Origin: Fontisphaera persica
Lineage (GTDB): Bacteria; Verrucomicrobiota; Verrucomicrobiia; Limisphaerales; Fontisphaeraceae
Direction of reading: 5' to 3'
Length of the DNA: 64,000 nt
Assembly: GCF_024832785.1 (NCBI RefSeq)
Contig: NZ_CP116615.1
Coordinates: 4,340,001-4,404,000 of the forward strand
A model generated the notes under the pieces. It was not told the origin of the DNA and searched no databases. It saw only the letters and a program-made list of their open reading frames with translations. Every line of letters begins with the position of its first letter. Position 1 is the stretch's first letter. The position numbers were made by a program, and so were the translations under genes. Of the stretch, positions 1 through 64,000 are shown one piece after another.

Positions 1-70
1 CTTCCATTTTTCCGGCCCGGGGTGGCTGCCCCGTAAAGCCAGACCGGCCAACCGTTGCATCGGCAAAGGC

Positions 71-1093
71 TTAGTCCACCACCCGCAGCCGGAAAAATTG
101 GGCCCGCACGGCAGGGGAGGAAGGCCAGGGCAGCTCGAAATGGGCATGGGTGAGGACGGGCGATGATTCCACCGTGGTCCATGCGCCTGTGGGCGTGGGA
201 GCAGTTTCCAGGAGGCAAAATTGGTTGGTGGCCATCCAACGCAGCCGCCAGTGGTCGAGTTCACGATGAATTTCCAGGCGCGGCGCGTGCCCGGGGGGTG
301 GCGCGAAGGCAAGATTCACCCACTCAGGATGGTCCACGAAGGGATTGCGGTTGTGCTGGTAAAGCTGGTCAATGAGATTGTTGCGGCGGCGCTCGGCGTC
401 ATCGGGCGGGTCGGCATGGTGCCATGCCAACAAAGTCCGCAGCCGGCCCATGTATGAGGCGCCGGTGACGATGTGATTGGTTTCGTCCGTCAGACGCAAC
501 GCCGGCTCGCCCAGGGTGTCGCCGGTGTAGCGTATGGCCATGTAGAACAAGGAACGCGCAATATCCCCGCGCACGGCGGGCGGCGCGGCCCAGGAGTTGG
601 TATCGCTGGAGCATTGGGGCGCTTCAAAATGGGCGGGCTGGCGGTAATCCGGCTCATTGGGGTCGCTTTCATCATAGTACTTGTTGCTGCGCAGGCCGTT
701 CACGGTCGCGTCATCGGGGTGGAGATGGTGAAGGTCACTGTAGGCCGGCTCGGCGCTGAACAGCCCCAGGCTGTTGGGCCAGCGATGCTCCCGATTCCAG
801 CCGGTGGCCGTGCCGAAGGTGGCAATGGGTTGATAACGCTGGGCGTAGGTGAGCCAGAGCAGATTCGTATCCTGCGGATGCTGCCACAACACGGCCAGGG
901 CGGCGCGGGTATCAGTGCGGGTGCTGCTGGTATAGGGGAGGGCGGTATGGCCGCGCACGATTTGATGCAAGGCTTCACGCAGCGGGCGCCCGGCTTTGCC
1001 CAGGGCCGGGGCGTAATAATCCGGGGCGGGCTGGGCGCTGACGTGCCATGCCAGCCAGAAAAGGCAGGGAGCCACGCTCCACCAGGGGCGCAT
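71..1093 (-). CDS. secreted endonuclease I family nuclease
   Basis: This is a probable exported nonspecific DNA/RNA endonuclease of the endonuclease I (EndA/Vvn) family, a metal-dependent beta-beta-alpha-metal nuclease. The diagnostic motif NREHRWPNS lies at residues 100-108 with the catalytic His at 103, followed by DLHHLHP at 120-126 and NGLRSNKYY. Residues 1-20 form a signal peptide ending in VSA, so it acts outside the cytoplasm, perhaps to scavenge nucleotides. I chose the ATG at 1093 because the open frame upstream begins only with TTG and because this start gives a clean signal peptide. The last ~75 residues, rich in Trp and ending in a beta-rich FFRLRVVD-like tail, are not part of the nuclease core. 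They resemble C-terminal beta domains common on secreted proteins of this group (inference). The gene diverges from the membrane protein gene at 1174, with 80 bp between them. Confidence 0.88.
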   Translation of the reverse strand: MRPWWSVAPCLFWLAWHVSAQPAPDYYAPALGKAGRPLREALHQIVRGHTALPYTSSTRTDTRAALAVLWQHPQDTNLLWLTYAQRYQPIATFGTATGWNREHRWPNSLGLFSAEPAYSDLHHLHPDDATVNGLRSNKYYDESDPNEPDYRQPAHFEAPQCSSDTNSWAAPPAVRGDIARSLFYMAIRYTGDTLGEPALRLTDETNHIVTGASYMGRLRTLLAWHHADPPDDAERRRNNLIDQLYQHNRNPFVDHPEWVNLAFAPPPGHAPRLEIHRELDHWRLRWMATNQFCLLETAPTPTGAWTTVESSPVLTHAHFELPWPSSPAVRAQFFRLRVVD

Positions 1094-1173
1094 GGCGCCC
1101 CAGCATAAACGGCGGACGGCGGAAAGCAAAGGTTTGGTTTGTCTTGGCCGGGATTTTCGGGCACAACTGGGCC

Positions 1174-3303
1174 ATGCGATTCATCCGCCGCGAATGGGCC
1201 TGGCTGTTGGGATTGATGGTGGCCGTCTTTTTGGTGTGGGGTCTGCATTACGACCGGCTAACCCCGGAAAATTGGAAGGTCTCTCCCTCATACGGCACCG
1301 ATTCCCTCTCCATGATGGCGTTAATCAAAGCGGCCAGCGAGGGGGATTTCGTGCCGTTTTTGCCCAAAACCATGAGCCGGTTGGGCGCACCGGACCAGGC
1401 CGCCTGGGACGATTATCCGCTCATGGAGGAGCTGTTCGTTTTTGTGCTGGGCATCTTTGCGCGGTGGTTTGGCCTGACGGCAGCGGCCAATTTCGGAGTT
1501 CTGCTGGGCCACCTCACCTCGGCCCTGGCCTTTTTCATCGTCTGCCGTTACCTGCGATATCACCGGGTTTTATCCATGGCGGCGGCCATTTTGTTTTCCT
1601 TTATTTACTATCACCTGTGGCGGAGTTTGCCGCACCTGGTGGTGGCGCTTTCTTACACCATTCCGCTCACACTTCTGAGCACCTGGTTGCTGGCGGGCAG
1701 CCGACGCCTGCGGTGGGGCGGAAAACCTTTCTGGTTTTGTGTGATTTCTGCTCTGCTCATCGGCCAGAGCAATCCCTATAACCTGAATCTATATTTTCAA
1801 CTAACCCTGCTGGGGCTGGCCGCGCATTGGATAACCCGCCGCCGCAAGCTCAATTTGAAAATCGGTGGCTTCTGCCTGGCACTGGCGGCCGCCATGTTTT
1901 TTGCCTGCAACCTCGACACCTTTCTTTACCAGTGGCAGCACGGCAAAAACACCGAGGGCTTCTTCCGCGCCTATTTCCAGTGCGAGCTGTACGGCCTGAA
2001 GCCCATGGAACTGCTGGTCCCGCCGCCGGAGCACAACGTGGGCGCCCTGGCGGCCATCGGTAAAAAATACGCCGCCTCCGCCTGGCTCAAAGGCGAAATG
2101 TTTTCCCCCTACCTCGGCCTGGTGGCCATTGGCGGGCTGGGCTGGATGATGCTCGAGGGCGCGCGCGCGGCCTTGCGCCGCACCCGGCGGCGCATCCCCA
2201 CCCACCTGCTGCAAGCCCTCTGGGTATTGCTCTATTCCATGGTGGGCGGCGTCAATTGTCTGATGGCCCTGGGCGGCGTGGTGTTGTTCCGCAGCTCGAA
2301 TCGTTACAGCATGTTCATCGCCGCCCTGGCCTTGCTTTTCCTTGTCAGCCGCGCCAGCCGCCTGGCCCGCCGCAAGACCGCAGCCTGGTCCTGGGGAGTG
2401 GCTGCCGCGGTGGTCCTGGTGGGCTTGCTGGACCAGTTGGCCCTGCCTTCCCACATCGGCCGCGCCACTCCGCAGACCGAATTGGGTAAACAAGTCCTGG
2501 CCGACCGCCAATTCGGCGCGGCCATGGAAGCCGCTCTGCCGCCCGGCACCCTGGTGTTTCAATTGCCCGTCATGGAATTTCCCGAGGCCGGCTGGGTCCA
2601 CCAGGCCAGCGACTATGAGATGCTGCGCCCGTATATGTTCACCAAGACCCTCCGGTTTTCCTACGGCCACATCCGCGGCCGCCAGCGCGAGGCCTGGCAG
2701 CACGAGGTGGCTCGCCTGCCCGCCGCCCAAATGGTGGCTGAACTGGAAAAATACGGCTTTGGCGCCATTTACCTCTGCCGCAAGGGCTACCAGGACAACG
2801 GCGAATCCCTCCTGAAACAAATCATCGAAGCCGGCCGCACCAATCTCATCGAGGATGAAATCAAGGAGCAGGTCTGCATCCGCCTGCAACCCGCCGCCCA
2901 GCCGCAAAAGCCGGTGACCGATGCGCTGGCTTTGCTGATTCCCCGCGCAGGATGGACCGCCACCGAGCGCACTACCGGCGGCGTGCGGCGGTGGTCCGCG
3001 GGCAATGCGCGCCTGGACTTCTTCAACCCTGCCCGGGCGGGCACGCCGTATTCCCTCAAATGCCAGATTGGCAGCCCCACCGCGCGGCTGGTGGTCATCC
3101 GGCATGGCGGCCGCGAAATCTGGCGCGGCCAGTTGGCGGCCGGCCAGATGGCCGTGGTGGACGCAGTGGTGGAAGCCGCCAAGGGCAACAACGTGCTGGA
3201 ATTCCTGACGGACACCCCCCCGATTCCCGCCGGCCCCAACACCCAGCAGGTCATTGCCTTTGCGGTCATTGACCTGAAAATCAGCCGGATGGGGGCGCCG
3301 TAG
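1174..3303 (+). CDS. polytopic membrane protein, possible glycan-related (function unknown)
   Basis: This is a 709-residue integral membrane protein I cannot assign to a named family with certainty. The N-terminal ~430 residues contain about ten hydrophobic segments, starting with RREWAWLLGLMVAVFLVWGL. The last ~270 residues look soluble. The overall plan, an early extracytoplasmic loop followed by a helical bundle and a C-terminal soluble domain, recalls GT-C type lipid-linked-sugar transferases and YfhO-like proteins, but I see no decisive motif. The ATG at 1174 starts directly before the first membrane segment. The frame continues upstream to 1048, but that extension is basic and would overlap the divergent nuclease gene. 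Its 3' end overlaps the convergent GT2 gene by 23 bp. The neighbouring sugar-nucleotide operon makes a surface-glycan role plausible, which is inference only. Confidence 0.6.
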   Translation: MRFIRREWAWLLGLMVAVFLVWGLHYDRLTPENWKVSPSYGTDSLSMMALIKAASEGDFVPFLPKTMSRLGAPDQAAWDDYPLMEELFVFVLGIFARWFGLTAAANFGVLLGHLTSALAFFIVCRYLRYHRVLSMAAAILFSFIYYHLWRSLPHLVVALSYTIPLTLLSTWLLAGSRRLRWGGKPFWFCVISALLIGQSNPYNLNLYFQLTLLGLAAHWITRRRKLNLKIGGFCLALAAAMFFACNLDTFLYQWQHGKNTEGFFRAYFQCELYGLKPMELLVPPPEHNVGALAAIGKKYAASAWLKGEMFSPYLGLVAIGGLGWMMLEGARAALRRTRRRIPTHLLQALWVLLYSMVGGVNCLMALGGVVLFRSSNRYSMFIAALALLFLVSRASRLARRKTAAWSWGVAAAVVLVGLLDQLALPSHIGRATPQTELGKQVLADRQFGAAMEAALPPGTLVFQLPVMEFPEAGWVHQASDYEMLRPYMFTKTLRFSYGHIRGRQREAWQHEVARLPAAQMVAELEKYGFGAIYLCRKGYQDNGESLLKQIIEAGRTNLIEDEIKEQVCIRLQPAAQPQKPVTDALALLIPRAGWTATERTTGGVRRWSAGNARLDFFNPARAGTPYSLKCQIGSPTARLVVIRHGGREIWRGQLAAGQMAVVDAVVEAAKGNNVLEFLTDTPPIPAGPNTQQVIAFAVIDLKISRMGAP

Positions 3304-4036
3304 CTGGGGCGGGGGGACGTCTCCGCCGTTTCCATTGACGGCGCCACCAGAACTTCAACAAATCGCGCAACGTGTCGCGCAGCACCTTCCAATTGCCGGA
3401 GCGGGCCACGCCCCGTTCCCGTGGCCAGTAGGGCAGGGTGATTTCGGCAATACGGCAGCCGCGGTCGCGGGCTTGGAAAAGGAGGCTGGGGGTTAAAAAG
3501 CCGGTGCTGGTGGCGGAAAAATCCAGGCTTTGCAGCACCTCGCGGCGGTACACTTGCACGAAATTATAATCCTTGAGCCGGAGGCCAAAGAAATTACGCA
3601 GGAGGAAAAGGTTTACGCCGGTAAGAAAGCGGCGATAAAGGTTGGAATCCGGGCGTTGGTCGCGGGCAATGGCCACCACCTCATGGCTTTGGAGCAGGGG
3701 AAACACGCGCTCCAGGTCCTCCAGATGAAACGGATAATCCATGGCATTGTGGGTGACCCAGTCCATACGCGCGGCCTGAAATCCGCGAATCAAACTGGCG
3801 CCCTGGCGCAGGTTGCGGGGGTTATGCAAGACCCGCACGCCGGGCAGTTGGCGCGCCAGAGTTTCGGCCAGCTCGCCGGTGCCGTCAGTGCTGCAATCGT
3901 TGACAATCAGGATTTCAAACTCCCGGCACAAGCGGCTCAGGGCCGCATGGCATTGCCGGAGGGTGGTTTCTATATTCTCCCGCTCATTGTAGGCGGGAAT
4001 CACCACGGAGAGACGGATGTCCCAGGGCGCAGCCAC
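3281..4036 (-). CDS. family 2 glycosyltransferase (DPM1-like), atypical DxD site
   Basis: This is a 251-residue GT-A fold glycosyltransferase of family GT2, dolichol-phosphate-mannose-synthase-like. It would transfer a sugar from a nucleotide donor to a lipid carrier or glycan. Seen: VVIPAYNERENI near the N terminus and IVNDCSTDGTGELA with the first acidic nucleotide-binding motif. Where relatives carry DADLQHPP, this protein reads THNAMDYPFHLEDLE, so the canonical DxD metal site is altered. No C-terminal membrane helices are present. The start is GTG at 4036, four bases after the stop of the upstream aminotransferase, and no ATG gives a better N terminus. It is the last gene of the amino-sugar operon, which suggests it uses or attaches that sugar. 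It overlaps the convergent membrane-protein gene by 23 bp. Confidence 0.85.
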   Translation of the reverse strand: MAAPWDIRLSVVIPAYNERENIETTLRQCHAALSRLCREFEILIVNDCSTDGTGELAETLARQLPGVRVLHNPRNLRQGASLIRGFQAARMDWVTHNAMDYPFHLEDLERVFPLLQSHEVVAIARDQRPDSNLYRRFLTGVNLFLLRNFFGLRLKDYNFVQVYRREVLQSLDFSATSTGFLTPSLLFQARDRGCRIAEITLPYWPRERGVARSGNWKVLRDTLRDLLKFWWRRQWKRRRRPPAPATAPPSG

Positions 4037-4040
4037 AGCT

Positions 4041-5180
4041 TCACACCAGCACTTCCTTGAGCACCTCCACCACGTAATCCTGCTCCTCCTCTGTCATGAG
4101 GGGAAAGAGGGGCAGGCACAGTGACCGCTGCGCGATGGCCTCGGTCACCGGCAGCCGGACCGGCCCGCAGACTGCCTGATAATAGGGCTGGTCATGGCAG
4201 GTGAGATTGTGGCGGCAGGCCACCCCGCGGGCCGCGGTGGCGGCGAGCAATTCGTCCCGGCTGTGGCGGCAACGGCCGGTCAACTTGACGATGTACCCCT
4301 GGTAATTGCTGCGGCAATGCGGCGGCACATACGGGATTTCCACTTCCGGCATGTCCGCCAGCAACTGGTCATACCGCCGAGCCAGCTCCTGCCGGCGGCG
4401 CACCACTTCGGGCAGCCGGCGCATTTGCACCAAACCCACCGCCGCCTGCAAATCGGTCATGCGGAAATTGTAACCCAGCACCTCGTATTGTTGGAGGAGC
4501 GCTCCTTTTGCCTGATGCCGTTTGAAATCGGAAACCGATGCGCCATGGGACCGCACCACCGCCGCGCGGGCGGCGAAGGCGTCGTCGTTGGTGGTAATCA
4601 TCCCCCCTTCGCCCATCGTGATCACCTTGCGCCCGTGGAAACTGAAACAGGCAGGATTGTTGGAATTGCCAATTTTGCGGTCTTTGTATTCCGCGCCCAG
4701 CGCCACGCCGGCGTCCTCCACCACCGGCAGCCCGAAACGTCGGGCCTCGGCTTCAATGGCGTCCAGTTCCGCTGGCAGGCCGTATTGGTGAATGGCAAGG
4801 ATGGCCCGGGTTTTTTCGTTCACCGCCGGGGCAATGGCGGCCGGGTCCAGGTTGAAGGTGCGCGGGTCAATGTCCACAAACCGCGGCAACGCGCCCGTGT
4901 GCCGCACAGCATTGGCACAGGCCGGGCACGTAAAGGAAGGCATGATGACCTCATGGCCCGGCCCCACTCCCAGCAGGTGAAAAGACAAAAACATCGCCGT
5001 CGAACAGGAGGTGGTGGCAATGGCATGCCGGGCGCCCACATACTCGGCCACCGCCCGCTCAAAGGCCGCCACTTTGGGGCCTTGGGTCACCCAGCCGGAG
5101 CGGATGACCTCCGCCACGGCGGCAATTTCCTCCTCGCCCATCCACGGGCGGGTGACCGGCACTTCCATGCGTTTGCTCAT
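4041..5180 (-). CDS. DegT/DnrJ/EryC1/StrS aminotransferase 1
   Basis: This is a PLP-dependent sugar aminotransferase, 379 residues, the usual size for the DegT/DnrJ/EryC1/StrS family. Such enzymes convert a keto-sugar nucleotide to an amino sugar. Visible family features are the opening VPVTRPWMGEEEIAAV, the SCSTAMFLSFHLLGVGPGHEV cofactor region, and the PLP-lysine segment FSFHGRKVITMGEGGM with the internal-aldimine Lys, then [14 protein letters not shown]. Its ATG overlaps the stop of the NeuD-like acyltransferase gene by four bases (ATGA), so the two are probably translated together. That pairing of aminotransferase and N-acyltransferase is the PglE/PglD arrangement used for 4-acetamido sugars. 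This is an inference, since no 4,6-dehydratase gene is visible here. It is closer in sequence to aminotransferase 3 (6979-8118) than to aminotransferase 2. Confidence 0.92.
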   Translation of the reverse strand: MSKRMEVPVTRPWMGEEEIAAVAEVIRSGWVTQGPKVAAFERAVAEYVGARHAIATTSCSTAMFLSFHLLGVGPGHEVIMPSFTCPACANAVRHTGALPRFVDIDPRTFNLDPAAIAPAVNEKTRAILAIHQYGLPAELDAIEAEARRFGLPVVEDAGVALGAEYKDRKIGNSNNPACFSFHGRKVITMGEGGMITTNDDAFAARAAVVRSHGASVSDFKRHQAKGALLQQYEVLGYNFRMTDLQAAVGLVQMRRLPEVVRRRQELARRYDQLLADMPEVEIPYVPPHCRSNYQGYIVKLTGRCRHSRDELLAATAARGVACRHNLTCHDQPYYQAVCGPVRLPVTEAIAQRSLCLPLFPLMTEEEQDYVVEVLKEVLV

Positions 5181-5866
5181 ACAGCAGAAAATCCTGACAC
5201 CAGACGTTTGAAATCAAAATGCTCGTCCACCTGGCCCACCACGCGCGCCGGCACCCCCAGCACAATGGCCCGTGGCGGAACCGGTTTGACCACCACGGCG
5301 CCCGCGCCTACCACCGCTTCCGCCCCCACACGCACGCCCGCCACCAGCACCGCCCCCGTGCTGACGTAGGCCAGCCGGCCAATGTGCACCGCTCCAGCGG
5401 TGGTCACCCCGGGGGCCACCCACGCCCCATCTTCCAGCACGCAATCATGGTCAATCGTGGCGCCGGTGTTGACGATGACCTGTCGGCCCAGCCGGGCTCC
5501 CGGTCCCACCACGGTGCCCGCGCATAAACAGGCGCCTTCACCCACCTGCGCCGTGGGCGAAACGATTGCCGAAGGATGAACCGCGGGTGCCAGCGCCACC
5601 CCGGCGGCCAGCACGCACTCCCCCACTGCCAGACGCGCCGTGCTCAATCCAATGGCCACATGCACACTCCCCTGGCCCTGCATCTGGTGCAAATATGCGC
5701 GCGTGCCCAGCACCGGCAGACCTTCGGGACTGGTGCCTGCCAGTTCCGGCCGGTCATCCAGCCAGCCGGCAACCGGGCGGCCGCTGGCGCGGAAAATATC
5801 CAGCACCACCCGGCCATGCGCCCCGGCGCCAAAGATGTAAATGGGTAAGGAATGGGCCACAGGCAT
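5177..5866 (-). CDS. NeuD/PglD-like sugar O/N-acyltransferase
   Basis: This is a left-handed beta-helix acyltransferase of the NeuD/PglD family, 229 residues. These enzymes transfer acetyl (or a similar acyl group) from CoA to an amino sugar or sialic-acid-type sugar. The N-terminal Rossmann-like part starts IYIFGAGAHGRVVLDIF. From about residue 90 the protein shows hexapeptide repeats (I/V-G-x-x-x-x), the segment NTGATIDHDC with the conserved catalytic His, and the C-terminal VGAGAVVVKPVPPRAIVLGVPARVV. I chose the ATG at 5864-5866 because it overlaps the preceding stop codon by one base (TAATG) and starts right at the Rossmann fold. The longer frame reaching 5950 adds a low-complexity Gly/Ala stretch inside the upstream gene. 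It lies between two aminotransferase genes and overlaps the next one by four bases. Confidence 0.88.
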   Translation of the reverse strand: MPVAHSLPIYIFGAGAHGRVVLDIFRASGRPVAGWLDDRPELAGTSPEGLPVLGTRAYLHQMQGQGSVHVAIGLSTARLAVGECVLAAGVALAPAVHPSAIVSPTAQVGEGACLCAGTVVGPGARLGRQVIVNTGATIDHDCVLEDGAWVAPGVTTAGAVHIGRLAYVSTGAVLVAGVRVGAEAVVGAGAVVVKPVPPRAIVLGVPARVVGQVDEHFDFKRLVSGFSAV

Positions 5867-6975
5867 TATTTCAAAGCCTCCGCCAGCGCCGCCACCACGC
5901 GCTGCTGCTGGGCTTCGGTCATTTCCGCAAACATGGGCAGCGAAAGACATCGCCGGGCCAGCGCTTCGGAGTGCGGGAAGTCGCCCGCTTGGTAGCCCAG
6001 ATGGGCATAAGCCTGTTGCAGATGCACCGGCACCGGATAGTGCAGGCCGGTTTCGATGCCGGCGGCCGCCAGCTTTTCCCGCACCTCATCGCGGCGATCG
6101 CATTCGATCACGTACAAATGCCATACGCTTTCGGTATCGGCAAAGAAAGCCGGGCGGGTCACCGGCAGGCCGGCAAGCCAGGTGTCATACCGCCGCGCAT
6201 GCGCCTGGCGCGCCGCATTCCAGGCGTCCAGCCGCTTCAGCTTGGCGCTCAGCACGGCCGCCTGCAGGCTGTCCATGCGATAATTGTAGCCCAGCTCCTC
6301 ATGATAATACCGCCGGCTTTGGCCGTGCTCTCGCAACCTTCGGGCGCGTGACGCCAAAGCTTCATCATCGGTGGTCAACGCGCCGCCCTCACCATACGCG
6401 CCCAGATTTTTGCCGGGATAAAAACTGAAGCAGGCCACGCGGCTCCATTGGCCGGCACGGCGGCCTCGATACCGCGCGCCGTGGGCCTGGGCGGCGTCTT
6501 CAATCACCGACAGGTTGTGACGGGCGGCAATTTCCCCGATGGGCGCCATGTCGGCCGGCATGCCATAGAGATGCACCGGCATTATGGCCTTGGTGCGGGG
6601 GGTGATGGCCGCCTCCAGCCGTGCGGGGTCCAGCGTCCGGCGGGCCGGGTCAATGTCCACAAACACCGGTCGCGCGCCCACATAGCTGATGGCCCACACC
6701 GTGGCAATGAAGGTCATGGGCACGGTGATGACTTCATCCCCCGGCCCGATGTCCAACACCCGCAAGGCCAGATGCAGGGCGCTGGTGCCGGAATTGCACG
6801 TAACGCAATGTTGGGTGCCGCAATACGCGGCAAACTCCCGCTCGAACACCTGCGTGGGCGGCCCCTGGGCGAAGCGGCAGGAATGGCAAATGTCCTCCCA
6901 CGCGGCAAACACCTCGTCGCGGATTTGGCGGTGTTGGGCCTGGAGGTCCAGAAACGGAACGGGGGGCTGGCTCAT
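5866..6975 (-). CDS. DegT/DnrJ/EryC1/StrS aminotransferase 2 (WlbC/WbpE-type candidate)
   Basis: This is a 369-residue PLP sugar aminotransferase. The start VPFLDLQAQHRQIRDEV is characteristic of the DesV/QdtB/WbpE branch of the family. Cofactor and lysine segments are visible as CNSGTSALHLALRVLDIGPG and FSFYPGKNLGAYGEGG, the Lys after PG being the PLP lysine, then LGYNYRMDSLQAAVL. Of the three aminotransferases in this operon it fits best with the WlbA-like dehydrogenase and WlbB-like acyltransferase encoded upstream. It could therefore form the C3 amino group of a 2,3-diamino-sugar nucleotide (inference from pathway logic). The gene is three bases from aminotransferase 3 and overlaps the NeuD-like gene by one base. 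Confidence 0.92.
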   Translation of the reverse strand: MSQPPVPFLDLQAQHRQIRDEVFAAWEDICHSCRFAQGPPTQVFEREFAAYCGTQHCVTCNSGTSALHLALRVLDIGPGDEVITVPMTFIATVWAISYVGARPVFVDIDPARRTLDPARLEAAITPRTKAIMPVHLYGMPADMAPIGEIAARHNLSVIEDAAQAHGARYRGRRAGQWSRVACFSFYPGKNLGAYGEGGALTTDDEALASRARRLREHGQSRRYYHEELGYNYRMDSLQAAVLSAKLKRLDAWNAARQAHARRYDTWLAGLPVTRPAFFADTESVWHLYVIECDRRDEVREKLAAAGIETGLHYPVPVHLQQAYAHLGYQAGDFPHSEALARRCLSLPMFAEMTEAQQQRVVAALAEALK

Positions 6976-6978
6976 AAA

Positions 6979-8118
6979 TCAGGAGGAGGCACGGGTCAAT
7001 ACTTCACGCAAAGCGCCAATCACCTGGTCTTGTTCCGCTTCGGTCATCTGGGGGTACAACGGCAGCAGCAGCGAATGGTCGCTGGCGGCCTCGGTGACGG
7101 GCAGGGACAGGTTGCCGTGGGTCAGACGATAGGGTCGCTCCCGGTGTGCCGTCATCACGCCGCGCCGGGTGGCAATGCCGCGGTCCAACAAGGCTTGCAT
7201 CAATGCCAACCGGCTCATCGGCAGCGTGGGCTGCAGCAGGATGGCAAAACTCTGGTAGTTGGTCTCCGCATAGGCGGGCACGGCCGGCACCTCAATGTGC
7301 GGCACGCCGGCCAGTTTCTCGCGATAACGCGCGGCCAGGGCGCGGCGGCGGGCCACCAGGCCGTCCAGGCGTTTCATCTGCTCAATGCCCACGGCGGCTT
7401 GAAGGTCGGTCATGCGGTAGTTGTAGCCAAATTCGTTGTGTTCCTCGAAAATCACCTTGTTGGCCTGATGGCGCACGGTATCGGGCACGCTCATGCCGTG
7501 CTGGCGGAGCACCTTCATCAAATGGGCATATGATTCATTGTTGGTGGTCACCATGCCGCCGTCACCCGTGCAAATCACCTTGCGTGGATGAAAGGAAAAA
7601 CAGGCCATTTCGGTGTGGGCCCCGATGGGCCGGCCCTTGTAACGCGAGCCTAAAGCACAGGCCGCGTCTTCAAATATCTTCACGCCGTAACGCCGGCCCA
7701 ATTCCAGAAACCGGTCAATGTCACACGGCAGCCCCAACTGGTGCACCACCATGATGGCTTTGGTGCGGGGCGTGATGCGGCGCTCCACATCGGCGGGGTC
7801 CAGATTAAAGGTGTGCGGTTCGACCTCGGCAAACACCGCCTGCGCGCCGGCATAGCGCACGGCGTTGGCGGTGGCAATGTAACTCATCGAAGGCACGATC
7901 ACCTCATCCCCCGGCCCCACCCCCAGCGCCACCAGCGCCAGATGCAACGCCGTGGTGCAACTGCTGCAGGCCACCGCGTAACGCGCGCCGGTGTACTCCG
8001 CCACCATGCGCTCAAACTCTGCCACACGCGGGCCTTGTGTCAGCCAGCCGCTGGCAATCACCTCCTGCGCCGCGCGCGCTTCTTCATCGCCCATGACGGG
8101 CTTGGTGATGGGTATCAT
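6979..8118 (-). CDS. DegT/DnrJ/EryC1/StrS aminotransferase 3
   Basis: This is a PLP-dependent sugar aminotransferase, 379 residues. It begins [18 protein letters not shown], contains [22 protein letters not shown], the PLP-lysine region [16 protein letters not shown] and [16 protein letters not shown]. The ATG at 8116-8118 overlaps the stop of the epimerase gene by four bases. The frame extends six codons upstream but those lie inside the epimerase gene. It and aminotransferase 1 share the same insert style around the HG-x-S-V-x-D segment and the RHQA motif, so they look like an older duplication. Substrate specificity cannot be read from the sequence. The product may transaminate a 4-keto sugar, as in ArnB/PseC/PerA-type enzymes. 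Confidence 0.92.
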
Positions 8119-9113
8119 GTGGCGTAAGCTTGCCATTGTTGGGCGGCCATGGCTTCCGCCCGCCAGGCCACCAGCCGCCGCAAGCCCTCTTCCAAACTGA
8201 CCTGCGCCTCAAACCCCAGCAGCCGCCGCGCCTTCGACACATCCGCCAGCCGCCGCGGCACCGGATTCACCTTGCGCAACGGTTGAAACTCCGGCTTCAC
8301 GTCCTCGTGGCCGGTCACTTTCAACAGGGTCTGCAAAAGCTGCAGCAACGTGGTTTCCTGGCCGGAGCCAATGTTGAACACTTCATCCACCAGCTCGCTT
8401 TTCGCGGCCAGGATATTGGCGCGGGCAATGTCCTCGCTGTAAATCATGTCCATGGAAGTGCTCCCATCCCCATGAATCTTGGGCGCCTCCCCCCGGTCCA
8501 GGCAGTCCAGCCAGCGGATGAGCACCTCGGTATATTTGCCGAACACATCCATGCGCGGGCCGTACACATTGAAGTACCGCAGCGCCACATAAGGCAGCTT
8601 GTACATGTCATAAAACGAACGATACATCCCCTCATTGGCCATCTTGGCCGCGCCGTACCACGTGCGGTTATTATAGGGAGGATGGCTTTCCGGCGTGGGG
8701 AACACATCCGCCGGCCCGTAAATGGAAGCGCTGCTGGCGGCCACCAGTTTTTTTACACCCGCCTCGACACAGGCCGTGGCCACGTTGAAGCTGCCTTCAA
8801 TCAGCACCTCCAGACACTCGCGCGGCTGCTCCGCGCAGGCCGTGATGCGAATGGCCGCCTGGTGAAACACCACGTCCACGCCCTCGAAATGGGGCCGAAT
8901 GTCCGCAAAATCCCGGATGTCCTTTTGCACCAGCTCCACGGAACCATGTTTTCGCGCCCACTCCAAATTATGCAGCGTGCCGCGCGTCAGGTTATCCAAG
9001 ATGATCAGGCGGCCTACTTGTTCCTGGCGAACGAGCAGATCCGCTATCGTGGAGCCAATCAGCCCGGCCCCGCCGGTAATCAGTACTGTTTTGCCTTTTA
9101 ATTCCATGAGCAT
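8115..9113 (-). CDS. NAD-dependent epimerase/dehydratase (extended SDR)
   Basis: This is a 332-residue extended short-chain dehydrogenase acting on a nucleotide sugar, most like UDP-glucose 4-epimerase/UDP-glucuronate epimerase relatives. The NAD-binding motif GGAGLIGS is near the N terminus. SSASIYGP supplies the catalytic Ser region, and YGAAK carries the catalytic Tyr and Lys, followed by [12 protein letters not shown], typical of the family. Two ATGs are possible, at 9113 and 9107. GGAG six bases before 9113 supports the first and AAGGG before 9107 supports the second. The gene starts three bases after the WlbB-like acyltransferase and overlaps the next gene by four bases. Which sugar it acts on is unknown. 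A second hexosamine epimer for the same glycan is a reasonable guess. Confidence 0.88.
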
Positions 9114-9116
9114 CCC

Positions 9117-9608
9117 TTACTCCACCGTCTTCCTGGGCATCAACCGTGCCGGCACACCGGCCACCACGGCGCCGGGCGGCACATCCTTCGTCACCACCGC
9201 CCCCGCCCCCACCAGGGCGCCTTCCCCAATCGTCACCCCGCACAGGATGACCGCCCCGCTGCCGATGGACGCCCGGCGCTTGACCCGCGTGGGAATGCAC
9301 TGCCAGTCGGCGGTGGATTGCAACTGGCCCTCCGCGTTCACCGCCGCCGGATAGCGGTCATTGATGAACAGCACGCCATGCCCGATGAAGCACTCATCTT
9401 CAATCGTGACGCCTTCGCAAATGAATGTGTGGCTGGAAATCTTGCAACGCTCGCCAATCACCGCCCCGCGCTGGATTTCCACAAAAGTGCCAATGCGCGT
9501 GCCGCGGCCAATGCGGCAGCCATACAGGTTGACAAAGCCATAGATTTGCACGCCTTCGCCCAGTTCCACGTCCGGCGCAATACGGCTGAATTCGGGACTC
9601 TTGCTCAT
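9117..9608 (-). CDS. WlbB/WbpD-like N-acyltransferase
   Basis: This is a left-handed beta-helix acetyltransferase, 163 residues, matching the WlbB/WbpD group that N-acetylates the 3-amino group of UDP-2-acetamido-3-amino-2,3-dideoxy-glucuronate. Seen: hexapeptide repeats from about residue 15, the group-typical segment [16 protein letters not shown], then [43 protein letters not shown]. The ATG at 9606-9608 overlaps the stop of the upstream oxidoreductase by four bases, which fixes the start. The frame further upstream is inside that gene. It is coupled to a WlbA-like dehydrogenase, and aminotransferase 2 follows two genes later. The trio corresponds to three consecutive steps of the diacetamido-uronate pathway (known pathway, inferred assignment). 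Confidence 0.88.
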
Positions 9609-10627
9609 AAAACCACGCGGCCCCCCTGGGCTTTGATGCTGCGCTGGGCGGCGTCCAGAATCCGCACCAGCCGCAACCCGGCCTGCCCATCGGTCAGGGG
9701 AGTGCGCCCCTCGCGAATGCATTGGATGAAATGGGCGGCCATGCGCGCCAGCGGCTCATCATTGGGAATATGCGGCGCCCACAGGTCGCCCGAACGGTAG
9801 CTGATGAGCACCTGACGGCGTTTTTCCGGATCCTGCCCCACCTGGATGCCGCGGTTGTAAACCTTCACCTTCTCACTGCTCTCCAGATCGTTGTAAATCA
9901 GGCTCTGCTCGCTGCCGCCGATGATCATCTGGCGCACTTTCACCGGCGAGAGCCAGTTGACGTGAAAATTGGCAATCAGCCCATCCCCATAGTCCAGGTT
10001 CAGGTAGGCCACATCCTCAATGTGCTGATTGGCATGCACCGCCCCAAACGCCGACAGGCTCCGCGGCATCCGCCCCAGCAACAAATCCACAATCGAGAGG
10101 TCATGCGGGGCCAAATCCCACACCACATTCACATCGCTTTGCAGCAAACCCAGATTGATGCGTACGCTGTCAATGAAGTAAATCTTCCCCAGCCGGCCGG
10201 AGTCCACAATCTCCTTCATCTTGATCACCGGCGGGCTGTACACAAACACGTGATCCACCTGCAATACCAGCCCCTTTTTTTGCGCCAGCTCGCACAATTC
10301 CTCCGCATGGTCCACCCGCATGGTCAGGGGTTTCTCCACCAGCACATGTTTGCCGGCCTCCAGCGCCTGGCGGGCCAGTTCATAATGCGTGTGCACCGGC
10401 GTGGCAATGGCCACCGCATCCAATTCCTTGTCCGCCAACAGTTCCTCCCACCGGCCCGTGACCCGCAGCCACGGATGCCGCCGCTGCGCCCGCTGCTGCC
10501 GGGCGGGGTCCAAATCACAGCAATACACCACCTGGCAATGCTCGGCTTCCCCAAAGTTGCGCACCAGGTTGGGCCCCCAATAACCATACCCCACAATGGC
10601 CATTCTGACCGGCGATTTGGCTGCCAT
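9605..10627 (-). CDS. Gfo/Idh/MocA oxidoreductase, WlbA/WbpB-like
   Basis: This is a 340-residue NAD(P)-dependent oxidoreductase of the Gfo/Idh/MocA family without a signal peptide, so it is cytoplasmic. The N-terminal Rossmann motif is [14 protein letters not shown]. The conserved [11 protein letters not shown] contains the family's catalytic EKP lysine. The context, an overlap of four bases with a WlbB-like acyltransferase and a downstream aminotransferase, points to the WlbA/WbpB role: oxidising C3 of a UDP-2-acetamido-hexuronate to give the 3-keto sugar for transamination. The family is broad, so the general class is sure but the substrate is inferred. The start ATG at 10627 lies 15 bases after the Dabb gene. 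Confidence 0.88.
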
Positions 10628-10642
10628 GTTGCTTGCCCCCTC

Positions 10643-10942
10643 TTATGCAAAATCGTACACCACCACCCGCGTGCAGTTGGGTTTGAAGACTTTTTCCACA
10701 AACTCCACGTGCAGCGGATGCGTTTGGTAGGCGTCCTGCGTGGCTTTGTCCGCAAAGACAAGATTCAACCCCACCGCGTAACTCTGGTCCACCACCGCCC
10801 GATGGCTGGGCACCATTTTGCCCACGTGAAAGTGCAGGATGCCCGGAATGGGCCGCAGGTACTTTTCTGCGCCTGCCAGGAGCGCGTCAGCCGCTTCTGG
10901 TCGAGCCGGGTCGGTCCAAAAAATGACCACGTGTGAAAACAT
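10643..10942 (-). CDS. Dabb (stress-responsive A/B barrel) domain protein
   Basis: This is a 99-residue protein of the Dabb family, small ferredoxin-like dimeric alpha/beta barrels found in plants and bacteria, mostly of unknown function. The opening MFSHVVIFW, the central GILHFHVGK and the ending CTRVVVYDF are the usual landmarks. I use the ATG at 10942. A longer frame exists upstream but the family typically starts at the Met before the first beta strand. It is the first gene ahead of the amino-sugar operon (15 bp gap) and may share its promoter, yet it has no obvious role in sugar synthesis. It diverges from the GH20-like gene at 11050. Confidence 0.8.
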   Translation of the reverse strand: MFSHVVIFWTDPARPEAADALLAGAEKYLRPIPGILHFHVGKMVPSHRAVVDQSYAVGLNLVFADKATQDAYQTHPLHVEFVEKVFKPNCTRVVVYDFA

Positions 10943-11049
10943 GCGCCAGAACTTAACAAAGCCCCCCCTGTCCGGCAATGCCCGATTTGCCGCCTCACCC
11001 GGCGGAAAAGCATTGGCCCGGTTCAGTCCTTGATTTATGCTGCAACGTC

Positions 11050-12195
11050 ATGAAAGCCCGCAAGCTTTGGTCATGGAGCCTTGCTCTTTGGGTGCTGGCC
11101 TGCGCTTCCGTAGGGGCCGCTCCTGCTGCCGCTGAACCTTTTCCCGTGCGCGGTCTCTGCATCGCCGCCCCCGCTCCCCGGCAGGTGGAACGCTTTGCCG
11201 CCTGGATGACCAATGAGCTGGCTGCCCGCGGGGTGAACACCCTGATTGTGCGCGTGGATTTCAATTATGCCTACGAAAGCCATCCCGAGCTGCGTGGTGG
11301 CGCCCCGCTTTCCAGGGCGGAAGTCCAGCGGCTCGTCCAGGCCGGCCGGGCCGCCGGCATTCACCTCATCCCGCAAATCAACCTCCTCGGCCATCAGTCC
11401 TGGCAAAGCACCCCCGGCAAGCTGTTGCAGGTCTATCCCGAATTCGATGAAACGCCCTGGGTCACGCTGCCCGCCAAATACCAGTGGCCCAATCCCGACC
11501 GCCTTTACTGCAAAAGTTACTGCCCCCTGCATCCGGGCGTGCACAAGGTGGTTTTTGCGCTGGTGGACGAGTTGTGCGACGCCTTCGAGGCCCGCGCTTT
11601 CCACGCCGGCATGGACGAGGTGTTTTACCTGGGCGAAGACCGCTGTCCCCGCTGCGGGGGGAAGGACAAAGCGGAGCTTTTTGCTGGCGAGGTCACCCGC
11701 ATCCAGCAACACTTGAAAAGCCGCCAGCGCGAGCTGTGGATTTGGGGAGACCGGCTCCTGGACGGCCGCACCACCGGCATTGGCGAATGGGAGGCCAGTT
11801 TCAACGACACCCACCGCGCCATTGATTTGATACCCAAGGACGTGGTGATTTGCGACTGGCATTATGAGCGCGCCCATCCCACCCCCATTTATTTTGCCCT
11901 CAAAGGCTTCCGCGTGGTGGCCTGCCTGTGGAATCGCGCCGAAGTGGGCGCGCAGCAAGTCCGCGACCTCATGCTTATGCGCGAACGCGCCGCCCCCGCC
12001 GTGCGCCAGCGCCTGCTGGGCGTGGTGCAGACCGTCTGGAGCGGCGTGGACGGTTTTTGGCGCGAATGGGAAAGCCTCAAAAATGACCCGCCGCCCCCGC
12101 CCGACCAGGCCCGCGTGGCCCGCTGCTTCCTCCGCGTCAGTGAGGAATGGAAAGTTGCTGAGAAAAGTCAATCGGACGAAGCTTTGCCCCGCTGA
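11050..12195 (+). CDS. secreted GH20-like TIM-barrel protein
   Basis: This is a 381-residue exported protein with a predicted signal peptide (residues 1 to about 27, ending near PAAAEP) and a TIM barrel resembling the catalytic domain of family 20 beta-N-acetylhexosaminidases. Relevant segments are the strand-loop LIPQINLLGHQSW and FHAGMDEVFYLGEDRC, which matches the GH20 H-x-G-x-D-E signature where Asp-Glu are the substrate-assisted catalytic pair. A Cys-rich insert (YCKSYCPLH, then RCPRCGG) just around the active-site strand is notable and could hold a metal or disulfides. No separate GH20 beta domain is visible, so it may be a divergent member. I start at the ATG at 11050 because it opens the signal peptide. 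It is probably co-transcribed with the SGNH hydrolase 19 bp downstream. Confidence 0.72.
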   Translation: MKARKLWSWSLALWVLACASVGAAPAAAEPFPVRGLCIAAPAPRQVERFAAWMTNELAARGVNTLIVRVDFNYAYESHPELRGGAPLSRAEVQRLVQAGRAAGIHLIPQINLLGHQSWQSTPGKLLQVYPEFDETPWVTLPAKYQWPNPDRLYCKSYCPLHPGVHKVVFALVDELCDAFEARAFHAGMDEVFYLGEDRCPRCGGKDKAELFAGEVTRIQQHLKSRQRELWIWGDRLLDGRTTGIGEWEASFNDTHRAIDLIPKDVVICDWHYERAHPTPIYFALKGFRVVACLWNRAEVGAQQVRDLMLMRERAAPAVRQRLLGVVQTVWSGVDGFWREWESLKNDPPPPPDQARVARCFLRVSEEWKVAEKSQSDEALPR

Positions 12196-12214
12196 TTATT
12201 GCAGGTGAAATAGT

Positions 12215-13138
12215 ATGAACTTTAACATCCGTATCCGCCTCGTACTGGGTCGAGTCCCGCGCCTGCCAACGTTAATTCTCCTGCTGGCCGCATGCTGGGT
12301 AACTGGGATTACCCTCCGCGCCGACATGATGGCAGACTCGCCGGTGAAATTCCCCGAAAAAGGCGCCTTGCCCGCCAAATATCCGCCGGACGTCGGCGGC
12401 GGCACCAATCAGGTGGCGGAAAAGGATTACTACCTCTTCCGCACGCCGGAGCGCTCACTGGCCCAAATCCAGAAAATCCAGCAGGAAATGCCTCCCGGCC
12501 AGTTCACCCCACCGCCCGCCGACTGGCAGCCGTTGCGGCGCACGCGCCAGAAATTGATGGAAGGCGGGAGGCTGCGCCTGCTGGCCATGGGCGACAGCAT
12601 CGTCAACGATACCATGCGCTCCGGTTGGGTGGCGCGATTGCAGGAGGCTTATCCCAAGTGCCAGATTGAAGCCCTGGTCTATGTGCGGGGTGGGGGCGGC
12701 TGCCAGCATTACAAGGAAGAGCAGCGCATCCCCAAAATCGTGGCGCCGCGCCAGCCTGACCTGGTGCTCATTGGCGGCATCAGCCAGCGGGACATCGAAA
12801 GCATCCGCGAGGTCATCCGCCAGCTCCGCGAGGCTTTGCCGGAGGTGGAGATACTCTTGTTCACCGGCGCGTTTGGCACGGCCGACCCCCGCGATGCAGC
12901 AGCGCTGGCCAAGGCCCGTTACTCAGGCACAGGCGAGTATGGCAAGGCCCTGAAACAACTGGCAACCGAGGAAAAATGCGCCTACCTGGATTTGACCACG
13001 CCCTGGGCTGAATATATCCGCAGCTCCGGCCTGCATCCGCACCTCTTTTACCGTGACGTCGTCCACGCCAACGAATACGGCGAACAAATCCTCGGTAAAA
13101 TCATGCTGGCATTTTTTACTTTCCAGCCGAAGCCTTGA
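12215..13138 (+). CDS. secreted SGNH/GDSL-type hydrolase
   Basis: This is a 307-residue exported esterase-like protein of the SGNH/GDSL superfamily. An N-terminal hydrophobic signal (PTLILLLAACWVTGITLRA) is followed by a Pro-rich spacer. The nucleophile block is LLAMGDSIVND, and VRGGGGCQHY contributes the conserved Gly. The C-terminal FYRDVVHANEYGEQIL is the block carrying the catalytic Asp and His (D-x-x-H). Such enzymes remove acetyl or other acyl groups from polysaccharides, which would fit the neighbouring GH20-like protein, but the substrate is not evident. It ends one base from the convergent agmatine deiminase gene. LLLAACW resembles a lipobox, but the context does not make lipidation certain. 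Confidence 0.8.
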   Translation: MNFNIRIRLVLGRVPRLPTLILLLAACWVTGITLRADMMADSPVKFPEKGALPAKYPPDVGGGTNQVAEKDYYLFRTPERSLAQIQKIQQEMPPGQFTPPPADWQPLRRTRQKLMEGGRLRLLAMGDSIVNDTMRSGWVARLQEAYPKCQIEALVYVRGGGGCQHYKEEQRIPKIVAPRQPDLVLIGGISQRDIESIREVIRQLREALPEVEILLFTGAFGTADPRDAAALAKARYSGTGEYGKALKQLATEEKCAYLDLTTPWAEYIRSSGLHPHLFYRDVVHANEYGEQILGKIMLAFFTFQPKP

Positions 13139-13139
13139 T

Positions 13140-14219
13140 TCAGACCGGCTCCTGCTGGGTGAGGCAGTGGAGGGTCCCGTAACCCAGCACCAAATCCACC
13201 GCGTGGATGCCCACCACGGGACGGTCCTTGAACAGCTCGCCCAAAATCCCCAAGGCCACCCGGTCATTCGGGTCGTTGAAGGTCGGCACCAGCACGCACG
13301 CGTTGCTGATGTAAAAATTGGCGTAACTGGCCGGCAAACGGTCCCGCCCAAAATACAACGGCGCCGGCATGGGCAGTGCAATCACCTCCGGCCGCGAGCC
13401 GTCCTCCAATCTAAAGTCCTGGATGCGCTCCCAGTTTTCCGCAAGCGGTTTGTAATTGACGTCTTTGGGGTTCTTTTCCTCGATGAGCACCACGCTGGTG
13501 GGGTTCACAAAACGGCAAATGTCATCAATATGCCCGTGCGTGTCGTCGCCCACCGGTCCGGCCGCCAGCCAGAAAACATTCGTCACCCCCAGATAGGCCT
13601 TGAAGGCCGCCTCGTAACCGGCGCGGTCCAGCCCCGGATTCCGCACTTGCACCGTGGGATGCTGGTAGCACTCCAGCGTCGTCAGCAGCGTGCCGCGCCC
13701 GTTCACTTCAATGCCGCCGCCCTCAATCACAAAGTCGCGCCCGCCCGCCTTCGCGTGAAACAACCGGCGCCGGTATTTGCGCGCCGCCAGCTCCGGAATG
13801 CGCCGGTCTTTGCGCCAGTTGGGGTACTTGGCCCAGGCGTTAAAGTGAAAATGCACAATCGCTTTTCCCTCCCGGGAATGCGTCACATGGATGGGCCCGC
13901 TGTCGCGCATCCACCCCCGGTTGGTGGGAAAGGGCAAAAAATCCACCTGCCGCACGTCCCCGCCGGACAGCCGGATGACTTCCCGGGCGCGGCGGGCGTC
14001 GCGCGGGGAATTGACGCACAGGCGCACGCGCTCGCCGGCGCCAATCTTGCGGATCATCTCCCCATAAACCCACTCAATGGCCTGCATTTTGCCCGGCCAG
14101 TCCGTCCGCTCGTGCGGCCAGCCCAGCCAGGTGGCTTCGTGCCGCTCCCATTCCGCCGGCATCCGATATCCCAGCTCCGCCGGGGTGGCCGCTGCTTGTT
14201 GTGCGGTGTATTGTTTCAT
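13140..14219 (-). CDS. aguA: agmatine deiminase / peptidyl-arginine deiminase family
   Basis: This is a 359-residue guanidino-group-modifying enzyme of the Porphyromonas-type peptidyl-arginine deiminase family, most likely agmatine deiminase (agmatine to N-carbamoylputrescine plus ammonia), used in putrescine synthesis. Seen: MPAEWERHEATWLGWPH at the N terminus, FVIEGGGIEVNGRGTLLTT, DTHGHIDDICRFV with substrate-binding Asp/His, and the C-terminal nucleophile Cys at about residue 352 in LHCLTQQEP. The usual GGGGIHC before the Cys reads GYGTLHC here, a mild deviation. No signal peptide is present. A putrescine carbamoylase/amidase partner is not in the window. A 191-bp divergent spacer separates it from purS. 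Confidence 0.88.
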   Translation of the reverse strand: MKQYTAQQAAATPAELGYRMPAEWERHEATWLGWPHERTDWPGKMQAIEWVYGEMIRKIGAGERVRLCVNSPRDARRAREVIRLSGGDVRQVDFLPFPTNRGWMRDSGPIHVTHSREGKAIVHFHFNAWAKYPNWRKDRRIPELAARKYRRRLFHAKAGGRDFVIEGGGIEVNGRGTLLTTLECYQHPTVQVRNPGLDRAGYEAAFKAYLGVTNVFWLAAGPVGDDTHGHIDDICRFVNPTSVVLIEEKNPKDVNYKPLAENWERIQDFRLEDGSRPEVIALPMPAPLYFGRDRLPASYANFYISNACVLVPTFNDPNDRVALGILGELFKDRPVVGIHAVDLVLGYGTLHCLTQQEPV

Positions 14220-14410
14220 GTAGTTGCCCTTTCCGGGCGGCGATTGTTACGGGCGCCGCCCATTCTGCAATCTTTTTATGGCGCCCGCCCGCCCGCCGCG
14301 TCCTGCGTGCCCCCGGGCCGCCCAAAAAAATTGCTGGCGTTTTGGGCCGCTTGGCCCAACATCGCCCCCGTCTTTTTTGAGGGCCGGGGCGCCCTTTCCA
14401 GACACAGGCA

Positions 14411-14650
14411 ATGAAAGCAAAGATTGTGATTGCGCCGAAAAAGGCGGTGTTGGACCCGCAAGGCAAGGCCGTGCAAAACGCGCTCGAACACATGGGCTAT
14501 GGCGGCATCAAGGCTGTCCATGTGGGCAAGTACATTGAAATTGATTTGGAAGGCCAGGACGCCAGGGCGGCGGAAGCTTGGCTGCATGAGGCCTGCCACA
14601 AGATTTTAAGCAACCCCATCATTGAAGATTACCACTTCGTCATTGAATAA
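14411..14650 (+). CDS. purS: phosphoribosylformylglycinamidine synthase subunit PurS
   Basis: This is a 79-residue PurS, the small structural subunit that bridges PurL and PurQ in the three-protein FGAM synthase. It begins [20 protein letters not shown] and ends IEDYHFVIE, both typical. The protein forms a ferredoxin-like homodimer and has no catalytic residues. The genes purQ and purL follow immediately in the order purS-purQ-purL, as in Gram-positive and many other bacteria with the split enzyme. The 59-bp gap to purQ contains a GC-rich inverted repeat (arms at 14659-14664 and 14676-14681) with no T-run, so it looks like a mild intra-operon processing or pause element rather than a terminator. 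Confidence 0.95.
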
Positions 14651-14709
14651 CCGAGACCCCGCCTGCGGCCCGCGGAGGCGGCGGAGTGCGGCGGGGGGAA
14701 GGCGTGTTT

Positions 14710-15423
14710 ATGAATTTTGCCGTATTGCAATTTCCCGGTTCCAATTGTGACCAGGACTGCGTGCACGTCCTCAAAAACGTGCTGGGGCACAGCGCCTGGC
14801 TGCAGTGGCACAAGGAGCGGTCCCTGGGCGCGGCCGATGCCGTCATTGTGCCCGGCGGCTTCAGCTACGGCGATTACCTGCGCACGGGCGCCATCGCGCG
14901 GTTCAGTCCGGTGATGCAGGCTGTGCAGGAGTTTGCCGCGCAGGGGGGGCTGGTGCTGGGCATCTGCAATGGATTCCAGATTTTGTGCGAGGCCGGCCTG
15001 CTGCCGGGCGCGCTGGTGCGCAACCGCTCCCTGCAATTTCGTTGCGAGCATGTCTATTTGCGCGTCGCCAGCGCGGAGTCGCCGTTTACGTGCCTCACGC
15101 CGGAGGGCGCCGTGCTGCGCATCCCCGTGGCGCACGGGGAAGGCTGTTATTTCGCTGATGAAAGCACGCTGGCGCAGTTGCAGGCCAATCGCCAGATTCT
15201 CTGGCAGTACTGCACTGTGCAGGGTGAACTGACCGAGCGCGCCAACCCCAATGGCTCCCTGCTGAACATTGCAGGCATTTGCAATGCGGCCCGCAACGTG
15301 GCCGGCCTGATGCCCCACCCGGAGCGCGCCAGCGAGTCCATCCTGAACGGCGAGGATGGACGGCGGCTGCTGGAGAGCATGATGGACTGGTGGCAAAAAC
15401 ACCGCGCTCCCAAAGCAGCTTGA
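14710..15423 (+). CDS. purQ: phosphoribosylformylglycinamidine synthase subunit PurQ
   Basis: This is a 237-residue class I glutamine amidotransferase subunit of FGAM synthase, supplying ammonia to PurL. It opens [16 protein letters not shown]. The nucleophile Cys86 sits in [11 protein letters not shown], and the C-terminal GLMPHPERA carries the His-Glu of the triad. I chose the ATG at 14710 because the conserved [11 protein letters not shown] start follows it directly and a GGGGGAAGG stretch precedes it. The earlier in-frame start at 14686 adds eight unconserved residues. It is 32 bases upstream of purL. Confidence 0.95.
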
Positions 15424-15455
15424 CCCCCGTGCTCCCCCCCACGACTGGATTTCCT

Positions 15456-17774
15456 ATGAGTGACCCTGCGATTACTCCCGAGCTGGTGCAGAAACATGGG
15501 CTGACCCCCGAGGAATACCAGATGATTCTGGACATTCTGGGGCGCCCGCCCACCTACACCGAGCTGGGCATTTTTTCCGTGATGTGGAGCGAGCATTGCT
15601 CCTATAAAAACACCCGCCCCTTGTTGAAAACCTTCCCCACCCAATCCTGCTGCATTCTGGTGGGCGCGGGCGAGGAAAACGCCGGCATTGTGGACATTGG
15701 CGACGGCCTGGCCATCGCTTTCAAAATGGAGTCCCACAACCACCCCAGCGCCGTGGAGCCGTTTCAGGGCGCGGCCACCGGCGTGGGCGGCATCATTCGC
15801 GACATCTTCACCATGGGGGCCCGCCCCATTTGCGCGCTGGACTCGCTGCGCTTTGGGGAGCTGTCCAAGCCGGCGGTCAAGCGCCTCTTTTCCGGGGTTG
15901 TTTCGGGGATTGCCCATTACGGCAACTGCTTCGGCATCCCCACTGTGGGCGGTGAGGTGTATTTCGACAAATCCTTTGAGGGCAACCCCCTGGTCAACGT
16001 CTTTGCCCTGGGCGTGCTGCGCCATGAACAAATCGCCCGCGGCAAGGCCACCGGCGTGGGCAACCCCGTCTTTTACGTCGGCCCCGCCACCGGCCGCGAC
16101 GGCCTGGCGGGAGCGGCCTTTGCCTCGCAAGATTTGACCGAGGAATCCGCCGAGCAACAGCGCGGCGCCGTCCAGGTGGGCGACCCCTTCATGGAGAAAT
16201 TGCTCGTCGAGGCCTGCCTGGAATTGCTCGCCACCGACGCCGTGGCCGGCATCCAGGACATGGGCGCAGCAGGGCTGACCTGCTCCACCTGCGAGACGGC
16301 CGCCCGCGCCGGCACGGGCATCGAGATTGAATTGGACCGCGTGCCCCAGCGCGCCCCCAACATGAGCGCCTACGAAATCATGCTCAGCGAATCCCAGGAG
16401 CGCATGCTGATTATCGTCAAAAAAGGGCGCGAAGCCGAAGTGCAGCGCATCTTTGACAAATGGGACCTGCCTTGGGCGCAAATCGGCGTCGTCACCGATA
16501 CCGGCCGCATGGTGGTCAAGCATCATGGCCAGGTGGTGGCCGACATCCCCGCCGCCAAGCTGGCCAATGACGCCCCGGTGTATCATCGGGAGTCCCGCCC
16601 GCCCGCCTATTTCGCCGTGACCCGTGCCTTCACCCCGGCGCAACTGCCCGACACCACCCAGCCCATGGCGGTGCTCAAAAAGCTGCTGGCCTGGCCCACC
16701 ATTGCCTCCAAAAATTGGGTCTATCGCCAGTATGACCACATGGTGCGCAACGGCACCGTGGTCTTGCCCGGTTCCGACGCCGCGGTGGTCCGCCTCAAGG
16801 AAGATTGCCTGCCCGTCCTGCCCGCCGGCTCACCCGCCGCCGGGCGGCCGGTGCCGGAAAAATACCTCGCCCTTACCTCCGACTGCAACGCCGCCTACGT
16901 CTATCTGGACCCCTACGAAGGCGGCAAGGCCGCCGTGGCCGAGGCGGCCCGCAACCTGGCCTGCTCCGGCGCGCGGCCCCTGGGCGTGACCGACAATCTC
17001 AACTTCGGCAACCCGCACAACCCGGAGCTTTTTTATCAATTAAAGGAAGCCGTGCGCGGCGTGGCCGAGGCCTGCCGGGTATTCGACGCGCCGGTCACGG
17101 GCGGCAACTGCAGCTTGTACAACCAAAGCCCTGACGGCCCCATTGACCCCACCCCCACGGTGGCCATGGTGGGCATCATCGAAAAACGCGAGCACATCAC
17201 CACCCAGTGGTTCAAGACCGAGGGCGACGCGATCCTTCTCTTGGGCGATCCCCTGGACGCCGCGGACCCCTGCCAGGGCCTGGGCGGCTCGGCCTATTTG
17301 TTGCGCCTGCACCGCAAAAAACTGGGCACCCCGCCGCCTTGCGACCTGGCGCGCGAAAAACGGCTGCACGACACCTTGCGCGAATTGATTGCGCAGGGCT
17401 GGGTCCGCAGCGCCCACGATTGCAGCGAGGGCGGCCTCGCCGTCTGCCTGGCCGAGTGTTGCATGTCCCGCCGCGAGGCCCGCGGCCACAGCATTCTGCT
17501 GGGGGCCGAGGTGGACTTGACCCCGTGGAGGGACGCCCGCCAGGATGCCCTGTGGTTTGGCGAGGCCCACGGCCGGGTGGTGATTTCCTGCGCCCCGGAA
17601 CACGTGGAAGCACTGGAGGCGCTGGCGCGCAGCCGCGGCGTGCCCGTGCATCGCCTGGGCGTGGTCAAAGGCCAGACCTTGAAAATTAAAACCGCGGCCG
17701 GCACCCACTCCGCCCGCTTGAGCACCCTCCACGACCTCTGGTGGAATGCCCTTGACCGCGCCATGAGCGCCTAG
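15456..17774 (+). CDS. purL: phosphoribosylformylglycinamidine synthase subunit PurL
   Basis: This is a 772-residue small-type PurL, the ATP-dependent synthetase subunit that converts FGAR and ammonia into FGAM in purine biosynthesis. Seen: the N-terminal [12 protein letters not shown] with the catalytic His, [46 protein letters not shown]-like segment [12 protein letters not shown], and [10 protein letters not shown] at the start of the second AIRS-like half. The length matches the PurS/PurQ-dependent form, not the ~1300-residue fused enzyme. The ATG at 15456 opens at [20 protein letters not shown], the usual beginning. The frame runs further upstream inside purQ. The gene is followed by 172 bp before hisG. 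Confidence 0.96.
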
Positions 17775-17843
17775 CCATTGCCCGGCCATTGGCAAACCTG
17801 GGGCCCGGTGCGCCACCTCTTGAGAGGATGGCAAAAACTCCCG

Positions 17844-17871
17844 TTGCGGAATGCCGCGCAGGCGTTATGCT
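17844..17871 (+). promoter_or_regulatory. candidate sigma-70-type promoter for hisG
   Basis: TTGCGG at 17844-17849 and TATGCT at 17866-17871 are separated by 16 bases, close to the standard -35/-10 layout. They sit about 70 bases before the hisG start in the only sizeable gap between purL and hisG. This is pattern recognition only; no transcription start is known. Confidence 0.4.
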
Positions 17872-17946
17872 AGGGGGCTGTCGCGTGGCCTTGGAAAGCC
17901 CAGCCCGGCGGGGGTTGGCCAGGAATGCCACGCCTGAACATCGCAC

Positions 17947-18855
17947 ATGAAAGCGCAAGCCAAGCAAGCAAACACCGAAACGCCGCGCAAGTTGCGGCTG
18001 GGGCTGCCCAAGGGCAGCCTGCAGGAAGCCACCTTGGAAAAAATGGCCAAGGCAGGCTGGAACATCACGTTGAGCAGCCGCTCCTACGTGCCCTATGTGG
18101 ACGACCCGGAACTGGAAATCCGCCTCATTCGCGCGCAGGAGATTAGCCGGTACGTGGACCATGGGCATTTGGACTGCGGCATCACCGGTTATGACTGGAT
18201 TGTGGAAAACGGCAGCGACGTGCATGAAGTGGGCGAGTTCTTGTTTTCCAAGGCCACCCGCCAGGCCGCGCGCTGGGTGTTGTGCGTGCCGGAGGATTCC
18301 CCCATCAAGTCTGTCAAGGACCTGGAAGGCAAGCGCATCGCCACCGAAGTGGTGAACATCACCAAAAAATACCTGCGCAAGCACGGCGTGAAGGCCGAGG
18401 TGGAGTTTTCCTGGGGGGCCACCGAAGTGAAGGCCCACGAAATGGTGGATGCCATTGTGGACATCACCGAAACCGGCTCCTCGTTGCGCGCCAATAAACT
18501 GCGAATCGTGGACACCTTGCTCTCCTCCACCCCGCGGCTCATCGCCAACCACAGCGCCTGGAAGGACCCCTGGAAGCGGCGCAAAATTGAAATCCTGGCC
18601 CTGTTGCTCCGGGGCGCCCTGGATGCCGAGGCCAAGGTGGGCCTCAAGCTCAACATCGAACAGGCGCGCCTGCCGAAGGTGCTGGAGCGGCTGCCGGCCC
18701 TGCGCAACCCCACCATCTCGCAGCTCAGCCAGCCAGGCTGGGTGGCGGTCGAAACCATCATTGACGAGCACGTGGTGCGCGAGCTGATTCCCGAACTGAA
18801 AGCCGCCGGCGCCGAGGGCATCATCGAATATCCCTTGAACAAAGTGGTGTATTAA
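17947..18855 (+). CDS. hisG: ATP phosphoribosyltransferase, long form HisG
   Basis: This 302-residue enzyme catalyses the first step of histidine synthesis, joining ATP and PRPP to phosphoribosyl-ATP. It opens [33 protein letters not shown] and [19 protein letters not shown] follow, and the PRPP-binding region reads [22 protein letters not shown]. The extra C-terminal ~75 residues (ending VKxL-like [20 protein letters not shown]) form the ACT-like regulatory domain of the long HisG type, so it should be feedback inhibited by histidine and need no HisZ. No other his gene is in the window, so the pathway genes are scattered or in another operon. Confidence 0.95.
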
Positions 18856-18947
18856 GCCAAAATGTCTGGAATGGGCGCGGCAACGCCGGTGCACCGTGGT
18901 TTTGAGGCACAGCGCGAGGGCCGCCCCGCTTTGGAAGCAAAATAATT

Positions 18948-19049
18948 ATGGGTTCCTTAAAGAAACGTCGGAAAGCGAAAATCAACAAGCACAAGCGGCG
19001 CAAGAAGCTCCGGGCGCATCGTCACAAGAAGCGCACCTGGCAGAAGTAA
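18948..19049 (+). CDS. AURKAIP1/COX24-domain small ribosomal protein (33 aa)
   Basis: This is a 33-residue extremely basic peptide, starting [18 protein letters not shown] and ending [10 protein letters not shown]. It matches the AURKAIP1/COX24 C-terminal domain family, which includes the mitochondrial small-subunit protein mS38 and bacterial bS22-like peptides that bind 16S rRNA near the decoding centre. I find it by direct translation. The ATG at 18948 lies after a purine-rich GGAAGCAAAATAATT stretch, which may act as a weak ribosome binding site. Such peptides are easily missed by gene callers. It is followed by a strong hairpin (19079-19113), indicating that it ends a transcript. The family assignment is good; the exact ribosomal role is inferred. 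Confidence 0.85.
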
Positions 19050-19078
19050 GCGTCTCGGTGCCGCCGCGCACCTTGCAA

Positions 19079-19122
19079 CCGTTCACCCGCTGCCGGTGGC
19101 GGCGGGTGAACGGTGTCGTTTT
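19079..19122 (+). terminator. hairpin terminator after the small ribosomal protein gene
   Basis: A perfect 12-bp inverted repeat, CCGTTCACCCGC at 19079-19090 and GCGGGTGAACGG at 19102-19113, can extend inward by a wobble pair and three more pairs to a 3-base loop. A short T-run (19119-19122) follows five bases later. The stem is very strong and the T-run weak. It lies between the 33-residue peptide gene and the TPR lipoprotein gene. Confidence 0.6.
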
Positions 19123-19146
19123 CCGGCCTGCAGGCTAAAGCTTTGT

Positions 19147-20883
19147 ATGCGTGAACGTGGGATGATGCGGCTGGGCATGGCATGGGCCGCGGCGCTGCTG
19201 CTGGCCGGTTGCGCCCGCTGGCCCGACAGCCCCCCCTTGCTGCCGTCCTCGCGTCCGCCCAAAACCGCCCCCGCCAGGCCGCCCGCCCGCACCAACGCCG
19301 TCGCGGACGCCCGCATCGAAGCCGCCAAATCGGCCGAGGTGGAAAAGCGCGCCGAGCTGCTGGCCCGTTATGCGGCGGGAGTGGCCGCGGAGGCCCAGGG
19401 CAACACGCCCCAGGCCCTGACCGAGTATTTGGAGGCGGCGCGGCGGGACATCACCAACGAGCCCCTGGTGCTGGAAGTGGCCATGCGCCTCCTGCAATCC
19501 CGTCAGGTGGACCCCGCCCTCGAACTCCTCCGCGACTGCGCCGCCCGCACCAATGCCTCCCACCTCGTCCTGGCCCACCTCGGCTGGCTCAGCGCCCAAA
19601 TCGGCCGCACCAATGACGCCGTGCTTTTCAGCCAGCGCGCCTTCCAAATGGCTCCCACCAACTTCATGGCCTGTCGCACGCTGGTCACGCATTTCCTCGA
19701 GCAGAAACAACCCGAAAAAGCCCGGCCTTACCTCGACACCGCAGCCCGCCAGAAGGGCGACGGCGTGTTTTATGTGGACCTGGGCGAGCTGATGCTGATT
19801 TACAACCGCAACAGCCCGGCCTCCCAGCAAATCCCCACCAACCAAATCCTCCAGGTCCTGGGCCGCGCACGCGGATTGCTGGACGACAATCCCGCCTACC
19901 GCGTCAAATGGGCGGAAATGCACGAAAACGCCGGCGATACCACCACCGCCCTGGCCATGTACGTGGACCTGCTCGAGGTGTTTGCCGATGCGCCGCCCGT
20001 GCGCGACGGCCTGCGCGCCAAGCTGGCCGATTTGTATCTCAAAGGCGGCCAGCGCCAGCAAGCCATGAGCCAATTGGAGTCTTTTCTCAAGGACCATCCC
20101 CGCAACGCCCAGGTCTGGTTTATTCTGGGCCAGGTGGCCCTTGAAGAGCGCCAGTTTGCCCGCGCGGGTGAAGCGCTCCGGCAGGCCATCCGCCTCAAAC
20201 CCGATTATGAGCCCGCCTACTATGAAGCGCTGAGAGCTTATCTCAGCACTAATCTGGTGGCGGAGGCCATGGACCTCCTCGACGAGGCCCGCCGGCGCTT
20301 CCCCGCCAATTTCCCCTTGGAATATTTCACGGCGCTTGCGCACTTGCGGAAGGGCGATTATGCCAATGCCCTCAAGGCCTTCACCGCCGCCGAAGTAATA
20401 GCCGCCGCCACCGAGCCGGAGCGCTTAAATGCCGGGTTTTACTTTCAAGTGGGCATGGTCTGCGAGCGACTGAAACGCTTCGAGGACGCGGCCACCTATT
20501 TCAAAAAGGCCATCGCCCTCGAGCCGGACTTTGCCGAGGCGCTCAATTACCTCGGCTACATGTGGGCCGAGCAGGGGGTGCATTTGCAGGAAGCCCGCGA
20601 GCTGCTCGAACGCGCCCTCAAGCTGGAACCCAAAAACGCCGCCTACCTCGACAGCATGGGCTGGATTTATTTCAAACTCGGCGATTTGGAGCGCGCCCGC
20701 TCCTATGTGGAGCAGGCCATTGCCCTGAGCGAGAAGCCCGATGCCACGCTGCATGACCATTTGGGCGACATCTACGCCGCCCTCAAACTCTGGGAAAAAG
20801 CCCGGGCGCAATGGAAAAAAGCCCTGGAACTGGAACCCACCGACGAAATCAAAAAGAAGCTCGAAACCGCGCCCAACCTTTGA
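19147..20883 (+). CDS. TPR-repeat lipoprotein
   Basis: This is a 578-residue outer-membrane or periplasmic lipoprotein made mostly of tetratricopeptide repeats. The N terminus MAWAAALLLAGC ends with a good lipobox and a Cys at residue 22. A Pro/Ala-rich linker follows, then TPR helices throughout. The clearest TPR units are near the end, with repeated patterns such as FAEALNYLGYMWAEQG and AAYLDSMGWIYFKLGDLERARSYVEQAI. These proteins act as scaffolds for protein complexes, for example in outer-membrane assembly or polysaccharide export. The partner here is unknown. Two starts are possible, 19147 and 19162, and both leave the lipobox intact; I give the longer. The DUF2203 gene starts 23 bp downstream and may be co-transcribed. 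Confidence 0.85.
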   Translation: MRERGMMRLGMAWAAALLLAGCARWPDSPPLLPSSRPPKTAPARPPARTNAVADARIEAAKSAEVEKRAELLARYAAGVAAEAQGNTPQALTEYLEAARRDITNEPLVLEVAMRLLQSRQVDPALELLRDCAARTNASHLVLAHLGWLSAQIGRTNDAVLFSQRAFQMAPTNFMACRTLVTHFLEQKQPEKARPYLDTAARQKGDGVFYVDLGELMLIYNRNSPASQQIPTNQILQVLGRARGLLDDNPAYRVKWAEMHENAGDTTTALAMYVDLLEVFADAPPVRDGLRAKLADLYLKGGQRQQAMSQLESFLKDHPRNAQVWFILGQVALEERQFARAGEALRQAIRLKPDYEPAYYEALRAYLSTNLVAEAMDLLDEARRRFPANFPLEYFTALAHLRKGDYANALKAFTAAEVIAAATEPERLNAGFYFQVGMVCERLKRFEDAATYFKKAIALEPDFAEALNYLGYMWAEQGVHLQEARELLERALKLEPKNAAYLDSMGWIYFKLGDLERARSYVEQAIALSEKPDATLHDHLGDIYAALKLWEKARAQWKKALELEPTDEIKKKLETAPNL

Positions 20884-20906
20884 GACTCCCAGCGCTCGCC
20901 CTGCCC

Positions 20907-21296
20907 ATGCACTACCGCTTCACCAAACACTACACGCTGGACGAGGCGCGCGCACTTCTGCCGCAGGTGCGCCAGTGGCTGACGCAGTTGCAACGGAGCA
21001 GCCGGGCGTTGAAAAAGGTGGATGCCCAAATCTTCCAGATGCGCCAAAACGGCGAAGACCTCGGCGGCCCGCGCGTGTGCGAATGGGTGCGCCTGGGGGT
21101 GGAATGCATGGAGAGGATGGCCGAATTCCAGCGCCGCCAGATTTTGGTCAAGGACATCGAGCGGGGGCTGGTGGATTTTCCCTCCCTGCGCGGTGACCGC
21201 GAGGTGTTCCTCTGCTGGGAAATGGACGAGGACGACATTCAATTCTGGCACGACCTGGATGCCGGTTATGCGGGACGGGAAGCCATTGAAGAATAA
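20907..21296 (+). CDS. DUF2203 family protein
   Basis: This is a 129-residue protein of the DUF2203 family, conserved across several phyla and without known function. Seen: the opening YRFTKHYTLDEARALLPQVRQW, a charged helical middle, then the family-typical GLVDFPSLRGDREVFLCWEMDEDDIQFWHDLDAGYAGRE. The protein is probably cytoplasmic and helical. I use the ATG at 20907, which opens exactly at the conserved N terminus. It is followed at 30 bp by moaE and may belong to the same operon, but nothing in it suggests a molybdopterin role. Confidence 0.88.
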   Translation: MHYRFTKHYTLDEARALLPQVRQWLTQLQRSSRALKKVDAQIFQMRQNGEDLGGPRVCEWVRLGVECMERMAEFQRRQILVKDIERGLVDFPSLRGDREVFLCWEMDEDDIQFWHDLDAGYAGREAIEE

Positions 21297-21326
21297 CCCC
21301 CGGCATGGCATGGTCTCCGGCAATCC

Positions 21327-21731
21327 ATGCAGATAGATGTGCAAATCACCCGGGCGCGCATTGAGCCGTGGCCGCCGCCGCCGGCGGGGCAGGCCGTTTC
21401 GGGCGCGGTGGTGGAATTCACTGGCGTGGTCCGCGGCACGGAAAATGGCGCGCCCATCGCCGCGCTGGAATATGAGGCTTATGACTCCATGGCCCTCAGC
21501 GAAATGCGCCGGTTGCTCCAGGAATTGAGCGCGCAATTTCCCTGTCATGCCGTCCGCGTCATTCATCGCGTGGGGATTGTGCCCGCGGGCGAGGCCGCCA
21601 TCTGCGTGCGCGTGGAAGCGGCGCACCGCCAGGAAGCCTTTGGCCTGATGACCACCTTTCTGGACGCCTTGAAACGCGACGTGCCCATCTGGAAACGCCG
21701 CGCCTTGAAGGAGCCGCCTTCCGCCTCTTGA
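21327..21731 (+). CDS. moaE: molybdopterin synthase catalytic subunit MoaE
   Basis: This is a 134-residue large subunit of molybdopterin synthase, which inserts two sulfurs from MoaD thiocarboxylate into cyclic pyranopterin monophosphate. Seen: GAVVEFTGVVRGTENG, LEYEAYDSMA, HRVGIVPAGEAAICVRVEAAHR and the active-site-region VPIWKRRAL, with the conserved Lys before Arg. It starts the moaE-moeA-moaC block. No moaD (small sulfur carrier) or moaA gene is near, so those must lie elsewhere. Nine bases separate it from moeA. Confidence 0.95.
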   Translation: MQIDVQITRARIEPWPPPPAGQAVSGAVVEFTGVVRGTENGAPIAALEYEAYDSMALSEMRRLLQELSAQFPCHAVRVIHRVGIVPAGEAAICVRVEAAHRQEAFGLMTTFLDALKRDVPIWKRRALKEPPSAS

Positions 21732-21740
21732 GGGGTTCTC

Positions 21741-22958
21741 ATGCCAACCCAGCCCTCCGCCCACCCCGCCACCGTCGAACAAGTGCTCGCCTGCCTGGCC
21801 GCGCACGTGGCGCCGTTGCCCGCCGAAGCCGTCCCCTTGCCGCGCGCTCTGGGCCGGGTTTTGCGGGAGCGGGTGACGGCGCCCGAAGACCAGCCGCCCT
21901 TTGACGTGGCCGCCATGGACGGCTATGCCATGCGGGAAGACGAAACCGGCGAGCTCCTGCAAGTCGTGGGCGCCCGCCGGGCCGGCGATTGGCAGCCGCA
22001 GGAGCTTCAACCCGGCCAGGCCCTGCAAGTGGCCACCGGCGCGGCCCTGCCCGCGCCCGGCCTCCGCGTCATCCCCCGGGAGGACCTCGAGCCGGCCGGC
22101 GAAAAAATCCGCGTGCTGCGCCGGAGTCCCAAAACCTGGGTGCGCCGCCGCGGCGAAAACGTGCGCGCAGGCCAGGAGTTGCTGCCGCCGGGGGTGGTGC
22201 TGCGTCATGGCCAGTTGGCCCTCCTGGCCAGCGTGGGCTGCGTCACGCCCGTCGTCACCCGCCTGCCGCGCCTCGCGCATCTGGTGACCGGCAATGAGCT
22301 GGTCAGACCGGAGCAAACCCCCGGCCCCGGCCAGATTCGCGACTCCAATAGCACGCTGGTGCAGACTTTTTTTGCGGAACTCGGCCTGCCGGTGCAAAGC
22401 CAGCGCGTGGGGGAAGAGGAGGCCGCTTTGCGCGCCGCCTTGGAGCCGATTTTAACCGCCGCCACGCCGCCCGATTTGCTGCTCATTTCCGGCGGCGCCA
22501 GCGTGGGCGATCATGACTTCACGCGCCCCGTGCTGGAGCAGTTGGGTTTTCGTTTGTTGATTCAACGGACGGCCGCGCGCCCGGGACGCCCGTTGGTCTT
22601 TGCGGTGCGCCCGGGCACGGTGGCCTTTGGACTGCCGGGCAATCCGCTGGCCCATTTTGTCTGCCTGAACCTTTACGTGCGCGCCGCCCTGCAGCGTTTG
22701 TTGGCGCAGTCAGCATCGCCGGTGTTCTGGCCGGGACGTCTGGCCGCACCTTTCAATCCCGGCGGCTCGCCGTGGGAAACCTTGTGTCCCGCCACCTGGC
22801 AGCCGCAGGCCGATGGATTACAGGTCACCCTGTTGCCCTGGCAAAGTTCGGGGGACCTCACCCCCTTGCGCTACGCCAATGCCGTGGCCCGTTTGCCCGG
22901 GGGCCAGACACCGCTGCCCGCCGGCGCTCCGGTTGCCTTTATCCCCATCCTTCCATGA
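21741..22958 (+). CDS. moeA: molybdopterin molybdotransferase MoeA
   Basis: This is a 405-residue MoeA, the enzyme that inserts molybdate into adenylylated molybdopterin. Visible landmarks are PFDVAAMDGYAMR near the N terminus, RRRGENVRAGQELL, LVTGNELV, the MoCF_biosynth-type LLISGGASVGDHDF and the final-domain FGLPGNPLAHFV. The first ATG at 21741 follows a GAGGGG ribosome-binding-like run. Its stop overlaps the moaC start by four bases (ATGA), indicating translational coupling within the molybdenum-cofactor operon. Confidence 0.95.
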   Translation: MPTQPSAHPATVEQVLACLAAHVAPLPAEAVPLPRALGRVLRERVTAPEDQPPFDVAAMDGYAMREDETGELLQVVGARRAGDWQPQELQPGQALQVATGAALPAPGLRVIPREDLEPAGEKIRVLRRSPKTWVRRRGENVRAGQELLPPGVVLRHGQLALLASVGCVTPVVTRLPRLAHLVTGNELVRPEQTPGPGQIRDSNSTLVQTFFAELGLPVQSQRVGEEEAALRAALEPILTAATPPDLLLISGGASVGDHDFTRPVLEQLGFRLLIQRTAARPGRPLVFAVRPGTVAFGLPGNPLAHFVCLNLYVRAALQRLLAQSASPVFWPGRLAAPFNPGGSPWETLCPATWQPQADGLQVTLLPWQSSGDLTPLRYANAVARLPGGQTPLPAGAPVAFIPILP

Positions 22959-23416
22959 AAAAAAAGGCCTCTACCTTCAGCCATCTGGACGGCCGCGGCC
23001 AGGCCTGCATGGTGCCTGTGACCGGAAAACCTCTTCAGCCCCGCCGCGCCGTGGCGCGGGGCGCTGTCTTCTGCCAGCCTGCCACCTTGCGCGCCGTGCG
23101 GCAGCAGGCGCTGCCCAAGGGCGATGTCCTCACCGTGGCCCGCATCGCGGGCATCCAGGCGGCCAAGCGCACGGCGGAGCTGATTCCCCTGTGTCACCCT
23201 TTGCCTCTGTCGCACGTGGCCGTGGATTTCCAACTGCGCCGCGACCGGGTGGACATTGAATGTGCCGTGGAGACCGTGGCGCAAACCGGCGTGGAAATGG
23301 AGGCCTTGACCGGCGTCATGGCCGCAGCCTTGGCCTGGTATGATATGTGCAAGGCCGTGGACCAAACCATGCGCATTGAAGGCGTGCGCCTGGTGGAAAA
23401 ACGCAAAGGCGCCTGA
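22955..23416 (+). CDS. moaC: cyclic pyranopterin monophosphate synthase MoaC
   Basis: This is a 153-residue MoaC, which with MoaA converts GTP to cyclic pyranopterin monophosphate, the first step of molybdopterin synthesis. Seen: FSHLDGRGQACMVPVTGK, AKRTAELIPLCHPLPLSHV with the conserved His, and TGVEMEALTGVMAAALAWYDMCKAVD, then IEGVRLVEKRKG. The usual MVDV near the start reads MVPV here. The ATG at 22955 overlaps the moeA stop by four bases and opens with a Lys run. A GC hairpin (arms at 23420-23426 and 23436-23442) follows without a T-run. Confidence 0.95.
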   Translation: MKKKASTFSHLDGRGQACMVPVTGKPLQPRRAVARGAVFCQPATLRAVRQQALPKGDVLTVARIAGIQAAKRTAELIPLCHPLPLSHVAVDFQLRRDRVDIECAVETVAQTGVEMEALTGVMAAALAWYDMCKAVDQTMRIEGVRLVEKRKGA

Positions 23417-23471
23417 AGCCCCGCGCCGGCCTCCCGCGCGGGCGGTGGCCCAAACTCCTGCATCAGCGCAT

Positions 23472-23500
23472 TTGCCAAACCAAGGTCATTTGCGTAAGGT
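23472..23500 (+). promoter_or_regulatory. candidate promoter of the PAS histidine kinase gene
   Basis: TTGCCA at 23472-23477 and TAAGGT at 23495-23500 have a 17-base spacer. The ATG of the kinase gene follows at 23507, about where transcription would start. If real, the message would be leaderless or nearly so. TAAGGT could alternatively be a ribosome binding site. Confidence 0.35.
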
Positions 23501-23506
23501 ATATCC

Positions 23507-24661
23507 ATGAGCGCCACCAACGTCCCCCTCACTGAGTTTGCACCGGCCGAGCGAGTCCCCATCGAAATCGTCCGCCAGCAGGCGGCGGAAATTGGCAGCC
23601 TGCCCCTCACGCCGCACGTGTTCAACTCCGTCCTCAATTGCGTCCTCATTCTCAACCCCCAGCGCCAAATCGTTTTTGCCTCGGAAAACGTCAAAAATTT
23701 CCTCGAAGGCAAAACCGCCGCCGACATCATCGGCCTGCGTCCGGGGGAGGCCTTTGGCTGCGCGCACTCCGATGCCCACGACAGCGGTTGCGGCACCAGC
23801 CGTTTCTGCGCCGAATGTGGCGCCGTCAAAGCCGCGCTGGCCAGCCTGGCGGGCTACACCGACTTGCAGGAATGCCGCATGCTGCGCCTGGTCCAGGGCC
23901 AGCCCCAGGCGCTGGATTTGTTGGTCTATGCTTCTCCCCTCCAGCACAATGGCCAGCTTTTCAGCCTCTTTTGCCTGACTGACATCAGCCATCAAAAACG
24001 CCGCCGCGCCATGGAGCGCATCTTTTTCCATGACCTCCTCAACTCCGTGGGCAGTCTCGCCGCGCTCATGGAACAGTTGCGGGAAATGGCCTCCCCCGAA
24101 CTGAAGGAGGATTTGGAACTGGCCGAAGGCGCCTGCCACGATGCCGTGGAGCAAATCCTCAGCCAGAAGGATTTAATGGCGGCGGAAAACAATGAATTGC
24201 ATGTCCATCCCGAACCGGTGAATGCCCTGCTCCTCCTCAACCATCTGGTCAAACTCTTTGCCCGCCATCCCGTCGCCACCGGCCGGCAGTTGCAAATGGG
24301 GCCTTGTCCCGTGGCCGTGGCCTTGCTCACCGACCCCACCCTGCTGCGCCGCGTGCTGGGCAATTTGATTAAAAACGCCCTCGAGGCCTGCCCCCCCGGC
24401 GGCATGGTCACCGTCTCCTGCGCGCCGGAGGGGGAGCGCGTGCGTTTCAGTGTCCACAACCCGGGCGTCATGCCTCAATCCGTGCAGTTGCAGATGTTTC
24501 ATCGCTCCTTCACCACCAAGGGCGACGGCCGCGGCCTGGGCACCTATAGCGTCAAGCTCATCACCGAACGTTATCTCAAGGGCACCGTGGGCTTTACCTC
24601 CGAGGAAGAGACCGGCACCACCTTCTTTGTGCTGCTGCCCCGCCGCCTGGCAGAAGAGTAG
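23507..24661 (+). CDS. soluble PAS-domain sensor histidine kinase with Cys cluster
   Basis: This is a 384-residue histidine kinase with no membrane segment, so it senses something inside the cell. A PAS domain spans about residues 38-155. It contains a Cys/His set, C85, H87, C95, C101 and C104, in a GCAHSDAHDSGCGTSRFC-like stretch that could bind a metal, haem or an iron-sulfur cluster or act as a redox switch (inference). The phospho-acceptor His is probably H175 in FFHDLLNS. The ATPase domain shows an N box (NLIKNALEA, about 286-294) and a G box GRGLGTYSVKL. No response regulator gene is adjacent, so it is an orphan in this window. The start ATG at 23507 is preceded by TAAGGT. Confidence 0.88.
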   Translation: MSATNVPLTEFAPAERVPIEIVRQQAAEIGSLPLTPHVFNSVLNCVLILNPQRQIVFASENVKNFLEGKTAADIIGLRPGEAFGCAHSDAHDSGCGTSRFCAECGAVKAALASLAGYTDLQECRMLRLVQGQPQALDLLVYASPLQHNGQLFSLFCLTDISHQKRRRAMERIFFHDLLNSVGSLAALMEQLREMASPELKEDLELAEGACHDAVEQILSQKDLMAAENNELHVHPEPVNALLLLNHLVKLFARHPVATGRQLQMGPCPVAVALLTDPTLLRRVLGNLIKNALEACPPGGMVTVSCAPEGERVRFSVHNPGVMPQSVQLQMFHRSFTTKGDGRGLGTYSVKLITERYLKGTVGFTSEEETGTTFFVLLPRRLAEE

Positions 24662-24791
24662 TCTTCTTTTCCACCGCCGAACTCTGCTTCATCCCCGCCT
24701 CATTGGCTAAGCGCCAGCGACTTGAAGGCGCCGGGAGGATTGCCCCCATCTCCGACTTGCTGCTCGCCACCGCGTCGGCTAACCTGCCTCT

Positions 24792-27700
24792 ATGAACTCG
24801 CTGTTATCGCCTCCCGTTCAAGCTGTCGCTTTACTTTTTTCTGCCTTGATTGGGAGCCTGCCCGGTCCCAGCCCGCTCCGTGCCGCCGATTCCCCAGCCA
24901 TGCCCGCCGCCATTCACGCCGGCCTCATGCGCTATGCCGATGTTTCCGCCACCCAAATCGTTTTCGTTTATGGCGGCGACATCTGGCTGGCCCCCAAGTC
25001 CGGCGGCGTTGCCGTCAAACTCAGCTCGCCCCCCGGAGAGGAAATGTTTCCCAAGTTCTCTCCGGACGGCACCCAAATCGCCTTCAGCGCCAATTACGAC
25101 GGCAACACCGATATTTACATCGTGCCCGTCACCGGCGGCCTGCCGCGGCGGCTCACCCATCACGGCGCGGCCGACCGCGTCATCGAGTGGTATCCCGATG
25201 GCCGCTCCCTCCTTTACGCCACCATGATGACCAGTTACAAAGACCGCTTCAACCAGCTCTACCGCATTCCCGTCACGGGCGGTTTGCCCGAAAAACTGCC
25301 CGTGCCCTACGGTGAGTTTGCCGCGCTCTCGCCGGATGCCAAAATCCTGGCCTATACCCCCATCAGCGTGGATTTCCGCACCTGGAAACGCTACCGCGGC
25401 GGCATGAATCCCGACATCTGGCTCTTTGACCTGGAAAAAAACACCGCCCGCAACCTCACCCGCCACGACGCCAACGATTCCCTCCCCATGTGGCGCGGGG
25501 ATACCTTGTATTTCCTCTCCAACCGCGATGCGCACGGGCGCGACAACCTCTGGGCCTACGACACCAGAAAGGAGCGCTTCCGCCAGCTCACCGCCTTCCA
25601 GGATTACGACGTGAAATTCCCCAGCATCGGCCCCGCCGACATCGTCTTCGAATGCGGCGGAAAATTGTACTTGCTGGACCTGGCCACCGAAAAATACCAG
25701 GAGGTCAAGATTCAAGTCGTCACCGATCAGAGCACCCTCAAACCGCGGCTGGAAAATGTCTCAGGTTACATCCACAACGCCGCCGTTTCCCCCTCCGGCA
25801 AACGGGTAATTTTCGAGGCCCGCGGCGATGTGTTCAGCGCGCCGGCCGAAAATGGCGTCGTGCGCAATCTCACGCGCACCTCGGGCGTCGCGGAGCGTTA
25901 CCCCGCCTGGTCCCCGGATGGCCGCTGGCTGGCTTATTTTAGTGACCGCACCGGCGAATATGAGCTGACCCTTCGCCCCGCCGACGGCACCGGCGAGGAG
26001 CAAACCCTCACCTCCCTGGGCCCAGGCTACCGCTACCGGCCCCAGTGGTCCCCCGACAGCCAGAAAATCGTCTGGATTGACCAGGCCATGAAAATCTGGC
26101 TGTACGATTTTGCGCAAAAACAAACCCGCATGATTGACCGCCAGAAATGGCGTTATCATGGCGCCCTGCATGCCTTCACCGTGAGCTGGTCCCCTGACAG
26201 CCGCTGGCTGGCCTACGACGCCGACAAGGACAACCGCCAAAGCTGCATCGTCCTTTATGACACCGACAAGCAGCAGCGCCACGAAGTCACCAGCGGCTTT
26301 TACGATGACCGCGAGCCGGTCTTTGACCCCGACGGCAAATACCTCTACCTCCGCACCGGCCGCCAGTTCGCGCCCATGTACAGCGAGCTGGATAATTCCT
26401 GGGTCTACGCCAACACCTGGCGCCTGGCTGCCGTCCCCCTGCGCCGCGACGTGCCTTCTCCCCTCGCTCCACGCAACGACGAGGAACCCGTCAAAAAGGA
26501 GGACGCGAAGGAGGAACCCGCCAAAACCGACACCGCCAAAACCCCCGAAAAATCCGGCGACAAACCTGCCGAAAAACCTGCCCCCGCCGCCACGGACAAA
26601 AAACCCAAACCAGTCACCATTGATTTGGAGGGCTTTGAAGAGCGCATGGTGCTCCTGCCGCCCAAGGCCGGGCGTTATGCCGATTTGTGCGCCACCTCCG
26701 GCAAGCTCATTTACCGCGTCCTGCCCCGCACCGGCTCCGACGCCACCGCCTCCCCCGCCGAGTTCTACGATTTGGAGAAGCGCGACACAAAGCGCATCCT
26801 GGACGACGCCGATGACCTCCAGCTCTCCGCCAATCGCGAAAAACTCCTGGTGCGCAAAGACCGCACCTACGCCATCATCGAACCCAAGGAAAACCAAAAC
26901 CTCAACAAAAAGGTGGACACCTCCGGATTCGAGGCCCTGATAGACCCTCCCGCCGAATGGCGCCAAATCTTCATGGATGCCTGGCGTATCGAGCGCGATT
27001 ACTTCTACGACCCCAACCTTCACGGCGTGGACTGGCAGGCCATGCGCGAACGTTACGGCAAAATGCTCAACGATTGCGTGACCCGCTGGGACGTGAACTA
27101 CCTCATCGGCGAACTGATTGCCGAGTTGAACGCCTCCCACACCTACCGCAGCGGCGGCGATGTCCAGCGCACCCCCGAACGCGGCGTGGGCTACCTCGGC
27201 TGCGATTTCAGCTTCGAAAACGGCGCCTACCGCATCAAGAAAATCATCCGCGCCGCGCCCTGGGACACCGAAGTCACCTCACCCCTCTTGCGCCCGGGCT
27301 TGACCAATGTGCAGGAGGGCGATTACTTGCTGGCCGTCAACGGCCAGCCCCTCGACCCCGCGCAGGACCCCTGGGCGGCCTTCCAGGGCCTCGCGGACAA
27401 ACCGGTGCTCCTGACTGTCAATGACCGCCCCGAACTTAAAGGCGCACGCGAAGTCCTCGTCCACACCCTCGCCAGCGAGGCCCGCTTGCGCCACCTCGCC
27501 TGGATTAATGAAAACCGCCTCAAAGTCGAACGCCTCAGCCAGGGCCGCATCGGCTATGTGTACGTTCCCGACACCGGCGTCCACGGCCAGACCGAGCTGG
27601 TGCGCCAGTTCCGCGCCCAAATTACCAAAGATGCCCTCATCATTGATGAACGCTTCAACAGCGGCGGCCAGATTCCGGACCGCTTCATCGAGTTGCTCTC

Positions 27701-28154
27701 CCGCAAGCGCGAAAATTACTGGGGCGTGCGCGATGGGCTGGACTGGCCCTGGCCCCCGGTCTCGCACACCGGCCCCAAGGCCATGCTCATCAATGGCTGG
27801 AGCGGCTCGGGCGGCGATTGCTTCCCCTATTACTTCAAGCAGGCGGGCCTCGGGCCGTTGATTGGCATGCGCACCTGGGGCGGCCTCATCGGCATGACCG
27901 GCACGCCGGCCCTGGTGGACAATGGCAGCGTCACCGCCCCCACCTTTGGCATCTACAACCTCAAGGGCGAGTGGATTATCGAAGGCTACGGCGTGGACCC
28001 GGACATCGAAGTCGTGGATGACCCCGCCCGTATGGCCCAGGGCGGCGACCCCCAACTGGAGCGGGCCGTGGACGAGCTGCTCAAGGCCCTCAAGAAAAAT
28101 CCGCCCACGCCCGTCAAGCGCCCCAAATACCCCAACCGCGCCGGCAAATCCTGA
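24792..28154 (+). CDS. secreted tricorn-type S41 protease with beta-propeller
   Basis: This is an 1120-residue exported relative of archaeal tricorn protease, which degrades oligopeptides. Order: signal peptide (about 1-32), a six- to seven-bladed PD40/WD40-like propeller (about 45-330) with repeats such as FPKFSPDGTQIAFSANYDGNTDIY, a second propeller-like part (about 330-560), a charged Lys/Glu/Pro linker near 565-610, a C1 helical domain, a PDZ-like domain (about 790-880), and an S41 peptidase core. The likely nucleophile is S1006 in NGWSGSGGD. Tail residues after 1100 are Lys/Pro-rich. Bacterial versions are common in Bacteroidetes, Planctomycetes and Verrucomicrobia and presumably process peptides in the periplasm. 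The domain ends are approximate. It converges with gltX, ten bases away. Confidence 0.9.
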   Translation: MNSLLSPPVQAVALLFSALIGSLPGPSPLRAADSPAMPAAIHAGLMRYADVSATQIVFVYGGDIWLAPKSGGVAVKLSSPPGEEMFPKFSPDGTQIAFSANYDGNTDIYIVPVTGGLPRRLTHHGAADRVIEWYPDGRSLLYATMMTSYKDRFNQLYRIPVTGGLPEKLPVPYGEFAALSPDAKILAYTPISVDFRTWKRYRGGMNPDIWLFDLEKNTARNLTRHDANDSLPMWRGDTLYFLSNRDAHGRDNLWAYDTRKERFRQLTAFQDYDVKFPSIGPADIVFECGGKLYLLDLATEKYQEVKIQVVTDQSTLKPRLENVSGYIHNAAVSPSGKRVIFEARGDVFSAPAENGVVRNLTRTSGVAERYPAWSPDGRWLAYFSDRTGEYELTLRPADGTGEEQTLTSLGPGYRYRPQWSPDSQKIVWIDQAMKIWLYDFAQKQTRMIDRQKWRYHGALHAFTVSWSPDSRWLAYDADKDNRQSCIVLYDTDKQQRHEVTSGFYDDREPVFDPDGKYLYLRTGRQFAPMYSELDNSWVYANTWRLAAVPLRRDVPSPLAPRNDEEPVKKEDAKEEPAKTDTAKTPEKSGDKPAEKPAPAATDKKPKPVTIDLEGFEERMVLLPPKAGRYADLCATSGKLIYRVLPRTGSDATASPAEFYDLEKRDTKRILDDADDLQLSANREKLLVRKDRTYAIIEPKENQNLNKKVDTSGFEALIDPPAEWRQIFMDAWRIERDYFYDPNLHGVDWQAMRERYGKMLNDCVTRWDVNYLIGELIAELNASHTYRSGGDVQRTPERGVGYLGCDFSFENGAYRIKKIIRAAPWDTEVTSPLLRPGLTNVQEGDYLLAVNGQPLDPAQDPWAAFQGLADKPVLLTVNDRPELKGAREVLVHTLASEARLRHLAWINENRLKVERLSQGRIGYVYVPDTGVHGQTELVRQFRAQITKDALIIDERFNSGGQIPDRFIELLSRKRENYWGVRDGLDWPWPPVSHTGPKAMLINGWSGSGGDCFPYYFKQAGLGPLIGMRTWGGLIGMTGTPALVDNGSVTAPTFGIYNLKGEWIIEGYGVDPDIEVVDDPARMAQGGDPQLERAVDELLKALKKNPPTPVKRPKYPNRAGKS

Positions 28155-28164
28155 AACCGGGCGC

Positions 28165-29511
28165 TCAGCCCATCCGCTCCAGGGCGCGGTCCAGGCGCTG
28201 CAACACCCGTTCTTTGCCCAGCACCTCCAGCAGGTGATACAGGCTGGGGCCGGCCGTCCGCCCCGTGCAGGCCAGGCGTGTGGGATGCACCAGCACCCCC
28301 GCCTTCACCCCGAGCTCGGCTGCCAGTTTTTTCAAGGTGGCCTCCAGCGTCGCTGCGTCAAAGGTGTCCAGTTGGGCAAAGGCTTCACGCAGCCGCGCCA
28401 GCCGCGGGCGGTTTTCCGGCGTGAACTCCTTTTGCGCGGCCTCCGGCTCGTAGCTCAATGCCTCCGTGAAATAAAATCCCGCAAACGCCGGCAGCTCCGC
28501 AAACAAATCTATCTTCTCTTTGCACGTGTCCAGCGCTGCTTTCACATACGGCAGCGGATAACGGTTGGTGTCAATCCCGGCATGGGCCAGCGCATGCACG
28601 GCCAGCTCGTAATACCGGTCCGGCGCCATGCGCGTGATGTACTCGCCATTCATCCAGACCAGTTTTTGGTAATCAAACCGGGCGTTGTGCCGCAACACCT
28701 GGGGCAGGTCAAACCGCTCAATCAGCTCTTCCCGGCTCATGATTTCCCGGTTGTCCTTGGGCGACCATCCCAGCAGGCACAGGTAGTTCACCACCGCTTC
28801 AGGCGCAAACCCCTCGGCCTGATACGTCGTCAGGCTGGCGCCCTTGTCCCGCTTGCTCATCTTCGAGCCGTCCTGATTCAGGATGAGCGGAATGTGCGCG
28901 TATTTGGGCGGCGTGACCCCGAACGCCCGGAACAGCGCCAGATGCTTGGAGGTGTTGCTGATGTGGTCCTCGCCGCGAATGACATGAGTGATTTGCATGT
29001 CAATATCGTCCACCACGTTCACCAGGTGAAACACCGGCTGCCCATCCGACCGCACAATCACAAAATCCGGGTCCAATTCCTCGCGGTCCGTCAGTTGCCG
29101 CTTGATTTCCCCCACCACCAAATCCTCAATAATCACCGGCTCGCGGCTCATCTTGAACTTGATGGCGCCATCCTTTTCGTAAGCGTGGCCCGCCCGCAAC
29201 AAATCCTGCACCCGGTCCATGTACAGCTCGCGCCGCTGGCTCTGAAAATACGGGCCGTAATCGCCCCGGCAGGGTCCGGTGGCCTCCGGCGTCAGCGGCC
29301 CCTCATCCCAGTCCAGCCCCAGCCAGTGCAAACCGTCCAGGATTACCCTGACCGCCTCCTCCGTATTCCGCGCCGCATCGGTGTCCTCAATGCGCAGGAT
29401 GAACTTTCCCCCATGATGCCGCGCAAACAGCCAGTTGAACAATGCCGTCCGGGCGCCCCCAATATGCAGGTAACCTGTCGGACTCGGCGCAAATCGCACA
29501 CGCACTTTCAT
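28165..29511 (-). CDS. gltX: glutamate--tRNA ligase
   Basis: This is a 448-residue class I glutamyl-tRNA synthetase, charging tRNA-Glu. The HIGH-type motif is YLHIGGAR at residues 14-21 after VRFAPSPTG, and the KMSKS-type motif is SKMSKRDKG at about 217-225. FILRIEDTDAARN and VVDDIDMQITHVIRGEDH are family signatures. The all-helical anticodon-binding C-terminal domain is present, though the protein is toward the short end for bacterial GluRS (about 450-500). Whether it is discriminating or also charges tRNA-Gln cannot be told here. The ATG at 29511 is clear. The 273-bp spacer to the divergent oxidoreductase gene should hold promoters for both genes. Confidence 0.96.
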   Translation of the reverse strand: MKVRVRFAPSPTGYLHIGGARTALFNWLFARHHGGKFILRIEDTDAARNTEEAVRVILDGLHWLGLDWDEGPLTPEATGPCRGDYGPYFQSQRRELYMDRVQDLLRAGHAYEKDGAIKFKMSREPVIIEDLVVGEIKRQLTDREELDPDFVIVRSDGQPVFHLVNVVDDIDMQITHVIRGEDHISNTSKHLALFRAFGVTPPKYAHIPLILNQDGSKMSKRDKGASLTTYQAEGFAPEAVVNYLCLLGWSPKDNREIMSREELIERFDLPQVLRHNARFDYQKLVWMNGEYITRMAPDRYYELAVHALAHAGIDTNRYPLPYVKAALDTCKEKIDLFAELPAFAGFYFTEALSYEPEAAQKEFTPENRPRLARLREAFAQLDTFDAATLEATLKKLAAELGVKAGVLVHPTRLACTGRTAGPSLYHLLEVLGKERVLQRLDRALERMG

Positions 29512-29784
29512 GCCTGGACTTTACCCCCGCGCACGCCCGGCGAAAAGCAGGAAGTCAGCCGGCCCTAACTTCCGCAAAGCGCGAGCGGGGGAGGGGAGGG
29601 CCAGGCCATTGCATGGTTGCCCAAACCCAGGGAGCCAGGCCGCGTTGTCGGACGCGCAGGGGGCACGGCGTGCGCCGGCGAATGTTGGCAGGTCCGAAAG
29701 ATGCCAGATTGACGGGCAGCGGCAGGCCGCTTGTTCAGTTTCGGACTTGAAAAACTGGATGGGCCCGACACACTACGCCCTACT

Positions 29785-31206
29785 ATGAACAATAAGTCCA
29801 AACCTCGCCCTTCACTTTCACGCCGCCATTTTTTGCGGACGGCCGCCGTCACCACCGCCGCCTTTTCCCTGGTCCCCCGCCACGTCCTGGGCGGACCGCG
29901 TTTTGTGCCCCCCAGTGAGAAGGTCAACATCGCCCTGGTGGGCGCCGGTGGCCAGGGCCGTACCAACGCCCGCAGTCTCTTCCAACAGGAGGATGCCCAG
30001 ATTATCGCCATTGCCGACCCGGCCGAATACTGGGAATTGAAGCGCTTTTATTACGGCGGCGTGGGCGGACGCAAGCCCGTCAAGGAGGAGATTGAAAAGC
30101 ATTACGCCCAAAAGACCCCCAACTTCAAGTGCGCCGAATACGAGGATTTCCGCGTGATGCTGGAAAAGGAAAAGGCCATTGACGCCATCCTCTGTGCCAC
30201 ACCGGACCACCTGCACGCCTATGTCAGCATCCTCGCCATGAAAATGGGCAAGCACGTCTATTGCGAAAAGCCCTTGACCCACAACATCTGGGAAGCTCGC
30301 ATGATGGCCAAAGTCGCCCGCGAAACCGGCGTGGCCACCCAGATGGGCAATCAGGGACACTCCGATGAAGGCATCCGCTCCACCTGCGAATGGATTTGGG
30401 ACGGCGCCATCGGGGAAATTCGCGAAGTCTGCGCCTGGACCGGCGCCGGCAAATGGATGAAAGAAAGCGGCCGGCCCTCCTCCCAGGACCCCGTCCCCAA
30501 GGGACTCAACTGGGATTTATGGCTCGGCCCGCGCGAGCCGCGCCCTTACCACAACAGCTACGCCCCGGTCTCTTGGCGCTCTTATTGGGATTTCGGTACC
30601 GCTGCCATTGGCGACATGGCCTGCCATAATCTGGACCCGGCTTTCATGGCGCTGGATTTGGCCGTGCCCGCCAGCGTCGAAGGTACCGCCTTCGGACTCG
30701 ATGAGTACACCTGTTACGAATGCGGCATGTTCACCTACAAATACCCCGCCCGCGGCCAGTTCCCGCCGCTGGTGGTGCGCTGGTTTGACGGCGGCCTGTA
30801 CCCCCCGCGGCCCGATGAATTGGAAGAAGGCGAGCAGATGGGCGCCAACAACAACGGCATCTACTTCGTGGGCACCAAAGGCGTCATCATCTGCCCCGGC
30901 TGGGCCGGCAACCCGCGCATCTGGCCTGATTCCTTGATGCAGGCCTACAAACGCCCCCCCAAAAAAATCAAGCGCGTCAAGGGTCATCACCGCGACTGGC
31001 TCGACGCCTGCAAGGGTGGCGAACCGGCCAGCGCCAACTTCGAGTACGGCGCCAAACTCACCGAAGTCGTCCTCCTGGGCACGGTGGCCCTGCGCACCCG
31101 CAAGAAGATTTATTGGGATGCCGCCAACATGAAGGCCACCAATGCGCCCGAGGCCGACCGCTTCCTCAAGGGCACCTACCGCAAGGGATGGGAACTGCCG
31201 GTCTAA
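29785..31206 (+). CDS. Tat-exported Gfo/Idh/MocA oxidoreductase
   Basis: This is a 473-residue NAD(P)-dependent oxidoreductase with a twin-arginine signal (SRRHFLRTAAVTTAAFSLV), so it is exported folded with its cofactor. After the signal comes the Rossmann motif NIALVGAGGQGRTNARSLF and the EKP-containing YCEKPLTHNIWEARMM. The C-terminal domain begins near ANFEYGAKLTEVV. Such proteins are greatly expanded in Verrucomicrobiota, Planctomycetota and Lentisphaerota and are thought to oxidise sugars or glycosides (3-keto-glycoside pathways). The substrate of this one is unknown. I start at the ATG at 29785, which opens MNNKSKPRPSLSRRHF; the frame further upstream is not conserved-looking. A clear terminator follows. 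Confidence 0.9.
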   Translation: MNNKSKPRPSLSRRHFLRTAAVTTAAFSLVPRHVLGGPRFVPPSEKVNIALVGAGGQGRTNARSLFQQEDAQIIAIADPAEYWELKRFYYGGVGGRKPVKEEIEKHYAQKTPNFKCAEYEDFRVMLEKEKAIDAILCATPDHLHAYVSILAMKMGKHVYCEKPLTHNIWEARMMAKVARETGVATQMGNQGHSDEGIRSTCEWIWDGAIGEIREVCAWTGAGKWMKESGRPSSQDPVPKGLNWDLWLGPREPRPYHNSYAPVSWRSYWDFGTAAIGDMACHNLDPAFMALDLAVPASVEGTAFGLDEYTCYECGMFTYKYPARGQFPPLVVRWFDGGLYPPRPDELEEGEQMGANNNGIYFVGTKGVIICPGWAGNPRIWPDSLMQAYKRPPKKIKRVKGHHRDWLDACKGGEPASANFEYGAKLTEVVLLGTVALRTRKKIYWDAANMKATNAPEADRFLKGTYRKGWELPV

Positions 31207-31227
31207 TCCCCCAATAAAATCGCATGA

Positions 31228-31260
31228 GGACGGGCGGCCCCAGGCCCCCGTCCTTTTTTT
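31228..31260 (+). terminator. rho-independent terminator of the Tat oxidoreductase gene
   Basis: GGACGGG at 31228-31234 pairs with CCCGTCC at 31247-31253, with four further inner pairs after a bulge. The stem is followed at once by seven T (31254-31260). It lies 22 bases after the stop codon at 31206. Confidence 0.85.
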
Positions 31261-31295
31261 GGTTCCGACCACCCCCAAAGCGTCAGCCCGGCGGC

Positions 31296-32453
31296 TCAGG
31301 CGAGTTTCAAGCCCAGCGCCTCAGCCACCACGGTGTCCACCACCGGCTTGCCCTCCACCCAGCGGCGATTCAGGCCAAAGCCTTCATCCCAGCCCCACAC
31401 CGCCCACCCAATGCGGTTTTCGGCCAGCACCTGCCCGAAGTCCCGGAACCAATTCGCCCGATGCTCCGGCTTGGCGTGGGGCGGAAAGACCCCAAACTCG
31501 CCGCAGTAGAGCGGCACCCCATTCCGCGCCCCCCACTCAATGCCTTCCTTGAACCGCGCCGCCAGCCGCTCCTTGTTCCAGCGTTGGCGGCCATAGTTTT
31601 CCAGCATCCGCTGCGAAGAGGGGCGGTCCGCCAGCGCCGGCAGCAGCGGCGCCACCGCTTCCGGACTCGAAGGATAGGGCACCTGCCGCAGTGGTTTGAC
31701 ATCCTCACCCGCCCACGTGGCCCCCTGATGGGTGAAGGGAAACGGGTCGTAGCAGTGAAACGAGTAAATGACGTTTTTATCCGGCAGCAGCTTCAGCTTC
31801 CGCAAACCATCAATGCCGCCCCAATTCGGCCCCGAAGTCATGATGGTATGCTCCGGCGCGCTGGCGCGAATCGCCTCGGCCAGCCGTGCATTCAGCCCAT
31901 TCCATTCCTCCTCCCGCCGGTCAAACACCGGCTCGTTGATGATTTCCAGGATGGTCCAATCAGGGTCAAACGCCTTCAACCGCGCTGCCAGCGCCGACCA
32001 AAACTTGACGAACGCATTTTGCCACTCGGGATTCACCTCCGCCGCCCGGTCTTCATTGTGAATATCCACCACCACTGCAAGCTGGGCTTTGTGAAAACGG
32101 CGAATGGCAGCTTCCAGTTGCGCCCCGCGTTCTTCCAGAATCGCGCCGGTGGTCTGCTCCATGATTACCCGCGGCGCCACGCACAGCCGCACATGCTTCA
32201 AGCCCATTCGCGCCATCAATGCCGCCTCGCCCTCCCCAATGTAATTCTGGAAATGCTCCGGCGTGTTGCGCGCCGGAAAGCGAAACCAACGGCAGACGTT
32301 GGCGCCGGTGGCCAGGCGCTGAAGCCGGACGGCGGGCACCCCTGCGGGGGCCGCCGCCCCTTGCAACCAGGGACGCCAGGCCAGCAAACCTCCGGCGAGC
32401 AGAGCGGATTGCCGCAGAAACACGCGGCGTGGCGAGGTGTATTGACTTTTCAT
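31296..32453 (-). CDS. Tat-signalled GH5 family glycoside hydrolase
   Basis: This is a 385-residue secreted beta-glycanase of clan GH-A, closest to family GH5 cellulase-type enzymes. A Tat-like signal (RRVFLRQSALLAGGLLAW) opens the protein. The barrel shows the active-site-linked VVVDIHNED (H132), the acid/base Glu174 in LEIINEPVF and the nucleophile Glu319 in LYCGEFGVF. Substrates in this family include cellulose, mannan and xyloglucan; nothing in the sequence decides among them. There is no carbohydrate-binding domain. The ATG at 32451-32453 opens the signal directly. It lies 148 bp downstream of the large secreted protein gene on the same strand, and both may belong to a polysaccharide-degrading region. 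Confidence 0.88.
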   Translation of the reverse strand: MKSQYTSPRRVFLRQSALLAGGLLAWRPWLQGAAAPAGVPAVRLQRLATGANVCRWFRFPARNTPEHFQNYIGEGEAALMARMGLKHVRLCVAPRVIMEQTTGAILEERGAQLEAAIRRFHKAQLAVVVDIHNEDRAAEVNPEWQNAFVKFWSALAARLKAFDPDWTILEIINEPVFDRREEEWNGLNARLAEAIRASAPEHTIMTSGPNWGGIDGLRKLKLLPDKNVIYSFHCYDPFPFTHQGATWAGEDVKPLRQVPYPSSPEAVAPLLPALADRPSSQRMLENYGRQRWNKERLAARFKEGIEWGARNGVPLYCGEFGVFPPHAKPEHRANWFRDFGQVLAENRIGWAVWGWDEGFGLNRRWVEGKPVVDTVVAEALGLKLA

Positions 32454-32601
32454 GGCCTCGTTTTAGCCGATGCGCCCACAGCCGCAAAGCCTTTTCGCTG
32501 GCAGCCCCCGCCCAAACCTCACCCCCGGGACAGGCGCGCCGCAAATGTGGGGCCGGGCGTGCCCATCCTGCGCGGGATGGCTTCTTCGCATCCTTTCCTT
32601 A

Positions 32602-35043
32602 CTAATCGTAGCTTAAAGTCGCCGAAGCGGTCAGGGCGGTTTGTGGCACCAGGCGCACCCAGTAAGCCCCAAAGGCGAGGGGGAACTCGAAACGGAGGGA
32701 CTTCCCTGCCGGTGCTTCCACCTCGAATACTTTGGCCCACTGTCCGTTGCCGGCGATATCAGCCTCAATGCGAAAACGTGCAGCCGTCTGGCTGGAGTGG
32801 GTAATCACCAGGGTCTTGCGGTCAAAACCGGTCATCAGGCAGGCATCACTGGCTTCCCCGGCGGCCAGGTCTTTTTTGCGCCACACGTCCAGGGTGCCGC
32901 GAGGTTTGCCCAGGAACCAAAGGTCGTCCACTACGCCCACCCACAGGGCGCATTGGCCATCGGCACTGCGCACGATGTGCGGGCCGCTGGCCGCTGGGAC
33001 CACCCCGCTCAGCACCAGCAGGCCGCGATAACTGGCAAAATCCAGGATGCGGCAGTTGTGCGTGGCAATGGGGCGCAGTTTCGGGAAGCCTCCCGCGTTT
33101 TCGGCAGGCATCTCATAGAATATGCCGGCCACGTTCAGCAGATTGCGCTCAGTACAAACCTCACGGCAGACCCGCTCTGGCCCCAGCGGCCCGGGCATGG
33201 ACATGGCGGGGTCGCCGACCGGCAGCCGCCAGCGGCGCCCGGTGGCATCGGTGTAAATGGCCGCCCCTTCCTCCATCCGGATGAGCGGCGGCGCCAGGGC
33301 CACCGCTTTGGCCGTCCAGGCCGCGCCGGCGGGGTCATTGGTGCGCGTCAGGCGCAGCTCGCCATCCAGGTCATAGACCCCCACTTCCCCTTGGGCAGTG
33401 CGCGCCAAAAAGCGCAAAGTGCGGTGGTCTTCCCCACGGGCGTGCAGCAAACCGCCGGAGCATCGCATGTCATGTGGCCGGGCCAGCCCATCAAATCGCG
33501 CATCCGCCCGAGCCGGGCGCCGGTCCTCCCCACGACCATGGAAAAACGCCGTGAGTCGAGTGGCATTACCGGTCGGGCGCAGCCGCATCCATACCCCCGG
33601 CTCATCATCAAGAAATAGACAAATCCCCTCACCGGGTGGGACCACCAGTCTCTGGCCCTGATGCCATTGGCCACTGCCGTCAAGGTCCCATTCCACTTCC
33701 AGCGTCAGTTCTTGCGTCCCGCCGTGGTGCAAAAACAACATGCGGTGTTTGAAGCCGGCCAGCAGATACGGCTCGCTCGTGGTGCCGGCCGGTACGTCGT
33801 CGTCCAACCACACCGCTCCCCGTCCCAAAGGCGGCCCGAAGTGGTCCAGTTCCTCCGGGCGGACGAACCACAAGTTGGATTGAGATTTGCCCGGCGCCGC
33901 AAGGTTGCCTTTGAGCGGATGCCGGTTGAGAAACTCGCTGCGGGCGGTGTCGTCACACCCCATGACAATCCGGTCACCCCATCGGCAAAAATCGCCAATG
34001 ACCTTGAGGTAGGTGGAGCGGGGGGTCAACCCGGCGCTTCGGCGGTGGGAAAAGGTTTTGGGGAAACGCCAGAAACTGCCGTGCATCGTCATGAGCAGCG
34101 CGTCCTCCCCGATGTCCCGGATGCGTGGCCACTCGGTGTTCCAACCGTGCGCCCCGTCATAGGTGTGGCTGGCTTTGGGCAGGCGCCAGGCCTGCCAGCG
34201 GCCGTCTTCCAGGGTCATCAGGATGAGCGAGCGGTGGTCCCACCCAATGCTCCATAGGCGGTCGTCCCCGGCAGGATTACCTTCCAGACCGCCAGGGCCG
34301 GTGACTTCGGTGAATTGATTCCGGCGCACCACGGTCCATGCCGGCGCTTTGCCGTCCCACTCGGCCAGACAACCGCTGGGGACCTCCGGACGCCGCTGAG
34401 CTTCGGCGCCATGCTCGCCGTTGTTGGCGTAAACGTAGCGCCCTTGGGCGGAGTAAAAGCCCTTCCCATGGTAACCGGGCAGGTTGGCATGGCGGCCCGC
34501 TTGCCGCTGTTCGTCAGCCCAGAGTTCCGTCACGGTCAAGGTCTGCACATCCACTTCATAAATCCCCTCTTCCATCGTGGCATAGACCACCTTCCGGGCC
34601 GGTTCAGTGAGGTGCCGCGCCACACCGGTGTGCCGGCCAAACATGCGAGAATAGGGGATGACGCGCACCTGCCCGCGGGCGTCAATCGCATACGGCCCAA
34701 TAAAAAGTTGCTGCGACTCGCGATGAATGAAACGGTTGGCCGGCGTCCCCCCAATGCTTTCCGGCCGGATGACGGCTTGCAAGTCAGGGGTGATTTCGTA
34801 CAGCTTGTCCGTGCTCCCTTGCGGCTTGTGCGGCGCGTAGGTCACCACCCATAAACGTCCGGCCCAAGGCACCACCGCCCCCACCCCGCATTCATCCTCT
34901 TCATTAAACATGCACAGGTGCGGATAGATGCCGGAAATGACCACCGGGGCCGCCGCCGGCATCAACCCGGCCCCAAAAAGAAAACAGAAAAGGCAAAACA
35001 ACCCGCACCACCTGGACTTCTTCGTGAAGGCTAAACTGTGCAT
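32602..35043 (-). CDS. large secreted protein of unknown function, propeller-like
   Basis: This is an 813-residue exported protein I do not recognise. A signal peptide spans about residues 1-31 (GLFCLFCFLFGAGLMPAAA). The first ~350 residues have the rhythm of a beta-propeller (short strands ending in W-x-D/N turns, e.g. RLWVVTYAPH, RLWSIGWDHRSLILMTL). The middle has a beta-sandwich-like part with LEVEWDLDGSGQW, and a related unit RIEADIAGNGQW recurs near the end, which suggests duplicated beta domains. No catalytic signature is seen. The ATG at 35041-35043 is set by AAGGAG six bases upstream; the frame extends only to a TTG further up. It diverges from the feo operon across a 333-bp spacer and is followed by the GH5 gene. 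Confidence 0.7.
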   Translation of the reverse strand: MHSLAFTKKSRWCGLFCLFCFLFGAGLMPAAAPVVISGIYPHLCMFNEEDECGVGAVVPWAGRLWVVTYAPHKPQGSTDKLYEITPDLQAVIRPESIGGTPANRFIHRESQQLFIGPYAIDARGQVRVIPYSRMFGRHTGVARHLTEPARKVVYATMEEGIYEVDVQTLTVTELWADEQRQAGRHANLPGYHGKGFYSAQGRYVYANNGEHGAEAQRRPEVPSGCLAEWDGKAPAWTVVRRNQFTEVTGPGGLEGNPAGDDRLWSIGWDHRSLILMTLEDGRWQAWRLPKASHTYDGAHGWNTEWPRIRDIGEDALLMTMHGSFWRFPKTFSHRRSAGLTPRSTYLKVIGDFCRWGDRIVMGCDDTARSEFLNRHPLKGNLAAPGKSQSNLWFVRPEELDHFGPPLGRGAVWLDDDVPAGTTSEPYLLAGFKHRMLFLHHGGTQELTLEVEWDLDGSGQWHQGQRLVVPPGEGICLFLDDEPGVWMRLRPTGNATRLTAFFHGRGEDRRPARADARFDGLARPHDMRCSGGLLHARGEDHRTLRFLARTAQGEVGVYDLDGELRLTRTNDPAGAAWTAKAVALAPPLIRMEEGAAIYTDATGRRWRLPVGDPAMSMPGPLGPERVCREVCTERNLLNVAGIFYEMPAENAGGFPKLRPIATHNCRILDFASYRGLLVLSGVVPAASGPHIVRSADGQCALWVGVVDDLWFLGKPRGTLDVWRKKDLAAGEASDACLMTGFDRKTLVITHSSQTAARFRIEADIAGNGQWAKVFEVEAPAGKSLRFEFPLAFGAYWVRLVPQTALTASATLSYD

Positions 35044-35376
35044 AGGGCGCTCCTTATCCAATCCCTACATGCTGGGGCCGGTCAAGCGATTTGCGCGCCG
35101 CGGACGCCCCGCAGGCGCACTCCTTCCGCGCCAGGCGAGGGCGGTGTTGGTCAAGGCGAACCACGAGGAGATGGTCATGTTTCTTTCCGTCGGCTTCTCC
35201 TCGCTGGCTTGGGACACATTTGCTCTAAGGGGGGTATGGTGTGGCCATCAACACGCCGAAGTCTTGCTCGGCCGCCGGCTGTGATGGGGAAAAACTTGCC
35301 CCAAGTCAAATCGGACGAAAAATATCCTGTTTCTTCACTTGAAACTCAGTCTCAATTGGTCTATGGTGTCCTCGCT
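35044..35376. other. 333-bp divergent spacer upstream of the feo operon
   Basis: This gap lies between the large secreted protein gene (minus strand) and the feo operon (plus strand). Its left end carries the AAGGAG ribosome binding site of the minus-strand gene. Its right end holds the Fur-like palindrome and promoter described separately (35339-35367). An in-frame ATG at 35284 could lengthen the first feo gene, but the operator would then lie inside the coding region. I see nothing else convincing in the middle. Confidence 0.6.
35339..35367 (+). promoter_or_regulatory. feo promoter overlapped by a Fur-like operator
   Basis: A 17-base near-palindrome TTGAAACTCAGTCTCAA (35339-35355) has 7 of 8 complementary positions per arm around a central C. 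Its core TGAAACT-C-AGTCTCA matches 11 of 14 positions of the known 7-1-7 Fur box (TGATAAT-n-ATTATCA). The left arm includes a -35-like TTGAAA (35339-35344). Exactly 17 bases later is TATGGT (35362-35367), a good -10. Binding there would block RNA polymerase, as expected for iron repression. The predicted transcription start (about 35374) is only a few bases before the GTG at 35377, so the transcript would be nearly leaderless. Confidence 0.65.
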
Positions 35377-35676
35377 GTGAGCAAAAAACCACATCTGGTG
35401 GTGCGCGAGTGGAAAGATTGTCCTCATCCGGACGTCTGTCCGCTGGCGCACTGTTTGGCGGGGACCTCCGCGCGCATCAAGCGGCTTTCACTCACGCCGG
35501 AGGTGGCCGAACGCTTGCGCGAGATGGGGGTTTTTGAGGAGCAGGAGGTGCGGTTGGTGCTCAAGGGTAACAATTTGATTTGCAAGGTGTGCAATGCCCG
35601 CGTGGGCATCAGCAAGCGGCTGGCGGAGCAAATTTTGGTGAAACCGTTGAACGGGGCGGGCAAAGCGGCCAGTTAA
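35377..35676 (+). CDS. Cys-rich FeoA-like protein
   Basis: This is a 99-residue protein whose C-terminal ~70 residues resemble the SH3-like FeoA domain (RIKRLSLTPEVAERLREMGVFEEQEVRLV ... ISKRLAEQILV, given here in pieces). The N-terminal part is unusual: C15, C21 and C26 in a DCPHPDVCPLAHCLAG-like stretch, and C69/C72 form a CKVC pair inside the domain. Five cysteines suggest metal or iron-sulfur binding, in the manner proposed for FeoC, but that is inference. I chose the GTG at 35377 because the promoter and operator end just before it. The ATG at 35284 would add 31 unconserved residues and place the operator inside the gene. It is the first gene of the operon, 34 bp before feoA. Confidence 0.7.
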   Translation: MSKKPHLVVREWKDCPHPDVCPLAHCLAGTSARIKRLSLTPEVAERLREMGVFEEQEVRLVLKGNNLICKVCNARVGISKRLAEQILVKPLNGAGKAAS

Positions 35677-35710
35677 CCGCTTCCGGGAAATCCTCCGCGC
35701 GAAAGGATCC

Positions 35711-35956
35711 ATGCCTGCCGCCCGTGCGTTAACTTCCCTCAGTCCCGGTCAAACGGCCGTGGTCACCGAAATTCACCTGGCCGGCGAGGAACGCTCCCGC
35801 TTGCTGGAACTGGGGCTGGTGCCCGGCACGGTGGTCGAGCTGGTCCGCTTTGCCCCGCTGGGGGACCCGGTGGAAATCAAGGTCCGCGGCTATCATTTGA
35901 CCTTGCGCCGGCATGAAGCCGAACAGGTGCGCGTGGAGACACCGGCGGCGGGTTGA
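35711..35956 (+). CDS. feoA: ferrous iron transport protein FeoA
   Basis: This is an 81-residue FeoA, a small SH3-like cytoplasmic partner needed for FeoB-mediated ferrous iron uptake. Typical segments are LTSLSPGQTAVVTEIHLAG, LLELGLVPGTVVELVRFAPLGDPVEIKVRGYHLTLRRHEAEQV (in pieces) with the conserved G-D-P and R-hydrophobic ending. The ATG at 35711 is the natural start. The second FeoA-like gene precedes it and feoB follows after a seven-base gap, so all three are one operon under the promoter at 35339. Confidence 0.93.
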   Translation: MPAARALTSLSPGQTAVVTEIHLAGEERSRLLELGLVPGTVVELVRFAPLGDPVEIKVRGYHLTLRRHEAEQVRVETPAAG

Positions 35957-35963
35957 AGGGGCC

Positions 35964-38267
35964 ATGGCGCACACGACTTCCAAAACCTCGGCGTCCGCGC
36001 CCGTTTATGTGGCTTTGACCGGCAACCCCAATTGCGGCAAAACCACCGTCTTCAACGCCCTCACCGGCTTGCGCGCCAAGATTGGGAATTACGCGGGCGT
36101 CACCGTGGAGCGCAAAGAGGGCCGGTTGCGCGGCCTGCCGCCGGGACGGGACATCATCCTGCTGGATTTGCCCGGCACTTACAGCCTCAGCCCCAAGTCC
36201 CAGGACGAACGCATTGCGCGGGATGTGCTCCTCCATCGGCTGCCGGACGTGCCCGCGCCGCGGGTCATCGTGGTGGTGGTGGACGCCTCCAATTTGCAGC
36301 GGCATCTCTACTATACCACCCAAGTCATTGAACTGGGCCGCCCTGTCATCGTGGCTTTGAACATGATGGACGTGGCGGAGCAGAACGGCATGCAGGTGAA
36401 TGCCCAAGCCCTGGCCGCCGAGCTGGGCGTGCCGGTGGTGCCCATGGTGGCCAGCGCCGGCAAAGGCGTGCCCGAGCTGCGGGCGCGAATCATGGAGGCC
36501 GTTTACCACGACTCGCTCCCACGGCCGGCCGGGCCGCTGGTGGAGCTGCCCGCCCAAGTCAAGGAGGCGCTGGCCCCCCTGGCAGAAGCCGCCTGCCGCC
36601 TGCCAGAATGGGATGGGGCGGTGGCCCCGGAGACCGCGGCGCTCTTATGGCTGTGCGATGATGACTCGCGCGAAGCCGGCGCGGCAGCGCCCGCAGCCAT
36701 TCAACCGCTGCTGCGGCAGACCCGCCAGAAACTCGAAGATGCCTGGCCCGACTGGCGCGGCCGCTTGATTGAGCTGCGCTATGCGCGGGTGGCGGAACTG
36801 GCCGGCCAGGCCGTCCGCCAGGCCGAGACCCCCCGCGAAACTTTCAGTGACCGCCTGGACCGCATTGTCACCCACCGGGTATGGGGGCTGGTGATTTTCT
36901 TCGGGCTGATGGCGCTGCTATTCCAGAGCATTTTCGTATTCGCGCGCGTGCCCATGGACTGGATTGCGGGTTTGTTTGATGCGGCAGGGGCATGGGTCCA
37001 GGGGCTGATGCCGCCGGGGCCTTTGAATGAACTCCTGGTCCAGGGCGTCATCGGCGGCGTGGGGGCGGTGGTGGTGTTTTTGCCGCAAATCCTGTTTTTG
37101 TTTTTGTTCATCTGCCTGTTGGAGGACACCGGTTACATGGCGCGCGCGGCCTTCATCATGGACAGCCTCATGAGCAAGGTGGGACTCCATGGCAAGAGCT
37201 TCATCCCCATGTTGTCCTCCTTTGCCTGCGCCATCCCGGGCATCATGGCCACCCGCACCATTGAAAGCCCCAAAGACCGCCTGGTCACCATTCTGATTGC
37301 CCCGCTGATGAGCTGCTCGGCGCGGCTGCCGGTGTACACCGTGCTCATTGGCGCGTGCATCCCGGAGAAGCGGCTGGCGGGCCTCTTCAACCTGCAAGGC
37401 CTGGCCTTGATGGGGGCCTATCTGCTGGGGGTGATTTCCGCGCTGGCCATGGCGTGGATTTTCAAAAAGACCTTGTTGCAGGCGACCACCCCCCTCCTCA
37501 TCCTCGAGCTGCCCCCCTACAAACGCCCCGTCTTCACCGTGGTCCTGCGCCACATGTGGGACCGCTCCAAATTGTTTTTGACCCAGGCCGGCACCATTAT
37601 TCTGAGCATCAACATCCTGCTCTGGTTCCTGGCCACCTACCCCAAAAACGCGGACGTCGAAAACCGCCTCGCCCAGCAACAACGGGCCGTGATGACCAAC
37701 GCCCTGCCGCACCTCGCCGGCGCCCCCGCCGCCCAGGCCGAGCGGGAATGGCAGCAATGGCTCCAAACGCCCTCCCCGGAAAAAGAACCATGGCTGGCGC
37801 AGCTCCATGCCCTCGAAGCCGAGGCCCAGGCGGCCCGCCTCCACCATAGTTTCGCGGGACGGCTCGGGCGAGCCATTGAGCCGGTCATTGCTCCGTTGGG
37901 ATTTGATTGGAAAATTGGCATCGGCATCCTGGCCTCCTTTGCGGCACGGGAGGTTTTTGTGAGCACCATGAGCGTGGTCTATAACGTGGGCGGCGCCGCA
38001 GATGACGCTGCGGCCACCGCCAGTCTGGCCAAGGTGATGCAGCAACAAAAGCGTCCGGACGGCACCCCCATGTACACCACCCTCACCGGCATCACCTTGA
38101 TGGTGTTTTACGTGTACGCCCTCCAATGTGCCAGCACCGTGGCCATTGTACGGCGCGAAACCAACTCCTGGAAATGGCCTGCGTTTCAATGGCTCTACCT
38201 GGGCCTGCTGGCCTGGACCGTATCATTTCTGGTTTACCAGACCGGCCGCTGGCTGGGCTGGGGTTGA
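35964..38267 (+). CDS. feoB: ferrous iron transporter FeoB
   Basis: This 767-residue membrane GTPase imports Fe2+ across the inner membrane. The N-terminal G domain has G1 GNPNCGKTT (residues 20-28), G2 around GVTVE, G3 DLPGTY (68-73) and G4 NMMD (133-136). A helical GDI-like segment follows. The membrane part begins around residue 310 and includes the paired gate regions, with FICLLEDTGYMARAAF and the Cys-containing SFACAIPGIMATR and LMSCSARLPVY, which are the conserved Cys positions of the pore. The long hydrophilic insert (about residues 560-625) rich in Gln/Ala is within normal variation. The ATG at 35964 opens MAHTTSKTSA; the frame further upstream lies inside feoA. Confidence 0.96.
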   Translation: MAHTTSKTSASAPVYVALTGNPNCGKTTVFNALTGLRAKIGNYAGVTVERKEGRLRGLPPGRDIILLDLPGTYSLSPKSQDERIARDVLLHRLPDVPAPRVIVVVVDASNLQRHLYYTTQVIELGRPVIVALNMMDVAEQNGMQVNAQALAAELGVPVVPMVASAGKGVPELRARIMEAVYHDSLPRPAGPLVELPAQVKEALAPLAEAACRLPEWDGAVAPETAALLWLCDDDSREAGAAAPAAIQPLLRQTRQKLEDAWPDWRGRLIELRYARVAELAGQAVRQAETPRETFSDRLDRIVTHRVWGLVIFFGLMALLFQSIFVFARVPMDWIAGLFDAAGAWVQGLMPPGPLNELLVQGVIGGVGAVVVFLPQILFLFLFICLLEDTGYMARAAFIMDSLMSKVGLHGKSFIPMLSSFACAIPGIMATRTIESPKDRLVTILIAPLMSCSARLPVYTVLIGACIPEKRLAGLFNLQGLALMGAYLLGVISALAMAWIFKKTLLQATTPLLILELPPYKRPVFTVVLRHMWDRSKLFLTQAGTIILSINILLWFLATYPKNADVENRLAQQQRAVMTNALPHLAGAPAAQAEREWQQWLQTPSPEKEPWLAQLHALEAEAQAARLHHSFAGRLGRAIEPVIAPLGFDWKIGIGILASFAAREVFVSTMSVVYNVGGAADDAAATASLAKVMQQQKRPDGTPMYTTLTGITLMVFYVYALQCASTVAIVRRETNSWKWPAFQWLYLGLLAWTVSFLVYQTGRWLGWG

Positions 38268-38446
38268 CCTCAGCCGCAGGAAACGGAGCCGGCTGGCCAT
38301 GCCGCCTGCGCCTGCCCTTGCCCTGCACCAGGAGCGGGGCAGGGGAGCCGCCGGGCCGAGCATGACTCCCCAGCCGCCCGCGCCCCGGCCCCCACCCTTG
38401 TTTTTCGTTTGGCGGCAGCGCGCCGGAGGCCCATGATAGGACCACA

Positions 38447-40006
38447 GTGCGCTTAATCATTGTCCATTACCATTTCCGCCCCGGAGGTGTGCGCCGGGTG
38501 ATTGAACTGGGAACCCCTTGGGTGGCGGCGGCCGTGGGCGCGGACGAAATCCTGCTGGCGGGCGGTGAACCGCCGGAAACCGCATGGCTCGAGCATTTTC
38601 AGGCGCACTTGGGAAAAAGGCGCGTGCGGACGGCCGCCTGCGCCGCGGCCGGGTATTGGGCGGAAATCAGGAAAAACCCTGCCGCCGCGGCCCGGGACGT
38701 GGAGCGATTTTGCGCAAGCTGGGCGCCGGACGCAGCGCGGGGGGAGTCGGTGGTTTGGGCGCATAATCAGGGGTTGGGGCGCAATTTGCTGCTCACCCAG
38801 GCCCTGGCCCAAACTTGCGCCGCGCACCAGTTCCCCCTCTTTTTGCATCACCACGATTGGTGGTTTGACAATCGCTGGCAACGCTGGCCGGAAATGCGCG
38901 CCTCAGGTTTCCGCACCCTGGAGCAGGTCGCGCGCGTGATTTTTCCCCTCCTTCCCCTCGCGCGCCATCTGGCCATCAACCATGCCGACGCCGCCGTCTT
39001 GCAAAAACATTTTCCCGGCCAGAGCGGATGGCTGCCCAATTTGTCGGAGCCAGACGATTGGCCCACAGAGCGGGAGGCGCGGCAGGCCCGCCAATGGCTG
39101 CGGCGCCAGTTGGGCGACGGCGGGCCCGTGTGGTTGATGCCTTGCCGGTTGCTCCGCCGCAAAAACCTGGCGGAAGCACTGCTCCTGCAACGCTGGCTGC
39201 GGCCGGAGGCGTGGCTGGCGACCACCGGCGCCCTCAGTTCTGCCGATGAGCGGTCCTATGCCCGCCGCCTGGCCGCGGCCGCCCAACGCCACGGCTGGCG
39301 CTTGCGGCTGAGCCTCCTCCAGGGACCCGAGCGGGGCAAACCCAGCGTCCCGGCCCTGCTGGCCGCCAGCGAGGCCATGGTGCTGACCTCCTTGCAGGAG
39401 GGCTTCGGCCTGCCCTTCCTCGAGGCCGCCCAGGCCGGCAAACCGTTGCTCGCGCGCGCTCTGCCCAACATTGCGCCGGACCTCGCCCGCTTTGGCCTGA
39501 TATTCCCGCAATATTACGATGAAATATGGGTGCCCCCCACCTTGTTTGATGCCCCGGCCGAAGCCCGGCGGCAGCAGCAATTGTATCGCCAATGGAAAGC
39601 CCTGATGCCCGCGCCCTGCCGCGCCATGACCCCGCCCCCGCCCCTGCTCGCCCACGGCGGCGCGCCCGCTGCCACCCCCTTCAGCCGGCTCACCCTGACG
39701 GCGCAACTGGAGGTGCTCAGTCACCCGCCGGAGGAATCCTGGGCGGCCTGCGTGGGATTAAATCCCTTTTTGCGCATCTGGCGCGAGCTCGCGCAGGCCG
39801 GACAGTTGCGGCCCTGCACCTGGCCGCGCTCGGCCGCGCGCTGGTTGAGCGGGGCCGCCTACCAACGCCACTTCACTCAAAGTCTGCGCCAGCCGGCCCC
39901 GGCTCCCGCCGCCCCAGCTCAGGCCGTCGCGGCGCAACTGGACTTCATGCGAGCGAAACTGGCCTCGGAAAACCTTTACCCCTTGCTGTGGAGCACTGCC
40001 TGGTGA
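38447..40006 (+). CDS. GT-B glycosyltransferase (GT4-like)
   Basis: This is a 519-residue glycosyltransferase with the GT-B plan. The N-terminal half opens with RLIIVHYHFRPGGVRRV. The C-terminal half has the GT4 retaining-type E-x7-E region in MVLTSLQEGFGLPFLEAAQAGKPLL, which binds the donor diphosphate sugar. A further C-terminal extension of about 120 residues has no match I can name. The start is GTG at 38447: no ATG in this frame gives the conserved beginning, and the nearby ATG at 38433 is out of frame. Its stop overlaps the start of the HAD gene (GTGA). Acceptor and sugar are unknown, and there is no polysaccharide cluster beside it. Confidence 0.83.
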   Translation: MRLIIVHYHFRPGGVRRVIELGTPWVAAAVGADEILLAGGEPPETAWLEHFQAHLGKRRVRTAACAAAGYWAEIRKNPAAAARDVERFCASWAPDAARGESVVWAHNQGLGRNLLLTQALAQTCAAHQFPLFLHHHDWWFDNRWQRWPEMRASGFRTLEQVARVIFPLLPLARHLAINHADAAVLQKHFPGQSGWLPNLSEPDDWPTEREARQARQWLRRQLGDGGPVWLMPCRLLRRKNLAEALLLQRWLRPEAWLATTGALSSADERSYARRLAAAAQRHGWRLRLSLLQGPERGKPSVPALLAASEAMVLTSLQEGFGLPFLEAAQAGKPLLARALPNIAPDLARFGLIFPQYYDEIWVPPTLFDAPAEARRQQQLYRQWKALMPAPCRAMTPPPPLLAHGGAPAATPFSRLTLTAQLEVLSHPPEESWAACVGLNPFLRIWRELAQAGQLRPCTWPRSAARWLSGAAYQRHFTQSLRQPAPAPAAPAQAVAAQLDFMRAKLASENLYPLLWSTAW

Positions 40007-40722
40007 AACCGCGCGCCGTCATCCTGGATGTGTACGAAACCCTCCTCATGGTGGGGCCGCCCCCGCCCGACGCCGAAAACCAATGGCTGGCTTTGTGGGG
40101 CCAGTTTTTCCGCCAGCCGCCGCCCTTGAGTCTGGCCGAGTTTGGCCTGACCTGCGAGCGGTGGATTCGTGAAGAACATGCCCAGGCGCACGTGCGCGGC
40201 ATTCCGTTTCCCGAGGTGTACTGGCCGCGCATCGCCTGCCTGACCGCGCCCGACCTCGCGGCGCTGGAACCAGCGGCATTGGAGGCATTTTTGCTGGCGC
40301 AGGCGCGCATCTGGCATCAAGTGTGCCTGGCCGAGGGCGCGGCCGAAACCCTCCGCTGGTTGCGCGGGCAGGGGTTGTATCTGGGCATCGCCTCCAACGC
40401 GCAGGCTTACACCGTGGCCGAATTGAACGATGCCCTGCAACACGTGGGGCTTGACCTTTCCCTCTTTCATCCGCGGCTGCAATTCTGGTCTTTTGAACAT
40501 GGCTTCAGCAAACCTGACCCCCATGTATTCCGCCTCTTGCAGGCGCGCTTGTGGGCGCTGGATGTCGTGCCGGAAGCGGTTTTGATGGTGGGCGACAGCC
40601 TCGAGAATGACATTCAACCCGCCCGCGAACAGGGCTGGCAGACGTGGCATCTGGGAGACCGCGGCACAGGGGCGGATGGCCGATGGCCACAATTGCACCA
40701 GGCTTTGGCTGGCGCGCCCTGA
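40003..40722 (+). CDS. HAD superfamily hydrolase
   Basis: This is a 239-residue haloacid-dehalogenase-type phosphatase. Motif I is ILDVYETLL, where the first Asp is the nucleophile, and the usual second Asp is Glu-containing (DVYETL, as in many DVYGTL relatives). Motif II is IASNAQ, motif III the Lys in GFSKPDP and motif IV VGDSLENDIQPA. The cap domain is an alpha-helical insertion between motifs I and II. The GTG at 40003 overlaps the upstream glycosyltransferase stop by four bases, so both are translated as one unit and a sugar-phosphate substrate is plausible (inference). It ends 60 bp from the convergent addA gene. Confidence 0.88.
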   Translation: MKPRAVILDVYETLLMVGPPPPDAENQWLALWGQFFRQPPPLSLAEFGLTCERWIREEHAQAHVRGIPFPEVYWPRIACLTAPDLAALEPAALEAFLLAQARIWHQVCLAEGAAETLRWLRGQGLYLGIASNAQAYTVAELNDALQHVGLDLSLFHPRLQFWSFEHGFSKPDPHVFRLLQARLWALDVVPEAVLMVGDSLENDIQPAREQGWQTWHLGDRGTGADGRWPQLHQALAGAP

Positions 40723-40782
40723 CCCCGAATGAGACTTGCCCCCCGCTCCCGCCCCACCCCCGAAGTGCGCGCCCACCAGACG

Positions 40783-43700
40783 TTATTCCGTGCCGGCTTG
40801 TGCGATGGGTACAACTGTGCTCGTCACGCCGGGGACCAGAAAGTGCAGATACAAACGAACCACCGGCCGGTGGTAAATGCGGCTTAAAGCCAGGCCGTAG
40901 AGCCGCACTTGCGGCGCGTAAAACTCGGCGCGCTCAGCCACCTTTTCCATTGTAATATGGTCAGTTTTGTAATCCAGTACCCACAACTCATTTTCCAAAA
41001 GCACCATCAAATCGGCCACGCCCTGCACCACCACAAACTCCTCCTCTCCCAGCTTCCCCGGCGTGGCCAGACCGGCGGCTTGCAAATCCGCGGCCGTAAA
41101 CCGGGCGGTGAACGGTATTTCACGATGAACGTGGGCGCGGTGCGCGCGAATCTGCACGCCCAGTTCCGAAGTCCAGAACGCCAATAACCTTTCCAGTTGC
41201 AACTGGCCTGCTTCCGCTGGTGCCAGCAGCCCTTGCTGCACCATGAGCTGCGCTTGGGCCTGAAAATGCTCAAGTGAAGGCTCGCTGCCCAAATCCAGTT
41301 GTTCGAGAAATAAATGATGCAGTGCGCCCGCTTGCATGCCGCGCTTCTGGTCAGACCATTTGCCCTGCCCGAAAAGGTGCGGATAGGCTTGGGGCAAAAC
41401 CTGGGCCTCCGCCGGCCCCTCGGCTTCGAGCATCGCCCGATGCCGCAAGGCCGACACATGGGTTTTGGCGGGTTCGAGCGTGGCCGCATGTGCCCTGTAT
41501 TTCCACTCCCGCAAACTTTTCCAATGGCCCACCCAAATGTCCGCTTGCCCTCTCGCCGCCTCCTTTTCCGGGGGCGGCCCTTGGTCCGCCGCCGGCGGCT
41601 TCCACGTGGCCAGGTCTTCCGCTCGATGAATTTGCCAGCGCACCAATCCATTGCAGCCGTTGCTTATCTCCGGTTTTTTCCGGTCGTCCTCGGGAAGGTT
41701 GGCCAGCCACCATCTGCCCACCCACTCCAGCGCGCTTTGAGCGTTTGCCACGGCCCTGGCGCTCGCCGGCAGGGCCGCCTGCTGCCGCCAGCGCTTCATC
41801 TGTGCCGGCGAGGCGGTGCCGGTGAGCACCAGCAGGTCACACGCGCGGGTCATCGCCACATACAGCAACCGCAGCTCTTCCCCCATCATCTCCATCCGCT
41901 GGCGATGCTGGGCCAGCCGCCGCAGGAGCGAGGGATAGGCCGGGCGGCCAGGGGGATGCACCCGCGGACACAAACCCAGCTCCTCGTCCCACATGATTTC
42001 TTCCTGGGTAAAATTGAATCGCATCCCCAATTGGGCCAGCACGACAATCGGAAACTCCAGTCCTTTGCTTTGATGAATGCTCATCAGCCGCACGCAATTC
42101 TCCGCCACCGCCTGCGGCGATTCCAAACGCAAATCCAGCTCCGCATAGGATTCCAGGTATTGCAGAAAGCGATGCAGCCCCTGGCGCTGGAGATTGTCAA
42201 AATGCCGGGCTACGTGAAGCAGATGTTGCACGTTGGCATGCCGTTGGGCGCCCTCCGGCTGCGTCTGGCACCACACATCGTAATGCGTTTCGGTCAAGAT
42301 GGTTTCCAGACACGTGACCAGCGCGCCGCGTCGCGCCAGCTCCCGCCAACGTTGGTACTGCTCGACAAATTGCTTGACCCGCCTCGCGGGCGAATCTTCC
42401 CCATCGGCCGCGCCGTCTGCCTCCAGCCAGCGTTGCAGGGCAATCCACAAACAGCTCTTCTGGCTGGCCAGACGGATGCGCGCCAGGTCATCCAGCTTTA
42501 ACCCCACCAGCGGCGAGCGCAACACCGCCACCAGCGGCAGGTCCTGCCGGGGGTTATCCAGCAGCCGCAGCAAATTCACCAAATCCTGCACTTCCTGGGA
42601 CTCCAGGAAATTTTGCAACTCCGCCCGCAGCGGGATGCCGGCCCGCTGGCACTCCTGGACAAATGCCTCCGCCCGCCCGCGCGGCGCGCGCAGCAGGATG
42701 ACCATGTCCCGCCAGTCGGCTGGAACAAATTGTTTTTCCTGCCGCCGCCAGACCCGATGGCGGCCCTTGAGCTCCAACAATTTTCGCGCCACCAGCCGCG
42801 CCTCAATTTTCAGTTCATCCGCATCCACCGGCGCGCTCGCCTCTTCATTTTCCGCGGCCGAGTCCTGCGCGTTTTCCTCCGGCTGCGCGGCGTTGCTGGC
42901 TTCCGCGGGCTGACCCGGCAGGATGAGGTGCAGCTCCACTCGCCGACTGTCCTTGCCGTCGTTCTGGCGGCTGAACTGGCTCCGTTCCGCGGCCGCGCCA
43001 AATTGCAAGTGAGCGGCCTTGTCATATTCAACCCCCCCCACCTGCCTGACCATCAGCCCCGTGAAAAAGTGATTCACGTAAACCAGAATGCCTTCATGGC
43101 TCCGGAAATTTTCATTCAAGTGCAGCACCTGACTGTGCGGCAGCCGGGCCCACTGGTGGGCGTAGTCTTGGAAGATTTTGGGGTCGGCGCCCCGGAACCG
43201 GTAGATGCTCTGTTTGACATCGCCCACCAGAAACCGGTTGGCCCGCTCCCCCTCCCGGGATAGTGCGCGAATTATGGCGTCCTGGGCGGGGTTGATGTCC
43301 TGGTATTCGTCCACCAGCACCACATCAAACCGCTCGCGCCACTCCCGGGCAATGGCCGAAGGATCGCCACCCGGCTCGTAGAGAAGCCGCAGCGCAAATT
43401 GCTCGAAATCATTAAAGTCCAGCGCGCCCCGCTGGCGTTTGGCCTGGGCGTAACCCTCCTCAAACTCCCGCACCAGCTCCAGGAACGTCTTGAGCCAGGG
43501 ACGAACAATGTGCCAGTCCTCATCCAGGGGAGAACCAGAATCTCCCTTGAGGTACCCCAGGAATTGTTGGGCTTCCTGCAAGAATTTTTTTATGGGCTCT
43601 CGTCCGGCTGTGGCTTGTCTGGAGGGCCAGTTCTCCGTGGTATTGCGCGCTACTATGCCCTGCAAACACTCAATGACACTTTGCAGGGAATCCAGTTGCT

Positions 43701-44466
43701 CCGGCACCAATGCAGCGAATTCCTGCGCATACTTTATGGTTTCCTCCTTGATTTTAGCTTCGCCCGCATAATGCTCTTTGTTGAGGCATTTCAAAAATTC
43801 GCGCCACTCTTGCGCCCAGGAGGTGAACGCAGCCGGCAGTTTTTGCTCCCAATCCTGCGGCTCCGGACTCCCCAGCAAACCCAATTGCTGCTCCATCCAC
43901 TGCTTGGGGTCTGGAAGGATTCGCCAGCGCCGATGCAAATCCAAAAGCCAGTCCCGCACGCGGCGCTCGCCATCCGTCCCCAGCGTTTTCAACCACGCCC
44001 GCGCGCCGGTTTGCGCCGAAGCCGCCGCCAGATGCCTGTCCCACAGCGCCTCCAGCACCTCCTCCTGCAACAGCCGGGCTTGCGTGGGATCCAGCACCGA
44101 GGCTTGCGGATCCAGCTTTAACTCCAGGAAATGGCGCCGCACCAGCTCCAGGTTGAAGCTGTGCAGTGTCCGGATGTGGGCCGTGTCCAGCAACGCCAGT
44201 TGCAGTTGCGCCTGCTCCCGCTCTTGCTCCTGCTGGCTGCGTTCCCACAAAGCCTGGCGGATGCGCTCGCGCATTTCGGTGGCCGCCGCGTCGGTGAAGG
44301 TCACCATGAGCACACGGTCCAGCGAGGTGCGGCGTTGCGCTTCAAACAACCAGTACAGACAGCGCGCCACCAGCGTGCTGGTTTTGCCCGTGCCGGCGCC
44401 CGCCATGAGCAGCACATTGCCTTGCGCCTTGACGGCGGCTGCTTGTTGGGAAGTCAGAGAAGGCAT
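40783..44466 (-). CDS. addA: AddA-type helicase-nuclease
   Basis: This is a 1227-residue UvrD/SF1A helicase fused to a C-terminal RecB-like nuclease, the AddA subunit of the AddAB double-strand-break resection enzyme. Seen: walker A MAGAGTGKTSTLVAR near the N terminus, LMVTFTDAAATEMRERI, the walker B-like VVLVDEYQDINPAQD, VDDVKQSIYRFRGADP-like GDVKQSIYRFRGA, SIHQSKGLEFP and YVAMTRACDLLVLTG, and at the end VQGVADLMVL ... LWVLDYKTD, the PD-(D/E)XK nuclease core. No addB gene is adjacent, which is unusual because the two are often together. It sits 12 bp behind rmuC on the same strand, so the pair probably forms one transcript. It ends close to the convergent HAD gene. Confidence 0.92.
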   Translation of the reverse strand: MPSLTSQQAAAVKAQGNVLLMAGAGTGKTSTLVARCLYWLFEAQRRTSLDRVLMVTFTDAAATEMRERIRQALWERSQQEQEREQAQLQLALLDTAHIRTLHSFNLELVRRHFLELKLDPQASVLDPTQARLLQEEVLEALWDRHLAAASAQTGARAWLKTLGTDGERRVRDWLLDLHRRWRILPDPKQWMEQQLGLLGSPEPQDWEQKLPAAFTSWAQEWREFLKCLNKEHYAGEAKIKEETIKYAQEFAALVPEQLDSLQSVIECLQGIVARNTTENWPSRQATAGREPIKKFLQEAQQFLGYLKGDSGSPLDEDWHIVRPWLKTFLELVREFEEGYAQAKRQRGALDFNDFEQFALRLLYEPGGDPSAIAREWRERFDVVLVDEYQDINPAQDAIIRALSREGERANRFLVGDVKQSIYRFRGADPKIFQDYAHQWARLPHSQVLHLNENFRSHEGILVYVNHFFTGLMVRQVGGVEYDKAAHLQFGAAAERSQFSRQNDGKDSRRVELHLILPGQPAEASNAAQPEENAQDSAAENEEASAPVDADELKIEARLVARKLLELKGRHRVWRRQEKQFVPADWRDMVILLRAPRGRAEAFVQECQRAGIPLRAELQNFLESQEVQDLVNLLRLLDNPRQDLPLVAVLRSPLVGLKLDDLARIRLASQKSCLWIALQRWLEADGAADGEDSPARRVKQFVEQYQRWRELARRGALVTCLETILTETHYDVWCQTQPEGAQRHANVQHLLHVARHFDNLQRQGLHRFLQYLESYAELDLRLESPQAVAENCVRLMSIHQSKGLEFPIVVLAQLGMRFNFTQEEIMWDEELGLCPRVHPPGRPAYPSLLRRLAQHRQRMEMMGEELRLLYVAMTRACDLLVLTGTASPAQMKRWRQQAALPASARAVANAQSALEWVGRWWLANLPEDDRKKPEISNGCNGLVRWQIHRAEDLATWKPPAADQGPPPEKEAARGQADIWVGHWKSLREWKYRAHAATLEPAKTHVSALRHRAMLEAEGPAEAQVLPQAYPHLFGQGKWSDQKRGMQAGALHHLFLEQLDLGSEPSLEHFQAQAQLMVQQGLLAPAEAGQLQLERLLAFWTSELGVQIRAHRAHVHREIPFTARFTAADLQAAGLATPGKLGEEEFVVVQGVADLMVLLENELWVLDYKTDHITMEKVAERAEFYAPQVRLYGLALSRIYHRPVVRLYLHFLVPGVTSTVVPIAQAGTE

Positions 44467-44478
44467 GGCGCCGGCAAT

Positions 44479-45972
44479 CTACTTTTTCTCCGCGGATGAA
44501 GCAGCCAGAATCTCCCGCACCTGCTCGACCGGCTCGGGCTTGGGCAATTCTTTTTCCGGCGGCGCCGCTCCCAATTCCCGCAGTTTCTCACCTTGCGGCA
44601 GCACGCGGGAATTATAACTCCCCAGCGCCTTGTTGTAGGCCTCGGCGGCTTTTCCCAAACCTGCGCCCAACTCTTCAAAGTGGGAGAAAAAGGTGGTAAC
44701 CCGTTTGAACAATTCCGCGGCCGCCTCGGCAATTTTCTGCGCATTCTGGCTTTGATTGTAATACTGCCAGCTTACGGAGACCGCGCGGAGCAGCGCGATG
44801 AGCGAGGCGGGGGTGGCCAGCAGGATTTTCTGGCTGGCGGCAAAGCGGAGCAAATCCTGGTCCCCTTCCAGCGCTGCGCTGAAAAGAGACTCGGCCGGCA
44901 GAAACAACACCACATAATCCAGCGAGCGCTCGAAGACGGCCGGATAATTGCGGCGGGCCAGGTCGCGAATGGTCTGCTTGAGTTTGTTGGCGTGCTCCTC
45001 CATCAGCTCCTTGCGCCGCTGGGGGTCGGCTTCATCCAAGGCCTGCAGAAAATCCAGCTCCGGCACCTTGGCATCCACAATGATGACGCGGTCCCCAGGC
45101 AATTTAACCAACAAATCCGGGCGCTGGCCTTCGACCCCTACCTGCACCTCGAAGTCACAATGCACGCTCATGCCGGCGGCCTCAACCACCCGCCGCAGGG
45201 TTTCCTCCCCCCACCGGCCGCGGGCCTGCGAGCTTTTGAGCACCTGCCGGAATTGCTGGGTTTCCTGGGCCAGCGCCGCACTTTGCTGGCTGAGGGATTC
45301 AACTTGGGCTTTGACCTCGCCGAGCACCTTGCTTTGGAGGGTCTCGGCTTGTTGCAGGCGCTGTTGATACTGTTGCAACGACTCCTGCAGCGGTTTGAGC
45401 AGCCCGGCAATGGCCTCCTGCCGCTGCGCCAGCTCCCCTTTGGCCGCCTCCTGAAAACTTTTCAACGTCTCGGTGGCCAGCCGCAAAAATTCCGGCTGCG
45501 TTGCCTGCAAAGCCTCAAGGCTCAAGGCCTTGAACTTGTCCGACAAATCCTGCAGCGCTTTGGCGTGATTCTGCCGCAGCTCTTCCATGGCCTGTTGGTG
45601 CGTGGCAGCCTGGCGTTCCTGCAGCTCCCGCGCGGCCCGCAAATCGGCCTGCGCGGCCGCCAGTTCACGGGCTGTTATCTGTTGCTCATCGCGGAGGCGA
45701 GCGGCTTCCTCGCGGGCCTGGTCGCGCTGTTGTTTGGCTTCCAACGCCTCCCGTTCGCAGGCCTGGGCACGGGCTTCGGCGGCGGCCTGGGTTTGGCCGG
45801 CGTTTCCAAGTTGGGAGCGCAGTTGATTCAGCTCGGCCTCGCGCTGGGCCACTTGCTGGCGCAGTTCCTGCAACAGTGCGGTGTCAGAAGGAGCGGCCCG
45901 TCGCCCGCCCACCAGCCAGCCCACGACAAGCCCCACGGCGGCGCCCACGAGAAGGTAGATGAGGGGTTCCAT
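44479..45972 (-). CDS. rmuC: DNA recombination protein RmuC
   Basis: This is a 497-residue RmuC, a nuclease-like protein linked to limiting genome rearrangement. An N-terminal membrane anchor (LIYLLVGAAVGLVVGWLVGG) is followed by a long Gln/Ala-rich coiled coil (about residues 25-250), and then the RmuC domain with GRWGEETLRRVVEAAGM, GQRPDLLVKLPGDRVIIVDAKVPELDFL, where the D-A-K pair fits a PD-(D/E)XK-like active site. The last ~30 residues are Pro/Glu-rich. The ATG at 45970-45972 is clear. The gene is 12 bp upstream of addA, both on the minus strand. Both act in DNA break processing. Confidence 0.92.
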   Translation of the reverse strand: MEPLIYLLVGAAVGLVVGWLVGGRRAAPSDTALLQELRQQVAQREAELNQLRSQLGNAGQTQAAAEARAQACEREALEAKQQRDQAREEAARLRDEQQITARELAAAQADLRAARELQERQAATHQQAMEELRQNHAKALQDLSDKFKALSLEALQATQPEFLRLATETLKSFQEAAKGELAQRQEAIAGLLKPLQESLQQYQQRLQQAETLQSKVLGEVKAQVESLSQQSAALAQETQQFRQVLKSSQARGRWGEETLRRVVEAAGMSVHCDFEVQVGVEGQRPDLLVKLPGDRVIIVDAKVPELDFLQALDEADPQRRKELMEEHANKLKQTIRDLARRNYPAVFERSLDYVVLFLPAESLFSAALEGDQDLLRFAASQKILLATPASLIALLRAVSVSWQYYNQSQNAQKIAEAAAELFKRVTTFFSHFEELGAGLGKAAEAYNKALGSYNSRVLPQGEKLRELGAAPPEKELPKPEPVEQVREILAASSAEKK

Positions 45973-46118
45973 AACTTGCCGCTCACTCTAGACTGGAGTG
46001 GGCGCGCGCTCAAGGGAAAAGCCAGCCCGCCCCTTTCCAACTTTTTCACGGCCAGACTGCCGCCGGCGGAGGCGTCCCCAATGCCCACCCCCGGAAGCCT
46101 GGACCAGGCAGTCCCGCC

Positions 46119-46532
46119 CTACACCCCTCCCAGTTCCTTCAACCGGCGGGCTTGGGCCGCACTGACGGGGCAGACGGACAGACGCGATTGCCGCACCAGC
46201 GGCAGCTCCTGGAGCACGGCATCCGCCTTGATTTGGGCCAGACTCACCCGCTGCGCCAGCGGCTTTACCGGCGCCAGGTCCACACACACCCAGTCTCCTT
46301 CCGTGGCCGTGGGGTCCGGGTACGCCGTCCGCGTGACCCGCGCCACTCCCACCACGCAGCGCGCCTCGCCACTGTGATAATAGAAAACTTCATCCCCCGC
46401 CTGCATCGCCCGCAGATAATTCCGCGCCTGATAATTGCGAATGCCCGTCCAGGCCGTCCCTCCCTCGCGCGCGAATTGCTCCCACGGATAATCCGCCGGC
46501 TCTTGTTTGACCAACCAATACTGTTTGCCCAT
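46119..46532 (-). CDS. EVE domain protein
   Basis: This is a 137-residue EVE domain protein (thymocyte nuclear protein 1/YTH-like fold), a small family proposed to bind modified nucleobases. The opening YWLVKQEPADYPWEQFAREGGTAWTGIRNYQARNYLRAMQAGDEVFYYHSGE (in pieces) is diagnostic, and GVARVTRTAYPDPTA and the C-terminal LSVCPVS are family features. It is cytoplasmic. The exact ligand is not known. It lies upstream of rmuC on the same strand with a 146-bp gap, and after the MFS gene, with no evident functional tie. Confidence 0.93.
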   Translation of the reverse strand: MGKQYWLVKQEPADYPWEQFAREGGTAWTGIRNYQARNYLRAMQAGDEVFYYHSGEARCVVGVARVTRTAYPDPTATEGDWVCVDLAPVKPLAQRVSLAQIKADAVLQELPLVRQSRLSVCPVSAAQARRLKELGGV

Positions 46533-46585
46533 GACCTCAAATTAACTCGCCGGCGAGGCTTTGCAACGCCGCCCGCCCCTGCGCT

Positions 46586-47890
46586 TCACGCCCCGCTTTC
46601 CGCGCCCGCGGCCGGCTGCTCATCGGCAGGCTCATGCAGGAAGAGCGTCACGACCATGGGCGCCAAAAAAAGCATCCCCACCGCCATCAAGGTCACCCGA
46701 AAATCCGCCGTGGCCGTTTGCGCCCCAAACACAATGATCGCCACCGCGCTGGCCAGCCGGCCAATGTTGTAACAAAAACCCGCCCCTGTCGTGCGCAGCA
46801 GCGTCGGAAACAGCGGCGGCAAGAACATCGTGTACAACCCAAACAAACCGCTCCAAAAACCAATCGCCGGCAGCCAGAATCCCGTCAGCCACCGATAATC
46901 CCACTCCCGCCCGAACGCGCCAATAAACGTGGCCACAAAACCGGCGCTCATCAGCGCAATGGCCCGCCGGTACCCCAGCCGCCGCGCCAGCGCCCCCGCC
47001 ACAAAATTGCCCAGAATGGAAATGCCGATAATCCAGAAAAACGTCTGCGCCACCAGCCCGCGCTTGGCCTCCATCGTCCACTCCCGCAACTGCGCCAGAT
47101 TCATCACGTGATGCTGCTGCCAGAACATGAACGCCCACCACCCCGAAAGACCCGTGGCGCACACCACAATGGTCAGCAGGGTGATGCGCCGCACCTCTCC
47201 CCGAAACAAATCCCGCACCCCCGGCGCCTTTTCCCTTTTTGCCCTCGCGGACTGCCGCGCCGAGGCCCATTCCTCCGGCTCCGGCACATGCCGGCGAATC
47301 CACAACACAATGAACGCCGGCAACACCCCCACCAGAAAAACCCACCGCGGATTGATGCCCTTCATCAGAAACGCCGTCAGACACGCCAGCAACACCCCCA
47401 GATTCACCCCCGTTTGCAGCACCGCCGCAATCCACGGCCGCCACCGTTTCGGCCACGTCTCCGAAAGCAGCGCTGAACCCACCGCCCATTCCCCCCCAAT
47501 CCCCAGCGCCGAAATAAAACGGAAAATCATCAGATGCCACCACGTCTGCGCCACCGCCGACAGCCCCGTGAACAGCGCATAGGTCAAAATCGTCAGGCAC
47601 AACGCCCGGCTCCGGCCCAGCAAATCCCCAATCCGCCCAAACAATCCCCCGCCCAACGCCCACCCCACCATGAAGGCCGCCTGAATGTACGAGCCTTTTT
47701 CCTTGACCTCGGGCGCGTCACTGGCGGCGGCATGCACCAGCGCCATCACAAACGGCGTGGCCACCAGCGTGAACAGGTGCATGTCCAGCCCGTCGAAAAA
47801 CCACCCCAGCCACGCCGCAATCCCGCTGCGCCATTGCTGCGGCGAGAGGTCCCGCAGCCGCCGCGCTTCCCTGGTGGCCGGAGGTTGCAC
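46586..47890 (-). CDS. MFS transporter (sugar/aromatic-acid symporter type)
   Basis: This is a 434-residue major facilitator superfamily permease with about 12 membrane segments. The MFS signature loop GRIGDLLGRSRALCLTI is between segments 2 and 3 (given here as seen), and RFISALGIGGEWAVGSALLSETWP is typical of the metabolite:H+ symporter branch. Segment 8 begins near FFWIIGISILGNF. The start codon is GTG at 47890; no ATG lies near it. It is directly next to the DUF1080 lipoprotein gene (six bases between), so the two may form an operon. That would fit uptake of a sugar released by a DUF1080 hydrolase, though the substrate cannot be read from the sequence. Confidence 0.85.
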   Translation of the reverse strand: MQPPATREARRLRDLSPQQWRSGIAAWLGWFFDGLDMHLFTLVATPFVMALVHAAASDAPEVKEKGSYIQAAFMVGWALGGGLFGRIGDLLGRSRALCLTILTYALFTGLSAVAQTWWHLMIFRFISALGIGGEWAVGSALLSETWPKRWRPWIAAVLQTGVNLGVLLACLTAFLMKGINPRWVFLVGVLPAFIVLWIRRHVPEPEEWASARQSARAKREKAPGVRDLFRGEVRRITLLTIVVCATGLSGWWAFMFWQQHHVMNLAQLREWTMEAKRGLVAQTFFWIIGISILGNFVAGALARRLGYRRAIALMSAGFVATFIGAFGREWDYRWLTGFWLPAIGFWSGLFGLYTMFLPPLFPTLLRTTGAGFCYNIGRLASAVAIIVFGAQTATADFRVTLMAVGMLFLAPMVVTLFLHEPADEQPAAGAESGA

Positions 47891-47896
47891 CCGCTT

Positions 47897-48637
47897 TTAA
47901 TCTAGTTTGAGCGCTTTGAGGGTAATCTTCCGAAACGCCACCGGCCCGTGGTCCCCCTGCAACATCAACGGCCCCGTCGGCGCCTCCGGCACGTGCTCAA
48001 AGGTGGCCGCCCGCGTCGGTCCCGTCACCTCCACATTCTCATGCACCACCTGCCCATTGTGCACCACCTTCACGAACCGCGCGTTTTGCACCTTCTTGCC
48101 GCTCGCATCAAATCGCGGCGCGCGGAATATCACCTCAAACGTCTGCCATTCTCCCGGCGGTTTGCTGGCGTTGACCCGTGGCGCGTGCCCCTCATAACCC
48201 TTGTTGTCCTTCCACCGCTCATAAATGCCCCCGCAGTCCGAGTGCTTGGGCTCCTTCACCCCCCAGCTATCCAGAATCTGCACCTCGTACCGCCCCATGA
48301 AATACACCCCGCTGTTGGAGTTCTTGGGCACGCAAAACTCAATGTGCGCCGCCACATCCCCGTGCTCCAGCACGCTCAGCAAATCGCTGGTCCGCTCGTT
48401 GCGCCCATTGACCAGCACGCCCGCGCCGTCGGTAAAAACAAATTGCCGTGGGTCGGCGGGCGAAAGCTGCACCGCCTGCACCACCTGCCATTTGCCGTGC
48501 GGCTCACGCCAGCCGCTCAGGTCCCGTCCGTTGAACACTTCCACCGCGTCCGGCCGGCAGGCCGCCAGCAATACCAGCGCCGGCAACCACAGCACGCCCC
48601 GGTGCAAGCCCCAAACTGCCCTGTGCCAGAGTTTCAT
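47897..48637 (-). CDS. DUF1080 (3-keto-disaccharide hydrolase) lipoprotein
   Basis: This is a 246-residue lipoprotein of the DUF1080 family, now linked to 3-keto-disaccharide/glycoside hydrolysis. Lipobox LVLLAAC with Cys27 anchors it to the membrane. The beta-sandwich body shows FNGRDLSGWREPHGKW, the GVYFMGRYEVQILDSWG region and the end FRKITLKALKLD. The ATG at 48637 opens the signal sequence; a longer frame upstream is not conserved-looking. In Verrucomicrobiota these genes are numerous and often near Tat-exported Gfo/Idh/MocA proteins. Two of those are in this window but not adjacent. The MFS gene is six bases downstream. Confidence 0.9.
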   Translation of the reverse strand: MKLWHRAVWGLHRGVLWLPALVLLAACRPDAVEVFNGRDLSGWREPHGKWQVVQAVQLSPADPRQFVFTDGAGVLVNGRNERTSDLLSVLEHGDVAAHIEFCVPKNSNSGVYFMGRYEVQILDSWGVKEPKHSDCGGIYERWKDNKGYEGHAPRVNASKPPGEWQTFEVIFRAPRFDASGKKVQNARFVKVVHNGQVVHENVEVTGPTRAATFEHVPEAPTGPLMLQGDHGPVAFRKITLKALKLD

Positions 48638-48772
48638 ATCAGGATTCGGGGCCTTAAGATGCGCCACTCCTCGCCCCTTGGCAATCCTGCATTTAACCTG
48701 GGACAGATTTGGACACATCCTGCTTTATATAGGCTTGGGCCTGCCAGCCATGCCTCGGGAATCGAAGGCCAT

Positions 48773-49334
48773 AAAAAGAAATCGGACATCAAAAACAGAA
48801 ATGAACAGAAGGCAACAAAGGGAACGGAGGAGAAACCAGACACCGCCTCACCATCACTTCGTTACCTTCGTTGCCTTCTGTTGGAATCTCTTATTGGTTT
48901 GCTCCCGGCAAGATTAAGCGGCGGATTCCGTCCGTCAGTTTGATTTGGTGGAAGTTGATTAGCAGGCCCACTGGAACATCGAGCAGCTTCATGTAGCTCA
49001 GGAGTTGCGCCTGGTGCATGGGCTGGATTTCTTGCACCGACTTCAACTCCAGCAGCAGGCAGCCTTCCACCAACACATCGAAGCGTAACGGTTCCTCAAA
49101 TACCACGCCCTTGTATTCGATTTTGACCAGCCGCTGGCTGAGAAATCGAAGCTGGCGAAGCTCCAACTCGCGCATCAGGCATTTTTCATAGATGCTTTCG
49201 ATAAGACCGGGGCCTTTGAGGCGGTGCACCTCGATGGCCGCTCCAATGACGTGGCGGCTTAACCGATTAGCTTGCTCATATAATGGGTGCATGGGGTTGA
49301 ACCTGCCACTAATGCAGCGGATGTTGAAAGCCAG
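48773..49334. repeat. 562-bp tandem repeat, unit 1
   Basis: The sequence repeats at exactly 562-bp spacing: AAAAAGAAATCGGACATC starts at 48773, 49335 and 49897. The unit carries a noncoding block with a 16-bp near-perfect inverted repeat (arms 48806-48821 and 48865-48880, one mismatch) followed by one GxxExxY gene on the minus strand. The arms flank about 43 bases. Confidence 0.9.
48891..49292 (-). CDS. GxxExxY family protein, copy 1 (PD-(D/E)XK-like)
   Basis: This is a 133-residue GxxExxY protein (PDDEXK_3 group), related to PD-(D/E)XK nucleases but of unknown biological role. The naming motif GLIESIY is at residues 29-35. The nuclease-like core shows D72 in RFDVLVEG and E82/K84 in LLELKSV, matching D...ExK. 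There is no signal peptide. I start at the ATG at 49292 because the second copy begins identically. The protein is almost identical to copy 2: only Val/Ile at residue 106 differs. Six bases differ between the two coding sequences, five of them silent. Why bacteria carry several copies is not known. Confidence 0.92.
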   Translation of the reverse strand: MHPLYEQANRLSRHVIGAAIEVHRLKGPGLIESIYEKCLMRELELRQLRFLSQRLVKIEYKGVVFEEPLRFDVLVEGCLLLELKSVQEIQPMHQAQLLSYMKLLDVPVGLLINFHQIKLTDGIRRLILPGANQ

Positions 49335-49896
49335 AAAAAGAAATCGGACATCAAACACAGAAATGAACAGAAGGCAACAAAGGGAACGGAGGAGAAACAA
49401 GACACTGCCTCACCACCACTTCGTTACCTTCGTTGCCTTCTGTTGGAATCTCTTATTGGTTTGCTCCCGGCAGGATTAAGCGGCGGATTCCATCCGTCAG
49501 TTTGATTTGGTGGAAGTTGATTAGCAGGCCCACCGGAATATCGAGCAACTTCATGTAGCTCAGGAGTTGCGCCTGGTGCATGGGCTGGATTTCTTGCACC
49601 GACTTCAACTCCAGCAGCAGGCAGCCTTCCACCAACACATCGAAGCGTAACGGTTCCTCAAATACCACGCCCTTGTATTCGATTTTGACCAGCCGCTGGC
49701 TGAGAAATCGAAGCTGGCGAAGCTCCAACTCGCGCATCAGGCATTTTTCATAGATGCTTTCGATAAGACCGGGGCCTTTGAGGCGGTGCACCTCGATGGC
49801 CGCTCCAATGACGTGGCGGCTTAACCGATTAGCTTGCTCATATAATGGATGCATGGGGTTGAACCTGCCACTAATGCAGCGGATGTTGAAAGCCAG
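49335..49896. repeat. 562-bp tandem repeat, unit 2
   Basis: This is the second complete unit, with the same order as unit 1: the inverted-repeat block (49335-49452), then GxxExxY copy 2. Direct comparison shows only scattered substitutions in the coding part, so the duplication is recent or kept similar by gene conversion. Confidence 0.9.
49453..49854 (-). CDS. GxxExxY family protein, copy 2 (PD-(D/E)XK-like)
   Basis: This is a 133-residue twin of copy 1, with the same GLIESIY motif at 29-35 and D72/E82/K84 core, and Ile at residue 106 where copy 1 has Val. Five of the six coding differences between the copies fall in the 3' third of the gene; the rest of the gene is identical apart from one silent base near the start. 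The pattern suggests selection to keep the protein intact, or recent gene conversion. The inverted-repeat block lies immediately downstream of the stop codon in both copies and could end the transcript, but it has no T-run in that direction. Confidence 0.92.
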   Translation of the reverse strand: MHPLYEQANRLSRHVIGAAIEVHRLKGPGLIESIYEKCLMRELELRQLRFLSQRLVKIEYKGVVFEEPLRFDVLVEGCLLLELKSVQEIQPMHQAQLLSYMKLLDIPVGLLINFHQIKLTDGIRRLILPGANQ

Positions 49897-50182
49897 AAAA
49901 AGAAATCGGACATCAAAAACAGAAAAGAACAGAAGGCAACAAAGGGAACGGAGCAGAAACCAGACACTGCCTCACCATCACTTCGTTGCCTTCTGTTGAA
50001 TATTCCACCGCCTTAAGCAAAGAGTGAGAAATAGCGCACACAGGAGATAAACCCATCACTGCAAACCGCAGAAACCCGCGCCTTTTTCGCCCATGCTCGG
50101 CGGCTCCCCTTTGCCGCGCCCGCCGCCCGTCTCGGTTAACCTTGGCAGACAACCCGGAAGCCATTAAACTTTCCCCTCAATC
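49855..50182. other. 328-bp gene-free spacer before the ABC transporter genes
   Basis: It contains the partial third unit of the tandem repeat (49897-49998). The rest (about 49999-50182) is ordinary GC-rich sequence in which I see no gene, RNA or clear promoter. A promoter for the binding-protein gene should lie here. Confidence 0.7.
49897..49998. repeat. partial third unit of the 562-bp repeat
   Basis: This is a truncated copy of only the noncoding inverted-repeat block, with a small internal deletion in the right arm region (the CTTCGTTACCTTCG part is shortened). It lacks the GxxExxY gene. It shows that the block can stand at both ends of the array, so the duplication may have occurred by recombination between block copies. 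Confidence 0.85.
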
Positions 50183-51178
50183 ATGCAATGCAAAGTCCTG
50201 ATGACCGTGGGGGAACAGGCTCGTTCTCAATCCAAGGCATGGCGCCTCCTCGCCGGTTTGGCGGTCATGGCCGCCTTTCTCCTTTCCCTCATACTCCCCT
50301 TGACTGGATGCCAGCGCAGCGACACCCGCGAGGTCGTTGTGTACGCCGCCCAGGACCAGGTCTTCGCCGAACCCATCCTGCGGGAATTCACCCGCGAAAC
50401 CGGCATCCGCGTGCGCACCGTCTTTGACAGCGAGGCCGTCAAAACCGTGGGGCTGGCCAACCGCCTGCTGGCCGAGACCAACCGGCCCCAGGCCGATGTC
50501 TTCTGGGGCAACGAGGAATTTCGCACCCGCCAACTGGCGGCCTTGGGCGTCTTTCGGCCCACCAATGGCTGGGCGGCCTTTGGCTTTCGCAGCCGGCGGC
50601 TGGTCGTCAACACCCGCCTGGCGCCCCACCTTACCGTCACCAATGTCCTCTACCTGCGCGAACTAACCAACCGGACTTGGCGCGGCAAAATCGCCCTGGC
50701 CTACCCCCTCTTCGGCACCACCGCCACCCATTTCCACGCCTTGCGCCAATACTGGGGCACCGCCGCCTGGGAGCAATGGTGTCGCGCCCTCCAGGCCAAC
50801 CAACCCCTCCTGGTGGACGGCAATTCCGTGGTGGTCAACCTCGTGGGCCGCGGTGAGGCCGCGCTTGGCCTCACCGATTCCGATGACATTGCCGCCGGCA
50901 AAAAACGCGGCTACCCCATCATCGCCCTCCCCCTCACCGAAGAAACCTTGCTCATTCCCAACACCGTGGCCGTCATCCGTAACGCGCCTCGTCCGGCCGA
51001 AGCCGAGGCGCTGTTTCGTTACCTCCAAACGCGGCCGGTGTTGGATGCGCTCCTCAACGCCGAGGCCCTCGAGGGCGCCCAGCCCGGTTTGCGCCCCCAT
51101 TTGAAAGTGCGGTGGGACGAAGTGCTCCGCGACCTCGAGGATACCAACGAGCGGCTCAAGCAAATCTTCCTGCGATGA
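50183..51178 (+). CDS. ABC transporter iron-type substrate-binding lipoprotein
   Basis: This is a 331-residue periplasmic binding lipoprotein of the Fe3+ (FbpA/AfuA) type family. Lipobox LPLTGC carries Cys43. The opening of the mature protein, VVVYAAQDQVFAEPILREFTRETGIRVRTVFDSEAVK (in pieces), and QADVFWGNEEF are typical. GRGEAALGLTDSDDIAAGKKRG is the hinge-proximal part. The tyrosine cluster that coordinates Fe3+ in FbpA is not obvious here, so the substrate could be iron or another ligand. The stop overlaps the permease start by four bases (ATGA). No ATPase gene follows in this window. Confidence 0.86.
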   Translation: MQCKVLMTVGEQARSQSKAWRLLAGLAVMAAFLLSLILPLTGCQRSDTREVVVYAAQDQVFAEPILREFTRETGIRVRTVFDSEAVKTVGLANRLLAETNRPQADVFWGNEEFRTRQLAALGVFRPTNGWAAFGFRSRRLVVNTRLAPHLTVTNVLYLRELTNRTWRGKIALAYPLFGTTATHFHALRQYWGTAAWEQWCRALQANQPLLVDGNSVVVNLVGRGEAALGLTDSDDIAAGKKRGYPIIALPLTEETLLIPNTVAVIRNAPRPAEAEALFRYLQTRPVLDALLNAEALEGAQPGLRPHLKVRWDEVLRDLEDTNERLKQIFLR

Positions 51179-53553
51179 ACTGGCTCCTGCTGGGCAACAG
51201 CCTGGCGCTGGCGGCGGCGGTCACGGCCGCCACGTTGCTTGCCGGCCTGCCGGCCGCGCTCGCGTTGAACGGCCTCCGGGGCGCGGCCCGCGCGCTGGTC
51301 CTCGGCGGAGTCATCACCGCCCTGGCTCTCCCCTCTTTCGTGGTGGTGGACGCCTGGCTGGAATGGCTGGGCGCCGGCGGCCGCCTGGCCCACCTGCTGC
51401 CGCCCTGGTGCAAGATTTATTCCCTCCCGGGCGCGGCCTGGGTGCTCTCCCTCATGTTCTGGCCCATCCCCTGCCTGGCCGCCTGGAGCGCGTGGCAGGC
51501 CCTGACCCGTGAACATTACGAGAGCGAGCCTGCCTTGCGGGGATGGCCCCTGTGCCGCTGGCTCTTGTGGCCTGCGGCCGTCCGCCGGCTGGCTTTGGCC
51601 GCCGGGCTGGTGGCCGTGCTGACCTTGAATCACCTGGCCGTGCCCGCCATTCTGCAGGTGCGCGTGCTCCCGGCCGAAATGTGGGTGGCATTCAACACCG
51701 AACTTGACGCCTGGGCGGCCTTGCAACGCGGCCTCCCCTTGATGGCCGCCGCCGCTCTGCTCCTGGGCGCGCTCAGCCGCCAGCGCGAATGGAGCTGGCC
51801 GCGCGCCAGCGGAGCCGCGCCCGCGAAACTTTACCAGCAGCGTCTGGGCCGCCCGGCCTTTTGCGGAACCTTGGGCATTGTGGCCCTCCTGCTGCTTCTC
51901 TCCGTCATCGCCCCGCTGGTGCGACTATGGCCCGCAGGCGGCTGGCAGGAAATCCTGCCCGTTGCCTGGAGTGACCGCAGCGCGCTGCTCCATTCGTGGC
52001 TCAACGCCGCCATCGCCGCCACCGCCGCCACTGCGGCGGGGGTTATCGCGCATCGCGCCCACGCCGGCCGCCCGCTGCCGATGCGCGGGTGGGAATGGGG
52101 GTTATGGCTGCCTTTCTTCGTCCCGGGCGTGTTGTTGGCAGTGGCCTGGATTAAACTGTTGAACCGGCCAGGGCTCGAATTACTCTACCAAAGCCACGCC
52201 ATGATGTGGCTCGCCCTCGCCGTCCGCTATTTCGCCGTGGGCTGGTTTGGCACGCGCCTGGCCCTTGGCGCGATGGACCGCACCTTGTTGGAAGCCGCCC
52301 GCCTGGAAGGCGCGCGCGGCTGGGCGTGGTTTCGCGTGGCCGTCTGGCCTCAGGCAGGCACGCCGCTGGCTGCCGTCTGGTACCTCATCTATTTGCTGAC
52401 GCTGTGGGATGCGGAAACCATTTTGCTCATCCAGCCGCCCGGCGGAGAAACCCTCGCCCTGCGCGTGTTCAACCTCCTGCACTACGGGCATCATGGCCTG
52501 GTGAACACCCTTTGCCTCTGGCTGGTCGCCCTGGCCTTGCTGCCGCTGGCGCTTTGGGGGGCCGCGCATTTTCTGGCTCAGCTTCGCTGGCGGTCTGTCG
52601 CTGCTTTTACGGGGGGCCTGGCCTGCCTCTTCTTGGCCACCGGCTGCGGCCAGCCCGCCGCCGGCCGGCAGGCCCCCTTGAACAGCCGGTTTTTTGAACG
52701 CTCTGAAATCATCGGCGAACGCGGCAGCGGCTACGGACAATTCAGCAAACCCCGCTCCGTTGCCGTGGACCGCGCCGGCAATGTCTATGCCGTGGACATG
52801 ACCGGCCGCGTGCAAAAATTCTCCCCCGCCGGCGCCTTTTTATTGTCCTGGCAAATGCCCGAAACCGACCTGGGCAAGGCCAAAGGCATGGGGGTGGATT
52901 TGGCGGGCAACATCCTCGTAGTTGAGCCGCACTATCAGCGCATCAACCACTTCACGCCCGATGGCCGCCTGGTCCGCCAATGGGGCCAGCGTGGCACCAA
53001 CACCGGCCAGTTCATCCTCCCCCGCGCCATTGCCGTCAATGCCCACGGCGATTATTTCATCCCCGAATACACCGTCGTGGAGCGCGTCCAGGCCTTCGCC
53101 GCCGCGGATGGCCGCCTGCTGGCCGCCTGGGGGCAGCGTGGCACCGGCCCCGGCGAGTTCAACCGCCCCGAAGGCGTGGCCGTGGACCGGCACAACCGCG
53201 TGTACGTCGCCGATTCCTGCAACCACCGCATCCAAATCTTTGACGCCTCCGGCAAATTCTTGCGCCTGCACGGCAAACCCGGCCGCGGCCCGGGCGAGTT
53301 CTCTTATCCGTATGACATCAAAGTGGACGCCGCCGGCTACCAGTATGTGTGCGAGTTCGGCAACAGCCGCATCCAGATTTTGGATGCGCAAGACAAGCCG
53401 GTCGAAATCATCGGCCAGCCCGGCGCGCGCCCGGGCGAGTTCAACAATCCCTGGGCCATTGCGTTGGACGCGGACGGCAACCTCTACGTGGCCGACGGCA
53501 ACAACCACCGCCTGCAAAAACTGGTGCGCCGCAAACCAACCCCGGGAAAATAA
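51175..53553 (+). CDS. ABC permease fused to an NHL-repeat propeller
   Basis: This is a 792-residue protein with two parts. Residues 1 to about 470 are an FbpB-like double permease with some 11-12 membrane segments; the EAA loop is at about 372-393 (EAARLEGARGWAWFRV). Residues about 500-792 form an NHL-type beta-propeller with roughly six repeats, for example GEFNRPEGVAVDRHNRVYVADSCNHRIQIFD, given in fragments. Between them FTGGLACLFLATGC (Cys491) looks like a lipoprotein signal, as if a separate lipoprotein gene had merged with the permease gene. I see no in-frame ATG or GTG between residue 444 and about 526, so internal re-initiation at a normal codon is unlikely. The start overlaps the binding-protein stop (ATGA). 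The fusion is real in this sequence, barring an assembly error. Confidence 0.86.
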   Translation: MNWLLLGNSLALAAAVTAATLLAGLPAALALNGLRGAARALVLGGVITALALPSFVVVDAWLEWLGAGGRLAHLLPPWCKIYSLPGAAWVLSLMFWPIPCLAAWSAWQALTREHYESEPALRGWPLCRWLLWPAAVRRLALAAGLVAVLTLNHLAVPAILQVRVLPAEMWVAFNTELDAWAALQRGLPLMAAAALLLGALSRQREWSWPRASGAAPAKLYQQRLGRPAFCGTLGIVALLLLLSVIAPLVRLWPAGGWQEILPVAWSDRSALLHSWLNAAIAATAATAAGVIAHRAHAGRPLPMRGWEWGLWLPFFVPGVLLAVAWIKLLNRPGLELLYQSHAMMWLALAVRYFAVGWFGTRLALGAMDRTLLEAARLEGARGWAWFRVAVWPQAGTPLAAVWYLIYLLTLWDAETILLIQPPGGETLALRVFNLLHYGHHGLVNTLCLWLVALALLPLALWGAAHFLAQLRWRSVAAFTGGLACLFLATGCGQPAAGRQAPLNSRFFERSEIIGERGSGYGQFSKPRSVAVDRAGNVYAVDMTGRVQKFSPAGAFLLSWQMPETDLGKAKGMGVDLAGNILVVEPHYQRINHFTPDGRLVRQWGQRGTNTGQFILPRAIAVNAHGDYFIPEYTVVERVQAFAAADGRLLAAWGQRGTGPGEFNRPEGVAVDRHNRVYVADSCNHRIQIFDASGKFLRLHGKPGRGPGEFSYPYDIKVDAAGYQYVCEFGNSRIQILDAQDKPVEIIGQPGARPGEFNNPWAIALDADGNLYVADGNNHRLQKLVRRKPTPGK

Positions 53554-53573
53554 TAACCCCCCGCTTCCGGCGC

Positions 53574-54797
53574 CTACGGACCTCGGCGGGTCTCCCGGCT
53601 CCTGGTGTAATCCTCGTAGAGCTGGTCACCCAGCAACGTGCGCAGCGCCGCCTCCCGCTGCTCGCGCATCGTCTGCAGGGCCGCCGTGCGGGCATCGGGC
53701 GTCAAATCGGGATTGTTGCGAATGGCAGCCTCCTCCTCAGCCGCGGCCTTTTGAATTTCGTACAAGGGCAGGGTGGCCTCGGGCGGCACCCCCAATTCCT
53801 CCGCCAGCAGCCGCGTCTGCCGAAACACCGGGTCTTGGTTCAGCCGGTATTCCTGGAAACGCTCACGCCCCAGTTGCCGCTGCAATTCAGCCTCGGTTTG
53901 CTTTTCCAACTGCCGGCGCTGAGCTTCATAGGCCTCCGGCGAAGTCACCGTGGCCCACATCAACTGGCGCTCAGCCCGGTCCAATATCCGAAAAATGGTC
54001 CGGAACTCGTCCGGCGAGGCATCGAATCCCTGCAACACCGCCCGCGCCCGGTCCGCCAGCGGCGAATTGCGCAACAGGAATTCCTCCAACTGTTCCGCCG
54101 TCAACAAATGCTCCAGCCGCTCCCGATATTCCCGCTGCAGGTGGGCGCTCACCATCGGGTCCGGCGGACGGCCCAGCTCGGCCTGCTGCCGCACATGCTC
54201 CGCCAGCCGGCGTTGCAGGGTGTCCCACGCATCGTAAATGGCGCTGATGGTGGCGGCCGGCAACTGGCTCAGCACCGGCCCGCTGAACTTCGGCCCGGCG
54301 GCCTTGCGCTCCGGCAGCGAAGCCCGCTCCTGCGCCTCCCAGTCGGGGCCAAGCAGCGCCCGCAGCAACTGGCGCCGCTCCCGCTCCAGCAATTCCAGGG
54401 CGGAAGCCGCCCGGCTCATGACCTCCAGGTCCGGCTCCAGCCGCCACCATTGGTCTTGCTCCGTGGTCACCAGCGCCGCCCGTTTGCGGGCGTAATGTTG
54501 ATTCACATCCGCCACAATGATGTCCCGAATGGTCGTCTCCGGGCAGCCTATGGCGCGCAGGTTGGCCACGTACTGGAAATAATCCTCCGACTCCACCTGC
54601 CGCCAATGAAAGGTGTTGGTTTGAATGAAAATATTGGTGGTCACCACCCGCGCGGGCACCACCACGGGGCGGCTTTCCCTCGCCACCGCCGACGGCAAGG
54701 CGGGTGGGGGCGCGGGTCGGCGCGTTTCACGCCACCACAGCCCCAGCAGCAACACATTCAGGGCCAACGAAAGCCCCAACCATGACCGGGACCGCAT
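53574..54797 (-). CDS. membrane-anchored coiled-coil protein, unknown function
   Basis: This is a 407-residue protein of unknown function with an N-terminal signal-anchor (WLGLSLALNVLLLGLWW) and no lipobox. The remainder is strongly helical, rich in Arg, Glu, Gln and Leu, with likely coiled coils (e.g. ERLEHLLTAEQLEEFLL, RRQLEKQTEAELQRQLGRERFQEYRL). A motif near residue 60-90, FHWRQVESEDYFQYVANLRAIGCPETTIRDII, is reminiscent of a conserved segment in many Verrucomicrobiota proteins of unknown role. I do not recognise a domain. The ATG at 54795-54797 is used. It diverges from the methyltransferase gene across 86 bp and converges with the permease fusion. Confidence 0.65.
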   Translation of the reverse strand: MRSRSWLGLSLALNVLLLGLWWRETRRPAPPPALPSAVARESRPVVVPARVVTTNIFIQTNTFHWRQVESEDYFQYVANLRAIGCPETTIRDIIVADVNQHYARKRAALVTTEQDQWWRLEPDLEVMSRAASALELLERERRQLLRALLGPDWEAQERASLPERKAAGPKFSGPVLSQLPAATISAIYDAWDTLQRRLAEHVRQQAELGRPPDPMVSAHLQREYRERLEHLLTAEQLEEFLLRNSPLADRARAVLQGFDASPDEFRTIFRILDRAERQLMWATVTSPEAYEAQRRQLEKQTEAELQRQLGRERFQEYRLNQDPVFRQTRLLAEELGVPPEATLPLYEIQKAAAEEEAAIRNNPDLTPDARTAALQTMREQREAALRTLLGDQLYEDYTRSRETRRGP

Positions 54798-54883
54798 ACC
54801 ACCCCTAATTTGCGCTCGACGAACGGCGCAGGCAACGGCTAATTGTAACCTCCGTCAAAACAAATGCGTCCTAAATCATAACT

Positions 54884-55501
54884 ATGCAGCCATACTCGAA
54901 GTTATCGCGTCGTTCCGCCCTCCTGGCCTGCGCGCTGGTCGTGGCGGTTTCCCTCCCCACCGTGTTTGCCGCCGACACCCCGGCGCCCAAACGCCAGCCG
55001 GACGTCGTCTTTGTCCCCACCCCTCAGGAGGTCGTGGACAAGATGCTCGAACTGGCCGAGGTCAAAAAAGGCGACATCGTTTATGACTTGGGGTGCGGCG
55101 ACGGGCGCATCGTCGTCACCGCCGCCAAAAAGTTTGGCGTCAAGGCCTACGGTTTCGACATCAACCCCGAGCGGGTCAAGGAATCCCTCGAAAACGTCAA
55201 ATCCAACAAGGTCGAGCATCTGGTCACCATCAAGGAAGCCGACATCTTCGAGCTCGACCTCAGCGAGGCCACCGTGGTGACCCTCTACCTGTTGCCGGAC
55301 TTGAACGTCAAACTCATGCCCCAGTTGCGCAAGCTCAAACCCGGCTCCCGCATCGTCTCCCATGACTTCGACATGCGCGGCGCCAAGCCGTTGAAGGTCG
55401 AGAAAGTTGTCGTTAAACGCCAGGACGGCGACAATTCTTATGTGCACGAAGGTGAGCACACCGTCTATCTCTGGAAGGTGCCCTGGGAAGAAGAGAAATA
55501 G
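54884..55501 (+). CDS. exported class I SAM-dependent methyltransferase
   Basis: This is a 205-residue class I methyltransferase preceded by a signal peptide (residues 1-30: RRSALLACALVVAVSLPTVFAA). Motif I is YDLGCGDGR (67-75), followed by FDINPERVKESLENV, the acidic ribose-binding region, and EADIFELDL, motif II-like. The enzyme would act outside the cytoplasm, where SAM is normally absent, so the true location or cofactor is a puzzle. The target is not known. Such exported Rossmann methyltransferases are recurrent in this lineage but uncharacterised (to my knowledge). PL11 lyase starts five bases downstream, so the two genes are probably co-transcribed. Confidence 0.85.
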   Translation: MQPYSKLSRRSALLACALVVAVSLPTVFAADTPAPKRQPDVVFVPTPQEVVDKMLELAEVKKGDIVYDLGCGDGRIVVTAAKKFGVKAYGFDINPERVKESLENVKSNKVEHLVTIKEADIFELDLSEATVVTLYLLPDLNVKLMPQLRKLKPGSRIVSHDFDMRGAKPLKVEKVVVKRQDGDNSYVHEGEHTVYLWKVPWEEEK

Positions 55502-55505
55502 AACC

Positions 55506-57317
55506 ATGCCTCCCACCGGCAGCGCACTCCGGCCTTGGGCCGGAGTGCTTTTGTTTTGGGCCGCAGTATCCAGCGCACTGGCAGCCCCCCTCGAAAACCT
55601 CGGCCGGGGAACCGTCGCCCTGCAAACCGCCCCCGGTCGCGTGTACATCGGCTGGCGCCTGCTGGCCGGTGACCCCCCCGATATTGCCTTTAATCTCTAC
55701 CGCTCCCTCAACGGTGGCGCCCCCGTCCGCCTGAATCCACAGCCCCTCCGCCGCACCACCGATTTCGTGGATGAAACGGCCCCCACCAACGGCCTGGCCG
55801 CTTACTTCGTCCGCCCCATACTCAAAGGGGTGGAACAACCCATGGGACGCTCCTTCGAGTTGAACCTGGCCCTCGGGCCGCGCCCCTACCTGGCCATCCC
55901 ACTTCAAACCCCGCCCGGGTATCAACCCAACGATGCCGCCCCGGGTGATTTGGATGGCGACGGCGAATACGAAATCGTGCTGCATCAGGCCGGCCGAGGG
56001 CGCGACAACTCCCAACGCGGCCAGACCGACCCCCCCATCCTCGAGGCCTACAAGCTGGATGGTACCCGCCTCTGGCGCATCCACCTCGGCCGCAACATCC
56101 GGGAAGGCGCTCATTATACCCAATTCCTCGTCTTTGATTTCGATGGCGACGGCCGCGCCGAGGTGGTCTGCAAAACCGCCGACGGCACCGTGGACGGCGC
56201 TGGCCAGGTCATCGGCGACGCCCAGGCCGACCACCGCTCCCCCGACGGCTACGTGCTGACCGGCCCGGAATTCCTCACCGTCTTTGACGGCCGCACCGGC
56301 CGCGCGCTGGTCACCACCAATTACCTGCCCCCGCGGGGCGAGGTGGCCGCCTGGGGCGACAACTACGGCAACCGCGTGGACCGCTTCCTCGCCGCCGTGG
56401 CCTGCCTGGACGGCCAGCGCCCCAGCTTCGTCCTCTGCCGCGGTTATTACACCCGCACCGTCCTCGTCGCCTGGGACTGGCGGGACGGCCGCCTCACCCG
56501 GCGCTGGACCTTCGACAGCCACGACGGCCCCCCGGCCCTGCGCGAGTACGCCGGCCAGGGCAATCACAACCTCTCCGTGGCCGACGTGGACGGCGACGGC
56601 CGCGACGAAATCATCTACGGCGCCTGCACCATGGATGACGATGGGCGCGGCCTCTACACCACCGGCCTGGGCCACGGCGATGCCCTCCACGTCAGCGATT
56701 TGGACCCCACCCGCCCCGGCCTGGAAGTCTTCGGCATCCACGAAAAAGCCCGGCATCCCCACGGCGTTTCCTTCCGGGACGCCCGCACCGGAAAAATCCT
56801 CTGGAGTAAAAGCTCCCCCGATGTGGGGCGTGGTCTGGCGATTGACATTGACCCCCGCCATCCCGGCGCCGAATGCTGGGCCGCCGGCGCGGGCCTGAGC
56901 GGCTTGTGGAATGCCCGCGGCGAATTGATTTCTGAACGCCGCCCGCGCTCCTGCAACTTCGCCGTCTGGTGGGATGCCGACCCCCTGCGTGAATTGCTGG
57001 ACCGCAACGTCATCACCAAGTGGAACTGGGAGACCGCCACAGAATCCACCCTGCTCACAGCCGAAGGCTGCGTCTCGAACAACGGCACCAAGGCCACCCC
57101 CTGCCTGAGTGCGGATTTGCTGGGCGACTGGCGCGAGGAAGTCCTCTGGCGCACTCCCGACGGCCGCGAATTGCGGCTCTATGTCTCCACCATTCCCGCA
57201 ACTTTCCGCCTGCCCACCCTCATGCAGGACCGGCAATATCGCCTGGCGGTGGCCTGGCAAAACGTGGGCTACAATCAACCCCCTCACCCCAGTTTCTGGC
57301 TCAAGCCGCCGGAGTAG
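55506..57317 (+). CDS. PL11 rhamnogalacturonan lyase
   Basis: This is a 603-residue exported pectin-degrading lyase of family PL11 (YesW/YesX type), which cleaves the rhamnogalacturonan I backbone. A signal peptide (LLFWAAVSSALAA) is followed by LENLGRGTVALQT and the eight-bladed propeller with calcium-binding turns DLDGDGEYEIVLH, DFDGDGRAEVVCK and DVDGDGRDEIIYG. Later blocks such as TKWNWETATE and CLSADLLGDWREEVLWRT are typical of the family. Length matches the family (~600). I chose the ATG at 55506, which opens the signal; the longer frame lies inside the methyltransferase gene. It fits with the SDR-uxuA pair further downstream, which would consume galacturonate derivatives. Confidence 0.92.
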   Translation: MPPTGSALRPWAGVLLFWAAVSSALAAPLENLGRGTVALQTAPGRVYIGWRLLAGDPPDIAFNLYRSLNGGAPVRLNPQPLRRTTDFVDETAPTNGLAAYFVRPILKGVEQPMGRSFELNLALGPRPYLAIPLQTPPGYQPNDAAPGDLDGDGEYEIVLHQAGRGRDNSQRGQTDPPILEAYKLDGTRLWRIHLGRNIREGAHYTQFLVFDFDGDGRAEVVCKTADGTVDGAGQVIGDAQADHRSPDGYVLTGPEFLTVFDGRTGRALVTTNYLPPRGEVAAWGDNYGNRVDRFLAAVACLDGQRPSFVLCRGYYTRTVLVAWDWRDGRLTRRWTFDSHDGPPALREYAGQGNHNLSVADVDGDGRDEIIYGACTMDDDGRGLYTTGLGHGDALHVSDLDPTRPGLEVFGIHEKARHPHGVSFRDARTGKILWSKSSPDVGRGLAIDIDPRHPGAECWAAGAGLSGLWNARGELISERRPRSCNFAVWWDADPLRELLDRNVITKWNWETATESTLLTAEGCVSNNGTKATPCLSADLLGDWREEVLWRTPDGRELRLYVSTIPATFRLPTLMQDRQYRLAVAWQNVGYNQPPHPSFWLKPPE

Positions 57318-57370
57318 GGCGGGGCAGAGCGACCGGCGGAAAAGAAGGACTTCGCTGCGGGAAAAAAGGT

Positions 57371-57838
57371 TCAGCCCGCCGCTTTTTCCTGCGCCGCCAG
57401 GGCCTGCTGGAAAGTTTCCCAGAACCAGGCCGGCGGACGGATGGGCCGGCCCTGCGCATCGGTGAAGCCGTGAATGGTATAGCCCCGCGCCACCGGTTTG
57501 CCAGTCTCGCCATGCTGGATTTCCACCGAGCACCGCAACCGGGCGCGGCCCTCCGGAGCCGCCCACACCGTGAGCTGCAAAGGGTCGTCATACCGCGCCC
57601 GCCCCAGGTATTCCACATGCGCCTCCACCAGGGGCAGCAGGACGCCGCGTTTCTCCATCTCGGCATACGGCAGTCCCAGGCTCCGCAGCAGCTCCGTGCG
57701 GGCGCACTCAAACCACTCCAGCACCCGGGAGTTGTAATAGGTCCCCATCTGGTCCGTTTCACTGTAACGGACGCGCAGGCTCAGGGTGTGCCGGTAACCG
57801 GCCGCAGCAGACGGTCCGGCGGGACGCAGTTCACTCAT
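57371..57838 (-). CDS. 4-hydroxybenzoyl-CoA thioesterase family protein
   Basis: This is a 155-residue hot-dog-fold acyl-CoA thioesterase of the YbgC/4HBT type, possibly also tied to Tol-Pal. Seen: LRVRYSETDQMGTYYNSRVLEWFECARTELLRSLG (in pieces), with the catalytic Asp29 in the ETDQMG block, then HVEYLGRARYDDPLQLTVW. It is cytoplasmic. The substrate acyl chain is not known. The ATG at 57838 is natural. It is transcribed opposite to the Tat oxidoreductase gene that starts at 58003, across 164 bp. Confidence 0.92.
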   Translation of the reverse strand: MSELRPAGPSAAAGYRHTLSLRVRYSETDQMGTYYNSRVLEWFECARTELLRSLGLPYAEMEKRGVLLPLVEAHVEYLGRARYDDPLQLTVWAAPEGRARLRCSVEIQHGETGKPVARGYTIHGFTDAQGRPIRPPAWFWETFQQALAAQEKAAG

Positions 57839-58002
57839 GAGCCGGAATGTTGACCCACCCCGGCCCGCTTGGCAATTTGAAGATGCGCGCCAGCGAAACC
57901 GTCCAATTCCTGATGCACTGCCTTGAGCGCAGCCGCAAAACCATCATAAAAAAGGCTGGCTTTTTGCCTGCCAATGGTGGAAATAAACTGTCACACACAC
58001 TT

Positions 58003-59328
58003 ATGAAAAAGACCAATACACAGCAAACCGAAGTCACACGTCGTAACTTTTTGAAGGGCGCCACCGTCGTCGCGGGCGCGGCGGCTGTGGGTTTCCCCTC
58101 CATTCTCCATGCCCAGGCCAACATTACCCTCAATGCCGCCATCATCGGCCTGGGCGGGCGCGGTTCCGGCGCCGGCAATAACTTCCTCAACGCCGCGCAG
58201 GCCGCCGGCGTCCAGGCCAAAATCGTTGCCACGGCCGATATTTTCCCCGGCAAAGCCCGTGATTTGCAGGACAAATGGGGGGTGCCGGAAAACCAGCGCT
58301 TCAGCGGCTTCGACAGCTATGTCAAGGCCATGTCCGTCCCGGGCGTGAATTACGTCATCCTCGCGGAGCCGCCCGGATTCCGCCCTATTCACTTCAAGAC
58401 CGCCATCGAAATGGGCAAACACGTCTTCACGGAAAAACCGGTGGCCACCGATGCCCCTGGCTGCCGCATCATGTATGCCGCCTACGAAATGGCCAAACAA
58501 AAGGGCTTGAAAGTGGCCGCCGGCACGCAGCGCCGCCACCAGGCCGGTTACATTGAAACCATCAAGCGCCTCCAGGACGGCGCCATCGGCGACATCGTCA
58601 CCCTGCGCGCCTACTGGGTCAACGGCGGGCCTATCTGGCATCGCGGCGTCAAAGCCGGCGTCAGCCCGCTGGAAGTGCAGATTAACAACTGGTACCACTA
58701 CATCTGGCTCTCCGGCGACCATATTTGCGAACAACACGTCCACAACCTCGACGTTTGCAACTGGATTATGAACAGCCACCCCGTCCGCTGCTGGGGCATG
58801 GGCGCCCGCCAGCAACTGGGCGACAAGGCCGGCGAAATCTGGGACAACTTTGCCGTGGAATACGAGTACGCCAACGGCACCCGCATGTACAGCTACTGCG
58901 GCCAGATTAAACGCGCCTGGGCCTCCGTCAGCGAGGCCGTGCATGGCACCCTCGGCACCTCCAATCCCAGCGGCAGCATCTCCACCAAGGACGGCCAGCG
59001 CTGGCGCAGCAGCCTCCGCCTGCAGAGCAACGACCCCTACACCCAGGAGCACATTGACCTCATCAACGCCATCGTCAAAGGCACCGAGTTGAACGAGGCC
59101 AAGAACGTCACCGACAGCACCCTCACCGCCATCATGGGCCGCGAGGCTGCCTACAGCGGCGGCGAGGTCAAGTGGGACGACATCCTCAACAATGAGTTCA
59201 AATACGGGCCGGACGCGCTCTACACCGATGTCTCCAAGATGCAATGGGGCGAATTCCGCACCTTGAAACCCCCCATGCCCAGCCAGCACAACATCCTGGC
59301 CAAGCCCGCGCAAGTTAGCGTGGCTTGA
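58003..59328 (+). CDS. Tat-exported Gfo/Idh/MocA oxidoreductase 2
   Basis: This is a 441-residue exported NAD(P)-dependent sugar oxidoreductase with a Tat signal (TRRNFLKGATVVAGAAAVGF). The Rossmann motif is NAAIIGLGGRGSGAGNNF and the catalytic-lysine motif is HVFTEKPVATDAPGC. The latter half contains the conserved-looking GDHICEQHVHNLDVCNW. Substrate is unknown. It is only loosely similar to the first Tat oxidoreductase (29785-31206), so they are separate paralogues. I take the ATG at 58003, which opens MKKTNTQQTEVTRRNF; the frame upstream lies in the spacer. A strong terminator follows 24 bases after the stop. Confidence 0.9.
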   Translation: MKKTNTQQTEVTRRNFLKGATVVAGAAAVGFPSILHAQANITLNAAIIGLGGRGSGAGNNFLNAAQAAGVQAKIVATADIFPGKARDLQDKWGVPENQRFSGFDSYVKAMSVPGVNYVILAEPPGFRPIHFKTAIEMGKHVFTEKPVATDAPGCRIMYAAYEMAKQKGLKVAAGTQRRHQAGYIETIKRLQDGAIGDIVTLRAYWVNGGPIWHRGVKAGVSPLEVQINNWYHYIWLSGDHICEQHVHNLDVCNWIMNSHPVRCWGMGARQQLGDKAGEIWDNFAVEYEYANGTRMYSYCGQIKRAWASVSEAVHGTLGTSNPSGSISTKDGQRWRSSLRLQSNDPYTQEHIDLINAIVKGTELNEAKNVTDSTLTAIMGREAAYSGGEVKWDDILNNEFKYGPDALYTDVSKMQWGEFRTLKPPMPSQHNILAKPAQVSVA

Positions 59329-59352
59329 TACGGGTCACCATCAAGCCCTTCG

Positions 59353-59383
59353 ACGGGTGGAGCACTCGCTCCACCCGTTTTTT
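59353..59383 (+). terminator. rho-independent terminator of Tat oxidoreductase 2
   Basis: An 11-bp perfect stem, ACGGGTGGAGC at 59353-59363 and GCTCCACCCGT at 59368-59378, with a 4-base loop ACTC is followed at once by a T-run (59378-59383). It lies 24 bases after the stop codon and 11 bases before the end of the convergent GH39-like gene. Confidence 0.92.
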
Positions 59384-59394
59384 ATTCCCACCCA

Positions 59395-61956
59395 TTATTC
59401 CACCACATACACCACCGCCCCTTTGCGCAGGCTCAGCGCGCATCGGCCATTGGGAGCCACCACGCGGCGGCTTTCCCCCATGGCATTCACCAGCGTCACC
59501 TGCTTGCCGTTCACCGGCACGTTGACCTGCGCCTCACGCGCCGGATTCCACACCGCGATGACGCGCTGCCCCCCTTGCCGGGCGCGGAACGCGTAGGCCA
59601 GCGTCTCCCCCTCCATCGGCAGCGGCCCCTCCAGCACCTTGCCGCGCAGCAAGCCCGCCAGCACGGCATAGGCGCGGTAGGCCGGTTTCGGACGGAAATC
59701 CCGGTAAATGATGCCCATTTGATGCTCAAAATAAATCGGGTCCTCACCGTCATTGCGGAAGTTGTACCAGAAGGTGCGCGGCTCCACCCCGGAAACAATC
59801 GCGCACAGGTAGCTCCGGGCAATCAACTCGGCCTGCGCCCGCAGCGAGGTCGGCGCAAAATCCTGCCGCAGCGTGTTGTGCGGCGTGAAGGTGGACCACC
59901 CCATTTCCGTCAGCCACACCGGCCGCCGCCGCCCATCCGGCAGCCTGACCTTGTCGGAGGCCTTCTTCAAATCCGCGATGAATTCGGTGTCTTTCAGCAC
60001 GCGCCGGTAGGGGTGAATGGTCAGGATGTCAAACGGCGCCTGCAGCGCCAGCATCTGGTCCATGAACTTGTAATCTATGCCCGCCGTCGAAAGCCCCAGC
60101 ACCTCCGCCTGCGGGTCCAGCTCCTTGATTGCGGCGTAACTGCGTTTCAACAGCTCGGCGTACAACTCCTTCGGCCCCTGCCAGAAAAAGATGTTCGGCT
60201 CATTCCAGATTTCCCACTGCTTGATGTCCTTCCCGTACCGTTTGACGAGCGCCTGGAGGTAACGCACATAATCCTCTATTCCTTCCTGCGTGTACGCCTT
60301 CGTCCACGGCGCCCAGTAACACACAATCGCATAAACCGTGATGCCATTGCGCTGGGCGCACGCCAGCATGTCGTCGTAAAACTTCCATTGGTATTCGCCC
60401 TTGCGCGGCTCAATGCGTGACCACGCAAATTCCTCCCGCGACCATTTCACCCCCGCCTCGCGCGCCATTTGCGCCGCCTGCTCCATTTGCGCCAGACCGC
60501 GGGCGTCCCCGCCATAACGGTACAGGTACAGCCCCATGCCAAAGAGGGATTCCGGCTCCAGCTTGCCGTCACCCCTGGCCTCCAGCGGCGCCACCCACGC
60601 CGTGGTGACCGGCGGCACATCCTGCCCGGGAATCTCCACTGAAAACTCGGCTTCCAGAAATTTGGCGCTGGCCTGCGGCGCCGGCACCGGCACGGTTACC
60701 TGCAAGGGCTGGCCCAGCGCTGGCACGCGCACTTTCTGCCGCTGGCGCGCCACCTCCTGCCCGTCCCACGTCCGCCACACCCACGCCAGCTCGCCATCCA
60801 GCGGCTTCTCCGCCAGCGCCCGCAAAGTGGCCGTGCTCTGCCAGCGGCCCTCCTCCTCGCGGGTCTCGGCGGTGAGCAGGCACCGTTTGTCCGCCGGGCA
60901 CGAGCCCTCAATGCGCACCTCCACCAGCTCCACGCTGCGCTGGTCCTGCAAGCCCCCCGCCAGCACCTGAAACGTGCCCAGCCGCAGCGGGCCGTGCATT
61001 TTGCCATCGTTCTCGCCACCGTACCATTCCCAGCCCGGGCCGGGCGGCCCGTCGGTGACATACTCCGTAATGCCATCGCCGCTGGAGGAGGGCACGCGCG
61101 TCAGCTCCTTGTGAAACGTCATGAAATGCGTGCCCAAGGTGACCCGCACCGGATGCCCCTGCAAATCGCCCCGCACACGCAGGCGCAACCGGTCCACATT
61201 CCCCAACAGCGTGCGCTCCGGCAGACCCAGCCCCATCGAGCGCGCCCCTTGCGTAAAATCCAGCGTCCACCGCCGCCCCTCCAGCCGGCTTTCCCCCCCG
61301 TTGCCCTCCACGCGCAACCGCCAGCCTTCCGCCTCGGCAAACTGATAGGCCGGCCACGAAACCCGAGCCACCAGCGACTCCGCGCTGACCAGTGCCAGCT
61401 CGTCGAAGTCCACCGCCCCCTGCCGCGTCTCGCCGTTGTCAATCAGCAGGGCCAGCAGGCGCGGCGGGCCGTGCACTTTTCCGTCATTGGCCCCGCCCCA
61501 ATGACTCGCCCATTGCTCAAACACCACCGTGGCCCGCACCCACCGGCCCGCGGGACATTCCACCGGCTTTTGCAGAGTCTGGCCTGTGGTATCGGTGTAG
61601 CGGAAAACCACGCTGTGCCCCTCGGGCCGCTTGACCCAGAATTGCAGCGCGTTCAAATGGCTGGGCACGTTGGTCGGCGCCCGGAACAGTGCCGCCACAT
61701 AATTGCCGCCGCCGCTGAAATCAAATTCCAGCCGCCCCCCCATTTTGCCCCCATGCGCGGCCTGCGGGGAAAAATAAAACCGGCCTTTGGCCCCGGGAAA
61801 CTCCGCCCCCGGACTGAAGGACCAGCGGTTGGTGGCGCCTTCAAAATCCTCCAGCATCACCGGCGCCACCGGCGCCGCCGCCGGGGACACCCAGACCGCC
61901 AAAAAACACATCGCGCCAGCCAAGGCGCGCCAGGACAATCGAGGTGGATTTTTCAT
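59395..61956 (-). CDS. GH39-like secreted glycoside hydrolase with N-terminal beta domains
   Basis: This is an 853-residue exported glycoside hydrolase of clan GH-A. After a signal peptide (LAGAMCFLAVWVSPAAA), two jelly-roll-like carbohydrate-binding-type domains occupy about residues 30-380; both contain a related GGANDGKVHGP / GGENDGKMHGP turn, so they look like duplicates. A further beta domain precedes the barrel (from about 490). Acid/base Glu is in KQWEIWNEPNIFFW and the likely nucleophile Glu in VWLTEMGWST. The pattern is closest to GH39 and related beta-xylosidase/iduronidase-type families. Three in-frame ATGs (61974, 61965, 61956) exist; the last gives the shortest good signal. It shares no operon with the convergent oxidoreductase. 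Confidence 0.78.
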   Translation of the reverse strand: MKNPPRLSWRALAGAMCFLAVWVSPAAAPVAPVMLEDFEGATNRWSFSPGAEFPGAKGRFYFSPQAAHGGKMGGRLEFDFSGGGNYVAALFRAPTNVPSHLNALQFWVKRPEGHSVVFRYTDTTGQTLQKPVECPAGRWVRATVVFEQWASHWGGANDGKVHGPPRLLALLIDNGETRQGAVDFDELALVSAESLVARVSWPAYQFAEAEGWRLRVEGNGGESRLEGRRWTLDFTQGARSMGLGLPERTLLGNVDRLRLRVRGDLQGHPVRVTLGTHFMTFHKELTRVPSSSGDGITEYVTDGPPGPGWEWYGGENDGKMHGPLRLGTFQVLAGGLQDQRSVELVEVRIEGSCPADKRCLLTAETREEEGRWQSTATLRALAEKPLDGELAWVWRTWDGQEVARQRQKVRVPALGQPLQVTVPVPAPQASAKFLEAEFSVEIPGQDVPPVTTAWVAPLEARGDGKLEPESLFGMGLYLYRYGGDARGLAQMEQAAQMAREAGVKWSREEFAWSRIEPRKGEYQWKFYDDMLACAQRNGITVYAIVCYWAPWTKAYTQEGIEDYVRYLQALVKRYGKDIKQWEIWNEPNIFFWQGPKELYAELLKRSYAAIKELDPQAEVLGLSTAGIDYKFMDQMLALQAPFDILTIHPYRRVLKDTEFIADLKKASDKVRLPDGRRRPVWLTEMGWSTFTPHNTLRQDFAPTSLRAQAELIARSYLCAIVSGVEPRTFWYNFRNDGEDPIYFEHQMGIIYRDFRPKPAYRAYAVLAGLLRGKVLEGPLPMEGETLAYAFRARQGGQRVIAVWNPAREAQVNVPVNGKQVTLVNAMGESRRVVAPNGRCALSLRKGAVVYVVE

Positions 61957-62075
61957 GTCAATCATTGAATCCATGCTGCCGTTTTGCCCAACACGGCTCA
62001 ATGTTAAAACGCCGCGCCGGTGGTGCGTATTCAGATTTGCCAAATCCGCCAGGAAGCACACATTTAGGGACTAAC

Positions 62076-62093
62076 CCGCCCCGTGCGGGGCGG
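62076..62093 (+). promoter_or_regulatory. GC hairpin in the leader of the SDR-uxuA operon
   Basis: CCGCCCC at 62076-62082 and GGGGCGG at 62087-62093 form a perfect 7-bp stem with a GTGC loop. It lies just before an AGGA (62100-62103), which is the likely ribosome binding site of the SDR gene at 62111. No T-run follows, so it is not a terminator. It could affect translation initiation or mRNA stability. Confidence 0.4.
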
Positions 62094-62110
62094 CTGAACA
62101 GGACTCACAC

Positions 62111-62920
62111 ATGAGCAAACACACCAACACCGGCATTGCCACAGACTGCGCTCTGCACGCCTGGCCCTGCCCCTTTCGCCTCGATGGCGAACTGGCGGTC
62201 ATTACTGGCGGTGGCACTGGTTTGGGGCTGGCGATGGGCCGCTGCCTCGCCGCCGCCGGCGCCCGCGTCGTCCTCGTCGGCCGCCGCGCCGCCGCGTTGG
62301 AGGCCGCCTCGCAAAGTATCGGCCCCCTAGCCAGTTTCGCGGTCCATGACGTGGACCAACTGGAGCAGGCGCCGCGTTTCATCGAGCAGGTCCAGCGCCA
62401 GCATGGCCCCATCACCATTCTCATCAACAACGCCGGCATTCACCTCAAAAAACCGGCCGTGGACACCACCGAGCAGGAATTCCTGCAAGTGCTCACCACC
62501 CATGTCCTCGGCGCTCACGCCCTCAGCCGTGCCGTCGCGCCAGCCATGATGCAACAGGGCCGCGGCAGCCTCTTGTTCATCGCCTCCATGGCCTCCCTCT
62601 TCGGCATCCCCAACGTGGTCGCCTACAGCGCCGCCAAAAGCGCCTACGTGGGCATGGTCCGCGCCCTGGCCACCGAACTCTCACCCCAGGGCATCCGCGT
62701 CAACGCCATCGCCCCGGGCTGGATTGAAACCGACATGTCCCACAAGGCCCTGGCCCAGGACCCCGCCCGCCGGCAAAAAATCCTCAGCCGCACCCCCATG
62801 GGCCGCCTCGGCCAGCCGGAAGACGTGGGCATGGCCGCCGTCTATCTCTGTTCACCAGCCGCCCGCTTTGTCACCGGCGTCATCCTTCCGGTGGACGGCG
62901 GCGCCAGCATTGGCTTTTAA
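62111..62920 (+). CDS. SDR-family oxidoreductase, likely uronate-pathway
   Basis: This is a 269-residue classical short-chain dehydrogenase. NAD-binding GGGTGLG is at 33-39, NNAG at 107-110, catalytic Ser159 in FIASM, and Tyr172/Lys176 in YSAAK. GVILPVDGGASIGF is the normal C terminus. It resembles gluconate 5-dehydrogenase/2-keto-3-deoxy-gluconate-type enzymes. Its neighbour, ten bases downstream, is uxuA, so it may perform the fructuronate reductase step (UxuB role) to mannonate, or a related keto-uronate reduction (inference). The ATG at 62111 is preceded by AGGA at 62100-62103. Confidence 0.88.
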   Translation: MSKHTNTGIATDCALHAWPCPFRLDGELAVITGGGTGLGLAMGRCLAAAGARVVLVGRRAAALEAASQSIGPLASFAVHDVDQLEQAPRFIEQVQRQHGPITILINNAGIHLKKPAVDTTEQEFLQVLTTHVLGAHALSRAVAPAMMQQGRGSLLFIASMASLFGIPNVVAYSAAKSAYVGMVRALATELSPQGIRVNAIAPGWIETDMSHKALAQDPARRQKILSRTPMGRLGQPEDVGMAAVYLCSPAARFVTGVILPVDGGASIGF

Positions 62921-62929
62921 TCGGCTCGC

Positions 62930-63991
62930 ATGAAACTGGGTCTTGGCCTCTATCGGCATCAGCTCGACGAAGCGCATTTCCGCTTCGCCCGCCAGTGCGG
63001 TTGCACCCACATCGTCGCCCATCTGGTGGATTATTTTCGCTCCTCCCGCAGCAACCGCCCCGGCGACCAGCCCGTGGGCGATGATTCCGGCTGGGGACTG
63101 GCGGGCGACCCCCAGCATCTGTGGACGGTGGACGAACTGCTGGACCTGCGACGCAAGGTCAACGCCGCCGGCCTGGAATTGGAGGCCATTGAAAACTTTG
63201 ACCCCGCCCACTGGCACGACGTTCTCCTCGACGGCCCCCGCAAGGCCGAGCAATTGGAGAACCTGAAAACCATCATCCGCAACCTCGGCGCCGCCGGCAT
63301 CCCCATCATGGGCTACAACTTCTCCATCGCCGGCGTGGCCGGGCGCGTCAAAGGCCCCTTTGCCCGCGGCGGCGCCGAAGCGGTGGGCATGGCGGGACCG
63401 GTGGACAAGCCCATGCCCAACGGCATGGTCTGGAACATGATTTATGACCCCCACGCGCCCCCCGGCGTGGTCCCCTCCGCCACCCCCGAACAGTTGTGGC
63501 AGCGCTGCCGCGATTTCTTACAGGCCGTCCTGCCCGTGGCCGAGCAGGCGGGCGTCACCCTCGCGGCGCATCCCGATGACCCGCCCCTGCCCACTGTGCG
63601 GAGCCAGCCACGGCTGGTTTATCAGCCACACTTGTACCAAAAGCTCATTGATTTGGCCCCCAGCCCGCGCAACCAGCTCGAGTTCTGCGTCGGCACCCTC
63701 GCCGAAATGACCGAGGGCGACGTGTACGAGGCCGTGGACACCTACAGCCGCCAGGGCCGCATTGCCTACGTCCACCTGCGCAACGTCCGCGGCAAAGTCC
63801 CCACCTATCAGGAAACCTTTATTGATGAGGGCGATGTGGACGTCCTGGAAGTGCTGCGCATCCTCAAACGCAACGGCTTTGCGGGCGTAATCATCCCCGA
63901 CCACGCCCCCCAAATGACCTGCGCCGCCCCCTGGCACGCCGGCATGGCGTACGCCCTCGGCTATTTACAGGCCGCCCTCAAAGCCGTGTAA
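62930..63991 (+). CDS. uxuA: mannonate dehydratase
   Basis: This is a 353-residue UxuA-type mannonate dehydratase, converting D-mannonate to 2-keto-3-deoxy-D-gluconate in glucuronate/galacturonate catabolism. The TIM-barrel protein binds Mn2+/Fe2+. Seen: YRHQLDEAHFRFARQCGCTHIVAHLVDYF, GLELEAIENFDPAHWHDVLL, GIPIMGYNFSIAG, VTLAAHPDDPPLP with metal-binding His and Asp, and the C-terminal GVIIPDHAPQM ... HAGMAYALGYL (all given in fragments). It ends nine bases from the window edge, so operon partners such as a KDG kinase may lie just beyond. It is coupled to the SDR gene by a ten-base gap. Confidence 0.93.
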   Translation: MKLGLGLYRHQLDEAHFRFARQCGCTHIVAHLVDYFRSSRSNRPGDQPVGDDSGWGLAGDPQHLWTVDELLDLRRKVNAAGLELEAIENFDPAHWHDVLLDGPRKAEQLENLKTIIRNLGAAGIPIMGYNFSIAGVAGRVKGPFARGGAEAVGMAGPVDKPMPNGMVWNMIYDPHAPPGVVPSATPEQLWQRCRDFLQAVLPVAEQAGVTLAAHPDDPPLPTVRSQPRLVYQPHLYQKLIDLAPSPRNQLEFCVGTLAEMTEGDVYEAVDTYSRQGRIAYVHLRNVRGKVPTYQETFIDEGDVDVLEVLRILKRNGFAGVIIPDHAPQMTCAAPWHAGMAYALGYLQAALKAV

Positions 63992-64000
63992 CCGCCGGCC

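Follow-up and report, generated by a model that had tools for sequence, protein, structure and literature searches.

The window, a 64,000-nucleotide stretch of the single 4.73-Mb contig that constitutes the Fontisphaera persica genome, contains a 792-codon frame on the forward strand that opens with an ATG at 51175, has no internal stop and closes with a stop codon whose last base is 53553. Its ATG shares bases with the stop codon of the preceding gene, which encodes a solute-binding protein with an N-terminal lipobox of its own (LPLTGC, Cys43). An earlier, sequence-only reading of this DNA had proposed that one uninterrupted frame joins an ABC permease to an NHL propeller, and this proved correct: the permease-NHL fusion is real, and the same arrangement recurs in most genomes of the order whose locus was read. 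Between the halves, residues 478–491 read FTGGLACLFLATGC (Table 1).

Table 1 Features of the binding-protein and fusion genes in the window
Feature	Coordinates	Strand	Remarks
Solute-binding protein gene	50183..51178	+	331 aa; sequence similar to FbpA-type proteins
Fusion gene: FbpB-type ABC permease, internal lipoprotein signal (predicted), NHL propeller	51175..53553	+	792 aa
Permease part, residues 1–470, FbpB-like	51175..52584	+	Fold match to 9j4r_A
First EAA-type coupling motif, residues 116–123	51520..51543	+	E116 at least 90%, G123 at least 85%
Second EAA-type coupling motif, residues 373–379, EAARLEG	52291..52311	+	G379 at least 90%
Basic turn R471-W-R473	52585..52593	+	Cytoplasmic by positive-inside pattern; would be the n-region of the internal signal
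Hydrophobic stretch, residues 472–490, ending ATG before Cys	52588..52644	+	Helix 472–489 in the model
Codon of Cys491, where lipidation is predicted and which would be N-terminal once LspA has cut	52645..52647	+	Cys in 121/121 fused rows (115 distinct)
NHL propeller, residues 499–785	52669..53529	+	Structure model and fold matches

An AlphaFold2 model of the fusion protein (pLDDT 93, pTM 0.87) consists of an FbpB-like permease, a helix ending at residue 489, a weak stretch at 492–494 and then the propeller; the model is silent on cleavage and membrane orientation. In structure comparisons, residues 1–465 matched Thermus thermophilus FbpB (9j4r_A) at Z 33.3, with 449 residues aligned, 23% identity and an rmsd of 3.5, and the C-terminal half matched NHL propellers (6xg7, Z 40.8). 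The score against the ScyF (NHL/PEP-CTERM) NCBIfam model was 166.7 bits, below the cut-off of 350. Conservation across rows places an EAA-type coupling motif in both permease halves. The pTM exceeds the value of about 0.6 expected for freely placed domains, which hints that permease and propeller may dock. A pTM of this size also suits an uncut protein. The earlier placement of the propeller in the periplasm agrees with the charge pattern, read on a noisy hydropathy segmentation, and with the helix break in the model, neither of which amounts to proof.

Within the order, 157 genomes gave a match and the locus was read in 141. Permease and NHL propeller share one frame in 115 of these, including a same-genus genome (G001) and a same-family genome (G002); they look separate in 21 and are unclear in five, of which three are cut by contig ends (G018, G108, G265), one is fused up to the contig end (G162) and one has a frame break (G099). 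The check for conservation across genomes of the same phylum that the sequence-only reading had called for came out, within the order, in favor of the fusion. Although relatives with separate genes do exist, a sequencing or assembly error masking a stop and a start is ruled out by the 115 fused genomes, close relatives among them, and we assign it a negligible probability. For the analyses below, the 115 distinct genomes and six public records repeating genome rows make up 121 fused rows, which were selected because the frame stays open through the junction, independently of the cysteine.

Among the separate forms, both genes lie on one contig in G028, G080, G163 (with unread letters at the junction) and G236, and on different contigs in G003, G040, G062, G189 and G243; in the other 12, all from family f2, only one gene of the pair was seen, and a stop ends it on the side that faces the junction. 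Separate genes in relatives had been named in advance as evidence against the fusion. They were indeed found in 21 of the 141 genomes, but these genomes are placed among fused ones on the tree, so we read them as later splits and not as a sign of an error in the window's frame. On this distribution the fusion is old within the order. Parsimony suggests that the genes fused once and split several times, an order of events read from a tree whose deep branches are weakly supported. The two halves in G080 are separated by an AbiLi-like gene and a weakly AbiLii-like one, with MEALPRPALCALALCLLAGC in the NHL half.

The junction carries a strongly constrained motif. Cys491, preceded by G, A or S at position −1, is present in all 121 fused rows, while identity to the window is 16% over the 24 residues before the box (466–489), compared with 40–42% for residues 1–440 and 61% for the propeller. 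The sequence-only reading had likened the linker at 478–491 to a lipoprotein signal peptide. The 16 residues ahead of the uncharged run have a net charge of at least +1 in 117 of the 121 rows, and the run before the cysteine has a median length of 16 residues (11–12 in 10 rows, 13–14 in 38), against 17 for the neighboring binding proteins. In many rows this is short for a helix that spans the membrane permanently. As a yardstick, a lipobox-like motif occurs in 63 of 105 neighboring binding proteins, a count that covers 30 residues before the match and may be low, as 14 of the 105 are cut at the 5' end; with the motif in only 63, such boxes are evidently readily absent where they are not needed. 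The strict form [LVI][ASTVI][GAS]C is found in 46/121 internal boxes (the other 75, including the window's own ATGC, depart from it), 22/63 lipobox-like boxes of binding proteins and 16/29 scored separate NHL genes; by this measure the internal boxes resemble ordinary nearby boxes in quality. Of the 29 scored rows with separate NHL genes, 28 encode [GAS]C and the remaining one has unread letters; in separate-gene relatives the signal is near the N-terminus, whereas in the fusion it is internal, at residues 471–491. The F. persica genome encodes members of both the Lgt (228.6 bits) and LspA (125.5 bits) families.

We consider it fairly probable that the gene encodes a permease-prolipoprotein polyprotein, lipidated at Cys491 by Lgt and cut before this residue by LspA. 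Lipidation is likely, being strongly implied by the conserved motif. We infer cleavage with less assurance; the sequence-only reading had left it open, and the invariant lipobox makes it likely without proving it. The permease would end on the cytoplasmic side, and the basic turn and 17-residue uncharged stretch would recross the membrane in the role of a lipoprotein signal, bringing Cys491 out on the periplasmic face. Lgt would add diacylglycerol to Cys491 and LspA would cut in front of it, yielding, in a 1:1 ratio, the permease by itself and an NHL propeller anchored through its lipid, the latter perhaps remaining docked at the importer's periplasmic face.

The main rival to this cut polyprotein is a fusion that stays whole, in which the hydrophobic stretch would be the last span and the propeller would be permanently tethered as in OpuA/GlnPQ, with a lipid on Cys491 as a possible extra anchor. 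Retention of the fusion in 115 of 141 genomes speaks for such a tether, as do the single confident chain in the AlphaFold2 model and the precedent of permease-linked periplasmic domains described in PMC8025302. Moreover, 1:1 free products can be obtained by tight operon coupling, so a lasting fusion hints at a use for the tether. However, a plain tether requires neither the invariant cysteine nor the small residue before it, yet every row has both; the uncharged stretch is only 11–14 residues long in 48 of 121 rows; and the halves have split in several lineages with the lipobox retained. We consider an uncut protein less likely than the cut one, although it is the leading competitor.

Far less probable still is that the NHL half is additionally made from an internal translation start, the fusion then being only part of the product. 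An ATG, GTG or TTG does occur 12–45 codons ahead of the cysteine in 118 of 121 rows, and in 11 rows a start-type codon comes with a Shine-Dalgarno-like match of at least 4, but only seven rows combine that match with an ATG or GTG. The earlier claim that ATG and GTG are missing in frame from residue 444 to about 526 stands for codons 446–479 of the window's gene, where the lone start-type codon is TTG 455, without a Shine-Dalgarno-like match; the next start-type codons are TTG at 487 and at 503, and GTG first appears at codon 531, where about 526 had been given. Linkers in the fused rows measure 42–221 codons and come in 33 different lengths, every one in frame, and independent starts would need no such conservation. 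An internal start is thus unsupported, and the cut polyprotein remains the reading we prefer.

Outgroups point to how the fusion may have arisen. Same-phylum outgroups encode the NHL protein on its own, complete with a lipobox, and three of these outgroups (G296, G508, G527) have the gene order permease, ABC ATPase, NHL, which sets the NHL gene apart from the permease; both observations support the earlier suggestion that a lipoprotein gene merged with the permease gene. The window contains no ABC ATPase gene, and none lies within 11 kb in any of 48 genomes or records of the order with longer loci, many of which are cut by contig ends; the sole ATPase match among these sets of loci is about 11.6 kb away (G182). 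TOBE_2 gave no match above the cut-off in the F. persica genome, with a control positive in 13 of 14. An orthologous ATPase did not emerge: searches of this genome with the outgroup ATPase returned many ABC ATPases at closely graded scores (110 bits for the best, 105 and 102 for the next two) and no hit that stood out, and in ten relatives the best match, at 123 bits, did not stand out. The importer module seems to have lost its neighboring ATPase gene. We propose that the fusion predates the radiation of the order, where the ABC ATPase gene between the permease and NHL genes would have been lost; the fused gene would later have been re-split several times, and an ATPase may be supplied from elsewhere in the genome.

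Relatives' loci often carry MoxR and vWA genes beside the propeller (n = 48: MoxR 19, DUF58 28, BatA-type vWA 32, vWA/GATase-like 44), as do the MoxR-vWA beta-propeller ternary systems described in PMC7159879. In the F. persica genome, the vWA/GATase-like gene alone was found, at the contig end; MoxR genes may lie elsewhere in it. The MoxR of one operon (L067) passes the bpMoxR cut-off (47 versus 27 bits), with a far higher score for Pfam AAA_3 (212 bits). In ternary systems, according to PMC7159879, the propeller is C-terminal to vWA in one protein and MoxR often has the P-loop variant GxxxTAKS; in L067, by contrast, the vWA proteins lack a propeller domain, the propeller sits on the permease chain and MoxR reads GVPGLGKT. 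Membership in these conflict systems was rejected on the defining features absent from this one operon, despite the bpMoxR score. We regard it as improbable that a conserved, internally lipidated and Lgt/LspA-cut polyprotein includes a permease that no longer has its own ABC ATPase and works as part of a MoxR-vWA membrane complex, in which the propeller acts as periplasmic sensor.

Lipoprotein processing is described for N-terminal signals. If our reading is true, Lgt and LspA can routinely process a signal that is internal, and bacteria make membrane polyproteins via an internal lipobox. A literature search found no report of LspA cutting at a signal inside a polytopic protein; at the level of titles and abstract openings, none concerned a permease-NHL fusion or an internal lipobox in a permease. 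A lipobox inside a polytopic transporter is invariant in the fused rows across the order while its surroundings drift, and our analysis flags an importer module with a seemingly lost neighboring ATPase gene, often beside MoxR and vWA genes.

Among known systems, the permease has the same fold over residues 1–465 as FbpB of the ferric-iron importer FbpBC (PDB 9j4r), with EAA-type motifs in both halves and likewise an adjoining gene for an FbpA-like binding protein. Unlike FbpB, it carries a C-terminal lipoprotein module, and its locus is without an ATPase gene. Where the Thermus binding protein has its iron-binding tyrosine pair, the window's binding protein has Asp-Asp (TNHYY against TDSDD, at a low-confidence alignment end), a comparison of modest weight that comes from a single pairwise match, seen in two chains that are nearly identical. 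OpuA has a binding domain fused to its permease chain. GlnPQ also has an extracytoplasmic domain on the permease chain (PMC8025302). The fusion shares this arrangement with both, but its extra domain is an NHL propeller, not a periplasmic binding-protein fold, and an invariant lipobox marks the junction. The FbcH cytochrome b/c1 polyprotein of Bradyrhizobium reportedly combines a membrane and a periplasmic protein in one frame, separated at an internal signal, and is said not to be a lipoprotein. With bacterial prolipoproteins, the substrates of Lgt and LspA, the junction shares a basic stretch, a hydrophobic stretch, a small residue and an invariant cysteine, but here the signal lies within a polytopic protein, some 470 residues from its N-terminus.

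The genome of Fontisphaera persica is a single contig of 4,726,914 bases, and the sequence-only reading that one uninterrupted frame joins an ABC permease to an NHL propeller holds: the frame is open throughout (see table) and both halves have fold matches. Pfam placed NHL repeats in the C-terminal part of the protein but matched no permease family in it, whereas the N-terminal part gave weak NCBIfam matches to the permease families PotC and PhnU2. We modeled the fusion protein with AlphaFold2 from 98 aligned sequences headed by the window's protein (mean pLDDT 93.1, pTM 0.87). In this model the permease helices end at residue 469, a distinct helix spans 472-489, pLDDT falls below 50 at 492-494, and propeller strands run from 499 to 785. 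Using VIA-align, residues 1-465 resembled Thermus thermophilus FbpB (9j4r_A, Z 33.3); the remainder resembled NHL domains (6xg7, Z 40.8). Mean loop charge across the alignment alternates, although the underlying hydropathy segments are ragged; it places both EAA-type loops and loop 461-479 (+3.4) inside and the region past the last hydrophobic stretch outside, as in a lipoprotein signal.

Coordinates of the fusion gene and of features discussed with it
Feature	Location	Positions	Remark
Solute-binding protein gene	window	50183-51178	stop overlapped by start of the 51175-53553 frame
Open frame of the fusion	window, + strand	51175-53553	792 codons, no internal stop
Tandem unit of about 562 bases	window	48729-49993	300-nt part twice at 92%, 141-nt part three times at 87%
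vWA/GATase-like gene	contig end, same genome	4724128-4726914	away from the fusion
AbiLi-like gene and weakly AbiLii-like gene	locus L089 of relative G080	10344-11985	E 3.2e-96 and E 2.3e-4

Matches at E ≤1e-45 occur in 157 of 293 genomes of the order. At 1e-30 they occur in 8 of 288 phylum genomes, namely the window's own and seven labelled 'same phylum', in which the NHL part alone was covered among the matches listed; the public relatives found were six Verrucomicrobiota records. The fusion proved conserved, with permease and propeller fused in 115 of the 141 in-order genomes whose loci were read, separate in 21, and unclear in five at contig ends or a frame break. Relatives with separate genes, which the sequence-only reading had expected to speak against a fusion, thus do exist (16 members of family f2 plus G028, G040, G080, G163 and G236), but they are nested among fused ones in a quick-method tree of 144 NHL domains, where outgroup branches are long and 56 of 141 inner branches are drawn open. 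Seven changes of state are needed on this tree, four of them forced by starred branches. The best-supported case is G080 beside G106 (97, starred); G236 pairs with G244 (91, not starred), and the f2 rows form one starred clade of 15 within a weakly supported mixed group. The halves in G080 are split by an AbiLi-like gene together with a weakly AbiLii-like one, and the NHL half begins with a textbook lipoprotein start.

In three outgroups from elsewhere in the phylum (G296, G508 and G527; loci L095, L097 and L221), the permease and NHL genes are separated by an ABC ATPase gene. No such gene was found within 11 kb of the fusion among the 48 genomes or records of the order that gave longer loci, many of which are truncated at contig ends, and the single match lies about 11.6 kb away, in G182. 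The importer permease thus seems to have lost its neighboring ATPase gene, a loss that may have brought the permease and lipoprotein genes together. As both EAA-type motifs are still conserved, an ATPase supplied from elsewhere is to be expected; no partner stood out in searches of the window's own genome and ten relatives, and TOBE_2 had no match above cut-off in the former.

The linker had been likened to a lipoprotein signal, and the resemblance extends across relatives. Among 121 fused rows (115 distinct, plus six public records duplicating genome rows at the junction), selected without reference to the Cys, position 491 is always Cys and is preceded by G (111), A (6) or S (4). Mean identity to the window's protein is 0.40-0.42 over residues 1-440, 0.46 over 441-465, 0.16 over 466-489, 0.96 at 490-491, 0.29 over 492-510 and 0.61 over 511-792. 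The uncharged run before the Cys has a median of 16 residues and ranges from 11 to 31; in 117 rows the net charge of the 16 residues preceding it is at least +1. As a yardstick, a lipobox-like motif is present in 63 of 105 upstream solute-binding proteins of the same loci (58 of 97 from genomes with the fusion), a count that may be low, with 14 of the 105 cut at the 5' end and 30 residues scanned. Box quality is alike across classes, the strict form occurring in 46 of 121 internal boxes versus 22 of 63 binding-protein boxes and 16 of the 29 stand-alone NHL genes that were scored; still, the internal box is kept more strictly than the ordinary N-terminal box of the same operon.

How the propeller is made and whether it is released can be read in several ways. 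A separate start for the NHL half might be suspected from the start-type codon found 12-45 codons upstream of the Cys in 118 of 121 rows, but only 7 rows have an ATG or GTG there whose Shine-Dalgarno-like match reaches 4 or more, and the window has a lone TTG without such a match. Moreover, the distance from conserved His436 to the Cys ranges from 42 to 221 codons and takes 33 distinct values, all in frame, which together with the rarity of good starts favors a joined frame kept by selection over a separate start. The main rival is that the fusion stays one uncut chain, the propeller tethered to the permease. The high pTM, which suggests that the propeller may dock on the permease, suits an uncut protein equally well. 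On the other side, the invariant Cys, small preceding residue, basic turn and short hydrophobic stretch amid drift elsewhere look like a working Lgt/LspA site, as do the presence of the lipobox in stand-alone NHL genes and of Lgt and LspA families in the genome. We therefore favor a putative polyprotein that would be lipidated by Lgt and then cut by LspA at the internal site; lipidation is strongly implied by these sequence features, and cleavage would probably follow.

The 48 longer order loci, many of them truncated, also encode a vWA/GATase-like membrane protein (44), the binding protein (36), a BatA-type vWA protein (32), DUF58 (28) and MoxR (19), with domains named from locus L067. In the window we found the binding protein and fusion only, with no MoxR, DUF58, BatA or vWA/GATase genes. 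The genome has its own vWA/GATase-like gene at a contig end, and no other operon genes were found in 15-16 kb at either end. Separately, the tandem unit in the window holds near-identical minus-strand genes, of which the one examined encodes PDDEXK_3. Anchoring of the operon's binding proteins seems to vary: 42 of 105 (14 of the 105 cut at the 5' end) lack a [GAS]C anywhere in the 30 residues that precede the match. The window's binding protein resembles FbpA but has Asp-Asp in place of the Tyr pair found in the Thermus protein, so that iron binding in the FbpA manner looks unlikely. Considered as a MoxR-vWA beta-propeller conflict system, the L067 operon falls outside the definition; its MoxR does exceed the bpMoxR cut-off, a likeness to those systems.
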